Source: Phycisphaerae bacterium (GTDB lineage: Bacteria > Planctomycetota > Phycisphaerae > UBA1845 > UTPLA1). From it: a stretch of DNA of 64,000 nucleotides. Position 1 is the first letter of the stretch. Every line of letters begins with the position of its first letter. A program made the position numbers and the translations under genes. Below the pieces are notes generated by a model. The model did no database searches and had not been told where the DNA came from. It was given only the letters and a program-made list of their open reading frames with translations. The stretch spans positions 1 through 64,000 of the forward strand of contig JAKLKO010000019.1 of the NCBI GenBank assembly GCA_023150615.1. Reading direction: 5' to 3'. Positions 1 through 64,000 of this stretch are shown here, piece by piece.

Positions 1-188
1 TACATCCTCCCGTTCGGGCCGTCGCGGGGCATCGACCGGCCTTGGTGCCGCGGGAGACGCGGAGTGGACCCCTCATTATTGAGTATAGCACGGATTACCG
101 GACAGGCAAGTCGGAAATCGCCTTTCTCGCATCTCGCCCGGCCGCCGGCCCTTGCGATCGAGTTCGATCCGAGCGTCGCGCCGCGATG
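1..188 (-). promoter_or_regulatory. Promoter/leader cassette, copy 1 (copy 2 at 45612-45800)
   Basis: This segment matches 45612-45800 closely. The first ~108 bases differ at about six positions, and a second conserved block covers about 128-188. Read on the minus strand it holds, in order, a dyad GATCG-AGTT-CGATC (156-169), an extended -10 TGCTATACT (82-90), a hairpin (17-41: GGCC GTCG stem, 8-base loop) and a GGGAGGA ribosome-binding region (5-11). CTCCCG (51-56) can pair with CGGGAG (7-12). In copy 2 the base matching position 1 is the A of the ATG of a PEP-CTERM gene. I therefore infer that a minus-strand gene, probably also secreted, begins at position 1 and lies outside the window. Confidence 0.75.
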
Positions 189-263
189 TGTGGCATTGCG
201 ATAGGACGCGACGCGAGCAATTCGTCGCGGCGCGTTACGATTCATGATGTGGCGTACGCGATT

Positions 264-297
264 CAGTGACTTACGTCAGTGACATACGTCTGTCACT
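264..297. repeat. Tandem 13-bp repeat merging into an inverted repeat
   Basis: Positions 264-276 and 277-289 are near-identical 13-mers (cagtgac[t/a]tacgt). The second copy continues into a 7-bp inverted repeat, AGTGACA-TACGTC-TGTCACT (278-297). It lies downstream of the btpA-like gene (minus strand, ends 404), so it could be a terminator, although it has no T tract. It could also be a binding site. I see no gene in 189-403. Confidence 0.5.
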
Positions 298-403
298 CTG
301 CGGGATCCGACCGGGGGTGATCGGGAGTGCGCAACTCCTCGGCCAGCGAGACGACGGCCGCTACGGCGCGGGCGACCGGAAGGTAGCGCGCGGCGGCGCG
401 TGG

Positions 404-1222
404 TTATGTGCTGCGGATGCGGTCGAAGGCGGCGCGCATTGCGGCGACGCGCGTCGGATCGGGCGGGTTCGACCAGAGACCGTCGCGCTTGAGGAACGAG
501 CCCACGATGAGGCCGTCGGCGTGCGGCAGGAACGACTCGAGATTGTCGGGCGTCGTCCCGGAGCCGACGAGCACGGGGATGCGCACGGCGCCCTTTGCGG
601 CCGCGACATCGGACGGCGATGCAGCGCGGCCCGTGGCGCTGCCGGTGATGATGATTGCGGCCGCACCGAAGAACTGGGCGGCGCGGGCGGTCTCGGCGAG
701 GTCGACGTCGGCGGTGAGGGCGTGTGCGGCGTGCTTTTTCTTGATGTCGGCGTAAACGGCGACGGCGTCCGCGCCGATCTGGCGGCGGTAGCGGAGCAGC
801 GGGCCGGCGTCGGCGTCGGGCATCAGCCCTTCGTCTGCGACGTGGGCGAAGACGAAGTTTTCGGCGCGGATGAACCGGCATCCTGCGGCGTGCGCGACGG
901 CGAGTGCGGCGCGGTTGGCGCCGGCGAGCACCTGGACGCCGAGCGGCAGCGCAACCGCCTGCCGGACCGCAGTGCAGACGGCGGTCATGGCGGCGACGAC
1001 TTCGGGACCGACGTCCTGGCGGAGGTAGGGGACGTCGTGCATGTTCTCGAGGACGATGGCGTCGACGCCGTGGTCGGCGAGGAGCTTCGCTTCGTCGGCG
1101 GCCTGCCGCGCGATGCGTTCGACGGGCAGGGCGGCGCGCGGCGTTCCTGGCAACGCGCCGACGTGGATCATGGCGAGGAAGGCGGGTTTCCGGGCGGCGT
1201 CAAGGGGCGACGAGAGATTCAT
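404..1222 (-). CDS. BtpA/SgcQ-family TIM-barrel protein
   Basis: The product has 272 residues and a TIM-barrel-like pattern of the BtpA family. Features include MIHVGALPG near the N-terminus, a VDAIVLENMHDVPY strand, FIRAENFVFAHVADEG, a central YADIKKKH motif and a C-terminal IPVLVGSGTTPDN / ADGLIVGSFLKRDG phosphate-binding-type pair. BtpA was named for a role in photosystem I stability in cyanobacteria; in other bacteria the substrate is unknown. The ATG at 1222 lies inside the 3' end of the upstream amidohydrolase gene (23-base overlap), which implies an operon with coupled translation. Family assignment is firm; function is not. Confidence 0.85.
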   Translation of the reverse strand: MNLSSPLDAARKPAFLAMIHVGALPGTPRAALPVERIARQAADEAKLLADHGVDAIVLENMHDVPYLRQDVGPEVVAAMTAVCTAVRQAVALPLGVQVLAGANRAALAVAHAAGCRFIRAENFVFAHVADEGLMPDADAGPLLRYRRQIGADAVAVYADIKKKHAAHALTADVDLAETARAAQFFGAAAIIITGSATGRAASPSDVAAAKGAVRIPVLVGSGTTPDNLESFLPHADGLIVGSFLKRDGLWSNPPDPTRVAAMRAAFDRIRST

Positions 1223-2069
1223 AGGAGTCCGGCCGGCGGTCGCGAAAGAACTGCCAAGTGTTGCGGACCTCGCGGATGAGGTCGAGGTCGAGGTCGGCGA
1301 CGAGGACGTCGTCCTCGTTGCGTTTGCCGGTGCAGAGCATCTTGCCGCGCGGGTCGCAAAAGTAGCTCTGGCCGTAGAACTCGCCCATGCGCCACGGCTC
1401 CTCGTAGCCGGGCCGGTTGATTGCACCGACGAAATACTGGTTGGCGACGGCGTGGGCGGGCTGCTCGAGCTTCCAGAGATACTCGCTGAGTCCGGCGACG
1501 GTGGCGGAGGGATTGAAGACGATCTCCGCACCGGCGAGTCCGAGGGCGCGGGCGCCTTCTGGGAAATGGCGGTCGTAGCAGATGTAGACGCCGACCTTGC
1601 CGACGGCGGTATCGAAGACGGGGTAGCCGAGGTTTCCGGGGCGGAAGAAGAATTTTTCCCAGAAGCCGGGTGCGACGTGCGGGATGTGCATCTTGCGGTA
1701 CTTTCCGAGGTAGCGGCCGTCGGCGTCGATGAGGGCGGCGGAGTTGTAGTAGACGCCCGGGATGTCCTCCTCGTACATCGGGACGACGAGGACGAGCTTG
1801 AGCCTGCGTGCGAGGTCGATCATGAGCCGGGTGGTCGGGCCTTCGGGGATGCGCTCGACGAGCGCGTACCACTTGGGGTCCTGATCGCAGCAGAAGTATG
1901 GGCCGTAGAACAGTTCCTGGAGGCAGACGACCTGCGCGCCCTGCTGCGCGGCGCGCTCGATCAGCGCGAGGTGCTTGTCGACCATGGACTTCTTGATCTT
2001 CTCGATCGGCGACGTGCCGGGTTCGGACAACGTGGCCTGGATCAGTCCGGCTCGAACGATGCGCGGCAT
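1200..2069 (-). CDS. Nitrilase-superfamily amidohydrolase, beta-ureidopropionase-like
   Basis: The product has 289 residues, the usual length for carbon-nitrogen hydrolases. The catalytic triad is visible as Glu52 (CLQELFYGPYF), Lys126 (KYRKMHIPH) and Cys164 (VYICYDRHFPEG). The surrounding sequence, including GNLGYPVF and the run GAEIVFNPSAT followed by LSE-LW, resembles N-carbamoyl-beta-alanine amidohydrolase, the last enzyme of reductive pyrimidine breakdown. No dihydropyrimidinase gene is in the window, so the substrate is an inference; N-carbamoylputrescine amidase is the main alternative. It is cytoplasmic, with no signal peptide. A GGGAGG ribosome-binding site precedes the ATG at 2069, and its 3' end overlaps the btpA-like start. 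Confidence 0.85.
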   Translation of the reverse strand: MPRIVRAGLIQATLSEPGTSPIEKIKKSMVDKHLALIERAAQQGAQVVCLQELFYGPYFCCDQDPKWYALVERIPEGPTTRLMIDLARRLKLVLVVPMYEEDIPGVYYNSAALIDADGRYLGKYRKMHIPHVAPGFWEKFFFRPGNLGYPVFDTAVGKVGVYICYDRHFPEGARALGLAGAEIVFNPSATVAGLSEYLWKLEQPAHAVANQYFVGAINRPGYEEPWRMGEFYGQSYFCDPRGKMLCTGKRNEDDVLVADLDLDLIREVRNTWQFFRDRRPDSYESLVAP

Positions 2070-2098
2070 ACGCGGAACCTCCCTCGTTTGAGCGGGCG

Positions 2099-2126
2099 AT
2101 TCTATCCGCTCCGCGGCGCGGCGAAA
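2099..2126 (-). promoter_or_regulatory. Predicted promoter of the amidohydrolase-btpA operon
   Basis: On the minus strand, TTTCGC (2121-2126), a 16-base spacer and TAGAAT (2099-2104) precede a leader of about 22 bases. It is divergent from the ccs promoter, which uses the same TTTCGC -35 hexamer. Confidence 0.5.
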
Positions 2127-2141
2127 CAGCGCGCGGGGCCG

Positions 2142-2170
2142 TTTCGCGGCCGCGGCACGGGCGCTATAAT
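2142..2170 (+). promoter_or_regulatory. Predicted promoter of the ResB-CcsA gene, very short leader
   Basis: TTTCGC (2142-2147), 17 bases, then a consensus TATAAT (2165-2170). The start codon ATG (2180) is only 9 bases beyond the -10, so the message would be leaderless or have a leader of two or three bases. There is no Shine-Dalgarno sequence. Confidence 0.55.
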
Positions 2171-2179
2171 CGCGGTTGA

Positions 2180-5100
2180 ATGGATGCGACCCTGCGCGCC
2201 GCGACGCCCGTAACCTGGTTCATCCGGACGTTCTCCAGCATCTGGCTGGGCGTGTTCTGGCTGGCCGCGATCATCGTTTTCAGCTCGGTCGGCTCGGCCG
2301 TGCCGCCGTTTCGGCAGTTCTTCGAATTGACCGAGTTCGCGTACTTCAACCACTGGATCTTCGTGGTCCTGATCGGGTTGTTCTGCCTCAACCTGACAGT
2401 GGCGACGGTCGTCCGCATTCCGTTCAACCGCTACAACCTGGGCGTTCTGACGGTGCACACGGGTCTGCTCGTGCTGGCGGGCGGATCGCTGCTCTACTTC
2501 GGCCGGAAGATCGAGGGCGACGTGCTGCTGTGGAACCCGCGGGTCCAGGTTCTTTCGGCGAAGCGCTTGCACGGAACGGCGGGCGGCGACCCGGTGCTAG
2601 GCCAGACGGTTGCGGCAAAGGGCCGGCGCTGGGCGACAAACATGCCGATGGCCGGCGGCCGGGTGACGGTGGATGTCGAGGACGTGCGGCACGAGGGGCT
2701 GCTGACGGCGGCGCAGGCCGATCTTCGAATCCAGGTCGGCGATGGCGAGGCGAAGAAGTTGACACTGCGACTGGACCGGCCGGAGGAGCGGTTCGCGCGG
2801 ATCAACGAAGAGCTGCTCGTTCAACTCGTGCCGACAAACGTGACGGACCGGTTCTTCGACAACCAGACGCCGGCGCTGTTGATCCGCCGTGGGGATCGCG
2901 AGCCGATGATGCTGCCGATCGAGGGGTTGCCGCTGTATCGCGAGCGGTTCGTGCCGGGCGTCGAGGAGATCTTCGATACGCGGAACCAGCGTGTGGAATC
3001 GGACCGGCTGACGCCGATCCCGCTGGTGGATCCGTGGCGGATGCCGGCGCCGATCAGGGGGCCTGGCGGCGCGGACCTGCCGGATTGGCCGATCCGACTG
3101 GAGGTGGACGGCTACCTGCCGTACGCGGCGATGCAGTCGGAGCCGCGGCCGGGCGGCGATGTGCTGAATCCGATCGCGCGGATCGAGTTGAGCAACGCGT
3201 CGGGGACGTTCCGCGACTGGGTGATCGGGCCCTCGCCGCGCGATGCGCTGACGTCGTCTCCGGACGGCGCGCACGTCGAGTTCCGCTGGCTGGGCGCGGC
3301 GTCGGACATTCCGAAGGAGTGGACGCGGTCGGTCGAGGGGCGGCACGCGCTGGAGGTTTGGATCAAGGACAAGGACGTCCGGCGGAACTACGACATCCAG
3401 CCGGGCCAGACGATCGCGGTCGAGGGGACGGACTACACGCTGAAGGTCCACGACCTTCAGCCGGACTGGCCGCTGGCGACACCGCAGCTCCAGGGGGCGC
3501 GGACGCCGATCGCGCGGATCTGGGTTGAGACGCCGCAGCGTGGGTACGAGCGGAGCGTGCTGCAGCGATTCCCGGAACTGAACCAGGACCGCGATGCGCA
3601 GGGCCAGAAGCTCTCGGACAAGGGGCTGGTGGATGAGAACATCGAGCTGCGCTACACGAACGCGAGCCGGCCGTGGTTTGCGCTCGTGGCGGGCGAGTCG
3701 CTGTCGCCGGTGGTGATCACGACGGCGATCGGCGGGAAGCGCTCGATGCAGACGCTCGCGCCGGGGGGGACGATTACGTGCGATGACACGACGCTCCTTC
3801 TGCGCGAGCTGATCCTGCGGCCGAAGATCGTTCAGCAGCCGGTGGTGATTCCGATCGAGCAGCGGCGTCCGCAGATGGCGCGGAATTTCTCGATGATCCG
3901 GCTGCGGATCGCGTCTCGGAACTCGGACTGGCAGACGCGGGTGTGGCTACCGTACGAGCCGTACAACGACACGTACACGGGACAGTTGCCGCACTGGGAG
4001 TCGGTCCGCGTGCCGGAGATTGGGGAGTTGCAGTTCTTGTACGGGAGGTTGACGCGGCCGCTGCCGGGGCGGTTGGCGCTGGAGGAGATGCAGGTCGAAT
4101 TTTTTCCGGGGGGCGAGCGTCCGGCGGGCTGGACGAGCTTCATCCGCTGGGAGGACCCGCAGACGCGGGCGATCACGCGCGGGCGGGCGTTTCTGAACAA
4201 TACGGCGCGGATCGGACCGTGGACGCTGTTCCAGTCGAGCGAGTCGTCGGACCACCAGAGTTACACGGTGCTGGGCGTGGGAAATCGCGACGGAGTGATG
4301 ACGATGCTGCTCGGATGCACGCTGGTGACGATCGGGATGCTGTATGCGTTCTACGTGAAGCCGGCGCTGAAGCAGCGGGCCCGGCGGCGACTGGCGGCCG
4401 AGGCGGGGGCGCGTCACGAGACGGCGGCGAGCGAGCCTCGGGGGCGGGCGCTGATCGAAGTCGGGCGCGTCGCGCCGCTGGCGTTGATCGTGGCGTTGCT
4501 GTCGATTTCGACGGCCGCGGCGCAGATGCCGTCCGCCTCGGCCCGGCAGCCGGCGTCGATCGAGCGACTGCGCGAGATCCAGGGCCAGTTGCACCTCGAT
4601 GGGCTTCGGCCGCTGCTGGTGCAGCACGCGGCGCGATACAAGACGGTCGAGGCGTGGGCGCGGGAGGTCGTTTCGGCGATTCACGGCAAGGCGGAGCTGC
4701 TGGGGCTGGACCCGGTGGTGGCGGCGGTGGACCTGATGTTCAACCGCGCGGCGTACGACGACCAGCCGGTGATTTATGTCAAGGACATGGTGATCCGCAA
4801 GAACCTGACGAGCCATCCGGTGAGGTTGTCGGCGGAGGAGGCGAAGCGAATCGTCCAGACGGGGATGGTCTCGTTCAACTTTCTTCAGGACCCGGAGGTC
4901 GGCGCGATCCTTCAGGACCTGTCGGGGCGGATGACGATCAAGCGAGCAGTCGATCGGTTCAACATCGCGGCGCACTCGTACGGCCAGGTGCTGGGGCAGT
5001 TCAACATCATTCCCGATCCGACGGGCAACGCGCTCAGCGCGTGGTACGGAGTCGATGCGCTGTTCGCGAACCTGGGCATGGCCGGCGACCACGCGCACGG

Positions 5101-6379
5101 CGGGCTGAACATCGCGCCGGTGCCGGGGCTGGAGCCGGCGCGGGCGTCGGCGTTGTTCGACGCGTTCCGCAACTGGAGCATCGGCTGGCTCGACCGCGAC
5201 GCGGCGAAGATCAACGCGGGGATCGATTCGCTGGCGCAGTCGCTTCCGCCGCTGGCGCCGGCGGGCGTCTATCCGCCGGAGCAGCGGCGCTGGGCGGAGG
5301 TGTATTACCACCGGCTGGACGCGTTCACGCGCGGCTGGGCGATCTACTTTGCGGCGATGCTGGTGAGCATTTTGGCACTGCTGGGCGGATGGCGGTGGTC
5401 GCGGCGCTTCGCGTTCGGGCTGTTCGCAGTGGCGGCGGTGGCGCACGGCGTGGGGATCGGGCTGCGCTGGTACGTCGTGGGACACGTGCCGGTGTCGAAC
5501 ATGTTCGAGTCGGTGGTGTCGTCGGCGTGGGTGGGGGTGATGCTAGCGCTGGTGCTGGAGCTTGCGCTGAAGCGCGGCGTGTTCATGGCGGCGGGATCGT
5601 TCCTCGGGGCGCTGTCGCTGCTGCTGGGCAAGTTCGTGGGGGGCGAGATCGTGCAGATGGCGCCGATCCTCGATGACATCATGCTGCGGATCCACACGGT
5701 GCTGATCATCTCGAGCTACGCAATCATCACGCTCGCGTTCGGCGTGGCCGTGTGCTACCTGTTCGTCGCGGCGCGAGGTCCGGAGCCTGCGACGGCGCGG
5801 GCGACGCTGGGGATCGTGGGCGCGGTGGGCCTGTGCGCGCTGCTGGCGACGAAGGAGGTGTTCCACGGACTGACGTCGCAATCGCCGATCTTTGTCGTGC
5901 TGATCCCCGTGATCTTCGCGTTGACCGGCGGGATGCTCGCGGTCTATTTGCCGGACCTGCTGCGCCGGCCGGCGCTGGGGGGCGTGGTGGGATCGGCGCC
6001 ACCCGGGGCGGCGGCGGTCATATCGGTCGCGGCGGCGCCGACGGCGCGCGTGCCATCGCCGGCGCAGGCGCGGCTGCTGTCGGAGTTCGACCGCTCGCAC
6101 ATGATCCTGCTTCACATGGCGACGGTGACGCTGTTCGTCGGTCTGGTGCTCGGGGCCGTGTGGGCGGACTACTCGTGGGGGCGGCCATGGGGCTGGGATC
6201 CGAAGGAAGTCTTCGCGCTGGTGACGTGGCTGTTCTACGCGATCCTGATTCACGTGCGCTTCGCAACGCCGCGTCGGGCGCTGTGGACGGCGGTGTTGTC
6301 GTGCGCGGGATTCGCGGCGATGCAGTTCAACTGGTGGGTGGTGAACTTTCACATCGTCGGGCTGCACAGCTACGCGTGA
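2180..6379 (+). CDS. Cytochrome c biogenesis protein, ResB-CcsA fusion
   Basis: This 1399-residue membrane protein combines the two parts of system II cytochrome c assembly, which delivers haem across the membrane and attaches it to apocytochromes. ResB-like helices occupy about residues 10-110, followed by a large periplasmic ResB region up to a helix near 720-735 and another near 755-780. A soluble linker (about 785-1050) follows. The C-terminal third is CcsA-like, with many helices, VSNMFESV near residue 1100 and the haem-handling WGRPWGWDPKE motif near residue 1335. A histidine close to the C-terminus (FHIVGLHSYA) also fits haem ligation. Single-polypeptide ResB-CcsA proteins are known in several phyla. 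It stands alone between divergent and convergent neighbours. Confidence 0.9.
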   Translation: MDATLRAATPVTWFIRTFSSIWLGVFWLAAIIVFSSVGSAVPPFRQFFELTEFAYFNHWIFVVLIGLFCLNLTVATVVRIPFNRYNLGVLTVHTGLLVLAGGSLLYFGRKIEGDVLLWNPRVQVLSAKRLHGTAGGDPVLGQTVAAKGRRWATNMPMAGGRVTVDVEDVRHEGLLTAAQADLRIQVGDGEAKKLTLRLDRPEERFARINEELLVQLVPTNVTDRFFDNQTPALLIRRGDREPMMLPIEGLPLYRERFVPGVEEIFDTRNQRVESDRLTPIPLVDPWRMPAPIRGPGGADLPDWPIRLEVDGYLPYAAMQSEPRPGGDVLNPIARIELSNASGTFRDWVIGPSPRDALTSSPDGAHVEFRWLGAASDIPKEWTRSVEGRHALEVWIKDKDVRRNYDIQPGQTIAVEGTDYTLKVHDLQPDWPLATPQLQGARTPIARIWVETPQRGYERSVLQRFPELNQDRDAQGQKLSDKGLVDENIELRYTNASRPWFALVAGESLSPVVITTAIGGKRSMQTLAPGGTITCDDTTLLLRELILRPKIVQQPVVIPIEQRRPQMARNFSMIRLRIASRNSDWQTRVWLPYEPYNDTYTGQLPHWESVRVPEIGELQFLYGRLTRPLPGRLALEEMQVEFFPGGERPAGWTSFIRWEDPQTRAITRGRAFLNNTARIGPWTLFQSSESSDHQSYTVLGVGNRDGVMTMLLGCTLVTIGMLYAFYVKPALKQRARRRLAAEAGARHETAASEPRGRALIEVGRVAPLALIVALLSISTAAAQMPSASARQPASIERLREIQGQLHLDGLRPLLVQHAARYKTVEAWAREVVSAIHGKAELLGLDPVVAAVDLMFNRAAYDDQPVIYVKDMVIRKNLTSHPVRLSAEEAKRIVQTGMVSFNFLQDPEVGAILQDLSGRMTIKRAVDRFNIAAHSYGQVLGQFNIIPDPTGNALSAWYGVDALFANLGMAGDHAHGGLNIAPVPGLEPARASALFDAFRNWSIGWLDRDAAKINAGIDSLAQSLPPLAPAGVYPPEQRRWAEVYYHRLDAFTRGWAIYFAAMLVSILALLGGWRWSRRFAFGLFAVAAVAHGVGIGLRWYVVGHVPVSNMFESVVSSAWVGVMLALVLELALKRGVFMAAGSFLGALSLLLGKFVGGEIVQMAPILDDIMLRIHTVLIISSYAIITLAFGVAVCYLFVAARGPEPATARATLGIVGAVGLCALLATKEVFHGLTSQSPIFVVLIPVIFALTGGMLAVYLPDLLRRPALGGVVGSAPPGAAAVISVAAAPTARVPSPAQARLLSEFDRSHMILLHMATVTLFVGLVLGAVWADYSWGRPWGWDPKEVFALVTWLFYAILIHVRFATPRRALWTAVLSCAGFAAMQFNWWVVNFHIVGLHSYA

Positions 6380-6405
6380 TGCGCGATCGCGCGCTGCGTT
6401 GCGAA

Positions 6406-7395
6406 TCAGTGCACGCCGGCCTTGTGGGCCATTGAGGCGCGGTCGACCGGCCCGTCGAGCATGGTGGCGACGAGCTTCGCCGCGCAGCGCCCGAGCGCGT
6501 CGAGGTCGTAGCCCCCTTCCAAGACAGCGATCAGCCGGTCGCGGCAGAGTTCGTGCGCGAGGTTCACGATCGCCTGCGAGAGCCAGGCGAATCCGGCGTC
6601 GGTCACGCGGAGATGCGCGAGCGGATCGGCCTCGTGGGCGTCGAAGCCGGCGGAGACGAGGATGAAGTCCGGGTGGAAGGCGCGTGCGGCGGGGACGAAC
6701 TTGAGCGTGAACACCTGCTGGTACTCGGCGTCGCCCGCTCCCGGTCGCATGGCGATGTTCAGGGTACGGCCGGAGGCGGCGCCGCGTCCGATCTCCTCCT
6801 CGAAGCCGGTGCCGGGATAGAGGAAGGCGGGGTGTTCGTGGAAGCTGCAGAAGAGGACGCTGGGGTCCTCCTCGAAGGCGTGCTGCGTGCCGTTTCCGTG
6901 GTGGACGTCCCAGTCGAGGATGAGGACGCGCGGCACGGACCAGCGCTGCTGTAGATATCGGGCGGCGATGGCGACGTTGTTGAACAGGCAGAATCCCATC
7001 GACAGGTCGCGCTCGGCGTGATGACCCGGCGGTCGCACGGCGCAGAACGCGTTGTCGACCTGCCCGGACATCACCGCGTCGGCGGACGCGAGGACGGCTC
7101 CGACGGCCAGCAGCGCGACGTCAAAGCTTTCCTTGCAGATTGCGGAGTCGGCCGAGTCGATGTAGGGCTGGCCGCCGAGGCACGCCGCGCGGACGCGGTC
7201 GATGTAGGCGGGCGCGTGCGTGGTTTCGATCCAGCGGCGGTCGGCGGGACCGAAGATCAGCGGCGTGAGTCGCGCGAGCAGTCCTTCGTCGCCGAGCCGC
7301 GCGGTGATGGCGCGGAGTCGCTCGGGGCGCTCCGGATGATGCTCGCCGGTCTTGTGGAGAAGGAACCGCGCATCGTAGCACCAGCCCGTTCGCAT
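6406..7395 (-). CDS. Histone deacetylase / AcuC-family zinc deacetylase
   Basis: The product has 329 residues and the arginase/deacetylase fold. Diagnostic motifs are the N-terminal HKTGEHHPERPERL, the catalytic histidine pair PPGHHAERD with GFCLFNN, the zinc-binding DWDVHHGNGTQ, and SAGFDAHEADPL, followed by LEGGYDLDALG. Bacterial relatives remove acetyl groups from proteins, polyamines or acetoin-pathway components; the substrate cannot be read from the sequence. It is cytoplasmic and convergent with the ResB-CcsA gene (26-base gap). There is no Shine-Dalgarno sequence, and a TAGAAT box lies 9 bases upstream of the ATG. Confidence 0.9.
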   Translation of the reverse strand: MRTGWCYDARFLLHKTGEHHPERPERLRAITARLGDEGLLARLTPLIFGPADRRWIETTHAPAYIDRVRAACLGGQPYIDSADSAICKESFDVALLAVGAVLASADAVMSGQVDNAFCAVRPPGHHAERDLSMGFCLFNNVAIAARYLQQRWSVPRVLILDWDVHHGNGTQHAFEEDPSVLFCSFHEHPAFLYPGTGFEEEIGRGAASGRTLNIAMRPGAGDAEYQQVFTLKFVPAARAFHPDFILVSAGFDAHEADPLAHLRVTDAGFAWLSQAIVNLAHELCRDRLIAVLEGGYDLDALGRCAAKLVATMLDGPVDRASMAHKAGVH

Positions 7396-7404
7396 CGCGC
7401 CGAC

Positions 7405-7410
7405 ATTCTA
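7405..7410 (-). promoter_or_regulatory. -10 box TAGAAT directly upstream of the deacetylase
   Basis: TAGAAT lies 9 bases before the ATG at 7395, the same spacing as TATAAT before the ResB-CcsA gene. This suggests a leaderless or nearly leaderless transcript. No good -35 is visible. Confidence 0.4.
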
Positions 7411-7480
7411 CCCACGCGGGTTTGTCACCGCGGCGCGCGGCCGGTAGCCTGCGTCGCGCCCGGCAAGGAGAGCAGGTCGC

Positions 7481-8704
7481 GTGCGAGCGGCGGTACGAAA
7501 GTGGATGTCGCGTCTCGTTCGCCTGGTGGTGTGCGGAGTCGCGGTGGGGTACCTGTACACGAAGGTGTCGTGGTACGACTACGCAACGCTGGCGCGGCAG
7601 CCGGACGCACCGTGCCGCGTGCTGGGAAGCTCGACGGACGATCCGCTGCGGCTGGCGGACCCGCGAACGGGCCGGGAGTTTGCGGCGCGGCAGGCGGAGT
7701 TGATCGATCCATCGCGCGGTGCGCCGGCGGCGCGACGGCCGATCGAGTTGGGGCTGCGGACGCTGATCCGGCGGATGGACCGGACGTGGGCGCTGTGGGC
7801 GGTGGCGGCGCTGGCGCCGACGACGTTCATCATCGGGTGGCGGCTGCGTTACCTTCTGGCGATGCAATCGGTGCACGTTTCGTTCCGCGAGGCGGTGCTG
7901 CTGACGTTCGCGGGCAACTTCTTCAATTTCGCGTTGCCGGGGACAACGGGCGGCGATCTGTACAAGGCGTATCACGTCGCGAGGCGCGCGCCGCGGCGGA
8001 CGGAGGCGGTGACGGTCGTGCTGATCGACCGCGCGATCGGCTTCGTCAATTTCATCCTGCTCGCGGGGGTGTGCATCCTGTTCTCGTGGCGGAGAAACGC
8101 GATCGGCCGGCTGGGGGAGCTGGTCGGTCTGCTGATCATCGCGCTGGTCGTCGGGTCGATGATCTTCTTCTCGCGCCGGTTCCGGCGGTGGATCGGCTAC
8201 GACGCGCTGCTTCGGCGGCTGCCGATGGCCGATCGTCTGCGGCGCGTCGACCAGACGGCGTTTTCGCTGCGGCATCATCCGCGGCAGACGCTCGTGGCGA
8301 TGCTCGGCACGACGATCAACAACGGGTTCCTCGCGCTATCGATTCTCTATCTCGGCCGGTCGCTGGGCATGGGCCCGCAGCGATTGAACGAGCCGCTCGA
8401 CGTGGCGGCGTTCTTCGTCGCGTGCATGCTGTCGCTGTCGGTGGGGTATCTCGTGGCGGCGGTACCGATCAGCGTTCAGGGGTTCGGATTGCTCGAAGCC
8501 GTGTTCCTGCGCGTTCTCAGCGGGACGTGGGGCACGGCCAGCCAAGTGGTTGCGCTGTGTCTTGGATTCCGCGCGGTGCAGTTGCTCTGGTCGCTGCCCG
8601 GGATCGCGGTGCCATGGCTGGGGCTTCGTCCGCCGCCGAACGAGGAGGCGGCGCAAATGCTCGGCGCCGGGCCAGAATCGGCGGGAACGACGCCCGCGAG
8701 CTGA
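7481..8704 (+). CDS. LPG synthetase TM / UPF0104-type flippase-like membrane protein
   Basis: The product has 407 residues and about eight membrane helices. It carries the signature of the lysylphosphatidylglycerol synthetase transmembrane family (also called YbhN/UPF0104): FNFALPGTTGGDLYKAYHVAR near residue 150, then VVLIDRAIGF and VPISVQGFGLLEAVF. Members act in lipid transport or modification, or are uncharacterised; no catalytic GNAT domain is attached here. A soluble segment of about 70 residues after the first helix is an unusual insertion. The GTG start at 7481 is preceded by AAGGAG at 10 bases. Confidence 0.8.
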   Translation: MRAAVRKWMSRLVRLVVCGVAVGYLYTKVSWYDYATLARQPDAPCRVLGSSTDDPLRLADPRTGREFAARQAELIDPSRGAPAARRPIELGLRTLIRRMDRTWALWAVAALAPTTFIIGWRLRYLLAMQSVHVSFREAVLLTFAGNFFNFALPGTTGGDLYKAYHVARRAPRRTEAVTVVLIDRAIGFVNFILLAGVCILFSWRRNAIGRLGELVGLLIIALVVGSMIFFSRRFRRWIGYDALLRRLPMADRLRRVDQTAFSLRHHPRQTLVAMLGTTINNGFLALSILYLGRSLGMGPQRLNEPLDVAAFFVACMLSLSVGYLVAAVPISVQGFGLLEAVFLRVLSGTWGTASQVVALCLGFRAVQLLWSLPGIAVPWLGLRPPPNEEAAQMLGAGPESAGTTPAS

Positions 8705-8760
8705 CGCCGCTTCCGGAACTTATCCGCTGACGCGAGCACGATTTACGGCGGATACGAAGC

Positions 8761-8788
8761 AGGCCCGACCGCGGCAGCGCTCGGGCCT
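8761..8788. terminator. Bidirectional hairpin terminator candidate
   Basis: Perfect 8-bp inverted repeat AGGCCCGA...TCGGGCCT with a 12-base loop, between the convergent ends of the flippase-like gene (8704) and the OmpA gene (8820). There is no T tract on either side. Confidence 0.6.
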
Positions 8789-8819
8789 GTGAGTTGCTTG
8801 GAATCGGTGATCAACGCGG

Positions 8820-9755
8820 CTATTCGCCGGAACCGCCCGGCGCCGACGTGTCGGGGATCGTGCTGCCCGCGGGCGGCGCGGTGTCGGGGGCAGTTGCGCG
8901 AACGAATCGACTGCCGTCACCCGGAACGATGTCCGCCTCGGCCGCGCCGGGGAGCGGCGACTTTGCGGAGACGAGGAAGATCTCGACGCGTCGATTGCGC
9001 TCGTTTCCGCCGGTCGGCGGGTTCGCCTCTCGCGGTCGATGCTCGCCGTAGCCCATGCATCCCATGCGGGTGTAGTCGACGCCGTACTCGTGCAGCGCGA
9101 ACATGACGGCGATCGAGCGGAAGCACGAGAGGTGCCAGTTGGTGGGGAAACGCGCCGCGCTCTTGCGGATCGGGACGTTGTCGGTGTGGCCGACGATGAC
9201 GACCTCGAAGCCGGCGGCGGCGGGCGAGTTGACGATCTGGCTGAAGGCCTGGAGCGCCTGCTTGGCCTGTTCGCGGACGACGTCGCTGCCGAGGGCGAAG
9301 GTCAGGTCGCTCTTCCAGCGAACGACGCCCTTGGCGGGATCGTATTCGACGGTGTCGGGGTACTTGGCGGCGAATTCCTTGAGGGCCCTGTCAAGCTCGG
9401 GCGGGAGCTTGACCTCGACGACGTCGATCTTGCTGGGGAGTCCCTTGTTGAGGACGTCGTTCATTTTCGCGAGCAGGTCCTTGCTGTAGGCATCGAGTCG
9501 CGCGTTTTCGGTGCGCAGGTTGTCGGCGAGGGCCTGGAGCGTGTCCTTCTCGCGCTGCAACGTCTCGACCTGGTTGCGCAGGTCGTTGTTTCGACTTCGC
9601 TCGTCGGCCAGCTCGGTCTCCAGCCCGGCCAAGCGCGCGTTCGCGTTATCGAGCGTGAACTTGGTCCGCAGGTATTCATCGCGCGACACGCAGCCCACGC
9701 TCGACAGCGCCGCGATCAGCGACAACACGCACAGAGACAGCTTGCCCGATCTCAT
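8820..9755 (-). CDS. OmpA/MotB-domain lipoprotein with coiled coil
   Basis: The product has 311 residues. A lipoprotein signal peptide ends in the lipobox LSSVGC (Cys22). Residues about 30-105 form a coiled coil rich in Leu, Glu and Arg. The OmpA C-terminal peptidoglycan-binding domain follows (about 145-280), with VVIVGHTDNVPI, FPTNWHLSCFRS and RMGCMGYGEHRP...NERNRRVEI. The tail is rich in Pro, Ala and Thr. It probably tethers the outer membrane or envelope to peptidoglycan; the NWHLS pattern resembles MotB-like stator proteins, but no MotA is nearby. GGGAG lies just upstream of the ATG. Confidence 0.85.
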   Translation of the reverse strand: MRSGKLSLCVLSLIAALSSVGCVSRDEYLRTKFTLDNANARLAGLETELADERSRNNDLRNQVETLQREKDTLQALADNLRTENARLDAYSKDLLAKMNDVLNKGLPSKIDVVEVKLPPELDRALKEFAAKYPDTVEYDPAKGVVRWKSDLTFALGSDVVREQAKQALQAFSQIVNSPAAAGFEVVIVGHTDNVPIRKSAARFPTNWHLSCFRSIAVMFALHEYGVDYTRMGCMGYGEHRPREANPPTGGNERNRRVEIFLVSAKSPLPGAAEADIVPGDGSRFVRATAPDTAPPAGSTIPDTSAPGGSGE

Positions 9756-9877
9756 CGCAATCTCCCAATTCGTCGAAAGTTCCGCACCGCGGCGCCGTTC
9801 CGCCCCAGTTTCAAACGGGCCGGAATTATGCCGCCCGTCGCCGGTGCTGGCAAGCCGACGCGGCCGGCCGGGGCCGA

Positions 9878-10918
9878 TTATCGCGCGTCGCCGGGCGGCG
9901 CGGGGGGCGGTTCCGCCCGCGTCGGGCCATCGGGCAGCGTCGGCTCGACGAAGCGCAAGTCCACGGGATAGCGGCCGTTCCCGTCGTCGAGCACCCAGGT
10001 CCGCACGCTGGGCAGGACCCGGTCGAGCGTCTCCAGCAGGAGGCGCTGGCGGGTGACGTCGGGGGCGAGCCGGTACGAGGCGAGCTGCTGGAGAAAGCTC
10101 GACGCTTCGCCGCGTGCGCGAGCGAGGACCTGCGCGGCGTAGTCGCGGGCCGCCTGCACGCGTTCGAAGGCCTGCGCCCGAGCGGCGCGGATCGCGACGT
10201 CAGCCTCGTTTCCGGCGCGCTGGACGAGGCGCGCGTGGTAGTACCGCGCATCGGTCACGTCATTGAAAGCGGCGATGACGGCCTGCGGCGGCTCGACGGA
10301 CTGCACCGAGACGGACACCAGGCCGATGCCGCAGCCGTAATGGTCCAACCGCCGCTGCATCTGCTCGCGCCCTCGATCGCGCAGATCGACGCGCGCGCCG
10401 GTCAGGAGCTCATCGACCGGCCGGCGCGCGAGCGTCTCGACGAGCACGGCCTGGGCGACGACGCGGACGAGTTCGTCCGGCGCGACGCAGCGCAGGACGA
10501 AGGCGGCCGGATCGGTCACCTGATACTGTACGACGAGCGAGACCTTGAGGATGTTCGTGTCGCCGGACAACATGTCGGTGCGCGGGCTGGCGGTCATGGC
10601 GTCGACGTCGCCGCGGCTGATCCGCTCGCGGGCTTCGGCGTCGAAGCCGACGATGACGCGCCGGATCTGCGTGGTCTGGAGCCTGACGACGTTTCCGAGT
10701 GGCCAGGGCCAGGCGTAATGCGGTCCCGGCGGGACCTCGGCGGCGGTGAGCCGTCCGCCGAAGCGGACGACGGCGCGCTGGTCCGGCTCGACGAAGTAGA
10801 AGCCGCCGGCGAAATACGCGGCGACGGCAAGCGCAAGGATGCGTCGCCGCCAGCGTCGCCACGCGGCGTGGAAGCCGAGCGGTGCGCCGGGGGATCGCGA
10901 TGCGTTCGATTCGCTCAT
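9878..10918 (-). CDS. SPFH-domain membrane protein, HflK-like
   Basis: The product has 346 residues: one N-terminal transmembrane helix (about 27-45), then an SPFH/Band-7 domain starting at FVEPDQRAVVRFGGRL and PPGPHYAWPWPLG, then a long alpha-helical region (about 230-300). HflK with HflC forms a membrane cage around the protease FtsH in Escherichia coli. There is no FtsH gene in this window. It is the last gene of a three-gene run (13932 to 9878), starting 18 bases after the HflC-like gene. Residues KVSLVVQYQVTDPAAFVLR are typical of the family. Confidence 0.8.
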   Translation of the reverse strand: MSESNASRSPGAPLGFHAAWRRWRRRILALAVAAYFAGGFYFVEPDQRAVVRFGGRLTAAEVPPGPHYAWPWPLGNVVRLQTTQIRRVIVGFDAEARERISRGDVDAMTASPRTDMLSGDTNILKVSLVVQYQVTDPAAFVLRCVAPDELVRVVAQAVLVETLARRPVDELLTGARVDLRDRGREQMQRRLDHYGCGIGLVSVSVQSVEPPQAVIAAFNDVTDARYYHARLVQRAGNEADVAIRAARAQAFERVQAARDYAAQVLARARGEASSFLQQLASYRLAPDVTRQRLLLETLDRVLPSVRTWVLDDGNGRYPVDLRFVEPTLPDGPTRAEPPPAPPGDAR

Positions 10919-10936
10919 GGGCCCATGCGCCTTTCG

Positions 10937-11878
10937 TCAGCGTCGTTGCGCGGCCGGCCGGGTCGTCGGCGCGGCGGGAGCGGATGCGCCTTGCAGCCAG
11001 CGGAGGAAGCGGCTCTCCGGTGAGAGCACGAGGACCGTGTTTTCGTCGAACGACTTCGCGTAGGACTCGAGCGAGCGGAGGTACTCGAAGAACTCGGGGT
11101 CCTGCGAATGGGCCTCGCCGAAGATGCGCGTGGCCTCGGCGTCGGCCTCGCCGCGGATCCGCCGCGCGTGCTCGTCCGCCTCGGCGAGGATGCGGACTTC
11201 TTCGCCGCGGGCGGCGGCGCGAATCTTGGTCGCCTCTTCCTGGCCTTCGGCGCGGTACTGCGACGCGATCCGCTCGCGCTCGGCGCGCATGCGTTCGAAG
11301 ACGCTGCGGCGGTTCTGCTCCGGAAAGGCGATGCGCTGAATCTGGAAGTCGACGATCTCGATGCCGAAGTCGGCCCGGGCGCGGGCCTGGCAGCGATCGG
11401 TCACCGCGCGGACGTGCTGCGGCCACTTCCACGACTCGGCCTTGTCGCTGATCAGCTCCGCGAAGGGATGCGCACCGAGCATCGCGCCCAGCTCCGCCAA
11501 GACGAGGTCGGCGAGCCGCTCCTCGGCGCGGTTGGAGTCACGGACCGTCTGGAGGAAGCGCATGACGGCGTGCTCGTCGTTCGGGATGCGCCAGACCGTG
11601 TAGGTGCTGACGACGACGTTCTTCTTGTCCTGCGTGAGGAACTCATCGTTCGGCCGCGACGCCGTCGGCGTCTCGAACATCTGAAGTCGCCGATCGAAGC
11701 GGAGGACCGATTGGATCGGCTCCGGCCACTTGAAGCGCAGTCCGGCGGTCAGGACGGTACTGACCGGACGGCCGAACTGGGTCACGATCGCGACTTCGGT
11801 CTCGTTGACCTGATACGCGAAGGTCGACGCCCACCAGAGCAGCAGCGCCACCAGCACCCATGCGACGATCGAACGCAT
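10937..11878 (-). CDS. SPFH-domain membrane protein, HflC-like
   Basis: The product has 313 residues: an N-terminal transmembrane helix (about 4-22), SPFH domain (VNETEVAIVTQFGRPV, AGLRFKWPEPIQSVLRFDRR), and a C-terminal helical region with the HflC-like stretch MRAERERIASQYRAEGQEEA. A GTG at 11914 would add 12 residues and overlap the upstream stop as GTGA. The ATG at 11878 places the helix at the N-terminus, as in HflC, so I chose it; neither start has a clear ribosome-binding site. It is the middle gene of the permease-SPFH operon. Confidence 0.8.
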   Translation of the reverse strand: MRSIVAWVLVALLLWWASTFAYQVNETEVAIVTQFGRPVSTVLTAGLRFKWPEPIQSVLRFDRRLQMFETPTASRPNDEFLTQDKKNVVVSTYTVWRIPNDEHAVMRFLQTVRDSNRAEERLADLVLAELGAMLGAHPFAELISDKAESWKWPQHVRAVTDRCQARARADFGIEIVDFQIQRIAFPEQNRRSVFERMRAERERIASQYRAEGQEEATKIRAAARGEEVRILAEADEHARRIRGEADAEATRIFGEAHSQDPEFFEYLRSLESYAKSFDENTVLVLSPESRFLRWLQGASAPAAPTTRPAAQRR

Positions 11879-11910
11879 CACATCACCCGAGCGGATTCCG
11901 GCCGCGACGA

Positions 11911-13932
11911 TCACGGCGACGGAATCGGCAGTTCCTCGCGCGCCGCCGGGCGGACCCAGAGTTCCAGCGGTCGACCGCCGGCGCGGTCGACGCGGAGGTA
12001 CTTCCGCACTCGCGGAAGGACCTGGTCCAGCATTTCGTGATAGAGCCGCACGCGCGTCACCTGCGCGAATCGGCGCGCCGCTTCCGACACGCGGCGAAAC
12101 ACGTCCGCCTCCGCGCGAGCCAGCCGGCGCGTGCGGTCGGCCTCGGCCTGCACGGAGATCCGGGCGGCGGCGGCGTTTCCGCGGGCGACGGGGATGAGTC
12201 CCGCGCGGTGGGCGAGGGCCATGTCGATCTGGGCGGCGCGGTCCTCCAGGGCGCTGGCGACGTCTCGGAAGGCGTCATGCACTTCCGGCGGCGCGTGCAC
12301 GTCGAGGAAGCGGAAGTCGTCGATCCGGACGCCGCTTCCGGCGGCATCGCAGTGGCGCTGGAGGACGTCGCGAATGCGCGACTCGGCGGCGGGACGATCG
12401 GTCGTGTAGACGCCGTCGATGGTGGCGCGGCTGAGGACCTCGCGGCAGGCGGCGCGGGTCGCGGCGCGGACGAACCCATCGACGTCGCGGAAACCAAAGG
12501 CGAAATCGAGGAGGCGCTGCGGCTCGACGCTCCAATGCGTCGCGTAGCGGACCGAGGCGATGTTTTCGTCGCCGAGCCACTGCCAGGTGGTCGATTCGAC
12601 GTCGGCGGGCAGCGTGCTCGCGCCGGCGGGTGCGACGCCGAAGACCTCGCGGCGGACGCGCTCGACCGCGATGCGCTGCATCGAGCCGATCGGCCACGGT
12701 CCGGTCCAGTAGAGTCCCGGCGGGACGGGATCGCCGACGCGTTTTCCGAATCTCAGGACGAGACCGCGCTCGTCCGGCTGAACGATGGCGAGGCCGCTGA
12801 GGACATAGGCGCCGAGGACGAGCAGCACGACGACGCGCGTGGCGGCGGACGGGCTCCAGTTCAGCGAGAGCAGGCGGTTTGCGATCGGGGCCAGGCGACC
12901 GGCCCAGCCCTGCCGCAGCAGGCTGGCGGCGCACATCGCAAGGAAGATGATTGCGCCGGCGGTCTTGATCGAGTCCGGCAGGTACGGCTCGTCGAGCACG
13001 CGGATGCCTCGCGCGGGACCCCATCTCGCAGGCCACCGGTCGAGCGCGACGCCGGCCGCGACGGTGACGATGGCGATGCTCGAGAGGTAGACGATGACGG
13101 CGCGGCGTCCGATCTGCCGCAGCAGGACGGCGATCGAGCCGAGATTGGTGGCGGGTCCGACGAGCAGGAAGACGAGCGCTGCGCCGGGGCTGATACCGTT
13201 GGCGATGAGCGCCGCGGCGATGGGCGTCGACGCCTCGGCGCAGACGTAGAGCGGGATGCCGATCGCGAGCATGACGGCCATGGCAATCCACGGGTTCGCC
13301 AGCGCGGGGCTCGCGACCCAGCCGGCGAAATACACGTTGATGGCCGCGGCGATGAGGACGCTGAGGAGGATCCAGCCGGAGATGTCATCGAGCAGATCGA
13401 CGAACGCGAAGCGCAGTCCGTCGCGGAGGCCGCCGCGCGACGAGGCATCGAGTTCGTGCACATGGGTGGCGAGGTCGGGCTCGTCGGTCCGCGTCGGGTC
13501 CGCGGCGTCGGTGGTCGGTCGCCGGCGCTCGATGAGGTTCTGCACGATTCCGGCGACTAGCGCGGTGACGCAGGCGGTGACGGGGCGGACGATGGCGAGG
13601 AGCGGGCCGAGCAGACCGTAGGTGAGCAGGACGGATTGGATGCTCGTCTCGGGCGTCGAGATGAGGAACGAGAGGACCGCGCCCTTGCTCGCGCCGCGCC
13701 GACGGAGCGTCATGGCCGCGGGCAGGACGCTGCACGAGCAGAGCGGCAGCGGCGCGCCGATGAGTGTGGCCCAGACGACGGAGCGCGTTCCGCGCCGACT
13801 GAGCAGCGCAGCGGCCCGACCCCCGCTGAGCCAGGCGTGGAGCAGCGCGGCGATGAGCAGTCCGCCGACAACGAAGATCGCCGCTTCGCGGAGGACGTTC
13901 CAGGTTTCGAGCCAGAATCCGTCGGGCCACAT
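11911..13932 (-). CDS. Permease (DUF318/SO_0444-type) fused to an HflK-like SPFH domain
   Basis: This 673-residue protein joins two families. Residues 1-about 295 form an eight- to ten-helix permease of the DUF318 type (as in ArsP and SO_0444-like metal efflux). It has the cysteine motif LPLCSCSVLP (Cys65, Cys67) with STPETS at about 92, mirrored in the second half by Cys231 in YVCAEASTP and by VGPATNL. More helices follow (about 325-385). Residues 384-660 are an SPFH domain, beginning VQPDERGLVLRFGKRV and PPGLYWTGPWPIG, with the helical tail. The downstream genes are separate SPFH proteins, so the encoded unit has one transporter and three SPFH chains. The transported substrate is inferred only from the family. 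Confidence 0.85.
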   Translation of the reverse strand: MWPDGFWLETWNVLREAAIFVVGGLLIAALLHAWLSGGRAAALLSRRGTRSVVWATLIGAPLPLCSCSVLPAAMTLRRRGASKGAVLSFLISTPETSIQSVLLTYGLLGPLLAIVRPVTACVTALVAGIVQNLIERRRPTTDAADPTRTDEPDLATHVHELDASSRGGLRDGLRFAFVDLLDDISGWILLSVLIAAAINVYFAGWVASPALANPWIAMAVMLAIGIPLYVCAEASTPIAAALIANGISPGAALVFLLVGPATNLGSIAVLLRQIGRRAVIVYLSSIAIVTVAAGVALDRWPARWGPARGIRVLDEPYLPDSIKTAGAIIFLAMCAASLLRQGWAGRLAPIANRLLSLNWSPSAATRVVVLLVLGAYVLSGLAIVQPDERGLVLRFGKRVGDPVPPGLYWTGPWPIGSMQRIAVERVRREVFGVAPAGASTLPADVESTTWQWLGDENIASVRYATHWSVEPQRLLDFAFGFRDVDGFVRAATRAACREVLSRATIDGVYTTDRPAAESRIRDVLQRHCDAAGSGVRIDDFRFLDVHAPPEVHDAFRDVASALEDRAAQIDMALAHRAGLIPVARGNAAAARISVQAEADRTRRLARAEADVFRRVSEAARRFAQVTRVRLYHEMLDQVLPRVRKYLRVDRAGGRPLELWVRPAAREELPIPSP

Positions 13933-13948
13933 GCGAATGTCGGGGGCG

Positions 13949-13954
13949 ATTCTA
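13949..13954 (-). promoter_or_regulatory. -10 box TAGAAT of the permease-SPFH operon
   Basis: TAGAAT lies 16 bases before the ATG at 13932, giving a predicted leader of about 9 bases. There is no Shine-Dalgarno sequence and the -35 is weak. Confidence 0.4.
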
Positions 13955-14023
13955 CGGTGAATCGAGTTCGGCCGACAGCGCGTTCAACGGGCGGTCGACG
14001 CGGCGTCGGGGCGGAGTCGGCGG

Positions 14024-14049
14024 GTCGCGCGATCGGCGATGCGCGCGAC
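14024..14049 (-). terminator. Hairpin downstream of the TSP3-repeat gene
   Basis: Perfect 8-bp stem GTCGCGCG / CGCGCGAC with a 10-base loop, 33 bases after the stop of the minus-strand gene ending at 14082. There is no T tract, so termination is inferred from position. Confidence 0.4.
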
Positions 14050-14081
14050 GCGCGGCGCGGGTCGTCGCTCGGGCATGGGAT

Positions 14082-15638
14082 TCAGTGGCGGCGGCGATGT
14101 GCGATCATCGCGGCGAAGAGCGCCGCGAGGGTGATGGGGAGGAAACCCGCGGCGAGCGTTCCGCAGAGCGCGGACCGCGCAAAGCCGAAGGCCAGGACCT
14201 GCTGGAGAAAATCGGGATCGACGATGGCGCCGACGCCGCCGGGATTGGGCCGGCCGACGGGCGGCGCTTCGCAGACGTCGCCGAGGCCGTTGGCGTTCGT
14301 GTCGAGCTGATCAGCGTTCGCGGCGTCCGGGCAGTTGTCGATCAAGTCACGAATGCCGTCGCCGTCGGCGTCGGCGAGGTCGTCCTGCCCGGGGGCGAGA
14401 TCGAGGCAATCGGGCACCGTGTCTGCATCGGTGTCGGCGTCGCTGACGCCGCAGCCGCACGCACCGGGCGAGAGCTTCGCGGGATCGGACGGACAGCCGT
14501 CGAGGCAATCATCGACGCCGTCTGCGTCCGAATCTCCGGACATCGGACAGGCATCGAGACAATCGGGGATGGCGTCGCCGTCTGCGTCGGCGAGATCGTC
14601 GCTGCCGGGGCAGAGGTCGCAGCCGTCGAAGTTGCCATCGGCGTCGGCGTCAACCGGGCAGCCATCGGCGTCGATCGGGCGGGCGCAGCGCGGCGTTCCG
14701 TGGCATCGATCGGCGTCGTTGAGGACGCCGTCGCCGTCTTCGTCGACGAGCGAGCATCCATCGGCGTCGACGGCGTCGCCGGCGGGCGTCGACGCGCAGG
14801 CATCGCAGGCGTCGCCGTGCTTGTCGAAGTCGGCGTCGTGCTGATCCGGGTTCGCGACGAAGGGGCAGTTGTCCAACGTATTGGCGATCGCGTCCTCGTC
14901 CGAATCGAGGGCGAAGTTGGTGATCCGCAGCGCATCGATTGGTTCGACGTTGTGGATGGCGCCTTCGCTCGCCCCGACGAGCGACTCGGCGATCGCTTGC
15001 GCGGACGATGCGTCGGGCTGGTCGGAAACGAAGTGCATCAGCACCATCGTCTCGCCCGGCGCGAGATCGGCGGAGTAGGTCCAGGAAAGGGCCTCGCCGC
15101 CGTCGGGGCCGACGACGGACTCAACGCCGGTCGGCGCGGCCGGTCCCTGCACGACGAAGACCTTGACGCCGGATTCGGCATCGCCGCCGGACTCGGCGGT
15201 TGCGGCCCAGGTGTCGGCGGGTGATACGAGGATGTCACCGTCGGCGGACGCGACGACGACGGTGGGATGCGTCTGCGAGCGTCGCGCGGTGAGTCGGACG
15301 TTCGCGGTTTGCGGCGCGTCTCCGTCGTTGCGCACGATGCTGAGCCAGCGTGCGACGCGTTCCTGCGGCGCGACGAAGAGCTTTCGAGCGATGGTCAGGT
15401 CCGCGCACGACTCGGCGGCGAAGACGGACTGTCCATCGGCAACCGCGACCGGATCCGCTGCGTCGGCGGCGTAGTCCTGTCCGTTGACGCAGAGCGCGAG
15501 GCCGTATCCAGACACCGCGGGCGGCGGAGTGCCGGCGGGTGGATCCGCCGCCGCGTGGGCGTGGATAAGGAACGACAGCGCGAGCGCGGCCGGACCGCAG
15601 CGCGCTGAGGGGAGATGATGAGATGACAATGACGCCAT
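14082..15638 (-). CDS. Secreted thrombospondin type-3 repeat protein with C-terminal anchor
   Basis: The product has 518 residues. A signal peptide (about 1-30) is followed by a beta-rich N-terminal domain and then, from about residue 245, a run of acidic calcium-binding repeats of the thrombospondin type-3 kind (DNCPFVANPDQ, DADGDAIPDCLDACP, DNCPDAANADQ). The C-terminus has a Gly/Pro linker, a hydrophobic helix and basic residues (AHRRRH), a sorting-type tail without a PEP motif. It is probably a cell-surface, calcium-stabilised protein. The start at 15638 is chosen because it leaves the signal peptide at the N-terminus; an in-frame start at 15695 adds 19 residues. Confidence 0.75.
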   Translation of the reverse strand: MASLSSHHLPSARCGPAALALSFLIHAHAAADPPAGTPPPAVSGYGLALCVNGQDYAADAADPVAVADGQSVFAAESCADLTIARKLFVAPQERVARWLSIVRNDGDAPQTANVRLTARRSQTHPTVVVASADGDILVSPADTWAATAESGGDAESGVKVFVVQGPAAPTGVESVVGPDGGEALSWTYSADLAPGETMVLMHFVSDQPDASSAQAIAESLVGASEGAIHNVEPIDALRITNFALDSDEDAIANTLDNCPFVANPDQHDADFDKHGDACDACASTPAGDAVDADGCSLVDEDGDGVLNDADRCHGTPRCARPIDADGCPVDADADGNFDGCDLCPGSDDLADADGDAIPDCLDACPMSGDSDADGVDDCLDGCPSDPAKLSPGACGCGVSDADTDADTVPDCLDLAPGQDDLADADGDGIRDLIDNCPDAANADQLDTNANGLGDVCEAPPVGRPNPGGVGAIVDPDFLQQVLAFGFARSALCGTLAAGFLPITLAALFAAMIAHRRRH

Positions 15639-15866
15639 GCGGCCCTTTGAAACGAGGAACCGTATGGTAGCGGGTTTGCGGGCGGTTGCCAGCATTAAGT
15701 CCCGGCGGGCGAGCGGCGAAGTGTCGATTGAAGGCGGTGGCGAGGGTCACCGAAATCGGCTGAGTCCGCGTAATCGCGGTGGCGACAGGCAGTGCGCTGG
15801 ACTTGCGGTGTGAAATGCGGTTCATGGCCGGACCGAATGCCGGCCTCCGCACATGCGAGTCGTTCC

Positions 15867-15896
15867 TTGAACTGGCGGGCGGCGTTCGGGTATCGT
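15867..15896 (+). promoter_or_regulatory. Predicted promoter of the PEP-CTERM propeller gene
   Basis: TTGAAC (15867-15872), an 18-base spacer and TATCGT (15891-15896), followed by a leader of about 70 bases ending in a GAGGAGAGAG ribosome-binding region. Confidence 0.45.
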
Positions 15897-15973
15897 TGTG
15901 CTTGGGTCCGGGGAGCACACGCCACGGCCCGGTCGATTGGGGGCGTTCGCCTCGATCGAAGAGGAGAGAGAAG

Positions 15974-16909
15974 ATGAATACACGCGCTTTTGTGTTCCGG
16001 CCGTCGTTCCGCGCTCTGGCCGTCGTGATGGCCGCGGTGATGCCCGCGGCGGTCGCGCAGGGTCAGTTGTTCGTCTCGAGCGATTTCTTCGATGTCGTGA
16101 GCGAGTACGTGCCAACGTTGGGGGCGTTGGTCGGGCCGTTCGCGTCGTCGGTGAACGGCAGCGGGCAGCTCGCGGTGAAGCTGAACGCGGCCGGAACGCG
16201 GATGCTTGTCGGGCATTTTGACGGCGGGGTGGATGAATTCGACGCTATCAGCGGCGCGTACATCAAGACGTACAACGGCGGAAGCGGAGTGGGGACGCAG
16301 TGGGCGGGCCTCTACGCGCCGACCGGCAACGTCTACATCAGCAGTTGGGCCACGAACGACGTGCGCGAGTACGACGCCGTCACGGGCGCGTTCATCCGCG
16401 TCGTGACGCCGGTTCCGTCGCCGGCGGACATGCGGATCGGCCCGAACGGCAACCTGTACATCTGCGGCTTCGGTTTCGGATTCGTGATGGAGGTGGATGC
16501 GATCACCGGGGCGTTCGTGAATCAGTGGTCGCTGCCGGCGCAGGCCCAGGCGAACGACATCGAGTTCCTGCCCAGCGGCGAGATCCTCGTCACGGCGATG
16601 CGATCGAACCAGGTCTACCGGTATGACACGTCGTACAACCTGCTCGGCTCGTTCAGCGGGACCGGATGGGGGAATCCGCACGGGATCGAGATCAGCCCGT
16701 TCGATGGGAATATCTACGTTGTCGACGGCGTGTCATCGCAGGTGCACATGTTCGATCCCGTCACGTTCAGCGAGCTGAACAGCGCGCATCTGACGCCGTC
16801 ACCGGGCGGAAAGATCGTCGACCTCGCGTTCCGCGTGCCGGAGCCGACGACGCTGGGGCTGCTCCTATCGGCGCTGGCGTGGGTTCGGGTGCGGGGGAAG
16901 AGGCGGTAG
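15974..16909 (+). CDS. PEP-CTERM secreted beta-propeller protein
   Basis: The product has 311 residues. A signal peptide (MAAVMPAAVAQG, about 1-28) precedes a repeated NHL/SMP-30-like propeller: units such as DVREYDAVTGAFIRV, MEVDAITGAFVNQW and YRYDTSYNLLGSF recur about every 40 residues. The tail is a canonical PEP-CTERM signal: VPEPTTLGLLLSALAW followed by basic residues. Such tails are recognised by an exosortase, which is not encoded here. The ATG at 15974 follows a strong purine-rich ribosome-binding site; longer upstream in-frame starts would bury the signal peptide. The ligand or role at the cell surface is unknown. Confidence 0.85.
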   Translation: MNTRAFVFRPSFRALAVVMAAVMPAAVAQGQLFVSSDFFDVVSEYVPTLGALVGPFASSVNGSGQLAVKLNAAGTRMLVGHFDGGVDEFDAISGAYIKTYNGGSGVGTQWAGLYAPTGNVYISSWATNDVREYDAVTGAFIRVVTPVPSPADMRIGPNGNLYICGFGFGFVMEVDAITGAFVNQWSLPAQAQANDIEFLPSGEILVTAMRSNQVYRYDTSYNLLGSFSGTGWGNPHGIEISPFDGNIYVVDGVSSQVHMFDPVTFSELNSAHLTPSPGGKIVDLAFRVPEPTTLGLLLSALAWVRVRGKRR

Positions 16910-17060
16910 GCTGGATCAGAATCGGCGCGTGACTCCGTCGGCGGGTTTTTCATTCCGGATCGACGAATTCGGGATTTCTCATTCACGAATCTGCAATCGC
17001 CAATCTCCCGACGCCCGCCGGCGAGTCGGCGCCTGCAGCCCATAGCGTCCAGCCGAAAAC

Positions 17061-18710
17061 CTACAGGCTCGCACCGCCGGCCTGGGCGAGCTTCTCTTCG
17101 AGGAACTTCGCGACCTGCTCTTTCGCAATGCGCACCTGGTGACCCGTGTCGCGGTCGCGGACGGTGACGGTGCCGTCTTCCTTCGTCTGGCCATCAATGG
17201 TGAAGCAGTACGGCGTGCCGGCCTCGTCCATTCGGGCGTAACGCTTGCCGATGGACTGCTTCGCATCGTACTGCACGGGCCAGCGCTTTTTCAGCTCGCG
17301 GAAGATGGGCTCGGCGATCTCGGGCAGCCCGTCCTTGTTGACGAGCGGGAAGACGGCCGCCTTGATCGGGGCGAGTCGCGGATGGAAGCGCATCAGTTCG
17401 GGCGAGGGGCGCGACTCATCGACCGCGTAGGCCTCGCAAAGGAAGGCGAGGGCGGCACGGTCGGCGCCGGCGGATGGCTCGATGACGGTGGGAATGAAGC
17501 GCTCCTTCGTTTCATCGTCGAAGTAGCTCATGTCCTTGCCGCTGTGTTTGGCGTGCTGCGTGAGGTCGAAGCAGCCGCGGTGCGCGACGCCCTCGAGTTC
17601 CTGCGGTTCTTCGGAGAAGGGGAAGAGGTACTCGATGTCGGTGCACGCCTTGCTGTAGTGGGCCAACTCCTTTTCGGTCTGGTTGCGCGGGCGGAGGTGA
17701 TCGGAGGCGAGGCCGAGGGATTTGTACCAGTTGATGCGGACATCGCGCCACCACTCCCACCACATCATGGCGTCCTTGTCGTTGCAGAAGAACTCGATCT
17801 CCATCTGCTCGAACTCGCGGGAGCGGAAGGTGTAGTTGCGGGGGTTGATCTCGTTGCGGAAGGCCTTGCCGATCTGGGCGATGCCGAAGGGAATCTTGAC
17901 GCGGGTGGAGTCACAGACGTTCTTGAAGTTGACGAAGATGCCTTGGGCGGTTTCGGGGCGAAGGAACGCCTTGTTCCCCTCGTCATGTACGGCCCCCACA
18001 AATGTCGGGAACATCAGATTGAACTGCCGAACTTCGGTGAGTTCCCCACCGCAGTTTGGACAGGCTTGAATTTCCACCGAGCTCTCGCCGGTAAAGTCCT
18101 GGACCATTCGGTAGCTCTTTCCGTCGATCGCCCAGTAAGCAACCGAGGTGCCAACCGGCCCGGAAACAACCGGTTCATGGGGGACGACGCGAACTTCTAC
18201 CTTTCGGGCCTTCAGCAATCGCTTGATGATTGGCGCATACTCTTGGGCGTGTGTGCCGGGTGTACAGTCCGCTAGGAATGAGATTTCTGGCTTCTTGTCA
18301 GCTAGATCCACCAATTCTTCAATGGTGCCGGAATTGGGAATCGCGGAGACTTCATACAAGGCCGTCCGAATCAACTGATCGCCCCTAAACCGGAGTTTGC
18401 ACAGCTTGCAATCGCGCATTGGATCGGCAAACCCGGTCGCGTGGCCGCTCGCCTCCCAGACCTTCGGGTTCATGATGATGGAGCAATCGACGCCGACCAT
18501 CTGCACTTCGCGGCCGTCGGGGCCGGTCGGCGGCGTGCGGACCATGTCGTTCCACCAGGCGTCCTTGATGTTGCGCTTCAGCTCGACGCCGAGCGGGCCG
18601 TAGTCCCAGAAGCCGTTGATGCCGCCGTAGATTTCGCTGGATTGGAAGATGAAGCCGCGTCGCTTGCAGAGCGCGACGATGCGGTCCATCGTGGTTGCTT
18701 CGGATGCCAT
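17061..18710 (-). CDS. glyS: Glycine-tRNA ligase (dimeric, class II)
   Basis: The 549-residue enzyme charges tRNA-Gly. It is the single-chain alpha2 type, with motif 1 near GGINGFWDYGPLGVELKRN, motif 2 FRNEINPRNYTFRSREFEQM with LRPETAQGIFVNF, and motif 3 IEPSAGADRAALAFLCEAY, then the anticodon-binding domain (about 445-549). Two CxxC pairs (CKLC near residue 103, CPNC near 218) belong to the zinc-binding insertion. That insertion (residues about 97-237, 18001-18420) has about 54% G+C, clearly below the flanking window, with codons such as CTA, TCA and ACA on the coding strand. A TATGAT box lies upstream at 18777-18782. Confidence 0.95.
   Translation of the reverse strand: MASEATTMDRIVALCKRRGFIFQSSEIYGGINGFWDYGPLGVELKRNIKDAWWNDMVRTPPTGPDGREVQMVGVDCSIIMNPKVWEASGHATGFADPMRDCKLCKLRFRGDQLIRTALYEVSAIPNSGTIEELVDLADKKPEISFLADCTPGTHAQEYAPIIKRLLKARKVEVRVVPHEPVVSGPVGTSVAYWAIDGKSYRMVQDFTGESSVEIQACPNCGGELTEVRQFNLMFPTFVGAVHDEGNKAFLRPETAQGIFVNFKNVCDSTRVKIPFGIAQIGKAFRNEINPRNYTFRSREFEQMEIEFFCNDKDAMMWWEWWRDVRINWYKSLGLASDHLRPRNQTEKELAHYSKACTDIEYLFPFSEEPQELEGVAHRGCFDLTQHAKHSGKDMSYFDDETKERFIPTVIEPSAGADRAALAFLCEAYAVDESRPSPELMRFHPRLAPIKAAVFPLVNKDGLPEIAEPIFRELKKRWPVQYDAKQSIGKRYARMDEAGTPYCFTIDGQTKEDGTVTVRDRDTGHQVRIAKEQVAKFLEEKLAQAGGASL
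18001..18420 (-). other. Atypical-composition block inside glyS
   Basis: By direct count this 420-base stretch has 228 G+C (54%); the flanking 60-base lines at 17941 and 18421 have 65%. It coincides with the zinc-binding insertion of the synthetase and keeps the reading frame open. It looks like an intragenic recombination tract from a less GC-rich donor; relaxed selection on the insertion is the alternative. Confidence 0.55.
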
Positions 18711-18878
18711 CGTTCCGTGTTGCCTCGTTGAATTCGCGAATCGACTGAAATCCGTCCTCGTGCTTTCGAGCCCGCGATCATAGGGCCGCGCCGCGTTTCC
18801 GCATAGCCGGCGAGAGATTGCGGCCGGGCGCGAGGGACGAATAGAATCGCGCTGTTACCATCATCGACCGGCCAGAGG

Positions 18879-20540
18879 ATGGACATGACTCGCCGAATTC
18901 TCGCGACGCTGGCAGCGGCATTCCTGGCCGCGCCGGCGTGCCACGTAACGCATCGCACGATGGACGAGGACACCGCGCGGCGATTCGACGGCATGGGCGC
19001 GCACCACCGGCCGATCGCGACCGCGTCCGAGGAAGCACAGGCGTTCTTCGACCAGGGCCTCGTCTGGGCCTACGCGTTCAACCATGACGAGGCCATCCGG
19101 TCGTTTGAGCGGGCGGCGCAGCTCGATCCGAACTGCGCGATGGCGTACTGGGGCATCGCCCTGTGCCACGGCCCGCACATCAACAATCCGGTCATGCCGC
19201 CGGAGCGCTCGAAGGCGGCGTGGAAGGCGTTGCAGCAGGCGTTGGCGCGGCGCGATCGCGCCCGGCCGGTGGAACAGGGGCTGATCGACGCGCTGGCCGC
19301 GCGTTATTCGGAGCACCCGCCGGCCGATCGCCGCGCGCTCGACGAGGCGTACGCCGCCGCGATGCAGCGCGTGCATGAGGCGCATCCGGGCGACACGGAC
19401 GTTTCGACGTTGTACGCCGAGTCGCTGATGGACCTTCAGCCGTGGGACCTGTGGACGATCGACGGGCGTGCGAAGGGTCGCACGAACGAGATCGTGCAGG
19501 TTCTCGAAGACGTACTCGCGGCGGACCGGCTCCATCCGGGCGCGAATCACCTTTACATCCACGCGGTCGAGGCGTCGCCGCACGCCGAGAAGGGCAATGC
19601 GGCGGCGGAGGTGCTTCGAACGGCGGTGCCGGCGTCGGGGCACCTGATGCACATGCCGTCGCACATCGACGTGCAGACGGGGCGATGGGCGATGGCGTCG
19701 GACCAGAACGAGCGGGCGATCGAAGCGGAGCGACGGTATCGAATGGTGCGGCCGACGCGCGGGTTCTACGCGGTTTATCAGGCGCACAATCATCACTTCC
19801 TTGCGTTTACGGCGATGATGGAAGGCCGCAGCGCGGTGGCGCTGGCGGCGGCGCGGGAGATGATCGCGCAGGTGCCGCCGGACTTCCTGCGCGAGCAGCC
19901 GCAGTTCATCGATCCGTACATGATGATCGCGCTGGACGTGCTGAAGCGGTTCGGACGGTGGGACGAGATCCTGCGCGAGCCGCCGCCGGCGGGGAAGTTG
20001 CCGATCACGCGGGCGTTCCGGCATTTCATCCGCGGTCTGGCGTTCGCGGCGAAGGGGGAGCTCGACGCGGCTGAAAGCGAGCGGCGCTCGTTCCGCGAGG
20101 CGGTCGGGCGCGTGCCGAAGGACGCGGTGATGGCGATCAATCCCGCGCACAAGGTCCTGTCGATCGCGGAGCACATGCTCGCGGGAGAGATCTCGCTGCG
20201 GCGCGGCGCGATCGACGAGGCGGTGCGCGAGCTGCGCGAGGCGGTGCGGCTGGAGGACACGCTGCTCTACATGGAGCCGCCGGAGTGGATCCAGCCGGTA
20301 CGGCACACGCTCGGGGCGGTACTGGTGCATGCGAAGCGCTACGCCGAGGCGGAGGCGGTGTATCGCGAGGACCTGAAGAACTGGCCGGAGAACGGCTGGT
20401 CGCTTTTCGGGCTGGCGCAGGCCGTGCGTGCGCAGGGAAAGACGTCGGAGGCCGACGCGGTGCAGGGGCGATTCGAGATGGCGTGGCGCCGCGCGGACGT
20501 CAAGATCGCGACGACCTGTGCATGCGTGACACACCCGTGA
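18879..20540 (+). CDS. TPR-repeat lipoprotein
   Basis: The product has 553 residues. A lipoprotein signal peptide has the lipobox LAAPAC (Cys21). Tetratricopeptide-type helices recur through the mature protein: FFDQGLVWAYAFNHDEAIRSFERAAQLDPN (split across 56-85), and near the C-terminus HAKRYAEAEAVYREDLKNWPEN. TPR domains bind partner proteins; the specific role is unknown. The ATG at 18879 follows CAGAGG; a second in-frame ATG at 18885 is possible. TAGAAT at 18842-18847 is a likely -10. The C-terminal CACVTHP is unusual for the family. Confidence 0.8.
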   Translation: MDMTRRILATLAAAFLAAPACHVTHRTMDEDTARRFDGMGAHHRPIATASEEAQAFFDQGLVWAYAFNHDEAIRSFERAAQLDPNCAMAYWGIALCHGPHINNPVMPPERSKAAWKALQQALARRDRARPVEQGLIDALAARYSEHPPADRRALDEAYAAAMQRVHEAHPGDTDVSTLYAESLMDLQPWDLWTIDGRAKGRTNEIVQVLEDVLAADRLHPGANHLYIHAVEASPHAEKGNAAAEVLRTAVPASGHLMHMPSHIDVQTGRWAMASDQNERAIEAERRYRMVRPTRGFYAVYQAHNHHFLAFTAMMEGRSAVALAAAREMIAQVPPDFLREQPQFIDPYMMIALDVLKRFGRWDEILREPPPAGKLPITRAFRHFIRGLAFAAKGELDAAESERRSFREAVGRVPKDAVMAINPAHKVLSIAEHMLAGEISLRRGAIDEAVRELREAVRLEDTLLYMEPPEWIQPVRHTLGAVLVHAKRYAEAEAVYREDLKNWPENGWSLFGLAQAVRAQGKTSEADAVQGRFEMAWRRADVKIATTCACVTHP

Positions 20541-20694
20541 CACGATGAGCGAGCGCAGCGGGCGCCCCCAAGCTCGACGACCGCGCCCCCCTACTGGCCC
20601 GGGCGGACGGCCGGACGTACGATAGCGGCCGGTCGGACGGTCGCCGTCGCGGCGGACCGGACCGATCGCATTCCGAGTTGACGAGGGCCTGCCC

Positions 20695-22464
20695 ATGAAC
20701 GCGCTGTTGATGACCGCGTGCGCCGCGTGGTTTCTGACGGTTCCGGCGCCGCCGTCGAAGGAGGCTGCGGCCTCGGAGTCGCCGCTGCTCAAGCTGCTGG
20801 CCGAGGAGCTGGCGTACGCGGCGGAGCATCTCAAGTCGGAGGACGGCACGAAGCCGTACTACCTCGCGTACACCGTGACGGATCGGCAGACGATCAGCGT
20901 GAGCGCGCGTCTGGGGACGCTGTACGGCGCGGAGGCGAACCATCGCCGCATGCTCGATGTCGACGTTCGGGTCGGTGACTACGCGCTGGACAACACGCAC
21001 AAGATCCGGGACGAGTTCGGCGGGTTCGATCCGAGCGACTTCTTGGCTGCGGGCGGGACGTCGATCAGCCTTGACGACGAGCCGGCGGCGATCCGGCAGG
21101 CGATCTGGCTGGCGACGGACCGGGCGTTCAAGGCGGCGGTGAAGAAGTACCAGCGTGTGCAGACGAACCTCAAGACGAAGGTCGAGGAGGAGGACAAGTC
21201 GGCCGACTTTTCGCGCGAGACGCCCCGCGTGAACGCCGAGCCGGCGGTGCGCCTGTCGCTGAGCATGGGTGAGTGGGCCGATCGCCTTCGCGAGATTTCG
21301 AAGCTCGCGCGGCGGCATCCGCTGATCTACGCGTCGGCGGTCGCGCTGAGTGCCTCGGCCGAGAACCGCCTCATGGTCACGAGCGAAGGGACGCGGCTTC
21401 AATTCGGCCGGAAGCTGTTCCGCGTCTCGGTCTCGGCGGGGACGAAGGCGGAGGACGGGATGGAGCTGGGCCAAAGCTTCATCTTCGACTCGGCGAGCGA
21501 GGCGGGCCTGCCAAGCGCTGCGCAGGTAAGCGACGCGTTCGGCAAGGTGATCGAGCAGACGCTGGCGCTTCGGGCGGCGCCGCTGGTGGAGCCGTACACC
21601 GGCCCGGCGATTCTGCGAAACCGCGCGAGCGGCGTGTTCTTCCACGAGATCTTCGGACATCGCATCGAGGGTCATCGCCAGCGCGACGTGGAGGAGGGCC
21701 AGACGTTCGCGAAGAAGATCGGCGAGGCGGTCCTGCCGGAGTTTCTCGACGTGCACGACAATCCGACGATGGCGCGGTTCGGCGACGCGGACCTGCGAGG
21801 CTTCTACCGTTTCGACGACGAGGGCGTCCCGGCGCAGGACGTGAGGCTGATCGAGCGCGGGGTGCTCAAGACGTTCCTGCTGTCGCGCACGCCGGTCGAG
21901 AAGTTCCCCAACTCCAACGGGCACGGTCGGCGCGAACCCGGCCGGCCGGTGGTGGCGCGGCAGGGCAACCTGATGGTGAAGTCATCGAAGACAGTGCCGT
22001 TCGCGACGTTGCGCGCGATGCTGATCGAGGAGTGCAAGAAGCAGGACAAGGCGTACGGTCTGCTGTTCGAGGACATCACGGGCGGGTTCACGACAACGCG
22101 TCGGATGGGACCGCAGGCGTTCAAGGTGCTGCCGGTGGTGGTGTACAAGGTCTTCGCCGACGGCCGGCCCGATCAGCTCGTCCGGGGCGTCGACATCGTT
22201 GGGACGCCGCTGGCGTGCTTCTCGAAGATCGTGATGGCGGGCGACGATCCGGCGGTGTTCAACGGAACGTGCGGTGCGGAGTCGGGGATGGTGCCGGTGT
22301 CGGCGATCAGTCCGAGCATTCTGGTGTCGCAGATCGAGATTGAGAAACGGCGGCGCGAGCAGGACAAGCCGCCGATCCTTCCGCCGCCGATTGGGGAGGC
22401 GGGCGAGACGTCTCCGCGGGCGGATGCGGGCCGTGGGACGGGATCGAAGGAGAACCAGCCGTGA
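20695..22464 (+). CDS. Exported TldD/PmbA-family zinc metalloprotease
   Basis: The 589-residue protein of the TldD/TldE family carries the zinc-binding motif HEIFGHRIEGH starting at His317, and the conserved downstream FDDEGVPAQ, LLSRTP and SNGHGRREP segments. Classical TldD-TldE is a cytoplasmic heterodimeric protease that trims unfolded peptides. Here the N-terminus is hydrophobic (MNALLMTACAAWFLTVPAPP), suggesting export or membrane anchoring. The next gene starts on this gene's stop codon (GTGA overlap), so the two are translated together. The C-terminus is a hydrophilic Pro/Gly/Ser tail. Confidence 0.85.
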   Translation: MNALLMTACAAWFLTVPAPPSKEAAASESPLLKLLAEELAYAAEHLKSEDGTKPYYLAYTVTDRQTISVSARLGTLYGAEANHRRMLDVDVRVGDYALDNTHKIRDEFGGFDPSDFLAAGGTSISLDDEPAAIRQAIWLATDRAFKAAVKKYQRVQTNLKTKVEEEDKSADFSRETPRVNAEPAVRLSLSMGEWADRLREISKLARRHPLIYASAVALSASAENRLMVTSEGTRLQFGRKLFRVSVSAGTKAEDGMELGQSFIFDSASEAGLPSAAQVSDAFGKVIEQTLALRAAPLVEPYTGPAILRNRASGVFFHEIFGHRIEGHRQRDVEEGQTFAKKIGEAVLPEFLDVHDNPTMARFGDADLRGFYRFDDEGVPAQDVRLIERGVLKTFLLSRTPVEKFPNSNGHGRREPGRPVVARQGNLMVKSSKTVPFATLRAMLIEECKKQDKAYGLLFEDITGGFTTTRRMGPQAFKVLPVVVYKVFADGRPDQLVRGVDIVGTPLACFSKIVMAGDDPAVFNGTCGAESGMVPVSAISPSILVSQIEIEKRRREQDKPPILPPPIGEAGETSPRADAGRGTGSKENQP

Positions 22465-24275
22465 AACCGACGCGACGAATGCCGATCCGGTGCTTGATTC
22501 TGGTCCTGCCGCTGCTGGCGAGCGCTTCGTTGCGTGGCGCCGAGGCGAGCGACGACACGCTGCGGCACAGCGAGGCGATGATGAAGGCGCTCGTCTTGGA
22601 GCTGGAGCGCTCGATGAAGATCCGCATGGAGGACCTCGAGAAGCCGTATTTCATCTCGCTTTTGGCGGAGGACAACATCTCGTACCAGATGTCGGCGTCG
22701 TACGGCGCGCTGACGTCGGTGCAGCGCGACCGATCGCGCGATCTGTACACGTCGGTCCGCGTCGGTTCATACCAGCTCGACAACACGAATTTCGCCGAGG
22801 GCGGCGGCGGGTTCTTCCGCGGCGGCGGGGGCGGCTTCGGCGGGCGCGCGTCGCTGCCGCTCGATGATGATCCGATCGCGATCCGGCAGGCGATCTGGGC
22901 TGCGATCGACGACGACTACAAGAGCAGCGTCGAGACGCTGACGAAGAAGCGGGCGTACATGGAGGACAAGAAGCTCGAAGACCGGCCGGACGACTTTGCG
23001 CCGGCCAAGCCGACGGCGGCGCGCGAGGAATCGGCGGCGCTTCGATTCGATCGCTCCGAGTGGGAGACGAACCTGCGGCGGCTGTCGGCGGAGTTCAGGA
23101 AGTTCGAGGAGATCCAGGACTCGTCGGTGGACCTGCTCGTCGGCGCCGGGAACGAGTACCTGGTCACGTCGGAGGGCACGCGACTCGTCACCGCCGACCA
23201 CGGCGTGCTGCTGACCATCAACGCCGAGACGCAGGCCGACGACGGCATGCGGCTGGCGGACGCACGGACGTACGCCGGCCGGACGGTGTCGGACCTGCCG
23301 TCGGTCGACGCGCTTTTGGCGGACATCGACGCGCTGGCGAAGCAACTGCTCGAGATGCGCCGCGCGCCGATTCTCGACGACTACAGCGGGCCGGTGCTGT
23401 TCGATGCGGCGGCGGCGGCGCAGCTCTTCCGGCAGATGCTGGCGGGCGGACTGGTGGGCCGGGTCGATCCGGTCGGTACGCAGCGGCGCGTGTTCGAGGG
23501 CGCCGAGAACCTCGAAAAGAAGCTCGGTCAGCGGATCCTGCCGAAGGCGTTCCGCGTATTCGATGATCCGACGGTCGCGGAGTTCGGCGGCAAGCCGCTG
23601 TTCGGGCATTACACCTACGACGACGAGGGGATCCCTGCGCAGAAGGTCAACCTTGTCGAGAACGGCGTGCTCAAGATGCAACTCCTGTCGCGGACGCCGA
23701 CCAAGAAGCTCAAGGGGTCGAACGGTCACGGCCGGCGGGCGCCCGGCTCGACCGCCACCGAGGCCGCGGTGGGTTGCCTGTTCGTCGAGAGCAGCGAGGG
23801 GTTGTCGGACGAGGCGCTGAAGCAGCGGTTGATCGAGGAGGTGAAGTCGGCGGACATGGAATACGGCATCCGCGTCGCGTCGCTGCGGTCGGCGGGTCTT
23901 GGCTCGCGGCCGAGCGATATCCGGGCGTTGATCACGCGGATGCGGCGGGGTCGCACCGGCGGCTTGAGCGATCCGATCGCTGTCTTCAGGGTTTACGCCG
24001 CCGACGGGCGCGAGGAGCCGGTCCGCGGCTGCGAGTTCGGTCCGATCGAGGTGAAGGTGTTGCGGGACATCGCGGCGGCGGGAAAGACGCCGACCGTGCA
24101 CAACTACGTTGCCGTTGGATTCGGCGGCGCGGCACCGCCGTCGACGATCGTCTGTCCGGCGGTGCTCTTCGAGGAGCTTGACCTGTCGAAGATCGAGCAG
24201 GAGCTGGACGAGCTACCGTTGCTCAAGCCGCCAGGCCAGCGAGAGCGAAAGTCGTCGGCGAAGGGCGGCGGGTGA
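22461..24275 (+). CDS. TldE-like paralogue lacking the zinc motif
   Basis: The 604-residue protein is homologous along its length to the preceding TldD-like protease. Shared segments include SASYGALTSV, DDDPIAIRQAIWAAIDD, YDDEGIPAQKVNLVENGVLK, LLSRTP and SNGHGRRAPGS. At the position of HEIFGH it has LFRQMLAGG, so the zinc ligands are gone. This mirrors TldE, the non-catalytic partner in the TldD/TldE heterodimer. A signal peptide is predicted at the N-terminus (LVLPLLASASLRGAEA). A glycine-rich insertion (FFRGGGGGFGG) sits near residue 120. It starts at GTG 22461 with AAGGAG at 8 bases, overlapping the upstream stop by 4 bases. Confidence 0.8.
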   Translation: MKPTRRMPIRCLILVLPLLASASLRGAEASDDTLRHSEAMMKALVLELERSMKIRMEDLEKPYFISLLAEDNISYQMSASYGALTSVQRDRSRDLYTSVRVGSYQLDNTNFAEGGGGFFRGGGGGFGGRASLPLDDDPIAIRQAIWAAIDDDYKSSVETLTKKRAYMEDKKLEDRPDDFAPAKPTAAREESAALRFDRSEWETNLRRLSAEFRKFEEIQDSSVDLLVGAGNEYLVTSEGTRLVTADHGVLLTINAETQADDGMRLADARTYAGRTVSDLPSVDALLADIDALAKQLLEMRRAPILDDYSGPVLFDAAAAAQLFRQMLAGGLVGRVDPVGTQRRVFEGAENLEKKLGQRILPKAFRVFDDPTVAEFGGKPLFGHYTYDDEGIPAQKVNLVENGVLKMQLLSRTPTKKLKGSNGHGRRAPGSTATEAAVGCLFVESSEGLSDEALKQRLIEEVKSADMEYGIRVASLRSAGLGSRPSDIRALITRMRRGRTGGLSDPIAVFRVYAADGREEPVRGCEFGPIEVKVLRDIAAAGKTPTVHNYVAVGFGGAAPPSTIVCPAVLFEELDLSKIEQELDELPLLKPPGQRERKSSAKGGG

Positions 24276-24669
24276 CGCGGTCTGCGGCGGTCGTCCGAGA
24301 AGCGATGACGCGCGGGCCGCGCGCGTGTTGCTTGTGTGCAACGCGTGCGCAACGCGTTTGGCGCGGGGTATTTGCGACAGGTGATGTCGCGAGCGGTGTT
24401 GCCGCAACGCAACGCGCCGACATATTCGATACAAACCTGCGTCGACCGGCCGATCGGGGCTGGTCGTAAAGCACCTGCATTCAGCGACTTGCAAGCGCGA
24501 TTATCGGCAGCGCCGCGGTGCGGCGCGGCACGGGGCTTGCTCACGTGAGCGTCGGAGGGACTCGCGTTACGACGTCACATCGCGACGCGACACGAGGGGG
24601 AACGGGCCATGGTGCCTGCGGTTGAGAATTTCTTCCGACGCAAGCTGAAGATCCTGACGCTCGCGTTCT
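24276..24669. other. 394-base intergenic region with repeats and a hairpin
   Basis: It holds two 9-base direct repeats gcaacgcgt (24338-24346, 24349-24357), further gcaacg units near 24410, and a tight GC hairpin, GCGCCGC-GGT-GCGGCGC (24510-24526). A short open frame begins at 24609 (listed separately). No other gene is seen. It lies between the end of the tldD-like pair and the convergent fur gene. Confidence 0.5.
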
Positions 24670-24692
24670 TCACTTACGCCGCCCTTTGCTGA
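24609..24692 (+). CDS. Possible 27-residue hydrophobic peptide
   Basis: An ATG after a purine-rich GAGGGGG opens a 27-codon frame. It encodes a basic segment (FFRRKLK) followed by a hydrophobic one (ILTLAFFTYAALC), the pattern of a small membrane peptide. It overlaps the 3' end of fur on the other strand by 23 bases. No homologue is recognised, and a chance frame cannot be excluded. Confidence 0.25.
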   Translation: MVPAVENFFRRKLKILTLAFFTYAALC

Positions 24693-25185
24693 CCGGCGGG
24701 ACGAGGATCGGGCGCGTCGCCACCGGACACGCCTGAACGCACGGTTCGCACAATCCGACGATCTGAAATCGATGCGACAGGGCGTGGAAGCGATGCCGCG
24801 CGGCGAGGATCGTGCGCAGGCGCGCCACGTCCGCGGCGTCGAACTCGATGATCCGTCCGCACCGGCGGCAGACCATGTGGTCGTGGGGATCCTGCCCGTA
24901 GGTGTGCTCGTAGTGCACGGCGTTGTTGCTGAACTGCACTTGCTTGACGATGCCGCAGTTCACGAGGAGCGGCAGCGTGCGATAGACGGTCGCCTTGCCG
25001 ATCCGCAGGCCGGACTGGCGCATGGAGAGCAGCAGTTGCTCGGCCTCGAAGTGCTGATCGCTCGACATGATCGCGCGGAGCAGCGCCTGGCGTTCGCGCG
25101 TGTACTTCAGCCCGCGGTCGCGGAGGTATTCGCGGAAGACGTGCTCCGCGGTTGCGATCATCTCGGCCGTCGCGGCCTTGGCCAT
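24670..25185 (-). CDS. Fur-family metal-responsive repressor
   Basis: The product has 171 residues. The winged-helix DNA-binding domain (about 15-90) has KYTRERQALLRAI and the recognition segment GKATVYRTLPLL. The dimerisation and metal domain has HYEHTYGQDPHDHMVCRRCGRIIEF, with His residues for the regulatory site and the CxxC of a structural zinc site; a second cysteine set is CEPCVQAC. It could be Fur, Zur or PerR; the sequence does not settle which metal it senses. The RBS is GGAGGA, about 9 bases before ATG 25185. It is divergent from the small membrane gene at 25277, which it might control. Confidence 0.9.
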   Translation of the reverse strand: MAKAATAEMIATAEHVFREYLRDRGLKYTRERQALLRAIMSSDQHFEAEQLLLSMRQSGLRIGKATVYRTLPLLVNCGIVKQVQFSNNAVHYEHTYGQDPHDHMVCRRCGRIIEFDAADVARLRTILAARHRFHALSHRFQIVGLCEPCVQACPVATRPILVPPVSKGRRK

Positions 25186-25276
25186 TCCGCCGATCCTCCG
25201 CGGCGCCGCTGACGTGCGCTGCGTCGCGCTCGGCGCGCGGCGCCGGGCGTTGTCGGTGCGATACGGTAGCTCTAAG

Positions 25277-25753
25277 ATGCCGCCAATGCCAACGACGCAA
25301 CCGGCGTTGTTCGAATCGCTGATGGACCTTCCGGCGGTCGTCTGGATCGTCGGCCTCGGCGGCGTCGCGTTCGCCGTTCGCTATGTGCAACTCGTGCAGC
25401 GGGCCGAGGCCCTGCGTCGGGGCGGCGATTCCCGTCCGCGACTTGCGGCACTGCACGCCGCGCTGAAGCGATTTGTCGAGCACCACCGACGGTTCCCGTC
25501 CGAGCTTCACGAACTGGAGGGGATTGACGCGACCGACGTTGCCTATCGTCCGCCGGGGGCGGCACCCGCCGATGAGAAGCTGCTGGTCGCGCACGATGCG
25601 CGGCCGACGCGGGGCGTGATTGAGTTTCCGCACGTCCGGCCGGCGCACCACGTCCTGTTCTGGAGCGGGCGCGTGCGACTCGTGACGCAGAGCGCGCTCG
25701 AGCGCCTGCTCGAGGCGGACGACGCGTTTCGGGAGCGGTCGGGCGGCCGCTGA
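25277..25753 (+). CDS. Small single-pass membrane protein, unknown function
   Basis: The product has 158 residues: a hydrophobic helix (about 16-34: VVWIVGLGGVAFAVRYVQLV), then a soluble domain of about 120 residues with HAALKRFVEHHRRFPSELHEL, resembling the start of prepilin-like or SecB-type solute domains only vaguely. No family is recognised. There is no Shine-Dalgarno sequence; TACGGT at 25262-25267 is 9 bases upstream, like the -10 boxes seen before other genes here. It is convergent with the MutS-like gene, 18 bases away. Confidence 0.6.
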   Translation: MPPMPTTQPALFESLMDLPAVVWIVGLGGVAFAVRYVQLVQRAEALRRGGDSRPRLAALHAALKRFVEHHRRFPSELHELEGIDATDVAYRPPGAAPADEKLLVAHDARPTRGVIEFPHVRPAHHVLFWSGRVRLVTQSALERLLEADDAFRERSGGR

Positions 25754-25771
25754 GCGTCGATCGGGGGATCG

Positions 25772-27742
25772 TCAGGCATCGCGCGGCGCGGGTCGATCGA
25801 GATGGCCGTCGCCGTCGATGTGCTTGCGGGCCGCGGCGAGGATGGCGGACGGGTAGCCCTCGCGTTCGAGGATGTCGATGGCATTCCGGGTGCGTGCCGG
25901 ACCGGCGCGGAGGCGGTAGTCGAAGACCATTCCGTTCGCGTGAAGCTCCTCGGCGAAGTGGTGATTCGCGCCGCCGTCGCGCTCGGCCACGCGCGTGAGC
26001 TGCCGGTCGTGCGTGGCGATGAGAAAGAAGTTGCCGCTTTCGAGGAGGTGGCATGTGACGGCCACGCTCGCGGCGACCTGCTCGTCGGAGTTTGTGCCGC
26101 GGAACGGCTCGTCGATCAGTCCGAGCACGGGGGTGTCTCCCGGAGGGGGTGCGACGAGGCGGTGCAGGTGCCGGACCTCGGCCATGAAGTAGCTCTCGTG
26201 GCGGCCGATGTCATCCCGCGCCCGCAGGTCGGTGATGAGACGTACGGGGGACAATCGCATGGAACGGGCCATCGCGGCGGAGCCGATCTGCGCGAGCAGG
26301 ACGTTGATTCCGACCATGCGCAGGAAGGTGCTCTTGCCCGACATGTTCGAGCCGGTGAGGACCCAGCCGCGAGTGCGACGGTCGAGATGCACATCGTTGG
26401 GGACGGACTCGCGCGGGTCGATGAGCGGATGCCGGCCGGCGTCGATCGTGACGGTGTGGTCGGCGACGATGACCGGATCGCACGTGTGTGCCTCCTCGTC
26501 GGCGAAGGTCGCGAGGCTGAGGAGCAGCTCGAGATCGGCGAGGGCGCTGAGCGCGGCGATGAGCGCGTCGCGATGCCGCAGGACCACGCGGAGGATTCCG
26601 TGCGCGACGTTCAGGTCGTAGAAGCACAGGGCGTTGAGGGCGGCGTGGAGCGGCCCGCCGGCATCGGCCCACGGCAGGCGTCGACACAGCGCCGGAAGCG
26701 CCGGGGACTTCGACGCGTCCGCGAACGCGGCGCGGAGCGATCCCAACTCACCGTCACCCGGCAGGTCCGATGCGGCGTACCGTGCGGCGGCCAGGCATGC
26801 ATCGGCCGAGCGGGACAGACCTCGCCAGGGATCGAGCGCGCGGCGCAGCGCGCGTCGCATCGGGAGCCAGACCGCAGTGTTGAGCATGAAGAGCGCCAGC
26901 AGCAGGAGTCCGCCGGCGCTGTTCCCGGCGTTCAGCCAGAGCCAAATCGCAGCAACCGCACCCGCGGCGGACAGGATTCCCCAGACGCGGAGCACGATCA
27001 CGGGGAGATTCGGCGGCAGCGGCGCGGCGGTCTGGATTGCGCTGACGAGCGCGTCGAGCGCGGCGCCCGCGCTGCGCAGGGGCAGCAACTCGGCCATCGT
27101 CCCGATCCGAAGGGCTGGTTGACGGGCCAGACCGCGAACTGCGGCGTAACGGTGGGCGATGTGTTCCGGCGACAACATCGGATGCGCCAGCGCATCGTGG
27201 AGCCGTCGACGGCCGAGCACGCTCGAGGTTCGATTCAGCAGTCCGAAGACGCCGACCGGCTCGGCGAACAGGTCGAGGTCGTCGATCTCCTGCGCGGTGA
27301 GCGACCATCGCGGGCCATCGGAAAGCCGCGGGGGAATCGTGGGGGCGGCGTCGGCCGCCGGAAGCGCTGCGCCCTGGCGAAGGACGACGCGTTCGCCGGC
27401 GATGCGCTGAAGCGATTCGGCGACGATCTGCTGCCGGCGCTCGACGGCCAGCCGGGCGCTGCGCCGGCGGCGGTGCCACGCGACGGTCGCGGCAAAGCAG
27501 GCGGTGGCGATGACGGCGAAGCCCGCGATGTCCCGCGGGGCGGGCCAGCAGCGGATGATCCCGACGACACCGATCGCAAAGACGACGAGGCGCGCCCCGG
27601 AGCCGCGCCATTCGCGCCCGCGGAGGCGTGCCCGCATGATCGCGAGTTCATCGCGATGCGCGATCAGCCAGGCGCTGCGGCCGGAGCGCGGTTCATCCGC
27701 CGGGAGCGACGCTGAACCGATTGGGCTGGGTTTTCCGGACAT
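25772..27742 (-). CDS. Membrane-associated MutS-family ATPase
   Basis: The 656-residue protein has a MutS-type C-terminal ATPase domain: Walker A GSNMSGKSTF near residue 470, ARDDIGRHESYFMAEVRHL, Walker B-type VLGLIDEPFRGTNS and the ATHDRQLT histidine. The N-terminal half has a core/lever-like region (LNRTSSVLGRRRLHDAL) and several hydrophobic helices (two near residues 60-100 and two near 245-290), so it is probably membrane-bound. It lacks the mismatch-recognition domain I, so it is not the mismatch repair MutS; it resembles MutS-like proteins of unknown function in Bacteroidetes and Planctomycetes. The start at 27742 is chosen over a longer in-frame start at 27889, whose extension is low-complexity. 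Confidence 0.75.
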   Translation of the reverse strand: MSGKPSPIGSASLPADEPRSGRSAWLIAHRDELAIMRARLRGREWRGSGARLVVFAIGVVGIIRCWPAPRDIAGFAVIATACFAATVAWHRRRRSARLAVERRQQIVAESLQRIAGERVVLRQGAALPAADAAPTIPPRLSDGPRWSLTAQEIDDLDLFAEPVGVFGLLNRTSSVLGRRRLHDALAHPMLSPEHIAHRYAAVRGLARQPALRIGTMAELLPLRSAGAALDALVSAIQTAAPLPPNLPVIVLRVWGILSAAGAVAAIWLWLNAGNSAGGLLLLALFMLNTAVWLPMRRALRRALDPWRGLSRSADACLAAARYAASDLPGDGELGSLRAAFADASKSPALPALCRRLPWADAGGPLHAALNALCFYDLNVAHGILRVVLRHRDALIAALSALADLELLLSLATFADEEAHTCDPVIVADHTVTIDAGRHPLIDPRESVPNDVHLDRRTRGWVLTGSNMSGKSTFLRMVGINVLLAQIGSAAMARSMRLSPVRLITDLRARDDIGRHESYFMAEVRHLHRLVAPPPGDTPVLGLIDEPFRGTNSDEQVAASVAVTCHLLESGNFFLIATHDRQLTRVAERDGGANHHFAEELHANGMVFDYRLRAGPARTRNAIDILEREGYPSAILAAARKHIDGDGHLDRPAPRDA

Positions 27743-28167
27743 CCAGGATCGCCGTCCGCCGCCCCGAGTGGCGCTGTCGTCGTCCGAGCCGTCGGACCGA
27801 CTGGGCCGCGTTCGGGGCGGGATGTGATATCCCCGTGGCCGAGGAGGTTCGGGAATATCGTACACGACGCGTCGGAGTCCGACCCCCATCCGGACCTGCG
27901 GAGGAATCCGGGGCGTGGGGCCTTAACATTCGATTTCCGAATGCATAACATATTACTGGCGAGGCCTTAACGCCGTCTTCGGGGCGGCGTGGTGAAATGG
28001 CATGACCGTCCGTCGCGCGTGGCCCGAACCGAGGCCGTCGGGAGGCACGGGCGGCCGGTCGGAACACGTCGGCTGCGCGTCGACGCGGCAAAAAGGCGAG
28101 CAAGGGACTCGGCGAGACGCAGGCGGCGGGTATGATAGCGGCCTGCGAGCCGGAGGCGCTACAGGAC
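27743..28167. other. 425-base intergenic region with AT-rich core
   Basis: It contains an AT-rich core (27915-27970) with two copies of ggccttaac (near 27919 and 27963) flanking a hairpin CATTCG-ATTTC-CGAATG (27927-27943). TATGAT at 28131-28136 is a likely -10 for the gene at 28168. Open frames across this stretch have no family features and I do not call them genes. Confidence 0.5.
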
Positions 28168-28581
28168 ATGGCCAAGGTCGCGGCACCGAGCCAGACGAAG
28201 CAACGCATCATGCTCGCGGGGTCGCTCGCAGCCCTGCTTATTGCAGGGGGACTCGTCTGGTACAGCTTCGGCGGCGAGACGCCGTTGCGTCAAGCGAACG
28301 AGCGAGTGTTCATGTGCGCCGAGACGGGGAAGACCTTTTTTCACGAGCTTGAGTCCGGGGAGATCGAGCCGATCTACTCTCCCCACAGCAAGCAGAATAC
28401 GGGTTGGATCGCCGAGCCGTGCTACTGGACCAACGACGGCCGCGCAAAGAAAGAACCCACCTGGGTCATTGAGCGCCGCCGAATGGGACTTGAAGGGAAG
28501 ACGTACTGCCCCGACTGCGGCCGGGAGGTCGTGGGACATAATCCGCGTCCACCGAAGGAGCTGATGGACGCCGCGGAGTGA
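28168..28581 (+). CDS. Membrane-anchored zinc-ribbon-like protein, unknown function
   Basis: The product has 137 residues. One membrane helix (about 15-32: IMLAGSLAALLIAGGLVW) is followed by an outward-facing domain with FMCAETGKTFFHEL at its start and YCPDCGREVVGHNPRPP at its end, so the Cys residues could form a zinc site. The gene ends 23 bases before the prepilin-like gene and probably shares its transcript, which suggests a role near that secretion or pilus system. An in-frame ATG at 28132 lies inside the TATGAT box, so the start at 28168 is preferred. Confidence 0.65.
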   Translation: MAKVAAPSQTKQRIMLAGSLAALLIAGGLVWYSFGGETPLRQANERVFMCAETGKTFFHELESGEIEPIYSPHSKQNTGWIAEPCYWTNDGRAKKEPTWVIERRRMGLEGKTYCPDCGREVVGHNPRPPKELMDAAE

Positions 28582-28604
28582 AGTGGCGGGCACGGAGTTT
28601 GAAG

Positions 28605-29609
28605 ATGAATCAGCGACGCATGCGGCGGATGTCTCAAGGCTTCACCCTGATCGAGCTGCTGGTCGTCATCTCGATCATCGCCCTTCTGATCTCCATACTT
28701 CTCCCGCAATTGAGCGCGGCAAAGCGCTTGGCGCAGGCGGTGGTCTGCGCCGCCAATCTGAAGGCCGCAAACGACGCGAAGGAAGCGTATGCGAACGACA
28801 ATGAGGACTGGGTTGTCGGTGCACCTTCGGGATCGGGCGGCCATTTGTCCGGCTCGTTCGCCTACGGCGCGCCCGTTCAAAAATGGGACTTCATGGGCCC
28901 GGCACTAAAGGTCTTCGGCGTACCGCTTCCTGAGGACGGTGGGAACCCCGCCACGATCGCCCGGTTCAACCTCATCCGGAACTTCAAGGGATTTCAGTGT
29001 CCCTCCAACCAGTACCTTGCGACGTGGTTCGCCGGGCCAAATGCCGGCACGGGTCCGATGATCGCGTTCAATACCAGCCGGTACATGCTGCTGAAGTACA
29101 AGGACCCCCCGGACGCCCTCGGCGTGGACGACTACGACAATTCGCACGAGGAAAAACTGCCGGAGAACTGGTCGCCACGCATCACGCGCATGGGCGACGC
29201 GAGCCGGAAGATCTTCTGTGCCGACGGGGCGCGCTATTCGACGGTCTCCATTCTACCGGACTACGACCTCACGGCGCGCGCGGCCTGGGGCGGCGCATTC
29301 GCTGACGTCGCGCCCTACAGCACGTGGACGCGCTCGTGGGATCGAAGTGGCATGAACGTCGCCGGCCCCGACGCGCGGCTGTACGCATTTCGGCACTCCA
29401 CCGGAGTGCCCAAGCCGCAGGCGCGCGCAAACGCCCTCCTCGCCGATTGCCTCTTCTTTGACGGACACGTTGAAAAACTCGGCGATCTCGCTGCCGCGAA
29501 TCCCTTCTATTGGCTTCCGGCCGGAAGTCGCCTTGAAACGACGTCGATGTATCCCGACGTCCTCGAGCATTACGGCCTGACAGGAGGCGAGATTCAGATC
29601 AATAACTAG
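28605..29609 (+). CDS. Type II secretion prepilin-like protein (N-methylation motif)
   Basis: The product has 334 residues. The N-terminus is a class III prepilin leader: RRMSQG followed by FTLIELLVVISIIALLISIL, with cleavage expected after Gly and methylation of Phe. The long soluble domain ends with ADCLFFDGHVEKL, like the H-X9-DG region of the large planctomycete prepilin-like family. It would be cleaved by a prepilin peptidase and join a type II secretion-like pseudopilus. GGAG lies 7 bases before ATG 28605. These families are highly multiplied in planctomycetes; only one copy is seen here. Confidence 0.85.
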   Translation: MNQRRMRRMSQGFTLIELLVVISIIALLISILLPQLSAAKRLAQAVVCAANLKAANDAKEAYANDNEDWVVGAPSGSGGHLSGSFAYGAPVQKWDFMGPALKVFGVPLPEDGGNPATIARFNLIRNFKGFQCPSNQYLATWFAGPNAGTGPMIAFNTSRYMLLKYKDPPDALGVDDYDNSHEEKLPENWSPRITRMGDASRKIFCADGARYSTVSILPDYDLTARAAWGGAFADVAPYSTWTRSWDRSGMNVAGPDARLYAFRHSTGVPKPQARANALLADCLFFDGHVEKLGDLAAANPFYWLPAGSRLETTSMYPDVLEHYGLTGGEIQINN

Positions 29610-29714
29610 CGCCTGACGGCGGCACTTCCGACCCCGCGCGCCACGATCCTCCCCCCCCTTCCATTGGTGCGCGACCTGGTGCCGAAAAAATCGCATGCGG
29701 CGGCCGTTCTCGGA

Positions 29715-29755
29715 CCAGACTCCGTCTGGCACCGTTCGATGGCTTGTGGTAAAAT
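29715..29755 (+). promoter_or_regulatory. Hairpin and -10 box upstream of the nuclease-like gene
   Basis: A CCAGAC-TCC-GTCTGG hairpin (29715-29729) is followed by TAAAAT (29750-29755), 79 bases before the start codon at 29835. The hairpin may be a terminator for the prepilin-like gene or an operator. Confidence 0.4.
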
Positions 29756-29834
29756 GGGTCAAGCAAGGAGTGGGAACCCGAGGCGGGCCGGCTGTCTGGC
29801 GGCCGCTCGGTCCTGTCGTCTTCTCAGAGAATTC

Positions 29835-31460
29835 ATGAACGCCGAATCCGCGCATCGCACGCCGGCCGTAACCTGCACCGTGGATCGGCTCCCGGGACGC
29901 CGGTGGCGCGTGGCGGCGATCGTCGCGCTGGCCGTTACGGCGAGCAGCCGGGCCTTGAATATCCAGACCGGCGATTACTCGAAGAACGACCCGAACTTCG
30001 TGCGGATCATGACCTGGAACGTGCTTCAGCACCTCGGCGACCCGAACGAGCCGACGACGCCGTGGACGACGACGCAGGTCGGCTCGCCCGTCTCGGCCAT
30101 CAACCTTGTCGTGGCGGCGATGAACCCGGACATCCTCCTTCTGCAGGAGTGCGGCGACATCAACGCCAACCTGACGTTCTCGCAAGTTCAGACGGCGATG
30201 CAGCAGTGGCGGAACGCGAACCTGCCGGGCTACGCGCTCGTCGTCTCGACCGACGGCGGCGACATCCACAACGCGATCCTGTCGCGCTGGTCCTTCACCG
30301 ACATCAACGGCGACGGTCGCGCGACGACGATCGACATCCCGAATCTGACGGCCGGGCCCGGCGGCTGGCCGGCGGGCGGCGACGGCGGGATCCGCGGCTG
30401 GCTTCAGGCCGAGGTGAATCTGCCGGACGCGACGTACCTGGGCAACCTGTACGTCGGGTGCAGCCACTTCAAGGCTGGCGGGACGTCGGGGGATGAGACC
30501 GACCGCGTGATCGCAGCGAAGAACATCGCGGCGTACATCCAGTATGCGCTCAACCAGTCCGGCGATCCGCTCAACATCATCCCGGACGCGTCGCAGCCGC
30601 CGCAGGCGCTCAATGCGAACACGCCGGTCGTGTGGGGCGGGGACTTCAACACCGCGAGCGGCCAGAACCCGGTGAATATCCTGCGGGACAACAACCCGGC
30701 CGATCCGGCCGATGGGACCGATCGGAACTTCGGTTCCTCGTGGCGGAGCGACGTGGCGACGGCGTACAACGGGACGGTGGCGACGTACCAGTCGGGCAGC
30801 CGCCTCGACTGGATCCTCGTGCAGGACACGATCGCGAGCATCAACGCCGCGTGGATCTTCGACACGGGGCGGATGCCGAAGACGGGCAACACGATCACTC
30901 AGGGCGCGCCGCCGAACATGGTGGGCCTGTTCAACAACGCGACGATCAACAGCGTTGCGTCGGACCATTTTCCCGTGCTCGTCGATATCCAGGTGCCGCC
31001 GGCGGTGTTTCTTGCGTCGGTGAGTATCGCGGGGCCGGGCAGCGTGAACAGCGGGCAGTCGGCGCAGTACACGGGCACGGCGCACTTCAGCGATTCGAGC
31101 CAGCAGGACATTACGAACACCGGGAGCTGGTCGGTGACCGGGCCCGGCTCGATCACCTCGGGCGGACTGTTTACGGCGAACGTCGTGCCGTTCGACACGA
31201 GCGCGACGATCCACCTGCAATACACGAGCGGCGCGATCACCGAGAACGACTCGATGGTCGTCGCGATTCCGTCGGTCTGCGATCGGAGCGGCGACGTAAA
31301 CGGCGACGGGCAGCGGAACGGTGAGGACATCGGCGCGTTCGTGGGCGTGATCACGGGCGTGGACACGGACGCGCTGCGGACGTGTCGCTCGAACATGGAC
31401 AACAGCGCGGCCGTGGATGCGGTCGACGCGGCGATGCTCGTCACGGCGCTGCTGATTTGA
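29835..31460 (+). CDS. Secreted endonuclease/exonuclease/phosphatase-fold protein with dockerin tail
   Basis: The product has 541 residues. After a signal peptide (about 15-45) comes an endonuclease/exonuclease/phosphatase domain (about 55-395): RIMTWNVLQHL, ILLLQECGD (catalytic Glu), VWGGDFNTAS and a terminal SDHFPVLVDI histidine motif. A bacterial Ig-like domain (about 405-480) and a dockerin-like pair follow: GDVNGDGQRNGEDIGAFVGV and AAVDAVDAAMLVTALL. It may be a nuclease or phosphodiesterase displayed outside the cell. Dockerin tails in planctomycetes occur without a known cellulosome, so the partner is unclear. Confidence 0.85.
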   Translation: MNAESAHRTPAVTCTVDRLPGRRWRVAAIVALAVTASSRALNIQTGDYSKNDPNFVRIMTWNVLQHLGDPNEPTTPWTTTQVGSPVSAINLVVAAMNPDILLLQECGDINANLTFSQVQTAMQQWRNANLPGYALVVSTDGGDIHNAILSRWSFTDINGDGRATTIDIPNLTAGPGGWPAGGDGGIRGWLQAEVNLPDATYLGNLYVGCSHFKAGGTSGDETDRVIAAKNIAAYIQYALNQSGDPLNIIPDASQPPQALNANTPVVWGGDFNTASGQNPVNILRDNNPADPADGTDRNFGSSWRSDVATAYNGTVATYQSGSRLDWILVQDTIASINAAWIFDTGRMPKTGNTITQGAPPNMVGLFNNATINSVASDHFPVLVDIQVPPAVFLASVSIAGPGSVNSGQSAQYTGTAHFSDSSQQDITNTGSWSVTGPGSITSGGLFTANVVPFDTSATIHLQYTSGAITENDSMVVAIPSVCDRSGDVNGDGQRNGEDIGAFVGVITGVDTDALRTCRSNMDNSAAVDAVDAAMLVTALLI

Positions 31461-31639
31461 CGGCGGCGGGTGCGGGCGCGGAGTGCGGATCGAATTCGTG
31501 GTGCTTTCCGGAGGGAAGAGGGAAACGCAGCCACATCCTCGCCGACGATGCGGACGCGCGAGCGTGCCGGCAAATCGCGGCGATTCGCAGCGGATATGAA
31601 ACTGGAGATCTTGTCCCGTTAGAAGCGCAGGAGGGTTCC

Positions 31640-34600
31640 ATGACACGTCTTCGTCTGGCATCGTTTCTCGTACTGACAGTGACCGGCCTGGCGTTCGGCC
31701 AGACCGAAGGTTGGCGGCAGGGCACGCCGGGCGAGCCGGATGAAGCGCCGGATCGACCGGTCGTTCCGCTGGTGACGCCCGTACCGACGCTGTTCCTCGA
31801 TGCGACGCCGCCGGCGCCGTCCGATCCGGACGGGACGACGTCGCTGTATCTCATCTCGACCGGGAATGGCGCGGACACGACCGGCACGAATTGGTCACAC
31901 CTCGAAGCCGAGGGCGCGAACTTCGGCGCGTTCCGCAGCCAGTTCTGGCTCCGCTGGACCGGTCTGCTGACCAAGCTAAGGACCGACGCGGACACCGGTT
32001 TCGGGACCAACGCCTGGACGATCCGCAAGATCTGGCTCGTCGTTGATCCGGCGACGGGCATCGACGTGGATTGCAGTCCGGGACTCGTCTCCGCGGCCGA
32101 GACCAACAACACGCTCAGCTACACGCTGTTCGCCGACTGGGGCGACCAGACGCAGGCGCCGACCGAGGTCGGCGGCAACGGCGTCACCAATCTGCTTGCC
32201 GGCTATCACGGATTCATGATGGGCCCGACGCGCGTGAACAACGGCGGCAACGACGTCCCCTGCTTCCAGCAATCGACGCTCGATCCGGACGTCTATCTGC
32301 TCATGGATGAGACGGGCGGCTCGATGCAACCGTTCCCGAGCGGGACGATCGCCTTTCAGAAGTTGACCGGTCCGCCGACGCGCGTGCGGCCGGTGCAGGA
32401 CGTGTTCACGCTGTACCTCGCGCCAATCAACGATGACACGACGGGCGCGGCGACGGGCGTTTCGTACGACGGGTTCAACCCGGGCAACTTCGGCTTCAGC
32501 CCCTACCTGCTCTTCGAGATCGTCAAGCAGCCGCCGGTGGTTGGCTCGAATCCGCCCACCGCGCAGAACTTCTCCGGCATCGCGCCGTACACCGCCGCGG
32601 CCGGTCCGACGTGCAGCGACACGATCTTCGCCTCCGACATCGACCTGGACCCGCTGACGTTCAGCGTTGTCGACCCCCCCGGCGGCGGCTCGATCGCGCT
32701 CAGCGGACCGCCGAACAACCTCGGCGGCGGGAACTGGTCGCAGAACATCACCTACACCATCCCAGCCGATTTCCGCGGCGTCGAGACGTACAACTTCTCC
32801 GTCTTTGACGGTACCAACACGGGCTTCGGCACGATTACCTACGTCGTTCGCGGCAACGCGGTGCAGAACACCGTCGCCTACGGCGGCAACACCGGAAGCG
32901 TGACCGACACGATGCGGCTGTACAGCGGCAAGTCGGTCCCCGACGGCGGCGACCAGGGGCGGCTCGACCGCGCGCCGAGCGCCTATTTCGATCAGTCGGT
33001 CGAATTCGACAACTACAACGGCATCCGCCACAACGCAAATGGCAACCTGTTCGGTCTTTCGTTCGGCCCCGCGCCCGCCGGACCGGGAGTGCTCGTGGTC
33101 CACGCCACGCAGTCCGGCTGCGCCGATCCGGGCGCGACGGTCGTCTTCACGTTCGACGCGGCGAGCACCGGCCTGGCCGGTCCGTCGCGGACCTTCGGTC
33201 TGTCGGTCAGTCCGCTCAACAACCGCATCGCGTGCGTGGGCGTCAACACGGCGCGGTTGTTCATTCTCGACTACACGGCTGGCGCGGGCGTGGGCACGGG
33301 CGGCGCGACGGCGGTCAGCACGCTGACGCTTGCGCACGCCGTGGACCTGGGTGCAACGATCTGGGCGGCCAACCGGTCGATCGGCACGGCGTGGCTCGAC
33401 AACGACACGATCCTGGTGCTCGACACGGACGGCAATCTGCAGACCGTGGATGCCGTCACGGGCACGGTGCTCACGGATCCGTTCAATCCGTACGTGGCGA
33501 CGCCGCGGCTGGCGCCGAACATCAGCTCGGCGGACATCGAGTACAATCCGACCATCGCGCCGTACATCTACGTCTCGATCGGCGAGTTCGCGGCGGGCAC
33601 GACGACGAACACGCTGTACGTCGTCGATCCGACCGGTCCGAGCATCGTTCCGCTGTCCGGCGGCGCCCAGTACGCCGATTACAGCGCGACGAACTCGACC
33701 TTCCGGGAGATCGCGCTCGATTGCCATGGGAACCTGTTCCTGAGCACGTTCGTCAACTTCGACGACGACATCGGCATCCGTTACCTGCCGAACGCGAAGA
33801 ACCCGGGCGGCATCACGAGCGGTTTGGGCTCGTGGATCTCGTGGCGGCTCTTCCTGATCGGCGAGGGCGCGCCGAACTTCAACGGACTCGACGTTGCCTG
33901 CGGCAACGCGTGTCCGAACGCCCCTCCGGCCGCGTCGAGCATCTCGACCAACGGATTAGTCAACACGACGTGCTCGGTCACGCTGTCGGCGACCGATTAT
34001 GACGCCGGCGACACAATCACGTTCATTGCGGACAACCCCGGCAGCGGCGGCGGGACGCTGACGCCGACCGGTCCGGTGACGGGCAACCCGACCCGCACGC
34101 AGCAGGCGAACTACACGCCGCTGTCCACGTGGCGCGGCGTCGAGTGCTTTACCTACCGTGCGCAGGACAACGGCGCCGGCAACCTGACGTCGAACGATGC
34201 ACAGGTCTGCATCAACGTCCGGGGCAGCGCCACCAACGGCACGGTCGCCTTCGGCGCGAGCCTGTTCACCGACACGCAGACGATGCGGCTCTACTACGGC
34301 GCTCATAACGCCGGCGGCGGAACCGCAGGCGCGGAGGACGTCCTGACGGGGCTGAGCTTCCCGCAGTCGGTGGAGTTCGACAACTACAACAACGTCCGCC
34401 ACAACCCGGCGGGCAACCTGCTGGCCCTCAACTTCGGAACGACGCTCGGCGGCGGCGCGCTGCACGTCTATCCGACCATGGCCGAGTGCAATGGCCAGGG
34501 AGGCTTCGTGCGCTACGTTTGGGACGGCCTGACGCAGGGCGAGTTGACGCGGGTCGTCGGTCTCGCCTTCAACAACCCGGCCAATCCCGCGAACAGCAAG

Positions 34601-35464
34601 CTCGCCGTGTATGGCGTGGATACGAAGAAGATCTACTTCCTCAACTACACGCCGGGCGCTCCCGCGGCCGTCGGCAAGGGCGGCGCGGCCGCCTGCACGG
34701 TCTCGGCGGCGGGCGACGCGGATGTAAGCTCATTCGCGCTTAATCCGCGCACGCTGGGCCTGGCGTGGCTGGATGACACGACGGTCCTGTGGGTGGATGA
34801 GGCGGGCAACCTGTACACCGTAACGACCGCCGGCGTCGTCACGCAGCGAACGGTGTGTCCGCGGGCCGGCGTGGCGAGCATCTCGACGGCCGACATCGAG
34901 TACAACCCGGCGATCTCGCCGAACGTGTACGTGTCGATCGGCGAGAGCGCCGCAGGCGTGACCACGAACACGCTCTACATCGTCAACCCGTCGACCTGGG
35001 CCGTGGTGCCCCAGGGCGCCGGGAACTTCAGCGATCACAGCGCGACCGGGACGAGCACGTTCCGCGAGATCGGTCTCGACACCGGCGGCACGCTGTTTAT
35101 CGGCACGTTCGTGGATTCGGCCGACCGCGTGAACATCCGCATTCTGCCGAACGCGACCACGCCGGCGTCGATCGCGAACGACAGCACGGTGGTCTGGAAC
35201 GTCCAGGACGTGGGTCAGTTCATCGCGAACTTCTCGGGCCTCGACGTGGCGGCCGGACTGCCGGTCACGTGTGCGCTGCCCGGCGACATGCCGCCCACGA
35301 ACGGCATCGTCAACGGCGGCGACATCAACAAGTTCGTGGATTGTTACCTCGACTCGGTCGGCCAGGCGCCGGTGGCGAACTGCGAGTGCGTCGATACGGC
35401 GGCGCCGTTCGGCACCGTCACGTCGGCGGACGTCGCGGCCTTCGTGGTCGACCTGTTGAACTGA
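31640..35464 (+). CDS. Large secreted protein with duplicated cadherin-like/propeller modules and dockerin tail
   Basis: The product has 1274 residues. A signal peptide (about 1-20) precedes an N-terminal beta domain (to about 295). Two homologous modules follow, each a cadherin-like domain and a propeller-like region: about 310-755 and 756-1210. The repeat is clear in NTVAYGGN.../NGTVAFGAS, MRLYSGK/MRLYYGA, SVEFDNYNGIRHN/SVEFDNYNNVRHN and FREIALD/FREIGLD. The C-terminus is a dockerin-like pair (GDINKFVDCYLDSV, TSADVAAFVVDLLN). It is likely a surface adhesin or scaffold. AGGAGGG lies just upstream of ATG 31640; longer in-frame starts (31382) would overlap the previous gene and bury the signal peptide. 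Confidence 0.8.
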   Translation: MTRLRLASFLVLTVTGLAFGQTEGWRQGTPGEPDEAPDRPVVPLVTPVPTLFLDATPPAPSDPDGTTSLYLISTGNGADTTGTNWSHLEAEGANFGAFRSQFWLRWTGLLTKLRTDADTGFGTNAWTIRKIWLVVDPATGIDVDCSPGLVSAAETNNTLSYTLFADWGDQTQAPTEVGGNGVTNLLAGYHGFMMGPTRVNNGGNDVPCFQQSTLDPDVYLLMDETGGSMQPFPSGTIAFQKLTGPPTRVRPVQDVFTLYLAPINDDTTGAATGVSYDGFNPGNFGFSPYLLFEIVKQPPVVGSNPPTAQNFSGIAPYTAAAGPTCSDTIFASDIDLDPLTFSVVDPPGGGSIALSGPPNNLGGGNWSQNITYTIPADFRGVETYNFSVFDGTNTGFGTITYVVRGNAVQNTVAYGGNTGSVTDTMRLYSGKSVPDGGDQGRLDRAPSAYFDQSVEFDNYNGIRHNANGNLFGLSFGPAPAGPGVLVVHATQSGCADPGATVVFTFDAASTGLAGPSRTFGLSVSPLNNRIACVGVNTARLFILDYTAGAGVGTGGATAVSTLTLAHAVDLGATIWAANRSIGTAWLDNDTILVLDTDGNLQTVDAVTGTVLTDPFNPYVATPRLAPNISSADIEYNPTIAPYIYVSIGEFAAGTTTNTLYVVDPTGPSIVPLSGGAQYADYSATNSTFREIALDCHGNLFLSTFVNFDDDIGIRYLPNAKNPGGITSGLGSWISWRLFLIGEGAPNFNGLDVACGNACPNAPPAASSISTNGLVNTTCSVTLSATDYDAGDTITFIADNPGSGGGTLTPTGPVTGNPTRTQQANYTPLSTWRGVECFTYRAQDNGAGNLTSNDAQVCINVRGSATNGTVAFGASLFTDTQTMRLYYGAHNAGGGTAGAEDVLTGLSFPQSVEFDNYNNVRHNPAGNLLALNFGTTLGGGALHVYPTMAECNGQGGFVRYVWDGLTQGELTRVVGLAFNNPANPANSKLAVYGVDTKKIYFLNYTPGAPAAVGKGGAAACTVSAAGDADVSSFALNPRTLGLAWLDDTTVLWVDEAGNLYTVTTAGVVTQRTVCPRAGVASISTADIEYNPAISPNVYVSIGESAAGVTTNTLYIVNPSTWAVVPQGAGNFSDHSATGTSTFREIGLDTGGTLFIGTFVDSADRVNIRILPNATTPASIANDSTVVWNVQDVGQFIANFSGLDVAAGLPVTCALPGDMPPTNGIVNGGDINKFVDCYLDSVGQAPVANCECVDTAAPFGTVTSADVAAFVVDLLN

Positions 35465-35498
35465 TCGCCGGGCGGTCCGGCATCGGATGACTCGGAAC

Positions 35499-35528
35499 GC
35501 GGGCCGTGCGATTCGTCGCGCGGCCCGC
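35499..35528. terminator. Strong bidirectional terminator hairpin
   Basis: A 12-bp stem with one T-G pair (GCGGGCCGTGCG / CGCGCGGCCCGC) and a 6-base loop, followed on the plus strand by TCTCTT. It lies between the convergent ends at 35464 (+) and 35549 (-). Confidence 0.7.
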
Positions 35529-35548
35529 TCTCTTGCGCGGGCGCGCTC

Positions 35549-36166
35549 CTACGCGCCGCATAGGCCGGCGAGGTCGTCCGGCGTGTTGACGTTTCGCCAG
35601 CAGTGCAGCAGCGCCGGGGGGATGGGGCAGATCCGAACGCGAACCCGCTCGGCCACGCGCTGCACGCCGAACTCGCCGAGCGCCGCCATGGACTCGAAGA
35701 CCTCGCGCGACGCGGGTTCGTAGAGCGCCAACAGCGGCTCGATTCGTCCGTCGGCCGTCCGCGGCATGATGGCCGCGCTCGATGAATCGCGCTGCGAGAG
35801 GAGCCATGCGATGGCGTCCGATGTGACCAGCGGCAGGTCGCAGCTTGCGATCAGCCACGCGGCGGCCGGCTCGCTCCGCATGGCTGCGAGGATGCCGGCC
35901 AGGGGGCCCCGAACGCCGTCGGCGTCGCGAAGCGCGGCCCGTCCGACGTCGGCGCTTGCGCCGGGCGCGTCACCGAGCAGCACGACATGTGCGACGTGCG
36001 GCGTCAGCGCATCCACCACGCGGCGCAAGAACGACTTGCCGTCCAGCTCGAGCGCGTGCTTCGGCCGGCCCATGCGCGTGCTTGCGCCGCCGACCAGCAC
36101 GCCGCCGAGGATCGGAATCTCCATTTGAACACTCGCCACTGGCACCGCGGTCCTGCCTCGCCGCAT
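35549..36166 (-). CDS. mobA: Molybdenum cofactor guanylyltransferase
   Basis: The 205-residue enzyme attaches GMP to molybdopterin, making the guanine dinucleotide cofactor. The nucleotide-binding loop GGVLVGGASTRMGRPKHAL, the LGDAPG region and the metal-binding ASCDLPLVT are all visible. Its ATG shares one base with the stop of the YdeP-type oxidoreductase gene (TGATG), so the two are translationally coupled: the enzyme and its cofactor maturase are made together. An internal ATG at 36124 would start right at the domain and is a possible alternative. Confidence 0.9.
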   Translation of the reverse strand: MRRGRTAVPVASVQMEIPILGGVLVGGASTRMGRPKHALELDGKSFLRRVVDALTPHVAHVVLLGDAPGASADVGRAALRDADGVRGPLAGILAAMRSEPAAAWLIASCDLPLVTSDAIAWLLSQRDSSSAAIMPRTADGRIEPLLALYEPASREVFESMAALGEFGVQRVAERVRVRICPIPPALLHCWRNVNTPDDLAGLCGA

Positions 36167-38424
36167 CAGCACGCGCGCGTCTCGCGGACGACTTCGCGAT
36201 GCGCGAACGACGGCTCGGGCACGCGCCGTTCGACCGGCCGGGCGGCAGGGTCCGGCTCGATGCGAACCGCGACCGACTTGTACGCCGGGGTCCGCGAACT
36301 CGGATCAGCCGCGGTCGGCACGAGGACGTTCGCTTCCGGGTAGTACATCGCGACGTTTCCCGGCCGGATCGCGTATGGCCGGACGCGCACGCCGTGCATC
36401 GCGCCGGCGGCGCTGCGGACGGTGACGGGCTGGTCCGGTTGCAGGCCGAGTCGTTGCATGTCCGTCTCGGCCATGAGGACGACGTCTCGGCGATCGATCC
36501 CGCGATAGAGGTCGAAGTCCTCATAGACGACGGTGTTGAACTGACCTTCGCTGCGCAGCGTCGTGAGCAACAGTTCGTCGGGTTCGCACGGGCGCTGCGG
36601 CAACGTCGTGACGTGAAAGCGCGCGCGACCGCTTTCCGTCGGGAACTTCGGCGCGTGCAGCAGCCGTCCGGCGACGTGAAACTCGCGGCGCGTTTCGTCG
36701 ATGCGACCGATGTCCTCGTAGCCTGGCACGATGGCGGCGATGGCGCGGCGGATGTTGCGGTGATCGCGCAGCGCCGCCCAGTCGACCGGTCCGGCGCGAT
36801 CGAGCACACGCTCGGCGATGGACGCGATGATCTCGACCTCGCTCCGCGCGGCGTCGATCCGCGACGGTCCGCCCTCGCTCAGGCGGACGTAGTTGAACAT
36901 CGACTCCTGCGTCGTCGGCTGCGGTTCCTCGTCGCGCGCGGCGGCCGGAAGCAGCAGCGTCTCGGCCGCGCGGCCCCAAGCGTGCCCGGTGTTGAGCGTC
37001 GTGGTGACGTAGACGACGAAGTCGAGCCGGCGAAAGGCCTCGGCGGTGCGCTGCGCATCGGGGCTGGCGCCGAACAGGTTCCCGCCGACGCACCACGCGC
37101 TCCGCAGCCGGCCGTCTCGCATGGCGTCGATCGCCGCGAGCGGGTCCAGGCCGGGGTTTCGCGGCAGCGAGACGCCGAAGTGCGCCTCGAGCCGATCAAA
37201 CACGGCCTGGCGCAGCATCGGCGTGACGCCGACGGAGCCGATGCCCTGGACGTTGCTGTGCCCGCGGATCGGCAGCAGGCCCGCGTGGGGCCGGCCGACC
37301 ATGCCGCGCATGAGCGCGAGGTTGGCGATGGCGCGGACGTTTTCGACGCCGTGCGCGTGGTGCGTGATGCCCATGGTCCAGGCGAAGACCGTCGCTTGAG
37401 ACTCGGCGACCATCCGCGCCGCGGCGTCGATTATCGCGCGGTCGACGCCGCTCGAGCGCTCGATCAACGCCCAGTCCGCCGATCGCAGCGATGTCCGCAG
37501 CGCGTCGAAGCCCTCCGTGTGCGCTGCGACGAACGACTCATCGACGGCGCCCATCTCGTCGATCCGCTTTGCCAGCCCGACGAGAAGCGCGGCGTCGCCG
37601 CCGCAATGCGGCTGCACGTAGAGGCTCGCGATCCGCGTGCCGAACAGCAGGCTGCGCAGGTCGGACGGGACGCGGAAGCGCACGAGGCCCGGCTCGACGA
37701 GCGGGTTGATGACGAGCACACGACCGCCGCGGCGGCGCAGGCGCATCAACTGGCTCATCATCCGCGGGTGGTTGCTCGACGGGTTGGCCCCGATCAGCAC
37801 CAGCAGGTCGCAGTGTTCCACGTCCTCCAGCGCGAGCGTCGCCGTGCCGGTTCCGAGCGCGTCCGTCAGCCCCACGCCGCTGGCCTGATGGCAGTAGTAA
37901 CTGCAATTGCTGACCTGGTTCGTGCCGTAGAGCCGCGCGAAGAGGTTCAGCAGGAAGCCGGCCTCGTTCGACGATCGACCGCTGCAATAGAAGTAGTGCG
38001 CGTCCGGCGGGGAGGATCGGAGCTGCACGGCGCAACGAGAGAGGGCCTCGTCCCACGAGATCGGGTGGAAGTGCGCATCGCCCGGCCCGGCGTGCATCGG
38101 CTCGGCGAGCCGGCCGAGATGCTCCAGCTCGCGCGGGGTGAGACGCTGCATGGCGGCGATGTCGAAGCGCTCGAAGAACTCGCGCGGAATGCGTCCCTGC
38201 ATGTCGGCCGCCATGGCCTGGATGGACTTCTTGCAGACCTCGGGGAACGACCCGCTCTCGTTGACCATGCCCCCCTGCTGGCCGCCCATGCCGAGGGCGC
38301 AGGTCTTGCAGGCGTTGCGCGATCGCATGGCCTTGTAGAAGGCGATCAGTCCGCCGGAGCGTCGCGCGGCGGAGAGGGCGTAGCGTATCGACGCCCAACC
38401 CCCGCCCGCCTTGACAGGACGCAT
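36166..38424 (-). CDS. FdhF/YdeP-family molybdopterin oxidoreductase
   Basis: The 752-residue protein belongs to the DMSO-reductase superfamily. The N-terminal CKTCALGMGGQQGGMVNE is the hallmark of the YdeP branch; FYCSGRSSNEAGFLLNLFAR, IGANPSSNHPRMM, RGHSNVQGIGSVG and the C-terminal cofactor domain (TLRSEGQFNTVVYEDFD) follow. YdeP relatives are formate dehydrogenase-like, but most have unknown electron donors and acceptors. There is no Tat signal, so it is probably cytoplasmic. The neighbour mobA supplies the cofactor. GGAG lies upstream of ATG 38424. Confidence 0.9.
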   Translation of the reverse strand: MRPVKAGGGWASIRYALSAARRSGGLIAFYKAMRSRNACKTCALGMGGQQGGMVNESGSFPEVCKKSIQAMAADMQGRIPREFFERFDIAAMQRLTPRELEHLGRLAEPMHAGPGDAHFHPISWDEALSRCAVQLRSSPPDAHYFYCSGRSSNEAGFLLNLFARLYGTNQVSNCSYYCHQASGVGLTDALGTGTATLALEDVEHCDLLVLIGANPSSNHPRMMSQLMRLRRRGGRVLVINPLVEPGLVRFRVPSDLRSLLFGTRIASLYVQPHCGGDAALLVGLAKRIDEMGAVDESFVAAHTEGFDALRTSLRSADWALIERSSGVDRAIIDAAARMVAESQATVFAWTMGITHHAHGVENVRAIANLALMRGMVGRPHAGLLPIRGHSNVQGIGSVGVTPMLRQAVFDRLEAHFGVSLPRNPGLDPLAAIDAMRDGRLRSAWCVGGNLFGASPDAQRTAEAFRRLDFVVYVTTTLNTGHAWGRAAETLLLPAAARDEEPQPTTQESMFNYVRLSEGGPSRIDAARSEVEIIASIAERVLDRAGPVDWAALRDHRNIRRAIAAIVPGYEDIGRIDETRREFHVAGRLLHAPKFPTESGRARFHVTTLPQRPCEPDELLLTTLRSEGQFNTVVYEDFDLYRGIDRRDVVLMAETDMQRLGLQPDQPVTVRSAAGAMHGVRVRPYAIRPGNVAMYYPEANVLVPTAADPSSRTPAYKSVAVRIEPDPAARPVERRVPEPSFAHREVVRETRAC

Positions 38425-38561
38425 CGCCGACTCCGGTCCGATCTGGTTCGCATTCTAACGGACCGAAGGGTCGGCGAGCAGAAGACGGCACCGTCGCGGC
38501 GGACGGCGACGTTGATCTCTCGGACGTGCCGCTGTTTGTCGACGGGTTGCTGATGCTCTGA
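38415..38561 (+). pseudogene. Orphan dockerin C-terminus (gene remnant)
   Basis: The plus-strand frame closing at TGA 38559-38561 encodes, at its end, DGDVDLSDVPLFVDGLLML, a typical second dockerin-like half plus tail, like those closing the proteins at 31460 and 35464. No start codon or upstream domain is present: the frame is stopped at 38412-38414, and the region upstream is the 5' end of the YdeP-type gene on the other strand. I read it as the truncated end of a lost secreted-protein gene, 20 bases from the 3' end of tRNA-Leu. Confidence 0.6.
38452..38457 (-). promoter_or_regulatory. -10 box TAGAAT of the YdeP-mobA operon
   Basis: TAGAAT lies 27 bases before ATG 38424, giving a leader of about 20 bases that contains GGAG. 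It falls inside the dockerin remnant. Confidence 0.4.
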
Positions 38562-38580
38562 CGCGGCGGTGAAACGAGAC

Positions 38581-38664
<84 letters not shown>

Positions 38665-38984
38665 TGGGAGCCCGACGCTATCTTAGCCCGGCGACCCGAG
38701 CCGTCAATTCGCAGCCGATCGGGCGACTCATGCGTGCGGACCGAGTCGGTCCGTTCGCGCCGCTCTTGCCCGCCCCGTCCGACCGATCCGGCCGTCAAGC
38801 CGGTCCGGATCGCGACGCGCGGCCCGTGCCCGCCCGTCGTTTCACAGCATGGCGGGCCGGCTGCGACGCACGAGAATCGCGCGGCATTCGCCGCGCGCGG
38901 CTCCGGGCCGCTTTCCTTTTGACGTCGCGCGCCGCCGCGGCGTATATTCTCTTCGAAGCCACGCGGCGACCTCGGAGTGCGGCG

Positions 38985-39656
38985 ATGATCATCACGATCG
39001 ACGGCCCGGCCGGTTCCGGGAAGAGCACGGCGGCGCGCAAGCTGGCCGCACGACTGGGCATTGCGTATCTGGACACGGGCGCGATGTACCGTGCGATCGC
39101 GCTTCGGGCGCTGGAGCACGGCGTGCGCCTCACCGATGTCGAGGCGCTGGTGAAGACGGCGCTCGAGGCCGACATCGAGGTTATCTGCGGGCCGACGTTC
39201 ACGCGCGTGATGCTCGACGGCCGCGACGTGACGGAGGCGATCCGCAGCATGGCGGTCAACGCGGCGACGAGCTACGTGGCGCGGGAGCAGCGGATTCGCG
39301 ACCTGCTCGTCAAGCGGCAGCGTGAGATCGGCGCGCGGCTGGGCTCGCTTGTGACGGAGGGCCGCGACCAGGGGAGCGTCGTGTTCCCGCACGCGGACCT
39401 GAAGTTCTTCGTCGATGCGTCGATCGAGAAGCGCGCGGAGCGGCGGCACCAGGAGATGCTCGCGGACGGTGAGAACGTCACCTACGACGAGATCCTCGCC
39501 AATCTCCGGGAGCGCGACGGCAACGACGCGCACCAGTGGGCCCCCCTGCTCGAACCCGCCACGGCGATTCACCTCGACACGACCCGGCTGACGATCCACG
39601 AGGTTGTCGAGAAGATGCTCGAAGTGATCCAGCGGCAGAAATCCAGCGCGAACTGA
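38985..39656 (+). CDS. cmk: Cytidylate kinase
   Basis: The 223-residue kinase phosphorylates CMP and dCMP. Visible features are the P-loop DGPAGSGKSTAAR (residues about 6-18), YLDTGAMYRAIALRAL, VTEGRDQGSVVFPHAD and the LID-like KRAERRHQE. The QG in GRDQGSVV corresponds to GRDIGTVV of E. coli Cmk. GGAG sits 7 bases before ATG 38985, and TATATT at 38943 is a possible -10. plsC follows 19 bases later, the same cmk-plsC pairing found in many bacteria. Confidence 0.95.
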   Translation: MIITIDGPAGSGKSTAARKLAARLGIAYLDTGAMYRAIALRALEHGVRLTDVEALVKTALEADIEVICGPTFTRVMLDGRDVTEAIRSMAVNAATSYVAREQRIRDLLVKRQREIGARLGSLVTEGRDQGSVVFPHADLKFFVDASIEKRAERRHQEMLADGENVTYDEILANLRERDGNDAHQWAPLLEPATAIHLDTTRLTIHEVVEKMLEVIQRQKSSAN

Positions 39657-39675
39657 ACCGCGGCCCCGCGTTTAC

Positions 39676-40386
39676 GTGCGACTCTACTATCGATTCATGC
39701 GCTACCTGTGCCAGATGGGCTATCTGCTCGCGTTCCGCGGGCGGGTCTTCGGGCTGGGCCGCGTGCCGGACGACGGCGGCGTGCTGCTGGTGAGCAATCA
39801 CCAGAGCTTCCTCGACCCGGTGCTCGTGACGCTCGCGCTGCACCGCGAGGGCAATTACATGGCGCGCGACACGCTGTTCCGGAACGCGCTGTTCCGACGA
39901 CTGATCGAGTCGCTCAACGCGTTTCCGGTCCGGCGCGGCGCGGCCGACGTCGGCGCGATCAAGGAGATTCTGCGCCGCCTGCGCGACGGGCGCGTCGTGG
40001 TCACATTCCCGGAAGGCACGCGCACCGCCGACGGCGAAATCAGGCCGCTGCTGGGCGGGTCGCTGCTGGTGGCGAAGCGCGCGGGTTGTACGATTGTGCC
40101 GGTCGTGATCGACGGGGCATTCGAGGCCTGGCCGCGAGACTGCCGGTTTCCTCGCGCGCGGCCGATCCAGGTGGAGTACGGCGAGCCGATCGGTCCGTCG
40201 CAGGTGGCGGCGTACACGGTGGAGGATCTGACGGAGGAGGTGCAGCGTCGAATGGGGGAACTGCTGGATCGCTGCCGGGCGCGGCGACGCGGAGGTCAGA
40301 CGCGGGCGGGCGCGAGCTCGGCGAGGCGATCGATGACGGCGGGGATGCGAACGAGCGCTTCGTCGATCTCGGGCGGCGTCGTGTAG
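39676..40386 (+). CDS. plsC: 1-acyl-sn-glycerol-3-phosphate acyltransferase
   Basis: The 236-residue membrane acyltransferase makes phosphatidic acid. It has the NHQSFLDP catalytic motif (H-X4-D), PVRRGAADVGAIKEIL, VTFPEGTRTADG and the IVPVVIDGAF motif. It starts with GTG 39676 in a likely operon with cmk. Its last 91 bases overlap antisense with the 3' end of the cysteine desulfurase gene (40296); the low-complexity Ser/Arg C-terminus there suggests loss of an earlier stop. Confidence 0.85.
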   Translation: MRLYYRFMRYLCQMGYLLAFRGRVFGLGRVPDDGGVLLVSNHQSFLDPVLVTLALHREGNYMARDTLFRNALFRRLIESLNAFPVRRGAADVGAIKEILRRLRDGRVVVTFPEGTRTADGEIRPLLGGSLLVAKRAGCTIVPVVIDGAFEAWPRDCRFPRARPIQVEYGEPIGPSQVAAYTVEDLTEEVQRRMGELLDRCRARRRGGQTRAGASSARRSMTAGMRTSASSISGGVV

Positions 40387-41450
40387 CGCGACAGACTGAA
40401 TCGGATTGCGCCGTGCGCGACGCGGTCGTCGATGCCCATCGCCTTGAGGACGTGCGAGGGTTCGAGCGAGCCGCTGCTGCACGCCGAGCCGCTCGATGCG
40501 CAGACGCCGGCCTCGCTGAGCGCGATGAGGATCGCCTCGGCCTCGAGCGCTTCGAAGCTGATGTTCGTCGTGTTGGGGATGCGCATTGACCGGTCGCCGT
40601 TGACGGACGCGTTGCGACATCGGTCGAGTATGCCCGCTTCGAGCCGGTCGCGCAGCGCGGCGACCTTCGCCCAGGAATCAACGCCGAAGCGCATGGCCAG
40701 TTCGGCCGCCGCGCCGAAACCCACGATGCCGGCGACGTTTTCCGTGCCGGGGCGGACGTCGCGCTCCTGGTGTCCGCCGACGATCTGCCCGCGAATCCGC
40801 GTTCCGCGGCGGATGAACAGTGCGCCGACGCCCTTCGGCCCGTGGATCTTGTGGGCTGAGAGCGTGATCAGGCTGATCGGCACGCGGCGCACGTCGATCG
40901 CGAGCTTGCCGGCGGTCTGGACGGCGTCGACGTGCAGCGGAATCCGCCGCGCCGCGGTCCGTTCCGCGATGCGCTCAATCGGGAAGAGGACGCCCGTCTC
41001 GTTGTTCGCGTGCATGACGCTGACGATGGCCGTGTCGTCATCGAGCGCGGCCTCGAGCGCCGCGAGGTCCAGATGCCCCTGTGCATCGACGCCGACGTAC
41101 GTTACGCGATAGCCCTGCCGCTCCAGCCGGCGGGCCGGCTCGATCACGGCGCTGTGCTCGACGGCGGTGGTGACGACGTGGCGCATTTTCGCGTGCGCGG
41201 AGAGGGTCCCGGTCAGCGCGAGGTTGTCCGCTTCCGTTCCACCGCTCGTGAAGACGATCTCGCGCGGCTCCGCGCCGATCATCGCGGCGACGTTCGCCCG
41301 CGCTTCCTCGATCGCGTGGCGCGCGGCCTGGCCGGCGACGTGCAGGCTGGAGGGATTTCCGTACGTGTCGCCGAGCATGGGCATCATGGCCTCGGCGACC
41401 TCCGGGGCGACGCGCGTGGTGGCGTTGTTATCGAGATAGATCAGGCCCAC
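40296..41450 (-). CDS. Cysteine desulfurase (NifS/IscS family)
   Basis: The 384-residue PLP enzyme removes sulfur from cysteine for Fe-S cluster and thio-tRNA synthesis. It has the N-terminal YLDNNATTRVAPEV, TSGGTEADNLAL, HVDAVQTAGK, the PLP lysine SAHKIHGPKG, and the catalytic-Cys loop SSGSACSSGSLEPSHVLKAMG, which contains a second Cys. No IscU or SufU scaffold gene is adjacent. The start is GTG 41450: a TATAAT box ends 6 bases upstream, so transcription should begin at the start codon. In-frame starts further upstream lack any conserved sequence. Confidence 0.92.
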   Translation of the reverse strand: MGLIYLDNNATTRVAPEVAEAMMPMLGDTYGNPSSLHVAGQAARHAIEEARANVAAMIGAEPREIVFTSGGTEADNLALTGTLSAHAKMRHVVTTAVEHSAVIEPARRLERQGYRVTYVGVDAQGHLDLAALEAALDDDTAIVSVMHANNETGVLFPIERIAERTAARRIPLHVDAVQTAGKLAIDVRRVPISLITLSAHKIHGPKGVGALFIRRGTRIRGQIVGGHQERDVRPGTENVAGIVGFGAAAELAMRFGVDSWAKVAALRDRLEAGILDRCRNASVNGDRSMRIPNTTNISFEALEAEAILIALSEAGVCASSGSACSSGSLEPSHVLKAMGIDDRVAHGAIRFSLSRYTTPPEIDEALVRIPAVIDRLAELAPARV

Positions 41451-41456
41451 AACGCC

Positions 41457-41462
41457 ATTATA
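41457..41462 (-). promoter_or_regulatory. -10 TATAAT giving a leaderless cysteine desulfurase mRNA
   Basis: TATAAT is separated from the GTG start (41450) by 6 bases, so the expected transcription start is the G of GTG. There is no ribosome-binding site. Confidence 0.55.
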
Positions 41463-41507
41463 GTCCGTGTTCGGGTCGCGCCCGATCGGCGTGCGGCGCG
41501 AAGTTTC

Positions 41508-41536
41508 TTGACGCTCGCCGGCGCGCGGCCGATAAT
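41508..41536 (+). promoter_or_regulatory. Sigma-70-type promoter of the TsaC-phosphatase/rpiB operon
   Basis: TTGACG (41508-41513), a 17-base spacer and GATAAT (41531-41536). The start codon at 41549 is 12 bases beyond the -10, so the leader is only about 6 bases with no Shine-Dalgarno sequence. Confidence 0.65.
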
Positions 41537-41548
41537 CGGCCGGGCACC

Positions 41549-42673
41549 ATGAAAACCGAAGTTGTGAAGGTCGACGCCGCGGGGAACAACGCGGGGCTCG
41601 CTGCCCGCGCCGCCGACGCGATGGCGCAGGGAAAGCTCGTCGTCTTCCCCACGGAGACGGTCTACGGTCTCGGGACGAGCGCGGCGTCGCCGGAGGGCAT
41701 CCGGCGGATCTGCGCCGCGAAGGGCGACGCACCGGCGCATCACTTCACGGTTCACATCGGTCGCCGCGCGGACGTCGCGCGGTTCGTGCCCAGCATCAGT
41801 CCGGTCGGCCGGCGTCTGATCGACAAGGGCTGGCCCGGGCCGATCACGCTGATCTTCAAGCTCGACGACCCGTCGAAGGCGGCGATGTACCAGTCGCTGC
41901 CGCCAGAGGGCATCGACGCGGTCTACCTGTCGCAGAAGGTCGGCATCCGCTTTCCCGACGATCCGAACGCGGCGGCCGTATTCGCCGCCACGGACGCCCC
42001 CATGATCGCGTCGAGCGCGAACCGGCTGGGACGTCCCGCGCCGGTTACGGCCGACGACGCGCTGGCCGAGCTGGACGGCGTGGCCGACCTCGTCATCGAC
42101 GCGGGCCGGACGCGGTACGGTCGACCGTCAACGATCGTCTCGGTGAACGGCCAGCGGTACACGATCGACCGGCTCGGCGTACTGGACGAGCGCGCGATCC
42201 GGCGGATTGCGAGCTTCACGCTGCTGTTCGTCTGCAGCGGGAACACGTGCCGCTCGCCGATGGCGGAGGGCATCGCCCGCGCGCGGCTGGCGGAGAAGCT
42301 CGGCGTGCCGGTTGCGGAGCTGGAGGACCGCGGCATCCGGGTGATCTCGGCGGGGACGCACGGACTCGGCGGCGCGCCGGCGTCGTCGGAGGCGGCGGAG
42401 CTGCTGTTGCAGCGAAGCGTCGACATCCGCGGGCACGTCGCGCGCGGATTGACGCCCGAACTGGTCCGCTCCGCCGATCGTATTTACGTCATGACCCGGG
42501 CGCACCGCGCGGCCGTGCTCGAACTCGATCCGGCCGCCGAGGCGCGCGTCGAGCCGCTCGATCCGGAGGCCGAGATATCGGATCCGATCGGCGGCGCGTT
42601 CGAGGACTACCGGGCGTGCGCCGACCAGATCGAAGCCGCGTTGGCGCGGCGCCTCGAGGAGATTCCGATATGA
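41549..42673 (+). CDS. Threonylcarbamoyl-AMP synthase (TsaC/Sua5) fused to a YwlE-like phosphatase
   Basis: This 374-residue fusion has two parts. Residues 1-about 210 are a YrdC/TsaC domain, which makes threonylcarbamoyl-AMP for the t6A tRNA modification (FPTETVYGLGTSA, SSANRLGRPAPVTADDA). Residues about 222-374 are a low-molecular-weight phosphatase with P-loop FVCSGNTCRSPMAEG (Cys229, Arg235) and a C-terminal DPIGG aspartate loop. Thr233 matches the threonine that makes YwlE a protein-arginine phosphatase; tyrosine phosphatases have Ile there. The TsaC domain has KGD (58-60) where KxR is conserved, an oddity. The gene overlaps rpiB by 4 bases (ATGA), matching the Bacillus order ywlC-ywlE-rpiB. 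Confidence 0.85.
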   Translation: MKTEVVKVDAAGNNAGLAARAADAMAQGKLVVFPTETVYGLGTSAASPEGIRRICAAKGDAPAHHFTVHIGRRADVARFVPSISPVGRRLIDKGWPGPITLIFKLDDPSKAAMYQSLPPEGIDAVYLSQKVGIRFPDDPNAAAVFAATDAPMIASSANRLGRPAPVTADDALAELDGVADLVIDAGRTRYGRPSTIVSVNGQRYTIDRLGVLDERAIRRIASFTLLFVCSGNTCRSPMAEGIARARLAEKLGVPVAELEDRGIRVISAGTHGLGGAPASSEAAELLLQRSVDIRGHVARGLTPELVRSADRIYVMTRAHRAAVLELDPAAEARVEPLDPEAEISDPIGGAFEDYRACADQIEAALARRLEEIPI

Positions 42674-44499
42674 AAATCGCGCTCGGCGCCGATCATCGCG
42701 GATTCGCCGCCAAGGAGAAGATCAAGGCGTTCCTCGCAACCGAGGAGCACGAGGTCCACGACTTCGGCCCCGAGAATCCCAAACCGTGCGACTACCCCGA
42801 CGCGGCCTATCCGGCGGCGAAGGCCGTCGCCGATGGAACGGCAGATCTCGGGATCCTGTTCTGCGGGACGGGCATCGGCATGTCGATCGCGGCGAACAAG
42901 GTCAAGGGCGTGCGCGCGGCGCTGTGCCACGATGAGCTGACGACCGTGATGGCCCGGCGGCACAACAACGCGAACGTGCTGTGCCTGCCGGCGGACCTCG
43001 TCGGCGATTCGCTCATGCAGCGGATCGTCCACGCGTGGCTGACGACCGGATTCGAGGGCGGCCGTCACGAGCGCCGCATCGTGAAGATTACCGAGATCGA
43101 GCGGAAAGAGTCCTGACGCCCTGCCGCGGAGCAATCGCACGCCGCGCCACGCGCCGGTCGTACCCGCCTTCGCTCCGAGTCCCCACGGGCCATCCATCGT
43201 CCGATCGCGGATGGGAATCTCGAGCAGTTGCTTTCCGTGCAGCTCGACGCGGAGTCGGTCCGCCTCGACGTCGATGCGAAAGCGTCCGTCGCGTCGCTCG
43301 CGGTGCGGCGACCACTGCGAACCGAGCCGTTCCCATCGATCGTCGGCGGCGTGATAGCGCAGGGCGCTTGCGCCGTGGTTCTGCGTAAAGGAGACGTAGA
43401 GGTACCCGTCCGCGCGGCGGTCGAGCAGGACGTTGAGCGATTGGAAGCGCAGGCCGTGGAACTCGTAACGACCGACGATCGAGTACGGCGGGCGACCGGC
43501 CGGCTGCGTGCGCCACGCGGCGGCGTGCGCATCAGCGAAGGCGCTCTGAATCCAGCCGCCGCGCGCGGTGTGCAGCGAGCGCACGGCCTCGTCCCATTCC
43601 GGCGTCATCGCGTCGATCGAGCGGCGCCACGCGCGGTCGAGATCGTCCGGCGACTTCGGCGCGATCGCGGCCGCGAGCGCATCGGCCAGGCTGCGCTGCA
43701 TCGAGGCCGCTTCGGGCGCGTCGCGCGCGGCGCGGGCGATCGCGTTCCAGCCGCGGCGCTCTTCGAACTGCATCAGGAACCGCACGAAGGACCACTGCAC
43801 GGCGTAGCGGCCGTGCCGGTCGATGCCGCGCAGGTCATCGAGCAGCAGCCGGTGTACGGCGGGGAGCGAACCGTTTTTCGCGAGGCGCTGGGCGCGGACC
43901 ATCATCGTCGAGAAGAACGGCTCGCGATGCGGCACCGCGCCGTCCATCACGGGGAGCACGTGTTCGGCCGCGACGGTCGCCAGCCCTTCGGCGAGCCACT
44001 CGGGCAGATCGGCGTGTCGCGGTACAAGTTCGGCCGCGACGAGGTGCGCGGTTTCGTGCGCGATGAGGATCGACGTGAGCCGCGGCAGTCCGATGCGGCG
44101 GAGGATTGCGTCCGACGCGTCTGGTTGGATGACGAGGTAGGCGGTGTGCGTCGGAGGGTGGGTGAACGCGAGGAGTTCGCGCGGTGCGTCGGCGTTGAGG
44201 CGGCTCAGGGTCGCGTCGAACGACTCGCGCGTCGACAGCAGGTGGAGAGTCGGCGGCCGTGGCGACTCGGTCGGAGCGATGCCCCACGCAGCGCAGACGG
44301 CGCTCCATGCGGCGTCGGCGACTTGCACGGCGGCATCGAGGGCGCGTGACTGTGAGAGGTTGGCCACGACGCGGACGTGCCGGCCGGTGCGCGCGGTCGG
44401 TTCGGCCCCTGCCGGGGCCATGGCGAGGAGCGACACGATACCCGCCGCGATGACGATCCGCGGTGTCTGAGAACGGTGAGCATCTCGCGAGCCGCCCAT
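42607..44499 (-). CDS. Exported gluzincin-type peptidase; 3' end runs antisense through rpiB
   Basis: The protein has a signal peptide (about 15-32) and a gluzincin zinc motif HETAH (His148, Glu149, His152) with the third ligand Glu171 in EWLAEGLA, as in peptidase MA-like proteins. A C-terminal LamG-like domain (about 340-460) ends near 43100. From there the frame continues without a stop to 42607 (630 residues), antisense to all of rpiB. The added ~165 residues are Arg/Ala/Val-rich shadow sequence, so I think the original stop was lost by a point change or frameshift. An alternative frame stops at 43088. Confidence 0.65.
   Translation of the reverse strand: MGGSRDAHRSQTPRIVIAAGIVSLLAMAPAGAEPTARTGRHVRVVANLSQSRALDAAVQVADAAWSAVCAAWGIAPTESPRPPTLHLLSTRESFDATLSRLNADAPRELLAFTHPPTHTAYLVIQPDASDAILRRIGLPRLTSILIAHETAHLVAAELVPRHADLPEWLAEGLATVAAEHVLPVMDGAVPHREPFFSTMMVRAQRLAKNGSLPAVHRLLLDDLRGIDRHGRYAVQWSFVRFLMQFEERRGWNAIARAARDAPEAASMQRSLADALAAAIAPKSPDDLDRAWRRSIDAMTPEWDEAVRSLHTARGGWIQSAFADAHAAAWRTQPAGRPPYSIVGRYEFHGLRFQSLNVLLDRRADGYLYVSFTQNHGASALRYHAADDRWERLGSQWSPHRERRDGRFRIDVEADRLRVELHGKQLLEIPIRDRTMDGPWGLGAKAGTTGAWRGVRLLRGRASGLFPLDLGNLHDAALVTAALESGRQPRVDDPLHERIADEVRRQAQHVRVVVPPGHHGRQLIVAQRRAHALDLVRRDRHADARPAEQDPEICRSIGDGLRRRIGRVGVVARFGILGAEVVDLVLLGCEERLDLLLGGESAMIGAERDFHIGISSRRRANAASIWSAHAR
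42670..43116 (+). CDS. rpiB: Ribose-5-phosphate isomerase B
   Basis: The 148-residue enzyme interconverts ribose 5-phosphate and ribulose 5-phosphate (RpiB/LacAB family). It has GADHRGFAAKE, DYPDAAYPAAKAVADG, the catalytic-site FCGTGIGMSIAANKVKGVRA and RRHNNANVLCLPA. The usual catalytic Cys is present. It starts on the stop of the TsaC-phosphatase fusion. On the opposite strand a long open frame of the peptidase gene (42607-44499) runs through all of it. Confidence 0.93.
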   Translation: MKIALGADHRGFAAKEKIKAFLATEEHEVHDFGPENPKPCDYPDAAYPAAKAVADGTADLGILFCGTGIGMSIAANKVKGVRAALCHDELTTVMARRHNNANVLCLPADLVGDSLMQRIVHAWLTTGFEGGRHERRIVKITEIERKES

Positions 44500-44510
44500 A
44501 CTCCGCGCAG

Positions 44511-44534
44511 CGTACGGCGCTTCGAAGCCGTATG
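44511..44534 (-). terminator. Hairpin downstream of the 44611-44850 frame
   Basis: CGTACGGC and GCCGTATG flank an 8-base loop, giving 8 pairs with one G-T. It lies between the stop at 44611 and the peptidase start at 44499. It has only a weak T-rich flank. Confidence 0.35.
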
Positions 44535-44610
44535 ACAGGCGCGTGATTTAATCTGCGGCAGCGTACTCCTCGTCTGAGATTACTGCTGCTGAATCGGCCG
44601 TCCGGCGTGC

Positions 44611-44850
44611 TTACGGCCAGAGGTCGAGTTCGAGCATCTTGCGCTTAATGCGGCGCATCTGCTCGGGGACCGACCGGCCGGTAAAGTCCTGCTCGATGAT
44701 CCAGGCCTCGAAGGCGGCAAGGCGATCCTCGTACGACTCACCATCCTGCGACGAAGCCTCCTCGCCCGGTGCGCCGCCCATCGACTCCCCGCCGCCGGAG
44801 AGCTGCTCGCCCTCGCACTCATCCGGGAGCGTGTTGGCGTTGCAATTCAC
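44611..44850 (-). pseudogene. Fragment with planctomycete-type NCNANTLPDECE motif
   Basis: A 79-codon frame from GTG 44850. It begins VNCNANTLPDECEGE, a motif that in planctomycete secreted proteins recurs as the acidic DCNGNGIPDECE calcium-binding-like loop inside much larger proteins. The rest (about 45-79) is a helical, charged segment. Upstream, the frame is stopped after PWSGPWPS. It is probably the broken end of a larger surface-protein gene, 42 bases downstream of the PEP-CTERM gene; a small intact gene cannot be excluded. Confidence 0.4.
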
Positions 44851-44892
44851 GCTCGGCCACGGGCCACTCCAAGGAAACCGATGCGACGGGGG

Positions 44893-45612
44893 CTATCTCG
44901 AGCGTCGCGACCGCACGCGACGCAATCTCATCAAGCCTGCAAACATCAGGAACAACGCCACACCCGACGGTTCGGGCGTTCGTAACTCATACGCCAACTG
45001 CCCATTGCCCGAGATGCTCTGCCATGCCGCTCCGAGCGGGTACTGGAATGCGTATTCGCCGAAGTTCGACGCTTCCCACTGAAATCGGCTGCTCAGATCC
45101 CCGATCTGCGCCACCTCCAGCCAGTAGTCGGTGTTGGCTGCGACGGGGAACCCGGCCGAGAGCGTCACGTCGTAGCGGTATTCCTTACGTGCCGGGCCAA
45201 GCGCAACGAAAAACCCCGTAAACACCCGCGGCGGGTTCAGGAACTCCTCCTCGTAGCGCAGCTCGCCCGGTACGCCGCCGGCATCGGCGTAGAAGCGGAC
45301 ACGCATGGTTTCCGTGACCGGCGGGGGCGGATCGAGGTCCTCAAAGCGTCTTCCGAAGAACCCCCACGCGACCAGCTTATAAATGTTCGCACTCTGGGAT
45401 AGCCGAAAGCGGTCCGCATACAGCGCCCCGTCCGGCAGACTGAAATCGTTGAAAAACAGGGTATCCGACGGACGCCCACCGGTTCGCGAAGGGGATTGCG
45501 CGTGTAAGAGCACGTCCTGCGCGGATGCGGGTTGCGCGGCGGCAAGACCGGCAAGCCAGACCGCGGCCGTCATCGAGAGCGCGAATGCGGATTGGCGTGC
45601 AAGAGCAACCAT
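44893..45612 (-). CDS. PEP-CTERM secreted protein
   Basis: The product has 239 residues. A signal peptide (about 1-31) is followed by a beta-sandwich-like domain of unknown family (FFNDFSLPDG, YRYDVTLSAGFPVAANTDYWLEV), and a PEP-CTERM tail TPEPSGVALFLMFAGLMR plus Arg-rich end. It is expected at the cell surface after exosortase processing. It is controlled by cassette copy 2 immediately upstream; the ribosome-binding region AGGAGG is one base from ATG 45612, unusually close. Confidence 0.8.
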   Translation of the reverse strand: MVALARQSAFALSMTAAVWLAGLAAAQPASAQDVLLHAQSPSRTGGRPSDTLFFNDFSLPDGALYADRFRLSQSANIYKLVAWGFFGRRFEDLDPPPPVTETMRVRFYADAGGVPGELRYEEEFLNPPRVFTGFFVALGPARKEYRYDVTLSAGFPVAANTDYWLEVAQIGDLSSRFQWEASNFGEYAFQYPLGAAWQSISGNGQLAYELRTPEPSGVALFLMFAGLMRLRRVRSRRSR

Positions 45613-45800
45613 ACCTCCTCCCGTTCGGGCCGTCGCGGGGCATCGACCGGCCTTGGTGCCGCGGGAGACGCGGAGTGGACCCCTCGTTATTGACTATAGC
45701 ACGGGTTTCCGGACAGCCAGGCGCAATTCGCGTTTTACCCGCATCTCGCCCGGCCGCCGGGCGTTGCGATCGAGTTCGATCCGAGCGATGCGCCGCGATG
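45612..45800 (-). promoter_or_regulatory. Promoter/leader cassette, copy 2
   Basis: This is the second copy of the element at 1-188. On the minus strand, the dyad GATCG-AGTT-CGATC (45768-45781) is followed by an extended -10 TGCTATAGT (45693-45701) and a leader of about 74 bases. The leader has a hairpin (45628-45652) and CTCCCG that can pair with CGGGAG of the ribosome-binding region. The far end reaches the stop of the CoA-transferase beta gene. The dyad, the -10 and the whole leader are conserved between copies; the -35 region is not, as expected for activator-dependent or extended -10 promoters. Confidence 0.75.
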
Positions 45801-45802
45801 CG

Positions 45803-46489
45803 TTACACCTTCATCTCGGTCACATCCCCCGCCGTCACGAACTCGGCCGGGGTGATCTTGCGGACGGCGTCGACGTCCATGCCCGGTGCGACCTCGCGGA
45901 GGATCATCTTCACACTGCGGCCGCCGGCCGACGCCGAATAATCGAAGTCGAACACGGCGAACTCGGTGATCAGCCGGTGCACGCAGCGGACGCCCGTCAG
46001 CGGCAGCGTGCACTTCTTCACCACTTTCGAGCTGCCCGCCTTGTCGCAGTGCTGCATGAGGATCACGACGCGCTTGGCCGACGCGACGAGGTCCATCCCC
46101 CCGCCCATCCCCTTGACCATCTTGCCCGGCACCATCCAGTTCGCCAGATCGCCCTCCTGGCTCACCTCCATGCCGCCCATGATCGTCAGGTCGATGTGGC
46201 CGCCGCGGATGATCTCGAACGACTCGCTGCTGGAGAAGTACGCGCTGCCCGGCAGGTCGGTGATCGTCTGCTTGCCGGCGTTGATGAGGTCCGGGTCCTC
46301 CTCGCCCTCGTATGGGAACGGGCCGATGCCCATGAGGCCGTTTTCGCTCTGCAGGACGATGTTGATCCCGGGCGGGATGTGGTTCGCGACAAGGGTGGGC
46401 ATGCCGATGCCGAGGTTGACGTAGTAGCCGTCGCGCAGCTCCTGGACGGCGCGGAGGACGATGCGATCGCGTGGGTTGATCTCTTTCAT
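45803..46489 (-). CDS. scoB: 3-oxoacid CoA-transferase subunit B
   Basis: The product has 228 residues and moves CoA between succinyl-CoA and a 3-ketoacid (or acetate/acetoacetate). It has [17 protein letters not shown], the catalytic glutamate in [14 protein letters not shown], and [18 protein letters not shown]-like residues (here [19 protein letters not shown]). It is 30 bases downstream of the subunit A gene, the usual operon order. The exact acyl donor is uncertain within the ScoAB/AtoAD group. Confidence 0.9.
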
Positions 46490-46519
46490 CTCGAGAATCC
46501 TCCGGGCGTCCGACGCCGC

Positions 46520-47230
46520 TCAGGACGTCGCTCGCGGCCGCGTGGTGCGCTGCTCGATCCGCTTCTGGAAGTTGCGGCCCTGGAAGATGTACGTCACGTA
46601 CACTCCCGGCGTGTGAACGTGGTCCGGCTCGATCTCGCCCGGCTGGACGAGCCGCTCCACCTCGGCGATCGTGATTCGGCCGGCGGCCGCCATCATCGGG
46701 TTGAAGTTGCGGGCCGTCTTGCGATAGACGAGGTTTCCTATCGTGTCGCCGACGGCCGCCTTGACGATCGAGATGTCCGCCCGCAGCGCCCGTTCCATGA
46801 CGTACCGGCGGCCGTCGAACTCGCGGACCTCCTTGCCTTCCTGCACGACGGTGCCGACGCCCGTGGGCGTGAAGAACGCGGGAATGCCCGCGCCGCCGGC
46901 GCGGATGCGCTCGGCCAGCGTGCCCTGCGGCACCATCTCGACCTCGAGTTCGTTCGAGAGAAACTGCCGCTCGAATTCGGCATTCTCGCCGACGTACGAC
47001 GAGACCATCTTGCAGATCTGCTTGCGCTGCAGCAGAAGGCCGAGGCCGAAGTCGTCCACGCCGCAGTTGTTCGAGATGACCGTCAGGTTCCTGACGCCCA
47101 ACTCGACCAGCGCCGCGATGGAATGCTCCGGAATGCCGCACAGTCCGAAGCCGCCCGACATCAGCGTCATGCCATCGCGGATGCCGGCCTTGAGCAGGGC
47201 TTCTTTCGCGTCCTGGACGACCTTGTTCAT
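46520..47230 (-). CDS. scoA: 3-oxoacid CoA-transferase subunit A
   Basis: The product has 236 residues and is the partner of the subunit B gene downstream. It has MSGGFGLCGIPEHSIAAL, SNNCGVDDFGLGLLL, the QGTLAERIRAGGAGIPAFFTPTG signature and RKTARNFNPMMAAAG. The ATG at 47230 is chosen as the family start. A longer in-frame extension upstream lies antisense to the methyltransferase gene and has no conserved sequence. Confidence 0.9.
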   Translation of the reverse strand: MNKVVQDAKEALLKAGIRDGMTLMSGGFGLCGIPEHSIAALVELGVRNLTVISNNCGVDDFGLGLLLQRKQICKMVSSYVGENAEFERQFLSNELEVEMVPQGTLAERIRAGGAGIPAFFTPTGVGTVVQEGKEVREFDGRRYVMERALRADISIVKAAVGDTIGNLVYRKTARNFNPMMAAAGRITIAEVERLVQPGEIEPDHVHTPGVYVTYIFQGRNFQKRIEQRTTRPRATS

Positions 47231-47341
47231 GAGCGGCGGCCTCCGTCCGACGAGATTCCTCGCATTGTCGGAAGGCGGGCGCGGATCGTCAACGGCGGCG
47301 CGATTCGGCCGCCGACGACGGCACCTTCGGAGGGCCCGCAC

Positions 47342-48103
47342 GTGAAGCCGTTCGCCTATCGCGCGGCCCGCGCGGCGTGGCGCCTCTTGCGAGCGCTGCT
47401 GCCGCGGTCGGCGCAGCGCTGGCTCGGCGGCCGACCGTGGATCGTCGGCCTGCGGCGCCGCCTCGGACCCGACAAGGCGACGGCCGAGCTGGCGTTCTGG
47501 CGCGGTCAATTCCGCGCCGGCGGTGGTTCGCTGCGCCGCGATGACTACTATCGCGCGCTCGTTCGCGACATCGCCGGCGGCGAGGTCGACGTCGCCGGCC
47601 GGTCGATCCTCGACGTCGGTTGCGGCCCGCGCGGATCGCTCTGCTGGGCCGCGCCGGCACGGCTCCGCATCGGGCTGGATCCGCTGGCGGACGCGTATCG
47701 CGAATTCGGCGCCGCGCGGCAGCCGATGTCGTATCTCGCGGCCCGCGGCGAGTCGATGCCGCTGGCCGACGCGAGCATCGACGTGCTCGTGACGATCAAT
47801 GCGGTCGATCACGCCGACGATCCCTCCGCGGTGATGCGTGAGATGCGGCGCGTCTTGCGGCCCGGCGGAGTGCTCATCGCGTCGATCAACCTGCGCGAGA
47901 TTCCGACGGCGACCGAGCCGAGCATCGTCACCGAATCGATGGTCCGAGTGGAACTGCTCGCAGGCTGGACGATCGTGCGCGAGCAGGTCTTCCCCGAGTG
48001 CGAAGTTCCCGGCGACGCGTACCGCTACGCGCACCGGCCGCCACCCGCCGGCGGCCGCGCGGACTTCAACATCCTGTGGGTCTGTGCCCGAAAGCCGGCG
48101 TAG
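47342..48103 (+). CDS. SAM-dependent methyltransferase
   Basis: The product has 253 residues with a class I methyltransferase fold (Methyltransf_11 type): SAM-binding motif I SILDVGCGPRGSL near residue 83, acidic motif IGLDPL, and FDVLV-type ASIDVLVTINAVDHADDP followed by EMRRVLRPGGVLIASINL. The substrate is unknown. GTG 47342 is preceded by GGAGG. It is divergent from scoA and convergent with cls, 3 bases apart. Confidence 0.85.
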   Translation: MKPFAYRAARAAWRLLRALLPRSAQRWLGGRPWIVGLRRRLGPDKATAELAFWRGQFRAGGGSLRRDDYYRALVRDIAGGEVDVAGRSILDVGCGPRGSLCWAAPARLRIGLDPLADAYREFGAARQPMSYLAARGESMPLADASIDVLVTINAVDHADDPSAVMREMRRVLRPGGVLIASINLREIPTATEPSIVTESMVRVELLAGWTIVREQVFPECEVPGDAYRYAHRPPPAGGRADFNILWVCARKPA

Positions 48104-48106
48104 ACG

Positions 48107-49555
48107 TCAGAGCAGCGGGGAGGCGAGCCGCGCCAGCCCGAGCGACAGCGATTCGCCGAAGGTCCAGCCGCGGCGGTTCGTCGGTCGCACGAGCTTTGCG
48201 CGGGCGCGCACGGATTCGAAGTCTTCGTGCAACACGGCGGCGCGCTCGCGGTTGTAGAGAACCGTCGTCACCTCGAAGTTGATGCGAAAGCTCCGCGCAT
48301 CCATGTTCGCCGAGCCGACCAGCGCCCAGGATTGATCGACGACCACCGTCTTCGAGTGCAGCATGCCGTCCTCGTACTCGTAGATCTCGATCCCCGCGGC
48401 GGACAGCTCCTCGTAGTAACTCCGTCCGGCCCAGAGCACGAACCAGTGGTCGGTCCGCGACGGGATCAGCAGTTGGACGCGCACGCCGCGCAGCGCCGCC
48501 GACTTGAGCGCCATGAGCATCGGCGAATCGGGCACAAAGTAGGGCGTGATGATGCACACCGAGCGACGCGCCGCGGCGACGGCGGCGTAGAGAAGCTGGT
48601 GCAGCACTTCGGCCTCCTGGTCGGGTCCGGACGGCACGATCTGCACCAGGTCGGACCCCGCGCGCCGCAGGGGCGGAAAGCACTCCTCGCCCGACAGCTC
48701 CATGCCGGTGGTGAAGTGCCAGTCCTCGAGGAAGACCTCCTGCAGGTCCTGCGCGGCTGGCCCGATGATCCGCAGGTGCGTGTCGCGCCACGGCGCGAAC
48801 TTCCGTCGTCGGCCGAGGTACTCGTCGCCGATGTTCTGGCTCCCGGTGAAGCCGACCTCGCCATCGACGACGACGACCTTGCGGTGGTTGCGAAAGTTGA
48901 CGTGCCAGCGCCCGCGCCACGGCAGCACGGGATGAAAGAACGCCACCTCGACGCCCGCGTCGCGCAGCGACCGCGTGAACGACCGCGGCAGCCGCCAGCA
49001 GCCGACGTCATCCAGCAGCACGCGGCAGCGTACGCCCGCGCGGGCCTTGTCGCTCAGCAGCTTCGCCACCGCGCGACCCGTTTCGTCGGGCTGCAGGATG
49101 TAGTACTGCAAGTGCACGTGCGATCGCGCGCCCAGGATCGCGAGCTGAATCGCCAGAAACGTGCTCTCCGGATCGTGAAAGACCGTCACCTCGTTCCCGT
49201 CGGTCGGCGGATATGCGGTCAATCGCAACGCCACCCGCGCAAGGTCAACCAGCGCGGGATCGAGCCGCGCGTGCTCCGGCGTGGCGCGGACGCCGTGCAG
49301 ACGTTCCGCGCGACCGGCGATCGCGGGCAGGAGCTTGGCCCGACGGCGATGGCGGCGGCGGCGGGTCCGCTCCAGCCGCGGTTGGCCGATCACGACGAAG
49401 AGCGCCGGTCCGAGCACCGGCAGCAGCAGGACGGCGAGGATCCACGCGATCATGGCTCGCGGCTCGCGCGGCCGGCGCAGGATGATGACGATCGTCGCCG
49501 CGACGATCAGGGCATCGGCAATCGAGAGAACGGTCCATGCCCAGGTGGGCAGCAT
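48107..49555 (-). CDS. cls: Cardiolipin synthase (phospholipase D superfamily)
   Basis: The 482-residue enzyme condenses phosphatidylglycerol into cardiolipin at the membrane. Two N-terminal helices (about 3-25, 35-57) precede two HKD motifs: NFRNHRKVVVVDG near residue 220 and MLHSKTVVVDQSWALVGSANMD near 400. It is typical in length and layout. The start ATG 49555 is followed directly by the first helix. Confidence 0.9.
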   Translation of the reverse strand: MLPTWAWTVLSIADALIVAATIVIILRRPREPRAMIAWILAVLLLPVLGPALFVVIGQPRLERTRRRRHRRRAKLLPAIAGRAERLHGVRATPEHARLDPALVDLARVALRLTAYPPTDGNEVTVFHDPESTFLAIQLAILGARSHVHLQYYILQPDETGRAVAKLLSDKARAGVRCRVLLDDVGCWRLPRSFTRSLRDAGVEVAFFHPVLPWRGRWHVNFRNHRKVVVVDGEVGFTGSQNIGDEYLGRRRKFAPWRDTHLRIIGPAAQDLQEVFLEDWHFTTGMELSGEECFPPLRRAGSDLVQIVPSGPDQEAEVLHQLLYAAVAAARRSVCIITPYFVPDSPMLMALKSAALRGVRVQLLIPSRTDHWFVLWAGRSYYEELSAAGIEIYEYEDGMLHSKTVVVDQSWALVGSANMDARSFRINFEVTTVLYNRERAAVLHEDFESVRARAKLVRPTNRRGWTFGESLSLGLARLASPLL

Positions 49556-49624
49556 GGCGGTGAAGGATGACTCAGCGGCGAAGGGGAATCAATGGCAAGT
49601 CGTCGCAATCGTGCGGTCCGGCGG

Positions 49625-50752
49625 TCAGTGCGGCGGCAGGGCGCGGATGAGTTGGTCGATCTCCTCGGGCGTATTGTAGACGTGCGGACTGACGCGCAAA
49701 CGACCTTCGCGCACCGACACGATCGTCCGGTACTCGGCCTGAAGGTGGGCGCGGATCCGCTCAAGGTCGTGCCGGTCGGAGGTAAACGCGACGATGCCGC
49801 TGCTCTCGCCCGGTCGGCGCGAGCTGACAACGCGATAGCCCTTGCTCCGCACGCCCTCGACCAGCCGATCGGTCAGCTCGCGCACCTTCGCCCAGACGAT
49901 GTCGATCCCCAGCTCCAGCAGCAGGTCGATCGACGCCCCGAGGCCGAAAATGCCAGCGAGGTTGTATGCGCCGGAATCGTAGCGCCGCGCATCGTCGCGG
50001 AACTCGAACTGGTATCGCCCGAAATCGGTCGCGTTCTTCATGCACCTCCAGCCGATCGTCGACGGCCGCAAGTGCCCGAGCAGCTCGCGGCGGCAGAAGA
50101 AGATGCCCGCGCCCTCGGGCGCCAGCAGCCACTTGTGCCCGTCGGCCGAAAGGAAGTCGATGTTGAGCGCCCGCACGTCGAGCGGCACGCACCCCAGCGC
50201 CTGGATCGCATCGACGGCCAGCAGCACGCCCTTTTGCTGGCAAACGCGCCCCAGCTCCGCCAGATCGACGCGGAAACCGCTGGCGTACTGCACGGCCGAG
50301 ATCGCAACGATCCGCGTGCGTGAGTCGATCGCCTCGCACAGCCGCTCGACGGGGATCCGCCCGTTGTCCTCGGGGATCATCTTCAGTCGGACGCCGTGCG
50401 CCTGAAGCGCCATCCACGGATAGATGTTGGCCGGGAACTCGACGCTCGTCGTGACGATGTTGTCGTTGTTCGAGAAGTGCAGTCCGTTGGCGACGAAACT
50501 GATGCCCTCGCTCGTGTTCTTGACGAACGTGATCTCGTCCGGGTCGGCGTGGATCAGCTTCGCGGCCGAGGCGCGCACAAGCTCGGTGTCGCGGTACAGT
50601 TGTCCCTGCACGTGACAAGTCGTGGCGATCTCATCGAGGTAGCGGCGCACCGCCGCAACGCACCGCTCCGGGATCGGCGCGACCGCCGCATGATCGAGGA
50701 AGTTGTACTGCCGCGTAATCGGGAATTCCCGGCGCAGCGCGTCGATGTCCAT
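49625..50752 (-). CDS. Class V aminotransferase / cysteine desulfurase-like
   Basis: The 375-residue PLP enzyme has fold-type I motifs: NFLDHAAVAPIP, FVKNTSEGISFVANG, ISAVQYASGFRVDL, VDAIQALGC and the PLP lysine in SADGHKWLLAPEG. It lacks the cysteine-loop of NifS/IscS, so it may be a lyase or aminotransferase acting on another substrate such as kynurenine, phosphonates or isopenicillin-type cofactors; the sequence does not decide this. It is cytoplasmic. No operon partner is obvious: cls and this gene run in the same direction, 69 bases apart. Confidence 0.75.
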   Translation of the reverse strand: MDIDALRREFPITRQYNFLDHAAVAPIPERCVAAVRRYLDEIATTCHVQGQLYRDTELVRASAAKLIHADPDEITFVKNTSEGISFVANGLHFSNNDNIVTTSVEFPANIYPWMALQAHGVRLKMIPEDNGRIPVERLCEAIDSRTRIVAISAVQYASGFRVDLAELGRVCQQKGVLLAVDAIQALGCVPLDVRALNIDFLSADGHKWLLAPEGAGIFFCRRELLGHLRPSTIGWRCMKNATDFGRYQFEFRDDARRYDSGAYNLAGIFGLGASIDLLLELGIDIVWAKVRELTDRLVEGVRSKGYRVVSSRRPGESSGIVAFTSDRHDLERIRAHLQAEYRTIVSVREGRLRVSPHVYNTPEEIDQLIRALPPH

Positions 50753-50864
50753 GGGTTGACCCGAGGCCCGTCGCGCGAGTCACGACTCGGCGCAACCTAC
50801 GCCTCTAGTCTACGACGCCGGGTTCGCGAATTCCAACCGGGAGGACCGACAAGTCCTGGAACCG

Positions 50865-51875
50865 TCATTGCGGCGAGCGGGAGTGCCGGCGGCCACCGGC
50901 TCGCGGCAGCAGCGCCAGGGCGGGCAGTCCCAGAAGAAGCAACGTCGCCGGCTCGGGCGCCTGCGCCGACGCCAGCCCGCCGTTGCCATCGGTCAGCTCG
51001 GGCAGGAGGCTGGCGATCAGGCTGTCGAGCGACATCGCTTCCGCGCTGGACAGGTCGGCGAGGGCCTCGGCGAACATGGATTGCACGAGGGCTTGGCCGA
51101 TGAGCTGGTTGAGATCGACCGGCGGCGTGCCCGCGGAGGAAGCGCCGAGCACGGCGCTGACACCGTTGTCGGGCGTCACGACGCGGGCCGCGGCGCTGGA
51201 GGGGATGGAGAATTCCGAAGCGGCAAGGGAGTTCAGCGTCGCCTGGAAGAACCCGGCCGCGATGTCGAGGAAGATGTTCCCGGAGACGTTGACGGGTCCG
51301 AGGTCGAAGTTCGTGCTCTGGTCGTCGGTGTAGACCATCCCGTCGGCCGTGCGCGTTCCCGTGTTGTTGCCGATGACCTGGAGGTTGTAGAAACCGAGGG
51401 CGTTGAGCGTGCCGGTGATGTTGCCCGTGAACGAGCCCTGCAATCCGAGGTTCTGGGCCCCGGTGAAGACGTTCAGGTTGTAGTTGAGCGCTGCACCGCC
51501 CGTATCGGACTGGATGTTGATCTCAGGAATGATCGCGCGGTTCAGGACGATGCGGTTGTGGATCTGCCCCTGAAGCGCCATGTTCACCGGTCCCGCGTCG
51601 AGCTGTTGGGCATTCCCGAAGGAATCCGTGCCGAAGGTCCGCGTGAACTCGTACCCGATCCCCTGGCCCGGGATGTTGTAGATGAAGTGCTGGCGGAAGA
51701 CGTTGTTGTCCGGCAGCGGGCCGTTCTGAATGGTGCCGATGCTCGGCGACATGGCGTACGTAATCCCGCGAAAGAGCCGCCGGCCGATATCGGCGCGGGC
51801 CTCCGTCGTGCCGACCAGCAGGACGGCAATCACCGCAATGAGCGGCCGGACCGCGTGTCGAGAGCGCTGGACCAT
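50865..51875 (-). CDS. PEP-CTERM secreted protein
   Basis: The product has 336 residues. A signal peptide (about 1-28) is followed by a domain rich in Asn, Gly and Thr (GFYNLQVIGNNTGTRTADG) without a recognised family, then a helical region and a PEP-CTERM tail APEPATLLLLGLPALALL with basic end. A good ribosome-binding site, AGGAGG, lies upstream of ATG 51875. The leader is unlike the cassette at 1-188 and 45612-45800, but it carries a strong hairpin (51901-51919). Confidence 0.8.
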   Translation of the reverse strand: MVQRSRHAVRPLIAVIAVLLVGTTEARADIGRRLFRGITYAMSPSIGTIQNGPLPDNNVFRQHFIYNIPGQGIGYEFTRTFGTDSFGNAQQLDAGPVNMALQGQIHNRIVLNRAIIPEINIQSDTGGAALNYNLNVFTGAQNLGLQGSFTGNITGTLNALGFYNLQVIGNNTGTRTADGMVYTDDQSTNFDLGPVNVSGNIFLDIAAGFFQATLNSLAASEFSIPSSAAARVVTPDNGVSAVLGASSAGTPPVDLNQLIGQALVQSMFAEALADLSSAEAMSLDSLIASLLPELTDGNGGLASAQAPEPATLLLLGLPALALLPRAGGRRHSRSPQ

Positions 51876-51900
51876 CGAACGTCCTCCTGCGAAACCGGGT

Positions 51901-51919
51901 CGGGCGCATGGTGCGCCCG
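51901..51919 (-). promoter_or_regulatory. Tight leader hairpin before the PEP-CTERM gene
   Basis: A perfect 8-bp stem CGGGCGCA/TGCGCCCG with a 3-base loop, 25 bases upstream of the start codon, so probably in the mRNA leader. It may affect stability or translation. It is too close to the ribosome-binding site to be an upstream terminator. Confidence 0.4.
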
Positions 51920-52103
51920 CGAGGTCACTTCAGAGGTGCTATCGACCAGAGTTCGGCGCGAGATAAGAGAGGACGCACGCCGTCCGGCCCGATAACGGGC
52001 GGCCGGACAACGTCCAATAACTCGCGGCAGGGCCGCACAGATATCGGGGCGGCGAGGATCGCCATCGGGACGCCGATCGAACGACCCGGCGGTCCGATGC
52101 AAA

Positions 52104-52547
52104 TCAGCCCCGCGGCGGGTGCTCATCCGGCCGCTCGTCCCCGCGATGCGGGCGGCCCGCCGCGGTCCCGAAGCCCTTGATCAGCGGACTGTCCTCCGGC
52201 TTCTCCTTCGGGTGGACGGCGAAGACCTCGACGCGTGCGATCTCCTCGAACGGCACCGTGACGACGAACGACCCGACGCGATAGGCGTCGTCGGCCGGCT
52301 GGCACTCAAACGTCAGGCTGTCCGTCCGGCCGAGGTTGGCGAGTTCCTTCACCTCGTAGATGGCCGAGTCCTTCAGATAAACGATGATCCGCATATCCAG
52401 CTCGGCGGCGTGCTTCTCGACCGCGTCCTTTGCGGGATTGGACTTCGTGCCGGACTTCCCCAACCGCGCTGCCGCACAGCGGCGCCGCGCCTCGGCGACC
52501 TGCCGGGCCAATCCATCGCCGAACCACCAATCGTAGTCGAAGAGCAT
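52104..52547 (-). CDS. Conserved-looking hypothetical protein
   Basis: The product has 147 residues. There is no signal peptide or membrane helix. The N-terminus is aromatic (MLFDYDWWFGDGLARQV), the middle has a beta-rich stretch (MRIIVYLKDSAIYEVKELANLG, FVVTVPFEEIARVEVFAVHP) and the C-terminus is charged and low-complexity. I recognise no family. GC and codon use match the neighbours, which supports a real gene. It is divergent from queG. Confidence 0.5.
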   Translation of the reverse strand: MLFDYDWWFGDGLARQVAEARRRCAAARLGKSGTKSNPAKDAVEKHAAELDMRIIVYLKDSAIYEVKELANLGRTDSLTFECQPADDAYRVGSFVVTVPFEEIARVEVFAVHPKEKPEDSPLIKGFGTAAGRPHRGDERPDEHPPRG

Positions 52548-52635
52548 AAAGCACCCGTCTTTCGAGGCGTTTCCGGGAACGCGACACGTTAGAAACCCGC
52601 GGGGTTCAAGTCAACGGCCGGGCGATGATCGCCGC

Positions 52636-52641
52636 TACGAT
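52636..52641 (+). promoter_or_regulatory. -10 TACGAT giving a leaderless queG mRNA
   Basis: TACGAT ends 6 bases before ATG 52648, so transcription should start at or next to the start codon. An in-frame ATG at 52642 lies within those 6 bases. Confidence 0.5.
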
Positions 52642-52647
52642 ATGCGC

Positions 52648-53595
52648 ATGACCCCGCGGCTGGCCGCCACGCTCGTCAAGGAAATCGCCGCTCAACTCGG
52701 CTTCGAGCGCTGCGGGATCGCGCCCGCCGGTCCGATCGCGCGCGGCGACTATCTCCGCGAGTGGCTGGCCCGCGGATGGGCCGGATCGATGGGCTACCTG
52801 CGTCGGTCCCTCCAGAGCCGCCTCGATCCGCGCGGCCTTCTGCCGGGCGCGCGGAGCGTGATCGTTGCGGCGCTCTCGTACCATCAGCGATCGCCGCAGC
52901 CGCCGAGCGATAAACCGACCGGCCGCATCGCGATGTACGCATGGGGCGAGGACTATCACGTGGTCGTGCGTGAGAAGCTGGAGTCGCTGGTCGCGAACAT
53001 GCGCCACGCGCTACCCGGGCCGTTCGATGCCAAGGTCTGCGTCGATACCTCGCCGATCGTCGAGCGCGAGCTGGCCGCCGCGGCCGGCGTCGGCTGGATC
53101 GGAAAGAACACGCTGGTGCTACACGAGATCGTCGGGTCGTACGTGTTTCTGGGCGTGGTGCTGACCAGCCTGGAGCTTGAGCCGGACGCGCCCGCGACCG
53201 ACCACTGCGGCACGTGCACGCGCTGTCTTGACGCCTGCCCGACGCAGGCCTTTCCGCGGGCCTACCAGATGGATGCGCGGCGCTGCATCTCGTACCTCAC
53301 GATCGAGCACCGCGGAGAGATCGATCCGCGATTTCACCCTGCGATCGGCGACTGGGTCTTCGGTTGCGACGTGTGCCAGCAGATCTGTCCGTTCAATCGC
53401 GACGCGCCGACGACGCGCGAGCCGCGATTCGCGCCGCGCCCGCCCGGTGCGCATGTACGCCTGCCCGACGTGCTGAACTGGGACGAAACCGCCTACCACG
53501 AACAGGTCCGCGGCAGGGCGATCGATCGCGCAACGCTCGCGATGTGGAAGCGGAACGCCTCGATCGCGCTGCGCCAGACGCAAGCGCCCTCGTAA
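52648..53595 (+). CDS. queG: Epoxyqueuosine reductase
   Basis: The 315-residue iron-sulfur, cobalamin-dependent enzyme converts epoxyqueuosine to queuosine in the tRNA wobble position. It has the catalytic-site VDTSPIVERELAAAAGVGWIGKNTLVL (Asp in DTSP), first [4Fe-4S] set CGTCTRCLDACPTQAF near residue 190, RRCISYLTIEHRG, and second set CDVCQQICPFN near 242. This is the usual length for a form without the C-terminal HEAT repeats. The other queuosine genes are not in the window. Confidence 0.93.
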   Translation: MTPRLAATLVKEIAAQLGFERCGIAPAGPIARGDYLREWLARGWAGSMGYLRRSLQSRLDPRGLLPGARSVIVAALSYHQRSPQPPSDKPTGRIAMYAWGEDYHVVVREKLESLVANMRHALPGPFDAKVCVDTSPIVERELAAAAGVGWIGKNTLVLHEIVGSYVFLGVVLTSLELEPDAPATDHCGTCTRCLDACPTQAFPRAYQMDARRCISYLTIEHRGEIDPRFHPAIGDWVFGCDVCQQICPFNRDAPTTREPRFAPRPPGAHVRLPDVLNWDETAYHEQVRGRAIDRATLAMWKRNASIALRQTQAPS

Positions 53596-53630
53596 CCGAT
53601 ATGCCCGCGCAACGACCGGCAGCGCCGGCA

Positions 53631-55328
53631 TCACTCCGCCGGCCAGACGCGCGTGCCGCCGACATACGTCTCGGCGACCGTCACGTCGCGCAACTGCTCC
53701 GGCTTGAGCGCGAACGGGTCGGATTGCAGCAGCACGAAGTCGGCGCGATAGCCCGGCTCGATCCGGCCCAGCTCGTTCTCGCGAAAGACCGCGTACGCCC
53801 CCTCGGCCGTGTAGGCCGTCAGCGCCTGTTCCAGCGTCACGTTCTGATGCGTCATCCACGTGTTTCCCGTCAGCGTCCAACCCGTCACCGCGACGAACAC
53901 GCCCTGAAAGGGATTGAGCGTTACGACCGGCCAGTCGCTGCCGAAGGCGACGTGCACGCCGGCCTCCATCAATCCGCGAAACGCGTAGCTGCTTTCGCAC
54001 CGCGCGCGGCCGATGGCCCGCTCGGCGTAGCGCGCATCGTCCGCCTTGTGATACGGCTGCATGGACGCGATGACGCGGAGCCGCGCGAACCGCGGGATGT
54101 CGTCCGGGATCAGGTGCTGCGCGTGCTCCACGCGCGGTCGACGGTCGCGGGCGCCGGTCTTCTGCTCCAGTTCTTCGTAAAGATCGAGCAGCTTGCGGTT
54201 CGCCTCGTCGCCGATGGCGTGCACCGCGGCCTGAAGCCCGGCCCGCTCCGCCGCTTCGAAGTTCACCGCCATCCGGTCCCGCGCAAGCGCCGTCTTGCTG
54301 AGCACGCCGCTGCTGGTCGGCTGATCGTCGTACGGCTCGCTCATCAGCGCGGTTCGCGAGCCGAGCGAGCCATCCATGTACGCCTTCAGTCCGGCGATCC
54401 AGAGCCGATCGTCCGGCGTGTCAAACGTCTTGATCTGCCGGATGCCCGCCGGCCAGTACTCGTCCTGGAGGAACAGCGCCACGCGGAGAGAAAGCTTGCC
54501 ATCGTTGCGCAGCTTTTTCAGCGCCGCCACGTCGGCCCACGCACCCATCGAATGCACGCAGGTCAGCCCGGCGCGATTCGCCTCACGGATCGCCGCCAGC
54601 GCGCCGGCGCAACGGTCCTCGAACTTCGGCTCCGGCACGAAACGCGCCACGAGGTCGATCGCCGATTCGCGGAGAATTCCCGTCGGCATGCCGTCCGGCA
54701 GCCGGTCGATGACGCCGCCCGGCGGATTCGGCGGCTGGTCGCGCGTGAAGCCCGCCTTGTTGAGGGCCGCCAGATTCACCAGCGCGCAGTGCCCATCCAT
54801 CCGGTAGAGCAGCACCGGGTTGTTCGGCGTGTGGTGATCGATCCAGGCGCGGGTCAGCGGCGTCGGATCCGGCCAGCTCTCGGTCGACCATCCGCGCCCC
54901 ACGAGCCATTCGCCGGGGCGCAGCTCCGCCACGCGCTGCTTGATGACGTCGATGAACTCCTGCCGGCTGCGGCATTCTCGCAGCGAAACCTGCGACAGCG
55001 AGATGCCGCCCGAGACGAGATGCAGGTGCGCATCGATCAGACCGGGCAGTGTGCGCCGGCCGCCGGCGTCGATGATCTTCGTATTCGGTCCGCGACGCGC
55101 TTCGACCTGCGACTTTGATCCGACGGCGATGAACCGTCCCGCGCGAACCGAGAACGAGTCCGCCGCGTCTTTCCGGCCGGGCGACCAGACCTTCGCATTG
55201 ACCACGATCAGTTCGGCCGGTCCGTCGGGCATGGGCGCCGGCTGCGTCGCGGGCGGGGCGGCGATGGCGGTGGCCGCGCCTGCCAATGCAACGAACGCAA
55301 CCACGAGCTGGAACTGATGAAGGCGCAT
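53631..55328 (-). CDS. Exported YtcJ-like metal-dependent amidohydrolase
   Basis: The 565-residue protein has a cleavable signal peptide (about 1-24: LVVAFVALAGAATAIAA). The amidohydrolase family 3 pattern follows: VWSPG, RTLPGLIDAHLHLVSGG (metal-binding HxH), IGDEANRKLLDLYEEL, RVEHAQHL and FGSDWPVVTLNPF. Family members hydrolyse cyclic amides or N-acyl compounds; the substrate here is unknown. AGGAGGAG lies 8 bases before ATG 55328; a longer in-frame start at 55499 would overlap the mreB end and hide the signal peptide. Confidence 0.88.
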   Translation of the reverse strand: MRLHQFQLVVAFVALAGAATAIAAPPATQPAPMPDGPAELIVVNAKVWSPGRKDAADSFSVRAGRFIAVGSKSQVEARRGPNTKIIDAGGRRTLPGLIDAHLHLVSGGISLSQVSLRECRSRQEFIDVIKQRVAELRPGEWLVGRGWSTESWPDPTPLTRAWIDHHTPNNPVLLYRMDGHCALVNLAALNKAGFTRDQPPNPPGGVIDRLPDGMPTGILRESAIDLVARFVPEPKFEDRCAGALAAIREANRAGLTCVHSMGAWADVAALKKLRNDGKLSLRVALFLQDEYWPAGIRQIKTFDTPDDRLWIAGLKAYMDGSLGSRTALMSEPYDDQPTSSGVLSKTALARDRMAVNFEAAERAGLQAAVHAIGDEANRKLLDLYEELEQKTGARDRRPRVEHAQHLIPDDIPRFARLRVIASMQPYHKADDARYAERAIGRARCESSYAFRGLMEAGVHVAFGSDWPVVTLNPFQGVFVAVTGWTLTGNTWMTHQNVTLEQALTAYTAEGAYAVFRENELGRIEPGYRADFVLLQSDPFALKPEQLRDVTVAETYVGGTRVWPAE

Positions 55329-55401
55329 CGTCCGCTCCTCCTGAAACGGTTCATCGTGCCGCGGCGTGTGAAATTGGAACCGCGGAATCCCCCGCGCGGC
55401 G

Positions 55402-56454
55402 TCACATGTCGTCGGCGTCCGATTCGAGCGTGTCTTTCCAGGTCGCGAGGTTGTCGAGATAGACGCTCGTGCCGCGCGCAACGCACGACAGCGGATCATC
55501 GACCACCATGCAGCGAAGACCCGTTGCCTCCGACATCACCTGCGCGATCCCGCGCAGCAGCGCCCCGCCGCCCGCGAGATGAATGCCGTTCTCGACCAGG
55601 TCGGCCGCGAGCTCCGGCTCGGCCCGCTCCAGCGTGCGCGTGACGGCCTCGATGATCTGGCCCACCGGCTCGCGCAGCGCCTCGCGGATCTCCTGCGACG
55701 TGACAACGGTCTTGCGCGGCAGGCCGCTGATCATGTCGCGCCCGCGGATCTCACGCGACATCTCCTCCGGCAGCGTCGCCGCCGAGCCGATCTCGATCTT
55801 GAGCTGCTCGGCCGTCAGAGGCCCGATGTGCATGTTGTACGTGCGCTTCATGTAGTTGATGATCGCCTCGTCCATGTCATCGCCGGCCACGCGGATCGAC
55901 TCGCTCACGGTGATGTCGGCGAGCGACATGATCGCCACTTCGGTCGTTCCGCCGCCGATGTCCACGATCATGCTCGCCGTCGCTTCGGCGATCGGCAGGC
56001 CCGCGCCGATGCCCGCCGCCATCGGCTCCTCGACGAGATACACGCGCCGCGCGCCGGCCCGCTCGGCCGAACCATAGACCGCGCGCTTCTCCACCGCGGT
56101 GATGCCCGACGGGACGGCGATGACGACGCGCGGTCGGACGAAGCGCCGGCCGCCCTGCACCTTTCGGATGAAGTAGCTCAGCATCGCCTCGGTGATGTCG
56201 AAATCGGCGATGACGCCGTCCTTGAGCGGACGGATCGCGGTGATCGAGCCGGGCGTCTTGCCCAGCATTTCTTTCGCGACAAGCCCCACCGCGTTGCCGT
56301 TCTGAAGCACGCGGTTCGTGCCCTTGCGGACCGCGACCACCGACGGCTCGTTGAGCACGATGCCCTCGCCCTTCACGCACACAAGCGTGTTGCACGTGCC
56401 CAGATCGATGCCCATGTCGACCGCGAACAGGCCCAGTATCGAGTCGAAGAGCAT
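55402..56454 (-). CDS. mreB: Rod shape-determining protein MreB
   Basis: The 350-residue bacterial actin homologue organises lateral cell-wall synthesis and cell shape. ATPase motifs are visible: phosphate 1 VDMGIDLGTCNTLV, phosphate 2 IVDIGGGTTEVAIMSL, and the adenosine motif GIHLAGGGALLRGI. It starts at ATG 56454 with an AGGAAA ribosome-binding site; a longer in-frame start at 56514 has no conserved sequence. It is the last gene of a run with a coiled-coil protein and a tiny membrane protein, replacing the usual mreC-mreD partners. Confidence 0.95.
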   Translation of the reverse strand: MLFDSILGLFAVDMGIDLGTCNTLVCVKGEGIVLNEPSVVAVRKGTNRVLQNGNAVGLVAKEMLGKTPGSITAIRPLKDGVIADFDITEAMLSYFIRKVQGGRRFVRPRVVIAVPSGITAVEKRAVYGSAERAGARRVYLVEEPMAAGIGAGLPIAEATASMIVDIGGGTTEVAIMSLADITVSESIRVAGDDMDEAIINYMKRTYNMHIGPLTAEQLKIEIGSAATLPEEMSREIRGRDMISGLPRKTVVTSQEIREALREPVGQIIEAVTRTLERAEPELAADLVENGIHLAGGGALLRGIAQVMSEATGLRCMVVDDPLSCVARGTSVYLDNLATWKDTLESDADDM

Positions 56455-56529
56455 CGCCGTTTCCTGACGCCGTACCCGAGACGCGGATTCGCCGGCCAGC
56501 GGACCGCAGCGCATCGCCGACCGCGCGGC

Positions 56530-56558
56530 ATTCTACTGCCGGGTCGGTTCAGCGTCAC
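56530..56558 (-). promoter_or_regulatory. Predicted internal promoter of mreB
   Basis: GTGACG (56553-56558), a 17-base spacer and TAGAAT (56530-56535), followed by a leader of about 70 bases. It would let mreB be expressed apart from the coiled-coil operon upstream. Confidence 0.45.
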
Positions 56559-56605
56559 CGCCGACGCGAGGCAAGATTCGAGTCGTAACAGGTCTACGAG
56601 ACGTG

Positions 56606-56770
56606 TCAACCGCCCGCGGGCGGGAGAATCGTACCGTACAGGTCCAGCATGCGATAAACCATGAACCCCACGCCACCCGCCAGGAACGCGAAGGCGATGA
56701 TGATGAGCACCGTGTAGACGTCGCTTCGCGGCTTGACGTGTCCGGCGGCTTTCAGGGGTGCATGGGCCAT
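56606..56770 (-). CDS. 54-residue membrane protein
   Basis: A short gene of 54 residues: a basic N-terminus (APLKAAGHVKPRSD), one membrane helix of about 22 residues (VYTVLIIIAFAFLAGGVGFM), and a short Pro/Gly end. It starts 4 bases after the stop of the coiled-coil protein, so it is surely cotranscribed. Its position between a coiled-coil membrane protein and mreB suggests a role like MreD or another morphogenesis factor; no known family is recognised. Confidence 0.7.
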   Translation of the reverse strand: MAHAPLKAAGHVKPRSDVYTVLIIIAFAFLAGGVGFMVYRMLDLYGTILPPAGG

Positions 56771-56774
56771 GGCG

Positions 56775-57680
56775 TCACCGACTCAGCGCGAAGCTGGCCT
56801 CGTCCGTCGCCTTGTCGCCGACGTGGATGTCGCCCGTCGTCCGCAGCAGCGTCCCGGCCGACGAGTTCGCCTCGACGCGCGTGATCTGAAGCGTTCCGAG
56901 ATATTTCGCGCGTTCCTCGCCGTGGCTCGGCCGGAAAATCAGGAACTGCATGCCCGGCGCGACGCCGTCGGCCGACCCCACGCTGATGCTGGCGATGTTC
57001 TGGCGGATCTTCGTGACGGTGCCGCGGATCGGCGTGGTCGAGACCGGCGCGCCTTCGGGCCGCACGCTGGGGACATCCGCCTCGACGATGCCCGGACCGC
57101 CCGGAATCTGCGTGCCGGCCGGCGGCTGGCCGGTGCGACGCTGCTCCTCTGCCGCGGCGATCTGCTGCGTCAGCGCCCGCACGTGCGCCTGCGCCATGGC
57201 GAGGCTGCTCGTGAGCTCCTTCGTGCGATCGTTCAGATCGATGTTCGTGCGTTCCAGCTCGGAGTTCCGCGCGACCAGCGTGCGGTTGTGCTCCTGCTCA
57301 CGGCTGAGCTGTCCGTTCACCACGTTGAGCATCTCGGTCAGGCTCGTCACGTTGCCGTTCAGCGAGACCGTCTGGTTCTGAAGCTGCGCCAGCTCGATCT
57401 CCTTCTTCTCCAGTTCCGCGATGGCGTTCGCCTGCGCCTGCCGCAGGGCCTCGTTCTCGGCCGTCAGCTTGCGGATGCGCTCAAGGTCCTGCTCGTGCGT
57501 CAGCTTGTTCTGGACCGCCAGCACCCGCTCGTTCGACTGCGCCGCCAGCGCGGCCGCCTTCCAATCCTCGGCCGACTTCTTCCACCGATGGCCCATGCCG
57601 TTCGCCGCAATGGTCAGCGTCGAGAGCGCCACCGAGAACACGGCCACGAGCACCAGAAACACCTTGGTCAAAGTACTCAC
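56775..57680 (-). CDS. Membrane-anchored coiled-coil protein, MreC-like layout
   Basis: The product has 301 residues: one N-terminal transmembrane helix (about 5-27), a long coiled coil (about 30-180: NKLTHEQDLERIRKLTAENEALRQAQ and similar heptads), a Pro/Gly linker and a C-terminal beta-rich domain (about 210-290: IRGTVTKIRQNIASISVGSADGVAPGMQFLIFR). The domain order resembles MreC, the periplasmic partner of MreB, and the gene heads the run ending in mreB. Sequence similarity to MreC itself is not evident. The start is GTG 57680. Confidence 0.75.
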   Translation of the reverse strand: MSTLTKVFLVLVAVFSVALSTLTIAANGMGHRWKKSAEDWKAAALAAQSNERVLAVQNKLTHEQDLERIRKLTAENEALRQAQANAIAELEKKEIELAQLQNQTVSLNGNVTSLTEMLNVVNGQLSREQEHNRTLVARNSELERTNIDLNDRTKELTSSLAMAQAHVRALTQQIAAAEEQRRTGQPPAGTQIPGGPGIVEADVPSVRPEGAPVSTTPIRGTVTKIRQNIASISVGSADGVAPGMQFLIFRPSHGEERAKYLGTLQITRVEANSSAGTLLRTTGDIHVGDKATDEASFALSR

Positions 57681-57860
57681 GATGCTGCTCCGAATGCCGT
57701 GGCGGGACTTCGCACGGAGGAACCCGACCGTCCAACTTCTACGCGCCCAGCCGTCGCGATTTCAGCGATCGAACCCAACCAGCACACCACGCCGCAGTGC
57801 ACTGCCGTGAGGATCGTCAGGATTGCATGCGGGATGGCCCCACATGGATTGACTCGTCCA

Positions 57861-57889
57861 ATTATCCTCGGGTCGACCTGTGAATTCAA
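57861..57889 (-). promoter_or_regulatory. Sigma-70-type promoter of the coiled-coil/mreB operon
   Basis: TTGAAT (57884-57889), exactly 17 bases, then GATAAT (57861-57866) on the minus strand, followed by a leader of about 175 bases to GTG 57680. Confidence 0.6.
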
Positions 57890-58055
57890 GGCGTCCGGAC
57901 CGCGCCGACCGTCCCTCGCCGGATTCCAGTATCAAAAACCGACAGATTTATCGGCGATGCGGAGCGGGTGTGTTCACGAACTTTAGGTCCCACACGGAGA
58001 TAGCTCGGCCGGCGCGGACAGATTGCCCCGCCGCCGCGACGATCCGCGCGGCGCA

Positions 58056-58085
58056 TTGACCTAACTGGTGCAATTGCAGTACATT
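58056..58085 (+). promoter_or_regulatory. Sigma-70-type promoter of the PQQ-propeller gene
   Basis: TTGACC (58056-58061), an 18-base spacer and TACATT (58080-58085), followed by a leader of about 200 bases ending in AAGGAG. Confidence 0.6.
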
Positions 58086-58294
58086 AAATGCCGCCCGCAG
58101 ACGATCGGAGGGCCCCGGACGCGCGGGATGCCTCGATCCGGACCGGCCACCGCGATGCCCAAACCGCCGCGAGGACGCTCGGGCCGACCGCACCGGCCGA
58201 CCATGAACGACGCCGAACGGCGTCCCCTGCTGCCGGATCGTGAAGGCCGATATAGCTCCGTAACGACGATTCCACCCCACAAGGAGTGCCGACC

Positions 58295-60058
58295 GTGCCT
58301 GCTCGACGCCGCCCCCACCGACCGCCGCTGATCGCTGCCCTCCTGATTGCGTCTTGGCCCATCGCCGCCCTCGGCGCCGACCTGATCGACCGCGAAGACC
58401 TTGCACGCTTCGACCTCCAGCGCTTTTGGCAGACCGAAACGCAGGCCGGCGGCGACCTGCTCGACCGAATCGTCGCCGTGGATGACAACCTCTACCTGAT
58501 CTCGTCCGGCAATCGGGCGTTCGCCCTGCACACCGGGACCGGCATCATCCGCTGGTCGGCCGAGATCGCCGGTGAAGGTCAGACCATCCGCGGTCCGACG
58601 CATTCCCCGCAGTACGCCGTCTTCACGACCTCGACCGCCGTGCGACTGCTCCACCGCCGCACCGGTCTCGCGGCGCAGGAGCCGCGGGCGCTGCACGGCG
58701 TCGTGATCGAAGTCCGCGGCGACATCGCCGACATCAACATCGGACGCCTGCACGGCGTGCAACCCGGCGACGTCCTGAACGTCACGCCGCGCGGCGCGGG
58801 CGGCTTCGGCAGCGCCCTGCGCCCGGCGAGGTTTCAGGCCGTCACCGTCCACGAACGCGAAACGACCGGCCGTTTCCTCGAGTTCGACCAGGGCAACCGC
58901 CCGCAGCCGGGCAACGAAGTCTGGGCCAACGTCGCGCTGCCGCTGCCGGAAGTCAAGGTGCCGTTCCCGCCGAGCGCCGCGGCCGTCGCCGACGATCAGC
59001 ACATCTACGTCGCCGCCGCGAACCAGCGCCTCTATTCGCTGACGATCATCGGCGGCTACCGCCAGTGGCAGATCATGACGCCCCGGACCGCCACGGCCAC
59101 GCCCCGATTGCTCGGCCGATTGCTCGTCGTGGCGGCGCAGAACGGCGAGGTGATCGCGACCGACGTCCTCGCGCAGGGCGAATTGTGGCGATTCCGCACC
59201 GAGGCCCCCGTCTTCGCCGATCCGGTCGTTACGCCGCAGGCCGTCTTCGCCGCCAGCAGCGACCGCTCGCTCTATGCCATCGACCTCGCGGCCGGAACGC
59301 GCCTGTGGCGCACGCGCTTCGACGCCGAGCTGCTGCACGCCCCGATTGTCCACGACATGCGCGTCTATCAATTCGTCCCCGGCAACGGGCTTGTCGTGCT
59401 CGATGCGAAGAGCGGTGACGCCCGCTGGTCGGTCGAGGACGGACTGAGCTTCCTAACGCAGATCGGCGACGACGTCTTCATCGCCTGCGGCGCCGAAGGT
59501 CCGCCGGGCGCGCCGCCGACGCTCACCGCGGTCGGCCGCTTCGACGCCAAATCCGGAGCCGAGCGCGGCCGGATCGAACTGCGGGGGATCGCCTTCGTCG
59601 CGGGCCAGTCGGACCCGCCGGCGATCTTCGCCGCGGACCGGCTCGGCCGGGCGATGTGCGCACGGCCGGCGCGCGATGCGCGATTGACTGCGGCGGAACT
59701 GGCCGACGTGATGCGCAACGACGCGGCCAAGGCCGTCGCCGACGAGGTGCAGGCGAAGCTTGACGCCGAACGCGCGTCGCGACAGCGGGCCGCCAGGCCC
59801 TCGGCGCCTGCGGCCGATCCGTTTGCCAGCCGGAGCACCGCGCCGCCGGCGGTCGGCACCGGCATCGTGCCGCCGGGCGAGGCCGGTGCGGAACCCGGTG
59901 CGCCGCGCGACACGGCAACGCGCGCGGCCGAAGAGCCGGCGAAGTCGGGCGACGAAGAAGCGTCCGGGGAATCGGAATCCGAGGAACCTGCCGAGGATGC
60001 AGCGGGCGAGGAGCCCGAGGAATCGTCCGGCGGCGACTCGCCCGGTGACGGCGGCTGA
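58295..60058 (+). CDS. Secreted PQQ-type beta-propeller protein with acidic tail
   Basis: The product has 587 residues. After a signal peptide (about 8-28) come repeated PQQ-like propeller blades (RWSAEIAGEGQTIRGP, IYVAAANQRLYSLTI, LLVVAAQNGEVIATDVLAQGELWRF, VFAASSDRSLYAIDLAAGTRLWRT). The last ~120 residues are a low-complexity acidic tail rich in Ala, Glu, Ser and Pro. Such propellers are assembly scaffolds (BamB-like) or solute-binding proteins; which one is unclear. GTG 58295 is chosen because AAGGAG precedes it by 8 bases; GTG 58286 overlaps that site. Confidence 0.8.
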   Translation: MPARRRPHRPPLIAALLIASWPIAALGADLIDREDLARFDLQRFWQTETQAGGDLLDRIVAVDDNLYLISSGNRAFALHTGTGIIRWSAEIAGEGQTIRGPTHSPQYAVFTTSTAVRLLHRRTGLAAQEPRALHGVVIEVRGDIADINIGRLHGVQPGDVLNVTPRGAGGFGSALRPARFQAVTVHERETTGRFLEFDQGNRPQPGNEVWANVALPLPEVKVPFPPSAAAVADDQHIYVAAANQRLYSLTIIGGYRQWQIMTPRTATATPRLLGRLLVVAAQNGEVIATDVLAQGELWRFRTEAPVFADPVVTPQAVFAASSDRSLYAIDLAAGTRLWRTRFDAELLHAPIVHDMRVYQFVPGNGLVVLDAKSGDARWSVEDGLSFLTQIGDDVFIACGAEGPPGAPPTLTAVGRFDAKSGAERGRIELRGIAFVAGQSDPPAIFAADRLGRAMCARPARDARLTAAELADVMRNDAAKAVADEVQAKLDAERASRQRAARPSAPAADPFASRSTAPPAVGTGIVPPGEAGAEPGAPRDTATRAAEEPAKSGDEEASGESESEEPAEDAAGEEPEESSGGDSPGDGG

Positions 60059-60208
60059 GCGCCGCCGGCGCACATCGACGACCGACTCCCGGATTGCGTC
60101 CACCGAAAGCGCGGATAGGCTACGGACCCGGCGCGCGACGCGTCCGCGCGGCCTGCCGATCGGACCGCGCACGAGCGCAGCGCGCCGGGATCGAAGGGGA
60201 ATCGACCG

Positions 60209-61972
60209 GTGCTCACCATTCGCCGCGCCCTGATCGCCGTCTATGACAAGACCGGGATCGACGCGTTCGCCCGCGCGCTGGTCGATGAGTTCGGCATCGA
60301 GATCATCTCGACCGGCGACACGGCGAAGCACCTGCGCGGGCACGACATCCCGGTCACGCTCGTCGAGGAGATCACCGGCTTTCCCGAGATGCTCGACGGT
60401 CGGGTCAAGACGCTGCACCCGAAGGTCCACGCCGCCATCCTCGCCGACCGCGACAACCCCGAGCACATGCGCCAGCTCGCCGAGCACGGCATCCGGCCGA
60501 TCGACATGGTGGTCGTGAACCTGTATCCGTTTTCGAAGACGATCGCCGACCCGCAGGCGACGCCGGCGGACGCGATCGAGATGATCGACATCGGCGGACC
60601 GTGCCTGCTTCGCGCCGCGGCAAAGAACCATGAGGCGGTGCTGGCGGTCGTCGACCCGGCCGATTACGGCGTGATTCTCGAAGTCCTCCGCGCGCAGAAG
60701 GGCGTCACCGGGCGATTCTCGCGCGAGCGGGCGCACCAGGTCTACGAGCTGACGCGCGACTACGACACGTCGATCGCCTGCTACCTGCGGGAGCGGTACG
60801 GTGCTGGCGCTCCGCCCGTTCCGAATGTGCCGGCACGGCCGGGCCTTCCGCCGCGAATCATCGCGTCGCTCGAGCAACTCGCGGAGCTGCGATACGGCGA
60901 GAATCCGCATCAGCGCGCCGGCTACTTCGATGTCTGCGGTCCGCAGCCCGCCACGACCGCGCCGCGCCTGCGCGGAGCGGCCGTCGCCAATGCGCCCGGC
61001 ATGTCGTTCAACAATTTCCTCGACGCCGACGCGGCACTGCGGCTGTGCATCGAACTTTCGGCCGCGCACTTGACGCAGCGACCTCGACACGGATCACGAG
61101 ACGAAGCCGTCTCCGTTTTCGTGAAACACACAAACCCCTGCGGCATCGGCATCGCCGACGACCCGGTCGAGGCCTATCGCCGCGCGTACCTCGGCGACCC
61201 GAACGCCGCGATGGGCGGCATCCTCGCCGTCAACTTCGAGGTCACGCCGGAGCTCGCCCGCGTCGTGATGGAAACGTACGACCGCTTCGGAAAGCCGTTG
61301 AAGAACGCGGGCGCGGCGCACGCTCCCGGAGGCTTTTTTGTCGAGGTCTGGCTCGCACCCGCCTTCGCCGACGGCGCCGTGGCGATCATCCGCGGCCGCG
61401 CGACGCCGACCGCGACCATGCCGGGACCACCGCGCAAGAAATGGGGCGAGACCGCCCGGCTGCTGACCATCGCCCGCTTGGCGGAGCCGCGCGACCTCGA
61501 TGAACTCGACTACCGCAGCATCGCCGGCGGGATGCTCGTGCAGACGTCTGACCTCCTGGGCCTGAACGAAGATCACTGGAAGGTCGTCACGCGCCGCGCG
61601 CCCGACGACCGCGAGATGGCCGACCTCCGCCTCGCATGGCTCATCGCCAAGCACACGAAATCGAACGCCATCTCCATCTGCCGCGACGGAATGCTGATTG
61701 GCAACGGCGCGGGCCAGATGTCGCGCATCATGAGCTGCCGCGTCGCGACTTGGCTCGCCCGCGAGAACGGGCACGCCCATTCGCTCCGCGGCGCGGTCGC
61801 CGCGTCGGATGCGTTCTTCCCCTTCCGCGACGGCCCCGATCTGCTCAGCGACGCCGGCGTGACCGCGATCATCCAGCCCGGCGGCAGCAAGCGCGACGAC
61901 GAGACCATTGCCGCCTGCGACGAACGCGACGTGGCGATGATCTTCACCGGCACGCGGCACTTCCGGCACTGA
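60209..61972 (+). CDS. purH: Bifunctional AICAR formyltransferase / IMP cyclohydrolase
   Basis: The 587-residue enzyme carries out the last two steps of purine synthesis, forming IMP. The N-terminal cyclohydrolase part has STGDTAKHLRG, EMLDGRVKTLHPKVHA and NLYPFSKTI. The C-terminal transformylase part has LRYGENPHQRAGYF, VKHTNPCGIGIADD, FAWLIAKHTKSNAI-like LAWLIAKHTKSNAI, SDAFFPFRDG and the IIQPGGSKRDDE end. It starts with GTG 60209 after AAGGGGA. It is somewhat longer than the 529 residues of E. coli PurH. Confidence 0.95.
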   Translation: MLTIRRALIAVYDKTGIDAFARALVDEFGIEIISTGDTAKHLRGHDIPVTLVEEITGFPEMLDGRVKTLHPKVHAAILADRDNPEHMRQLAEHGIRPIDMVVVNLYPFSKTIADPQATPADAIEMIDIGGPCLLRAAAKNHEAVLAVVDPADYGVILEVLRAQKGVTGRFSRERAHQVYELTRDYDTSIACYLRERYGAGAPPVPNVPARPGLPPRIIASLEQLAELRYGENPHQRAGYFDVCGPQPATTAPRLRGAAVANAPGMSFNNFLDADAALRLCIELSAAHLTQRPRHGSRDEAVSVFVKHTNPCGIGIADDPVEAYRRAYLGDPNAAMGGILAVNFEVTPELARVVMETYDRFGKPLKNAGAAHAPGGFFVEVWLAPAFADGAVAIIRGRATPTATMPGPPRKKWGETARLLTIARLAEPRDLDELDYRSIAGGMLVQTSDLLGLNEDHWKVVTRRAPDDREMADLRLAWLIAKHTKSNAISICRDGMLIGNGAGQMSRIMSCRVATWLARENGHAHSLRGAVAASDAFFPFRDGPDLLSDAGVTAIIQPGGSKRDDETIAACDERDVAMIFTGTRHFRH

Positions 61973-62001
61973 GCCGAGCCTGCCGCCCAAACGCGGGCCG
62001 C

Positions 62002-62658
62002 TCAATCCGACAGCACGCCCGTCACCCACGTGCTCGGATCGCACCACCAGTTCAGGTCATCGTCGACCGTCAGCGACTGGTGGCCCAGTTCGCGGTCCTC
62101 CAGCATCGCCAGAAAGCCGATCCGCGCGTTCACCGATGGATCGAAGCCCACGAGCACGCGCGCGGGGATCTGCGCCTCGATCGCCCAGCCGTCCGGCGTC
62201 AGCCGCGATGCAATCGGGATCGCCCCCGGCTCGGGCAGCGGCGCGTTCTCCTTGGCCCGCGCGACCGGCGCCGCGCCCGCGACGGGCTGGCGCTGACCGC
62301 GGCCGCCGCCGGTCGGCAGAAAGTAGAACTGCTGGCAAAAACGCGTCGCGCGGCGGATGTCCCGCGCATCGCGCATGTCGGTCATCAGCCGCACGTGATC
62401 GCTCTGCCGAAAGTGCGCCGGATCGCAGTGCGCCGTTGTCCGCTTCCCGCGGACCTGCGCCGCGACGAGAACGCCGTCGTCGCTCCACGCGAGATACACG
62501 TCGCCGAATCCCGGCTGCCCGTCGATCGTGTGCAGCGGCGGCAGTTGGTGACGCGCGGGCCACTTCGAGAGATCGCCGTCGAGCCGCGCCGCGCCGCGCC
62601 AGCGATAGACCGGCAGCTCGAAGCGGAACAGAAATCGATTCGGGACGAGCGTCGACAC
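62002..62658 (-). CDS. CBM9-like domain protein
   Basis: The product has 218 residues with no signal peptide seen. It resembles the carbohydrate-binding module family 9-like fold: ARLDGDLSKWPARHQLPP, FGDVYLAWSDDGVLVAAQVRGK and WAIEAQIPARVLVGFDP with INARIGFLAMLEDRE-like residues. The family name does not prove sugar binding here. It is 9 bases downstream of the ABC permease gene on the same strand. The start is GTG 62658. Confidence 0.65.
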   Translation of the reverse strand: MSTLVPNRFLFRFELPVYRWRGAARLDGDLSKWPARHQLPPLHTIDGQPGFGDVYLAWSDDGVLVAAQVRGKRTTAHCDPAHFRQSDHVRLMTDMRDARDIRRATRFCQQFYFLPTGGGRGQRQPVAGAAPVARAKENAPLPEPGAIPIASRLTPDGWAIEAQIPARVLVGFDPSVNARIGFLAMLEDRELGHQSLTVDDDLNWWCDPSTWVTGVLSD

Positions 62659-62667
62659 GGGACGATC

Positions 62668-63894
<1,227 letters not shown>

Positions 63895-63915
63895 GCGGCG
63901 CCTCGCCCGACCCTC

Positions 63916-64000
63916 TCAACCCGCCATCGCCAGCGCCCGTACGTCGGGCACCGGAGGACCGCCGCAGCGCGGCGTCTTCTGATCGGCGATCACCTGTCCA
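63916..64000 (-). CDS. 3' end of an upstream gene, cut by the window edge
   Basis: The minus-strand frame ending TGA at 63916-63918 encodes about 27 visible residues (GQVIADQKTPR ... RALAMAG). It stops 21 bases before the MacB-type permease start. From that position it is likely the ATPase or periplasmic adaptor of the transporter, but too little is visible to assign a family. Confidence 0.4.
   Translation of the reverse strand, partial: GQVIADQKTPRCGGPPVPDVRALAMAG

Follow-up and report, generated by a model that had tools for sequence, protein, structure and literature searches.

Repeated element at the contig edge and its neighborhood

The window analyzed here (the whole stretch of 64,000 nucleotides, positions 1-64,000 of contig C10) belongs to a 4.1-Mb planctomycete MAG in 70 contigs, with the completeness of the source assembly estimated at 99.6%. 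The segment of about 188 bp at the left edge of the window recurs 45.6 kb away, as originally predicted: copy 1 (1-188) and copy 2 (45,612-45,803) align at 91% identity (E 6.8e-69), with ungapped blocks at 94% and 90% identity. Copy 1 neighbors a gene of the BtpA family; copy 2 borders on the stop codon of a gene for a CoA-transferase subunit and, in agreement with the prediction that it precedes a PEP-CTERM gene, is directly followed by a gene encoding a DUF7901 PEP-CTERM protein (Table 1).

Table 1. Element copies, their component parts and the adjacent genes in the window
Feature	Position	Strand	Evidence
Copy 1, 5' module (promoter and leader), cut by the contig end where the A of the ATG is expected	1..188	-	genome search, alignment, end overlap
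Extended -10 of copy 1, TGC-TATACT	82..90	-	sequence and alignment of copies
-35-like TTGCCT of copy 1, 16-nt spacer	104..109	-	sequence and alignment
Dyad GATCGA-N2-TCGATC of copy 1, not family-specific	156..169	.	palindrome search, alignment
44-bp segment missing from other copies	187..230	-	alignment of copies
U module, upstream extension of the repeat, common to C44, C6, C16, C18 and C10 end	231..374	-	alignment
BtpA-family gene (PF03437), neighbor of copy 1	404..1531	-	domain match
DUF7901 PEP-CTERM gene, 239 aa	44893..45612	-	PF25470, TIGR02595, AlphaFold model
Signal-peptide codons 1-38, homogenized coding part of the 5' module	45499..45612	-	alignment, synonymous-site analysis
Predicted ~74-nt leader of copy 2, Shine-Dalgarno GGAGG	45613..45686	-	sequence
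Copy 2, 5' module, adjoins the CoA-transferase stop codon	45613..45803	-	genome search, sequence
Extended -10 of copy 2, TGC-TATAGT	45693..45701	-	sequence and alignment of copies
-35-like CTGGCT of copy 2, 16-nt spacer	45715..45720	-	sequence and alignment
Dyad of copy 2	45768..45781	.	palindrome search
CoA-transferase subunit (PF01144), neighbor of copy 2; the repeat is bounded on its 5' side by the stop codon	45803..46489	-	domain match

A search of the whole genome with the 188-bp element detected nine copies, namely the pair in the window and seven at other places, which are 88-98% identical over their overlap; the element is neither limited to the window pair nor found in random contexts. 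Five copies are complete (C10 copy 2, C16, C18, C6 and C44) and four are cut by contig ends. Two further genes (C13 and C44:39616) have no more of the leader than its last ~30 nt, and the family members at C13 and C44:39643 have kept the signal peptide and lost the promoter.

The conserved unit is larger than first reported, extending upstream by ~150 bp in most copies and downstream into the signal-peptide codons, after which conservation ends abruptly. The additional upstream similarity (hereinafter the U block) is present at C6, C16, C18, C44 and both the start and the end of C10, and is weaker at C25; copy 2 lacks it because this copy abuts the CoA-transferase stop codon. The resemblance of copy 1 to the rest reaches to about position 374, past an insert of 44 bp (~187-230) which, by eye, looks like the start of a C44-type element and is a sign of a partial duplication or a mosaic junction.

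Probable assembly break at position 1

The aligned start codon of copy 1 was originally noted to fall exactly on position 1, and the A of the ATG is indeed there, but this coincidence comes from the assembly, given that contig C10 physically ends at position 1 of the window. The final 77 nt of C10 at copy 1 exactly match the C44 copy, and exact 77-base overlaps with another copy were also detected at the ends of C25, C10 (right), C17, C13 and C4 (right); the left end of C4 has 61 bases in common with another copy and, among the examined contig ends of the element family, those of C18 and C44 show no such overlap. The six ends with the 77-base overlap are typical of assembly breaks at repeats, and an unresolved repeat would be expected to leave overlaps of this length in a de Bruijn assembly at k = 77. 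The position of the start codon is, therefore, an assembly effect. With regard to the gene to the left of position 1, the sequence ends at the contig end; nevertheless, the 77-nt graph overlap with C44 implies that copy 1 continues into the start codon and signal peptide common to the copies.

Contig C10 is flanked at both ends by outward-facing element copies (C10:1-188 and C10:73408-73494, the latter located outside the 64,000-nt window). In L049 (C16), there is a run of Ns near gene-strand position 3,444, so that the partial second DUF7901 copy at this locus represents a scaffold join.

Promoter, leader and dyad

The extended -10 (TGCTATACT in copy 1 and TGCTATAGT in copy 2), the complete ~74-base leader and the dyad that had been described for both copies are all present. 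By contrast, the claim that the -35 region is not conserved does not hold: a -35-like hexamer (TTGCCT, TTGGCT or CTGGCT) is recognizable 16 nt before the -10 in every copy that reaches that far. All five complete copies, as well as the contig-end copies that extend far enough, carry a -10 of their own, and each complete copy has a strong Shine-Dalgarno sequence. The -10, the leader and the Shine-Dalgarno sequence together are the most conserved non-coding part of the element, with 63 of the 69 leader columns invariant in the alignment of the copies. Inspection of the aligned copies did not reveal a sigma-54 (-24/-12) motif, the -35 and extended -10 being of the sigma-70 type instead. The simplest reading is that the element is an ordinary sigma-70-type promoter that travels with its gene; judging from the consensus matches, this promoter is predicted to be active.

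We considered a structured leader or riboswitch and dropped this candidate, given that the leader shows no unusual RNA fold (z-score +1.49 compared with shuffled sequences) and matches no Rfam family at the gathering score. The dyad is intact in seven of the nine copies, is lost in C44 and has one arm altered in C6; moreover, palindromes of its class are found at 13 further sites in the genome, six of which were inspected and found to lie inside long open frames, which makes the dyad a weak candidate for an operator.

The DUF7901 family of PEP-CTERM proteins

All five complete copies run into members of one paralogous family, the DUF7901 (PF25470) PEP-CTERM proteins, although in the case of C44, the signal peptide leads into a short remnant that is followed by the DUF7901 gene. 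The 88-aa frame in question (L048:1957-2227) combines a type-1 signal peptide with the type-2-like remnant, and its stop codon overlaps the GTG with which the following DUF7901 gene begins. Wherever the sequence continues downstream of a copy, it encodes MVALARRSAFAFSMTAAVWLAGLAAAQPASAQ or a nearly identical signal peptide. PF25470 is matched by all eight family members that were scanned (best E 5.2e-8), with a score of 27.6 bits against the cut-off of 24 for the member shown in Table 1. The PEP motif, hydrophobic helix and basic tail of the window protein are recognized by TIGR02595 (C10:44908-44979, 18.7 bits, cut-off 16), whereas some other family members score below this cut-off.

In the AlphaFold model of the window protein (mean pLDDT 87), the signal peptide and the C-terminal helix (residues 217-237) flank a beta-rich domain. 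A Foldseek search with this model yielded only weak beta-sandwich matches (query TM at most 0.46) to carbohydrate esterases and phage baseplate and fibre proteins, which we set aside. A single exosortase is encoded in the genome (PF09721 at C1:89121, E 2.2e-55), and the DUF7901 proteins can be predicted to be exported via the signal peptide, sorted by this exosortase and to reach the cell surface.

Genome-wide, 38 PEP-CTERM matches score above the cut-off, most of them far from any element copy, and the copies coincide only with those that belong to DUF7901 proteins. The window encodes another PEP-CTERM protein (15779-16909, plus strand; 22.8 bits) that belongs to no Pfam family and is not of the DUF7901 group. 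Also in the window, at 31382-35464 (plus strand), is a 1360-aa open frame with Big_9 domains, in which direct repeats ~1,360-1,370 bp apart (33,516/34,875 and 32,993/34,364) delineate a duplicated unit of ~455 aa.

Synonymous divergence and mosaic structure

The signal-peptide codons and the mature parts of the paralogs differ sharply in synonymous divergence. The pooled pS is 0.165 for the signal-peptide codons versus 0.574 for the mature codons, and this step is significant in 14 of the 15 pairs (Fisher p <= 1.6e-3), the pairs being non-independent and derived from few sequences. In 14 of the 15 pairs, dS of the mature part is ~0.7-2.5, that is, near saturation, compared with 0.1-0.3 for the signal peptide in the same pairs. 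Such unequal synonymous divergence inside one gene pair indicates that the parts are of unequal age, although constraint on translation initiation or mRNA could account for part of the low dS in the initial codons. The C16/C18 pair is a case in point: 513 bp through the signal peptide are 96.5% identical, after which pS rises to 0.68 and pN to 0.42. Generally, identity in a sliding window collapses where the signal peptide ends, going from 90-98% to 40-50% over ~60 nt; a core segment that is once more 90-100% identical is common to all members except C18.

The PHI test in our own implementation, taken as supporting evidence only given the 4-6 sequences available, gave p = 0.001 for the four complete copies, 0 of 1000 permutations for six genes, and 0.003 for the mature part, and so argues against a history free of recombination. 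Two chimeras reveal the exchange directly. In C17, a type-2 leader and signal peptide are joined to a type-1 body, with an exact 32-bp stretch at the cleavage site, and in C44, a type-1 promoter, leader and signal peptide precede the short type-2-like remnant. The 3' flanks also include two types common to several members (C10a/C13 and C6/C16/C44b). In C13, the first part of the spacer resembles the 3' flank found at the other members, and the spacer is joined to the last 32 nt of the leader, so that the promoter was probably lost by unequal recombination.

Relatives of the element and the family

The element DNA is absent from the 60 relatives searched; two weak matches of 37-58 bp were read as chance, with no DUF7901 gene in view. 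The proteins are far more widespread, with DUF7901 relatives encoded in 16 of the 17 genomes of the taxonomic family, the source genome included; a search of GTDB contigs with the family alignment yielded one planctomycete relative only. Paralogs in G008 and G001, genomes of two further genera, possess 5' blocks of their own that are unrelated in sequence, and show the same kind of step, with pS of 0.26 for the signal peptide versus 0.68 for the mature part in G008, and 0.38 versus 0.76 in G001. The latter assembly consists of four contigs, so the step in G001 is not an artefact of fragmentation. In G015, two genes have ~600 bp of upstream DNA in common at 91% identity and differ in their signal peptides. 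The L086/L088 pair of G008 displays the reverse pattern, namely similar bodies (dS 0.56) and different signal peptides (pN 0.57). For the tandem paralogs of G010, BLAST detected no obvious 5' block. In L096:1216-2850 (G001), two DUF7901 genes are fused in one open frame, inside which lie a PEP-CTERM and another signal peptide.

A proposed recombining gene family and the alternatives

Taking together the observed copies, their boundaries, the synonymous-site step and the chimeras, we propose that the repeat is, most probably, the front end of a recombining family of DUF7901 PEP-CTERM genes in which modules are swapped between diverged bodies. The unit would consist of an optional U block, a sigma-70-type promoter, the ~74-nt leader and the signal-peptide codons. 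Dispersed copies would undergo homologous recombination or gene conversion, whereby this near-identical 5' module would repeatedly be joined to strongly diverged mature regions and 3' modules would be exchanged as well, such that many different surface proteins would end up with a common promoter, a common start of translation and a common secretion signal. The direction and rate of the exchange we infer from the sequences, and co-expression of the family members appears plausible.

The original prediction considered the repeat to be a promoter-leader cassette of a surface-protein regulon, in which a common regulator or sigma factor would maintain the element. The part of this prediction that stands is that the complete copies all precede surface-protein genes, one of them via the gene remnant, and the strong conservation of the -10, leader and Shine-Dalgarno sequence fits such a scheme. 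However, these genes are paralogs of a single family, the element is missing at most PEP-CTERM genes, and the conservation covers not only the synonymous sites in the signal-peptide codons but also another ~150 bp upstream, so that the reading as a stand-alone cassette or a general surface-protein regulon is not supported. Together with the fate of the dyad and the absence of the element from the relatives, most of which within the taxonomic family encode the proteins, this renders maintenance by a common regulator possible but doubtful. Any shared regulation would be a consequence of shared ancestry and recombination. A transposon end or MITE-like mobile repeat inserted before genes would account for the dispersed, multiple copies whose upstream sides abut unrelated genes (CoA transferase, BtpA), yet no free-standing copy was found, the same gene family always comes next where the sequence continues, and no terminal repeats are evident at the boundaries inspected by eye; we find this possibility extremely hard to credit.

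Simple recent duplication, with a mature part that evolves fast under diversifying selection and without recombination, is compatible with dispersed and tandem copies that have 5' and 3' flanks in common. Duplication combined with fast protein evolution does not, however, yield gene parts of unequal age, as seen in the dS values of the mature parts and signal peptides, nor does it fit the chimeras, the PHI signal and the reverse pattern of L086/L088; this disfavoured explanation is highly improbable. Phase or antigenic variation, whereby recombination between 5' modules switches the expressed body as in the mycoplasma vpma/vsp systems, is suggested by three features: a conserved 5' untranslated region and signal peptide adjoin a variable mature part, which is also what has been described for vpma (PMC2268961), the bodies are mosaic, and outward-facing copies lie at both ends of C10. 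The presence of a promoter at each complete copy, which leaves no single expression site, and the chance that the exchange occurs only on the evolutionary scale make such switching quite improbable.

Comparison with known systems

We regard the DUF7901 family as a mosaic multigene family of surface proteins, with vpma/vsp as the closest known architecture. In vpma/vsp, the 5' untranslated region and the signal-peptide codons are conserved within the family, the mature parts are variable with shared blocks, and putative recombination sites lie at -72 to -1 relative to the start codons (PMC2268961); the DUF7901 family similarly combines a conserved 5' untranslated region and signal peptide with a variable mature part. 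The Vpma proteins, however, are lipoproteins encoded in one locus with a single active promoter and Xer1 site-specific inversion (PMC2268961), whereas the DUF7901 loci are dispersed, have a sigma-70-type promoter at each complete copy and rely on PEP-CTERM sorting. Instead of a single active promoter and silent copies, each copy that reaches the -10 carries its own. That ongoing module recombination swaps the expressed bodies of exosortase-sorted surface proteins, making this a chromosome-wide analogue of Vpma in a free-living planctomycete lineage, is an analogy that we consider unlikely to hold.

Conserved upstream DNA common to several genes and lineage-specific expansion of paralogs are also features of the PEP-CTERM/exosortase systems of Proteobacteria, in which the upstream site is of the sigma-54 type (PMC1569441); the planctomycete promoter differs in being a sigma-70-type extended -10 that is confined to a single paralogous family and inherited along with the signal peptide. 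Intragenomic recombination by which paralogous surface-protein genes exchange parts has been described for bab and related outer-membrane-protein paralogs of Helicobacter pylori (PMC3444412), where the proteins are unrelated to DUF7901 and the recombination is reported among clinical strains. The eight DUF7901 members scanned resemble the choice-of-anchor R proteins by virtue of their PF25470 matches; in the literature searched, we found neither sharing of a 5' module among such proteins nor anything relevant to the same module pattern in planctomycetes.

Implications

PEP-CTERM proteins are numerous and mostly uncharacterised. In each of three genera, a homogenized front end is combined with a body whose divergence approaches saturation at synonymous sites; this suggests diversification of these families by module exchange, and the pattern offers a way to test how planctomycetes diversify their surfaces. 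Repeats of this kind interrupt short-read assemblies precisely at the start codon, and as a result variable bodies can drop out of MAGs.

Follow-up and report, generated by a model that had tools for sequence, protein, structure and literature searches.

SPFH domes that enclose membrane proteins are already known, and so are the component families of the locus described here. The human dome protein stomatin is located on the cytoplasmic side of the membrane. Stomatin domes enclose aquaporin-1 and UT-B (PMC12407830), a direct precedent for the principle of an enclosed transporter. The arrangement proposed below for a bacterial gene module would likewise be an SPFH dome closing off a patch of membrane that contains transport proteins. 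However, the cargo of the stomatin domes has no covalent link to the cage and is not a metal exporter, whereas the cargo of the module is covalently fused.

In Escherichia coli, HflKC encloses FtsH hexamers (PMC12048511). With this complex the module shares the HflK and HflC families, the build of transmembrane helix, SPFH domain and coiled coil, and coiled-coil walls of 82 and 81 residues, respectively. E. coli has a single HflK, which is cargo-less and encloses FtsH, whereas the module has two types of HflK, one of them bearing an exporter. The HflKC cage is a 24-mer ring or dome in which HflK and HflC alternate. An SPFH protein and an integral membrane partner are likewise found in one operon in QmcA-YbbJ and the other SPFH-NfeD pairs, but there the partner is NfeD, without an exporter fusion and without HflC. 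The exporters themselves are familiar. SO_0444 transporters, CDF proteins (YiiP/FieF) and ZntA-like P1B ATPases have the same complete transmembrane units and metal-site residues as the module, but in their stand-alone form they lack the SPFH domain. Genetic evidence exists only for the founding member of the SO_0444 family, in Shewanella, which requires this protein to grow when stressed with Zn or Cu (PMC3219624).

The module bears on what bacterial SPFH proteins do beyond the control of FtsH. Neither "transporter" nor "cation" occurs as a word in the main text of a survey of SPFH proteins in prokaryotes from 2009. No description of a module in which HflK is covalently joined to an exchangeable metal exporter and accompanied by a dedicated HflC and HflK was found in the open-access literature searched, an absence that is weak evidence.

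Gene and domain organisation of the locus

The window is a stretch of 64,000 nucleotides from a Phycisphaerae bacterium (assembly GCA_023150615.1, contig JAKLKO010000019.1). Three genes on its minus strand, to which all coordinates of this section refer, make up the locus. The first (11911..13932) encodes a protein of 673 aa, here called K1, in which an SO_0444/ArsP_1 metal permease is followed by a transmembrane helix, an HflK-type SPFH domain and a coiled coil. The permease domain covers residues 11-335 (12928..13902) and was recognised by NF033936, the model for SO_0444 Cu/Zn efflux transporters, with 316.6 bits (cut-off 300). In Pfam, ArsP_1 (PF03773) matched residues 16-296 (E 6.6e-40), and Band_7 (PF01145) matched residues 383-572 (12217..12786; E 6.4e-15). 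Against the HflK model TIGR01933 the protein reached 121.6 bits and failed the cut-off of 159.4, so that it is HflK-like and not filed as HflK, unlike the CDF- and ATPase-fused K1 proteins scanned elsewhere, which were above this cut-off.

The second gene, hflC (10937..11914, 325 aa), scored 205.9 bits against TIGR01932 (cut-off 134.4). Its GTG at 11914 overlaps the stop codon of K1. The start may instead be the internal ATG at 11878, since homologues align from about this position (alignment A1). The third gene (9878..10918) encodes K2, a second HflK of 346 aa without a transporter, and passed TIGR01933 with 171.9 bits.

The sequence-only reading had placed a permease with the cysteine motifs CSC and Cys231 and an HflK-like domain in one chain, followed by HflC-like and HflK-like genes. 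The present analysis agrees in each respect: both Pfam domains lie in a single 673-aa open reading frame, the cysteines are found as C65-S66-C67 (codons at 13732..13740) and C231 (13240..13242), invariant in the 14 homologous fusions of alignment A3, and both following genes are above the NCBI cut-offs.

Hydropathy analysis of K1 pointed to nine or ten segments in the membrane, with the final one (residues 367-385) abutting the SPFH domain. This corresponds to a predicted transmembrane helix at residues 361-385 (12778..12852) leading into the SPFH domain. The AlphaFold2 model of K1, built from 14 sequences (mean pLDDT 73.5, pTM 0.50), displayed a helical permease part, a helix at residues 361-378, an SPFH fold and a helix of 73 residues; the coiled-coil wall helix was placed at residues 549-638 (12019..12288). 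The best PDB matches in Foldseek were the E. coli HflK and HflC chains (E 1.8e-12), and no convincing solved structure was found there for the permease part. All models in this work are single-chain only, built from 14-17 sequences, with low pTM values (0.50 and 0.45).

Recurrence of the module and exchange of the exporter

In order to follow the permease fusion through the phylum, 294 evenly drawn genomes of Planctomycetota were searched. The fusion, together with hflC and hflK, was present in 12 other genomes of several families, where the loci were read; stand-alone permeases of the SO_0444 family were commoner than fusions in this sample. The search for the fused architecture in other planctomycetes, which the earlier reading had proposed, thus succeeded, and the architecture was also found in other phyla. 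Across the alignment of 14 fusions, identity to the K1 of the window was 33-52% and, besides C65, S66, C67 and C231, many SPFH positions were invariant. In one locus (L063:5953-7947) the SO_0444-family permease carries an extra N-terminal membrane domain that matches the ZIP zinc transporter family; two others (L058 and L064) have a similar layout, with an extra N-terminal membrane domain before the permease.

Other triplets of the phylum sample begin with a different exporter. In two of them (L059 and L061) the first protein is a CDF exporter joined to HflK, and in a third (L060) it is a complete P1B heavy-metal ATPase joined to HflK. A collection of 84,980 species genomes was scanned with an alignment of six module HflC sequences, the diversity of alignment A1 being too great for a scan of this kind. 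The scan returned 80 loci, with 45 CDF-HflK, 15 permease-HflK and 9 ATPase-HflK fusions, and in all 69 cargo-bearing loci hflC and a plain hflK (K2) stood behind the fusion. In six loci the first gene was cut by the contig end and in three it was not visible. The two cargo-less loci, from Caldithrix and Atribacterota, have a plain HflK-HflC pair, neither with a second HflK. As the query was itself the module HflC, the share of 69 in 80 describes an association and not a prevalence or frequency. Carriers include members of Planctomycetota, Bacillota, Eiseniibacteriota, Myxococcota, Lentisphaerota, Pseudomonadota, Verrucomicrobiota, Synergistota, Latescibacterota, Effluviviacota, Armatimonadota, Kiritimatiellota and Acidobacteriota. 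The module is spread over at least a dozen phyla.

The exporter parts have kept the marks of their families. ATPase-type K1 scored 585.6 bits against TIGR01525 (cut-off 346) and retained the CPC, DKTGT and TGE motifs. The motifs H43xxxD47 and H154xxxD158 were conserved in most CDF-type K1 proteins, with L107 deviating. In the CDF fusions the match to the CDF family model, which is 285 positions long, ends near position 200, and HflK replaces the missing soluble C-terminal domain. The structure model of a CDF-HflK protein consisted of six membrane helices matching YiiP, followed by a helix, an SPFH fold and a long coiled coil.

In a tree of 111 HflK-type domains, K1 and K2 were kept apart with one change, the K2 clade (SH-aLRT support 98) left canonical HflK outside, and the cargo type on K1 underwent at least two changes; finer statements cannot safely be drawn from this quickly built tree, in which some branches are long. 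The simplest reading of these sequence comparisons would be one old HflK-HflC-HflK module whose exporter was exchanged over time.

A CDF-type module was also found on a conjugative plasmid of Aquibium oceanicum B7 (NZ_CP018172.1), while the plasmid search for the permease fusion gave no plasmid with the whole fusion. The plasmid surroundings include a two-component system and Nramp; behind the module follow a PPIase, a heavy-metal ATPase, the copper chaperones PCu(A)C and SCO, DsbB and a thioredoxin-domain protein. In RefSeq the Aquibium CDF-HflK fusion is named only "FtsH protease activity modulator HflK". Genes with no other name than this gain a concrete and different hypothesis from the module.

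Wall geometry and a proposed exporter dome

The landmark distance along the coiled-coil wall was exactly 82 residues in every permease- and CDF-fused K1, as in all five canonical HflK sequences, E. coli HflK included. The module HflC had a distance of 81 in 15 of 15 sequences of alignment A1, and 81 was also counted in E. coli HflC. For ATPase-fused K1 the median was 82, with a few deviating rows, and the plain K2 of CDF loci reached up to 87. Such strictness would be expected if K1 had to fit into a ring with HflC, which is an argument for assembly and not a proof of it. The earlier suggestion of a cage built partly from transporter subunits is consistent with these sequence data insofar as the conserved set of K1, HflC and K2 and the strict wall lengths would fit co-assembly.

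K1 and K2 also differ at the residue level. At E. coli HflK position 193, arginine was present in canonical HflK and in most K1 but never in K2 (alignment of HflK domains), so the two proteins are chemically distinct at this site. The residue was not equated with Arg191, the published HflK contact to FtsH, as the published numbering did not match the E. coli HflK sequence used.

The N and C termini of CDF proteins and of P-type ATPases are cytoplasmic. This even N-in/C-in topology, together with the added helix, would place the SPFH domain outside the cytoplasmic membrane, as it is in E. coli HflK (PMC2636767).

We lean, with some caution, towards a reading in which the products of the three genes make up a dedicated SPFH dome that has a metal exporter built into it. 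K1, HflC and K2 would co-assemble into a ring of the HflK/HflC type on the outer face of the cytoplasmic membrane. The exporters would sit at a limited number of ring positions via K1, and K2 would take the remaining HflK positions, because a ring of transporter-bearing subunits alone would be overcrowded. In this way the exporters would be concentrated in one enclosed membrane patch and would push cations, probably of the Cu/Zn type as the exporter family indicates, into the space beneath the dome. The benefit would presumably be a protected or regulated efflux.

The dome is favoured by the occurrence of three unrelated exporter families (SO_0444 permease, CDF and P1B ATPase) in the same HflK-fused place, by the metal-gene surroundings of the CDF module on the conjugative plasmid and by the P-type ATPase gene behind the second triplet type described below. 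The earlier reading had left open whether metal or other solutes would be exported. Metal efflux is now much better founded than from the window alone, given the SO_0444 identity of the permease and the fusion of two other exporter families at the same HflK position, although as a function it stays a prediction from sequence. Several points count against the dome: the K1 of the window scores below the HflK cut-off, the single-chain models have low pTM, in Bacillota carriers, which have no true periplasm, the compartment would be less distinct, and the PPIase gene beside the CDF type is not explained by simple efflux. A wider version, in which an ancient HflK-HflC-HflK "efflux cage" with exchangeable exporters, common to many bacterial phyla, forms a protein-walled compartment outside the membrane that receives the exported metal, coupled in part to PPIase-assisted folding, can be proposed only tentatively and may well not hold.

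These data suggest that certain metal pumps form part of a membrane cage of their own. A cargo fixed covalently to the cage protein, and swapped among three exporter families, tells directly what the cage holds, and with such a built-in cargo the idea of "membrane encapsulation" becomes testable.

The HflK part might instead merely anchor the exporters in an SPFH microdomain, a lateral organisation in which nothing is enclosed. SPFH proteins are widely held in the literature to be microdomain scaffolds, and both the fusion and the gene order would look identical. Nevertheless, a wall length that does not vary by a single residue among permease- and CDF-fused K1 proteins or among the HflC proteins of the module, together with a separate cargo-free HflK that is always kept, fits ring geometry better, and we regard simple clustering as rather unlikely.

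Neighbouring genes, FtsH and further SPFH loci

In about 24 loci from Bacillota, Synergistota, Lentisphaerota, Planctomycetota and others, CDF-HflK has an upstream neighbour that encodes a large PPIase of the parvulin type (550-880 aa) and mostly overlaps it or is at most 60 bases away. PPIase and CDF triplet form a four-gene set, as in L106:2000-4324, L121:2285-4387, L099:1795-4419 and about 20 more loci. Genes for histidine kinases and response regulators were also found near CDF-HflK loci. The upstream PPIase, and the PPIase, metal ATPase, copper chaperones, DsbB and thioredoxin-domain protein behind the Aquibium module, might point to a metal-loading chamber, in which the exporter fills the dome with metal and secreted metalloproteins are folded and loaded with the aid of the PPIase. 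However, no PPIase was found among the listed neighbour families of the permease type, the window included, and we know of no client protein; this chamber is considered unlikely.

ZIP transporter genes follow some of the permease modules. A ZIP-like gene was located directly downstream of the triplet in four loci (L096:7091-7807, L117:7793-8527, L128:3042-3761 and L141:2174-2905), of which two are of the permease type and two have a first gene truncated at the contig end.

The window's genome encodes FtsH at another locus. In E. coli, too, the FtsH gene is not adjacent to hflKC, and none was present in the E. coli hflKC stretch examined. A single-contig chromosome of Latescibacterota and genomes of Thermogutta, Myxococcota and Eisenbacteria carry a separate canonical HflK-HflC pair in addition to the module, and the same appears to hold for one genome of Eubacteriales and one of Synergistaceae. 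In module genomes of the phylum sample (e.g. G058, G103, G045, G169, G139, G179 and G019) there was another HflK, of the canonical kind, that scored above 250 bits. No separate pair was found in the window's own genome, nor in the Desulfosporosinus genomes, which have the module only. As several module genomes keep a separate pair, a dedicated role is, in general, likely from these gene inventories, and independence from FtsH, which the earlier reading assumed, would be plausible.

Alternatively, FtsH could control the amount of exporter, with the HflK domain bringing it to FtsH-HflKC for degradation or protection. HflK and HflC are known FtsH partners, FtsH is encoded in the genome of the window, and in Desulfosporosinus, which lacks a separate pair, the module may have to serve FtsH too. 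Such control could operate without its own hflC and an additional hflK at each locus, and many genomes keep the separate canonical pair, which makes this explanation quite improbable.

A frame error or assembly artefact, which the earlier reading had named as a risk and which is conceivable in a GC-rich region with many carriers that are metagenome bins, has a negligible probability and, like chance, was ruled out, since the fused frame and the two following genes recur in other planctomycete genomes and other phyla. Many assemblies of independent origin contain open fused frames that are uninterrupted by stops and 33-52% identical to the K1 of the window. The permease fusion lies on the single-contig chromosome CP070631 (Latescibacterota), and the CDF-type fusion occurs in isolates, among them Desulfosporosinus metallidurans and Aquibium oceanicum.

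A second triplet was found in the genome of the window (C14:6929-11323, within L009:3894-11323 of G000). It encodes a six-TM domain joined to HflK, an HflC and an HflK with a longer wall, followed by an ABC transporter. The six-TM domain matched no Pfam family, and the wall distance in HflC of this triplet type was 80. Further loci of the type are L152, L154, L155 and L187-L195, and several of them also have an ABC ATPase or permease. In 10 of 12 second-triplet loci a heavy-metal P-type ATPase gene stands directly or closely behind the second HflK, and all four of these ATPases that were scanned were above the TIGR01525 cut-off. By sequence, the second triplet appears to repeat the link to metal, here with an unfused ATPase. 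The same genome encodes two further large SPFH proteins of another kind (567 and 618 aa), which lie side by side at L010 (G000:C33:146497-148671).
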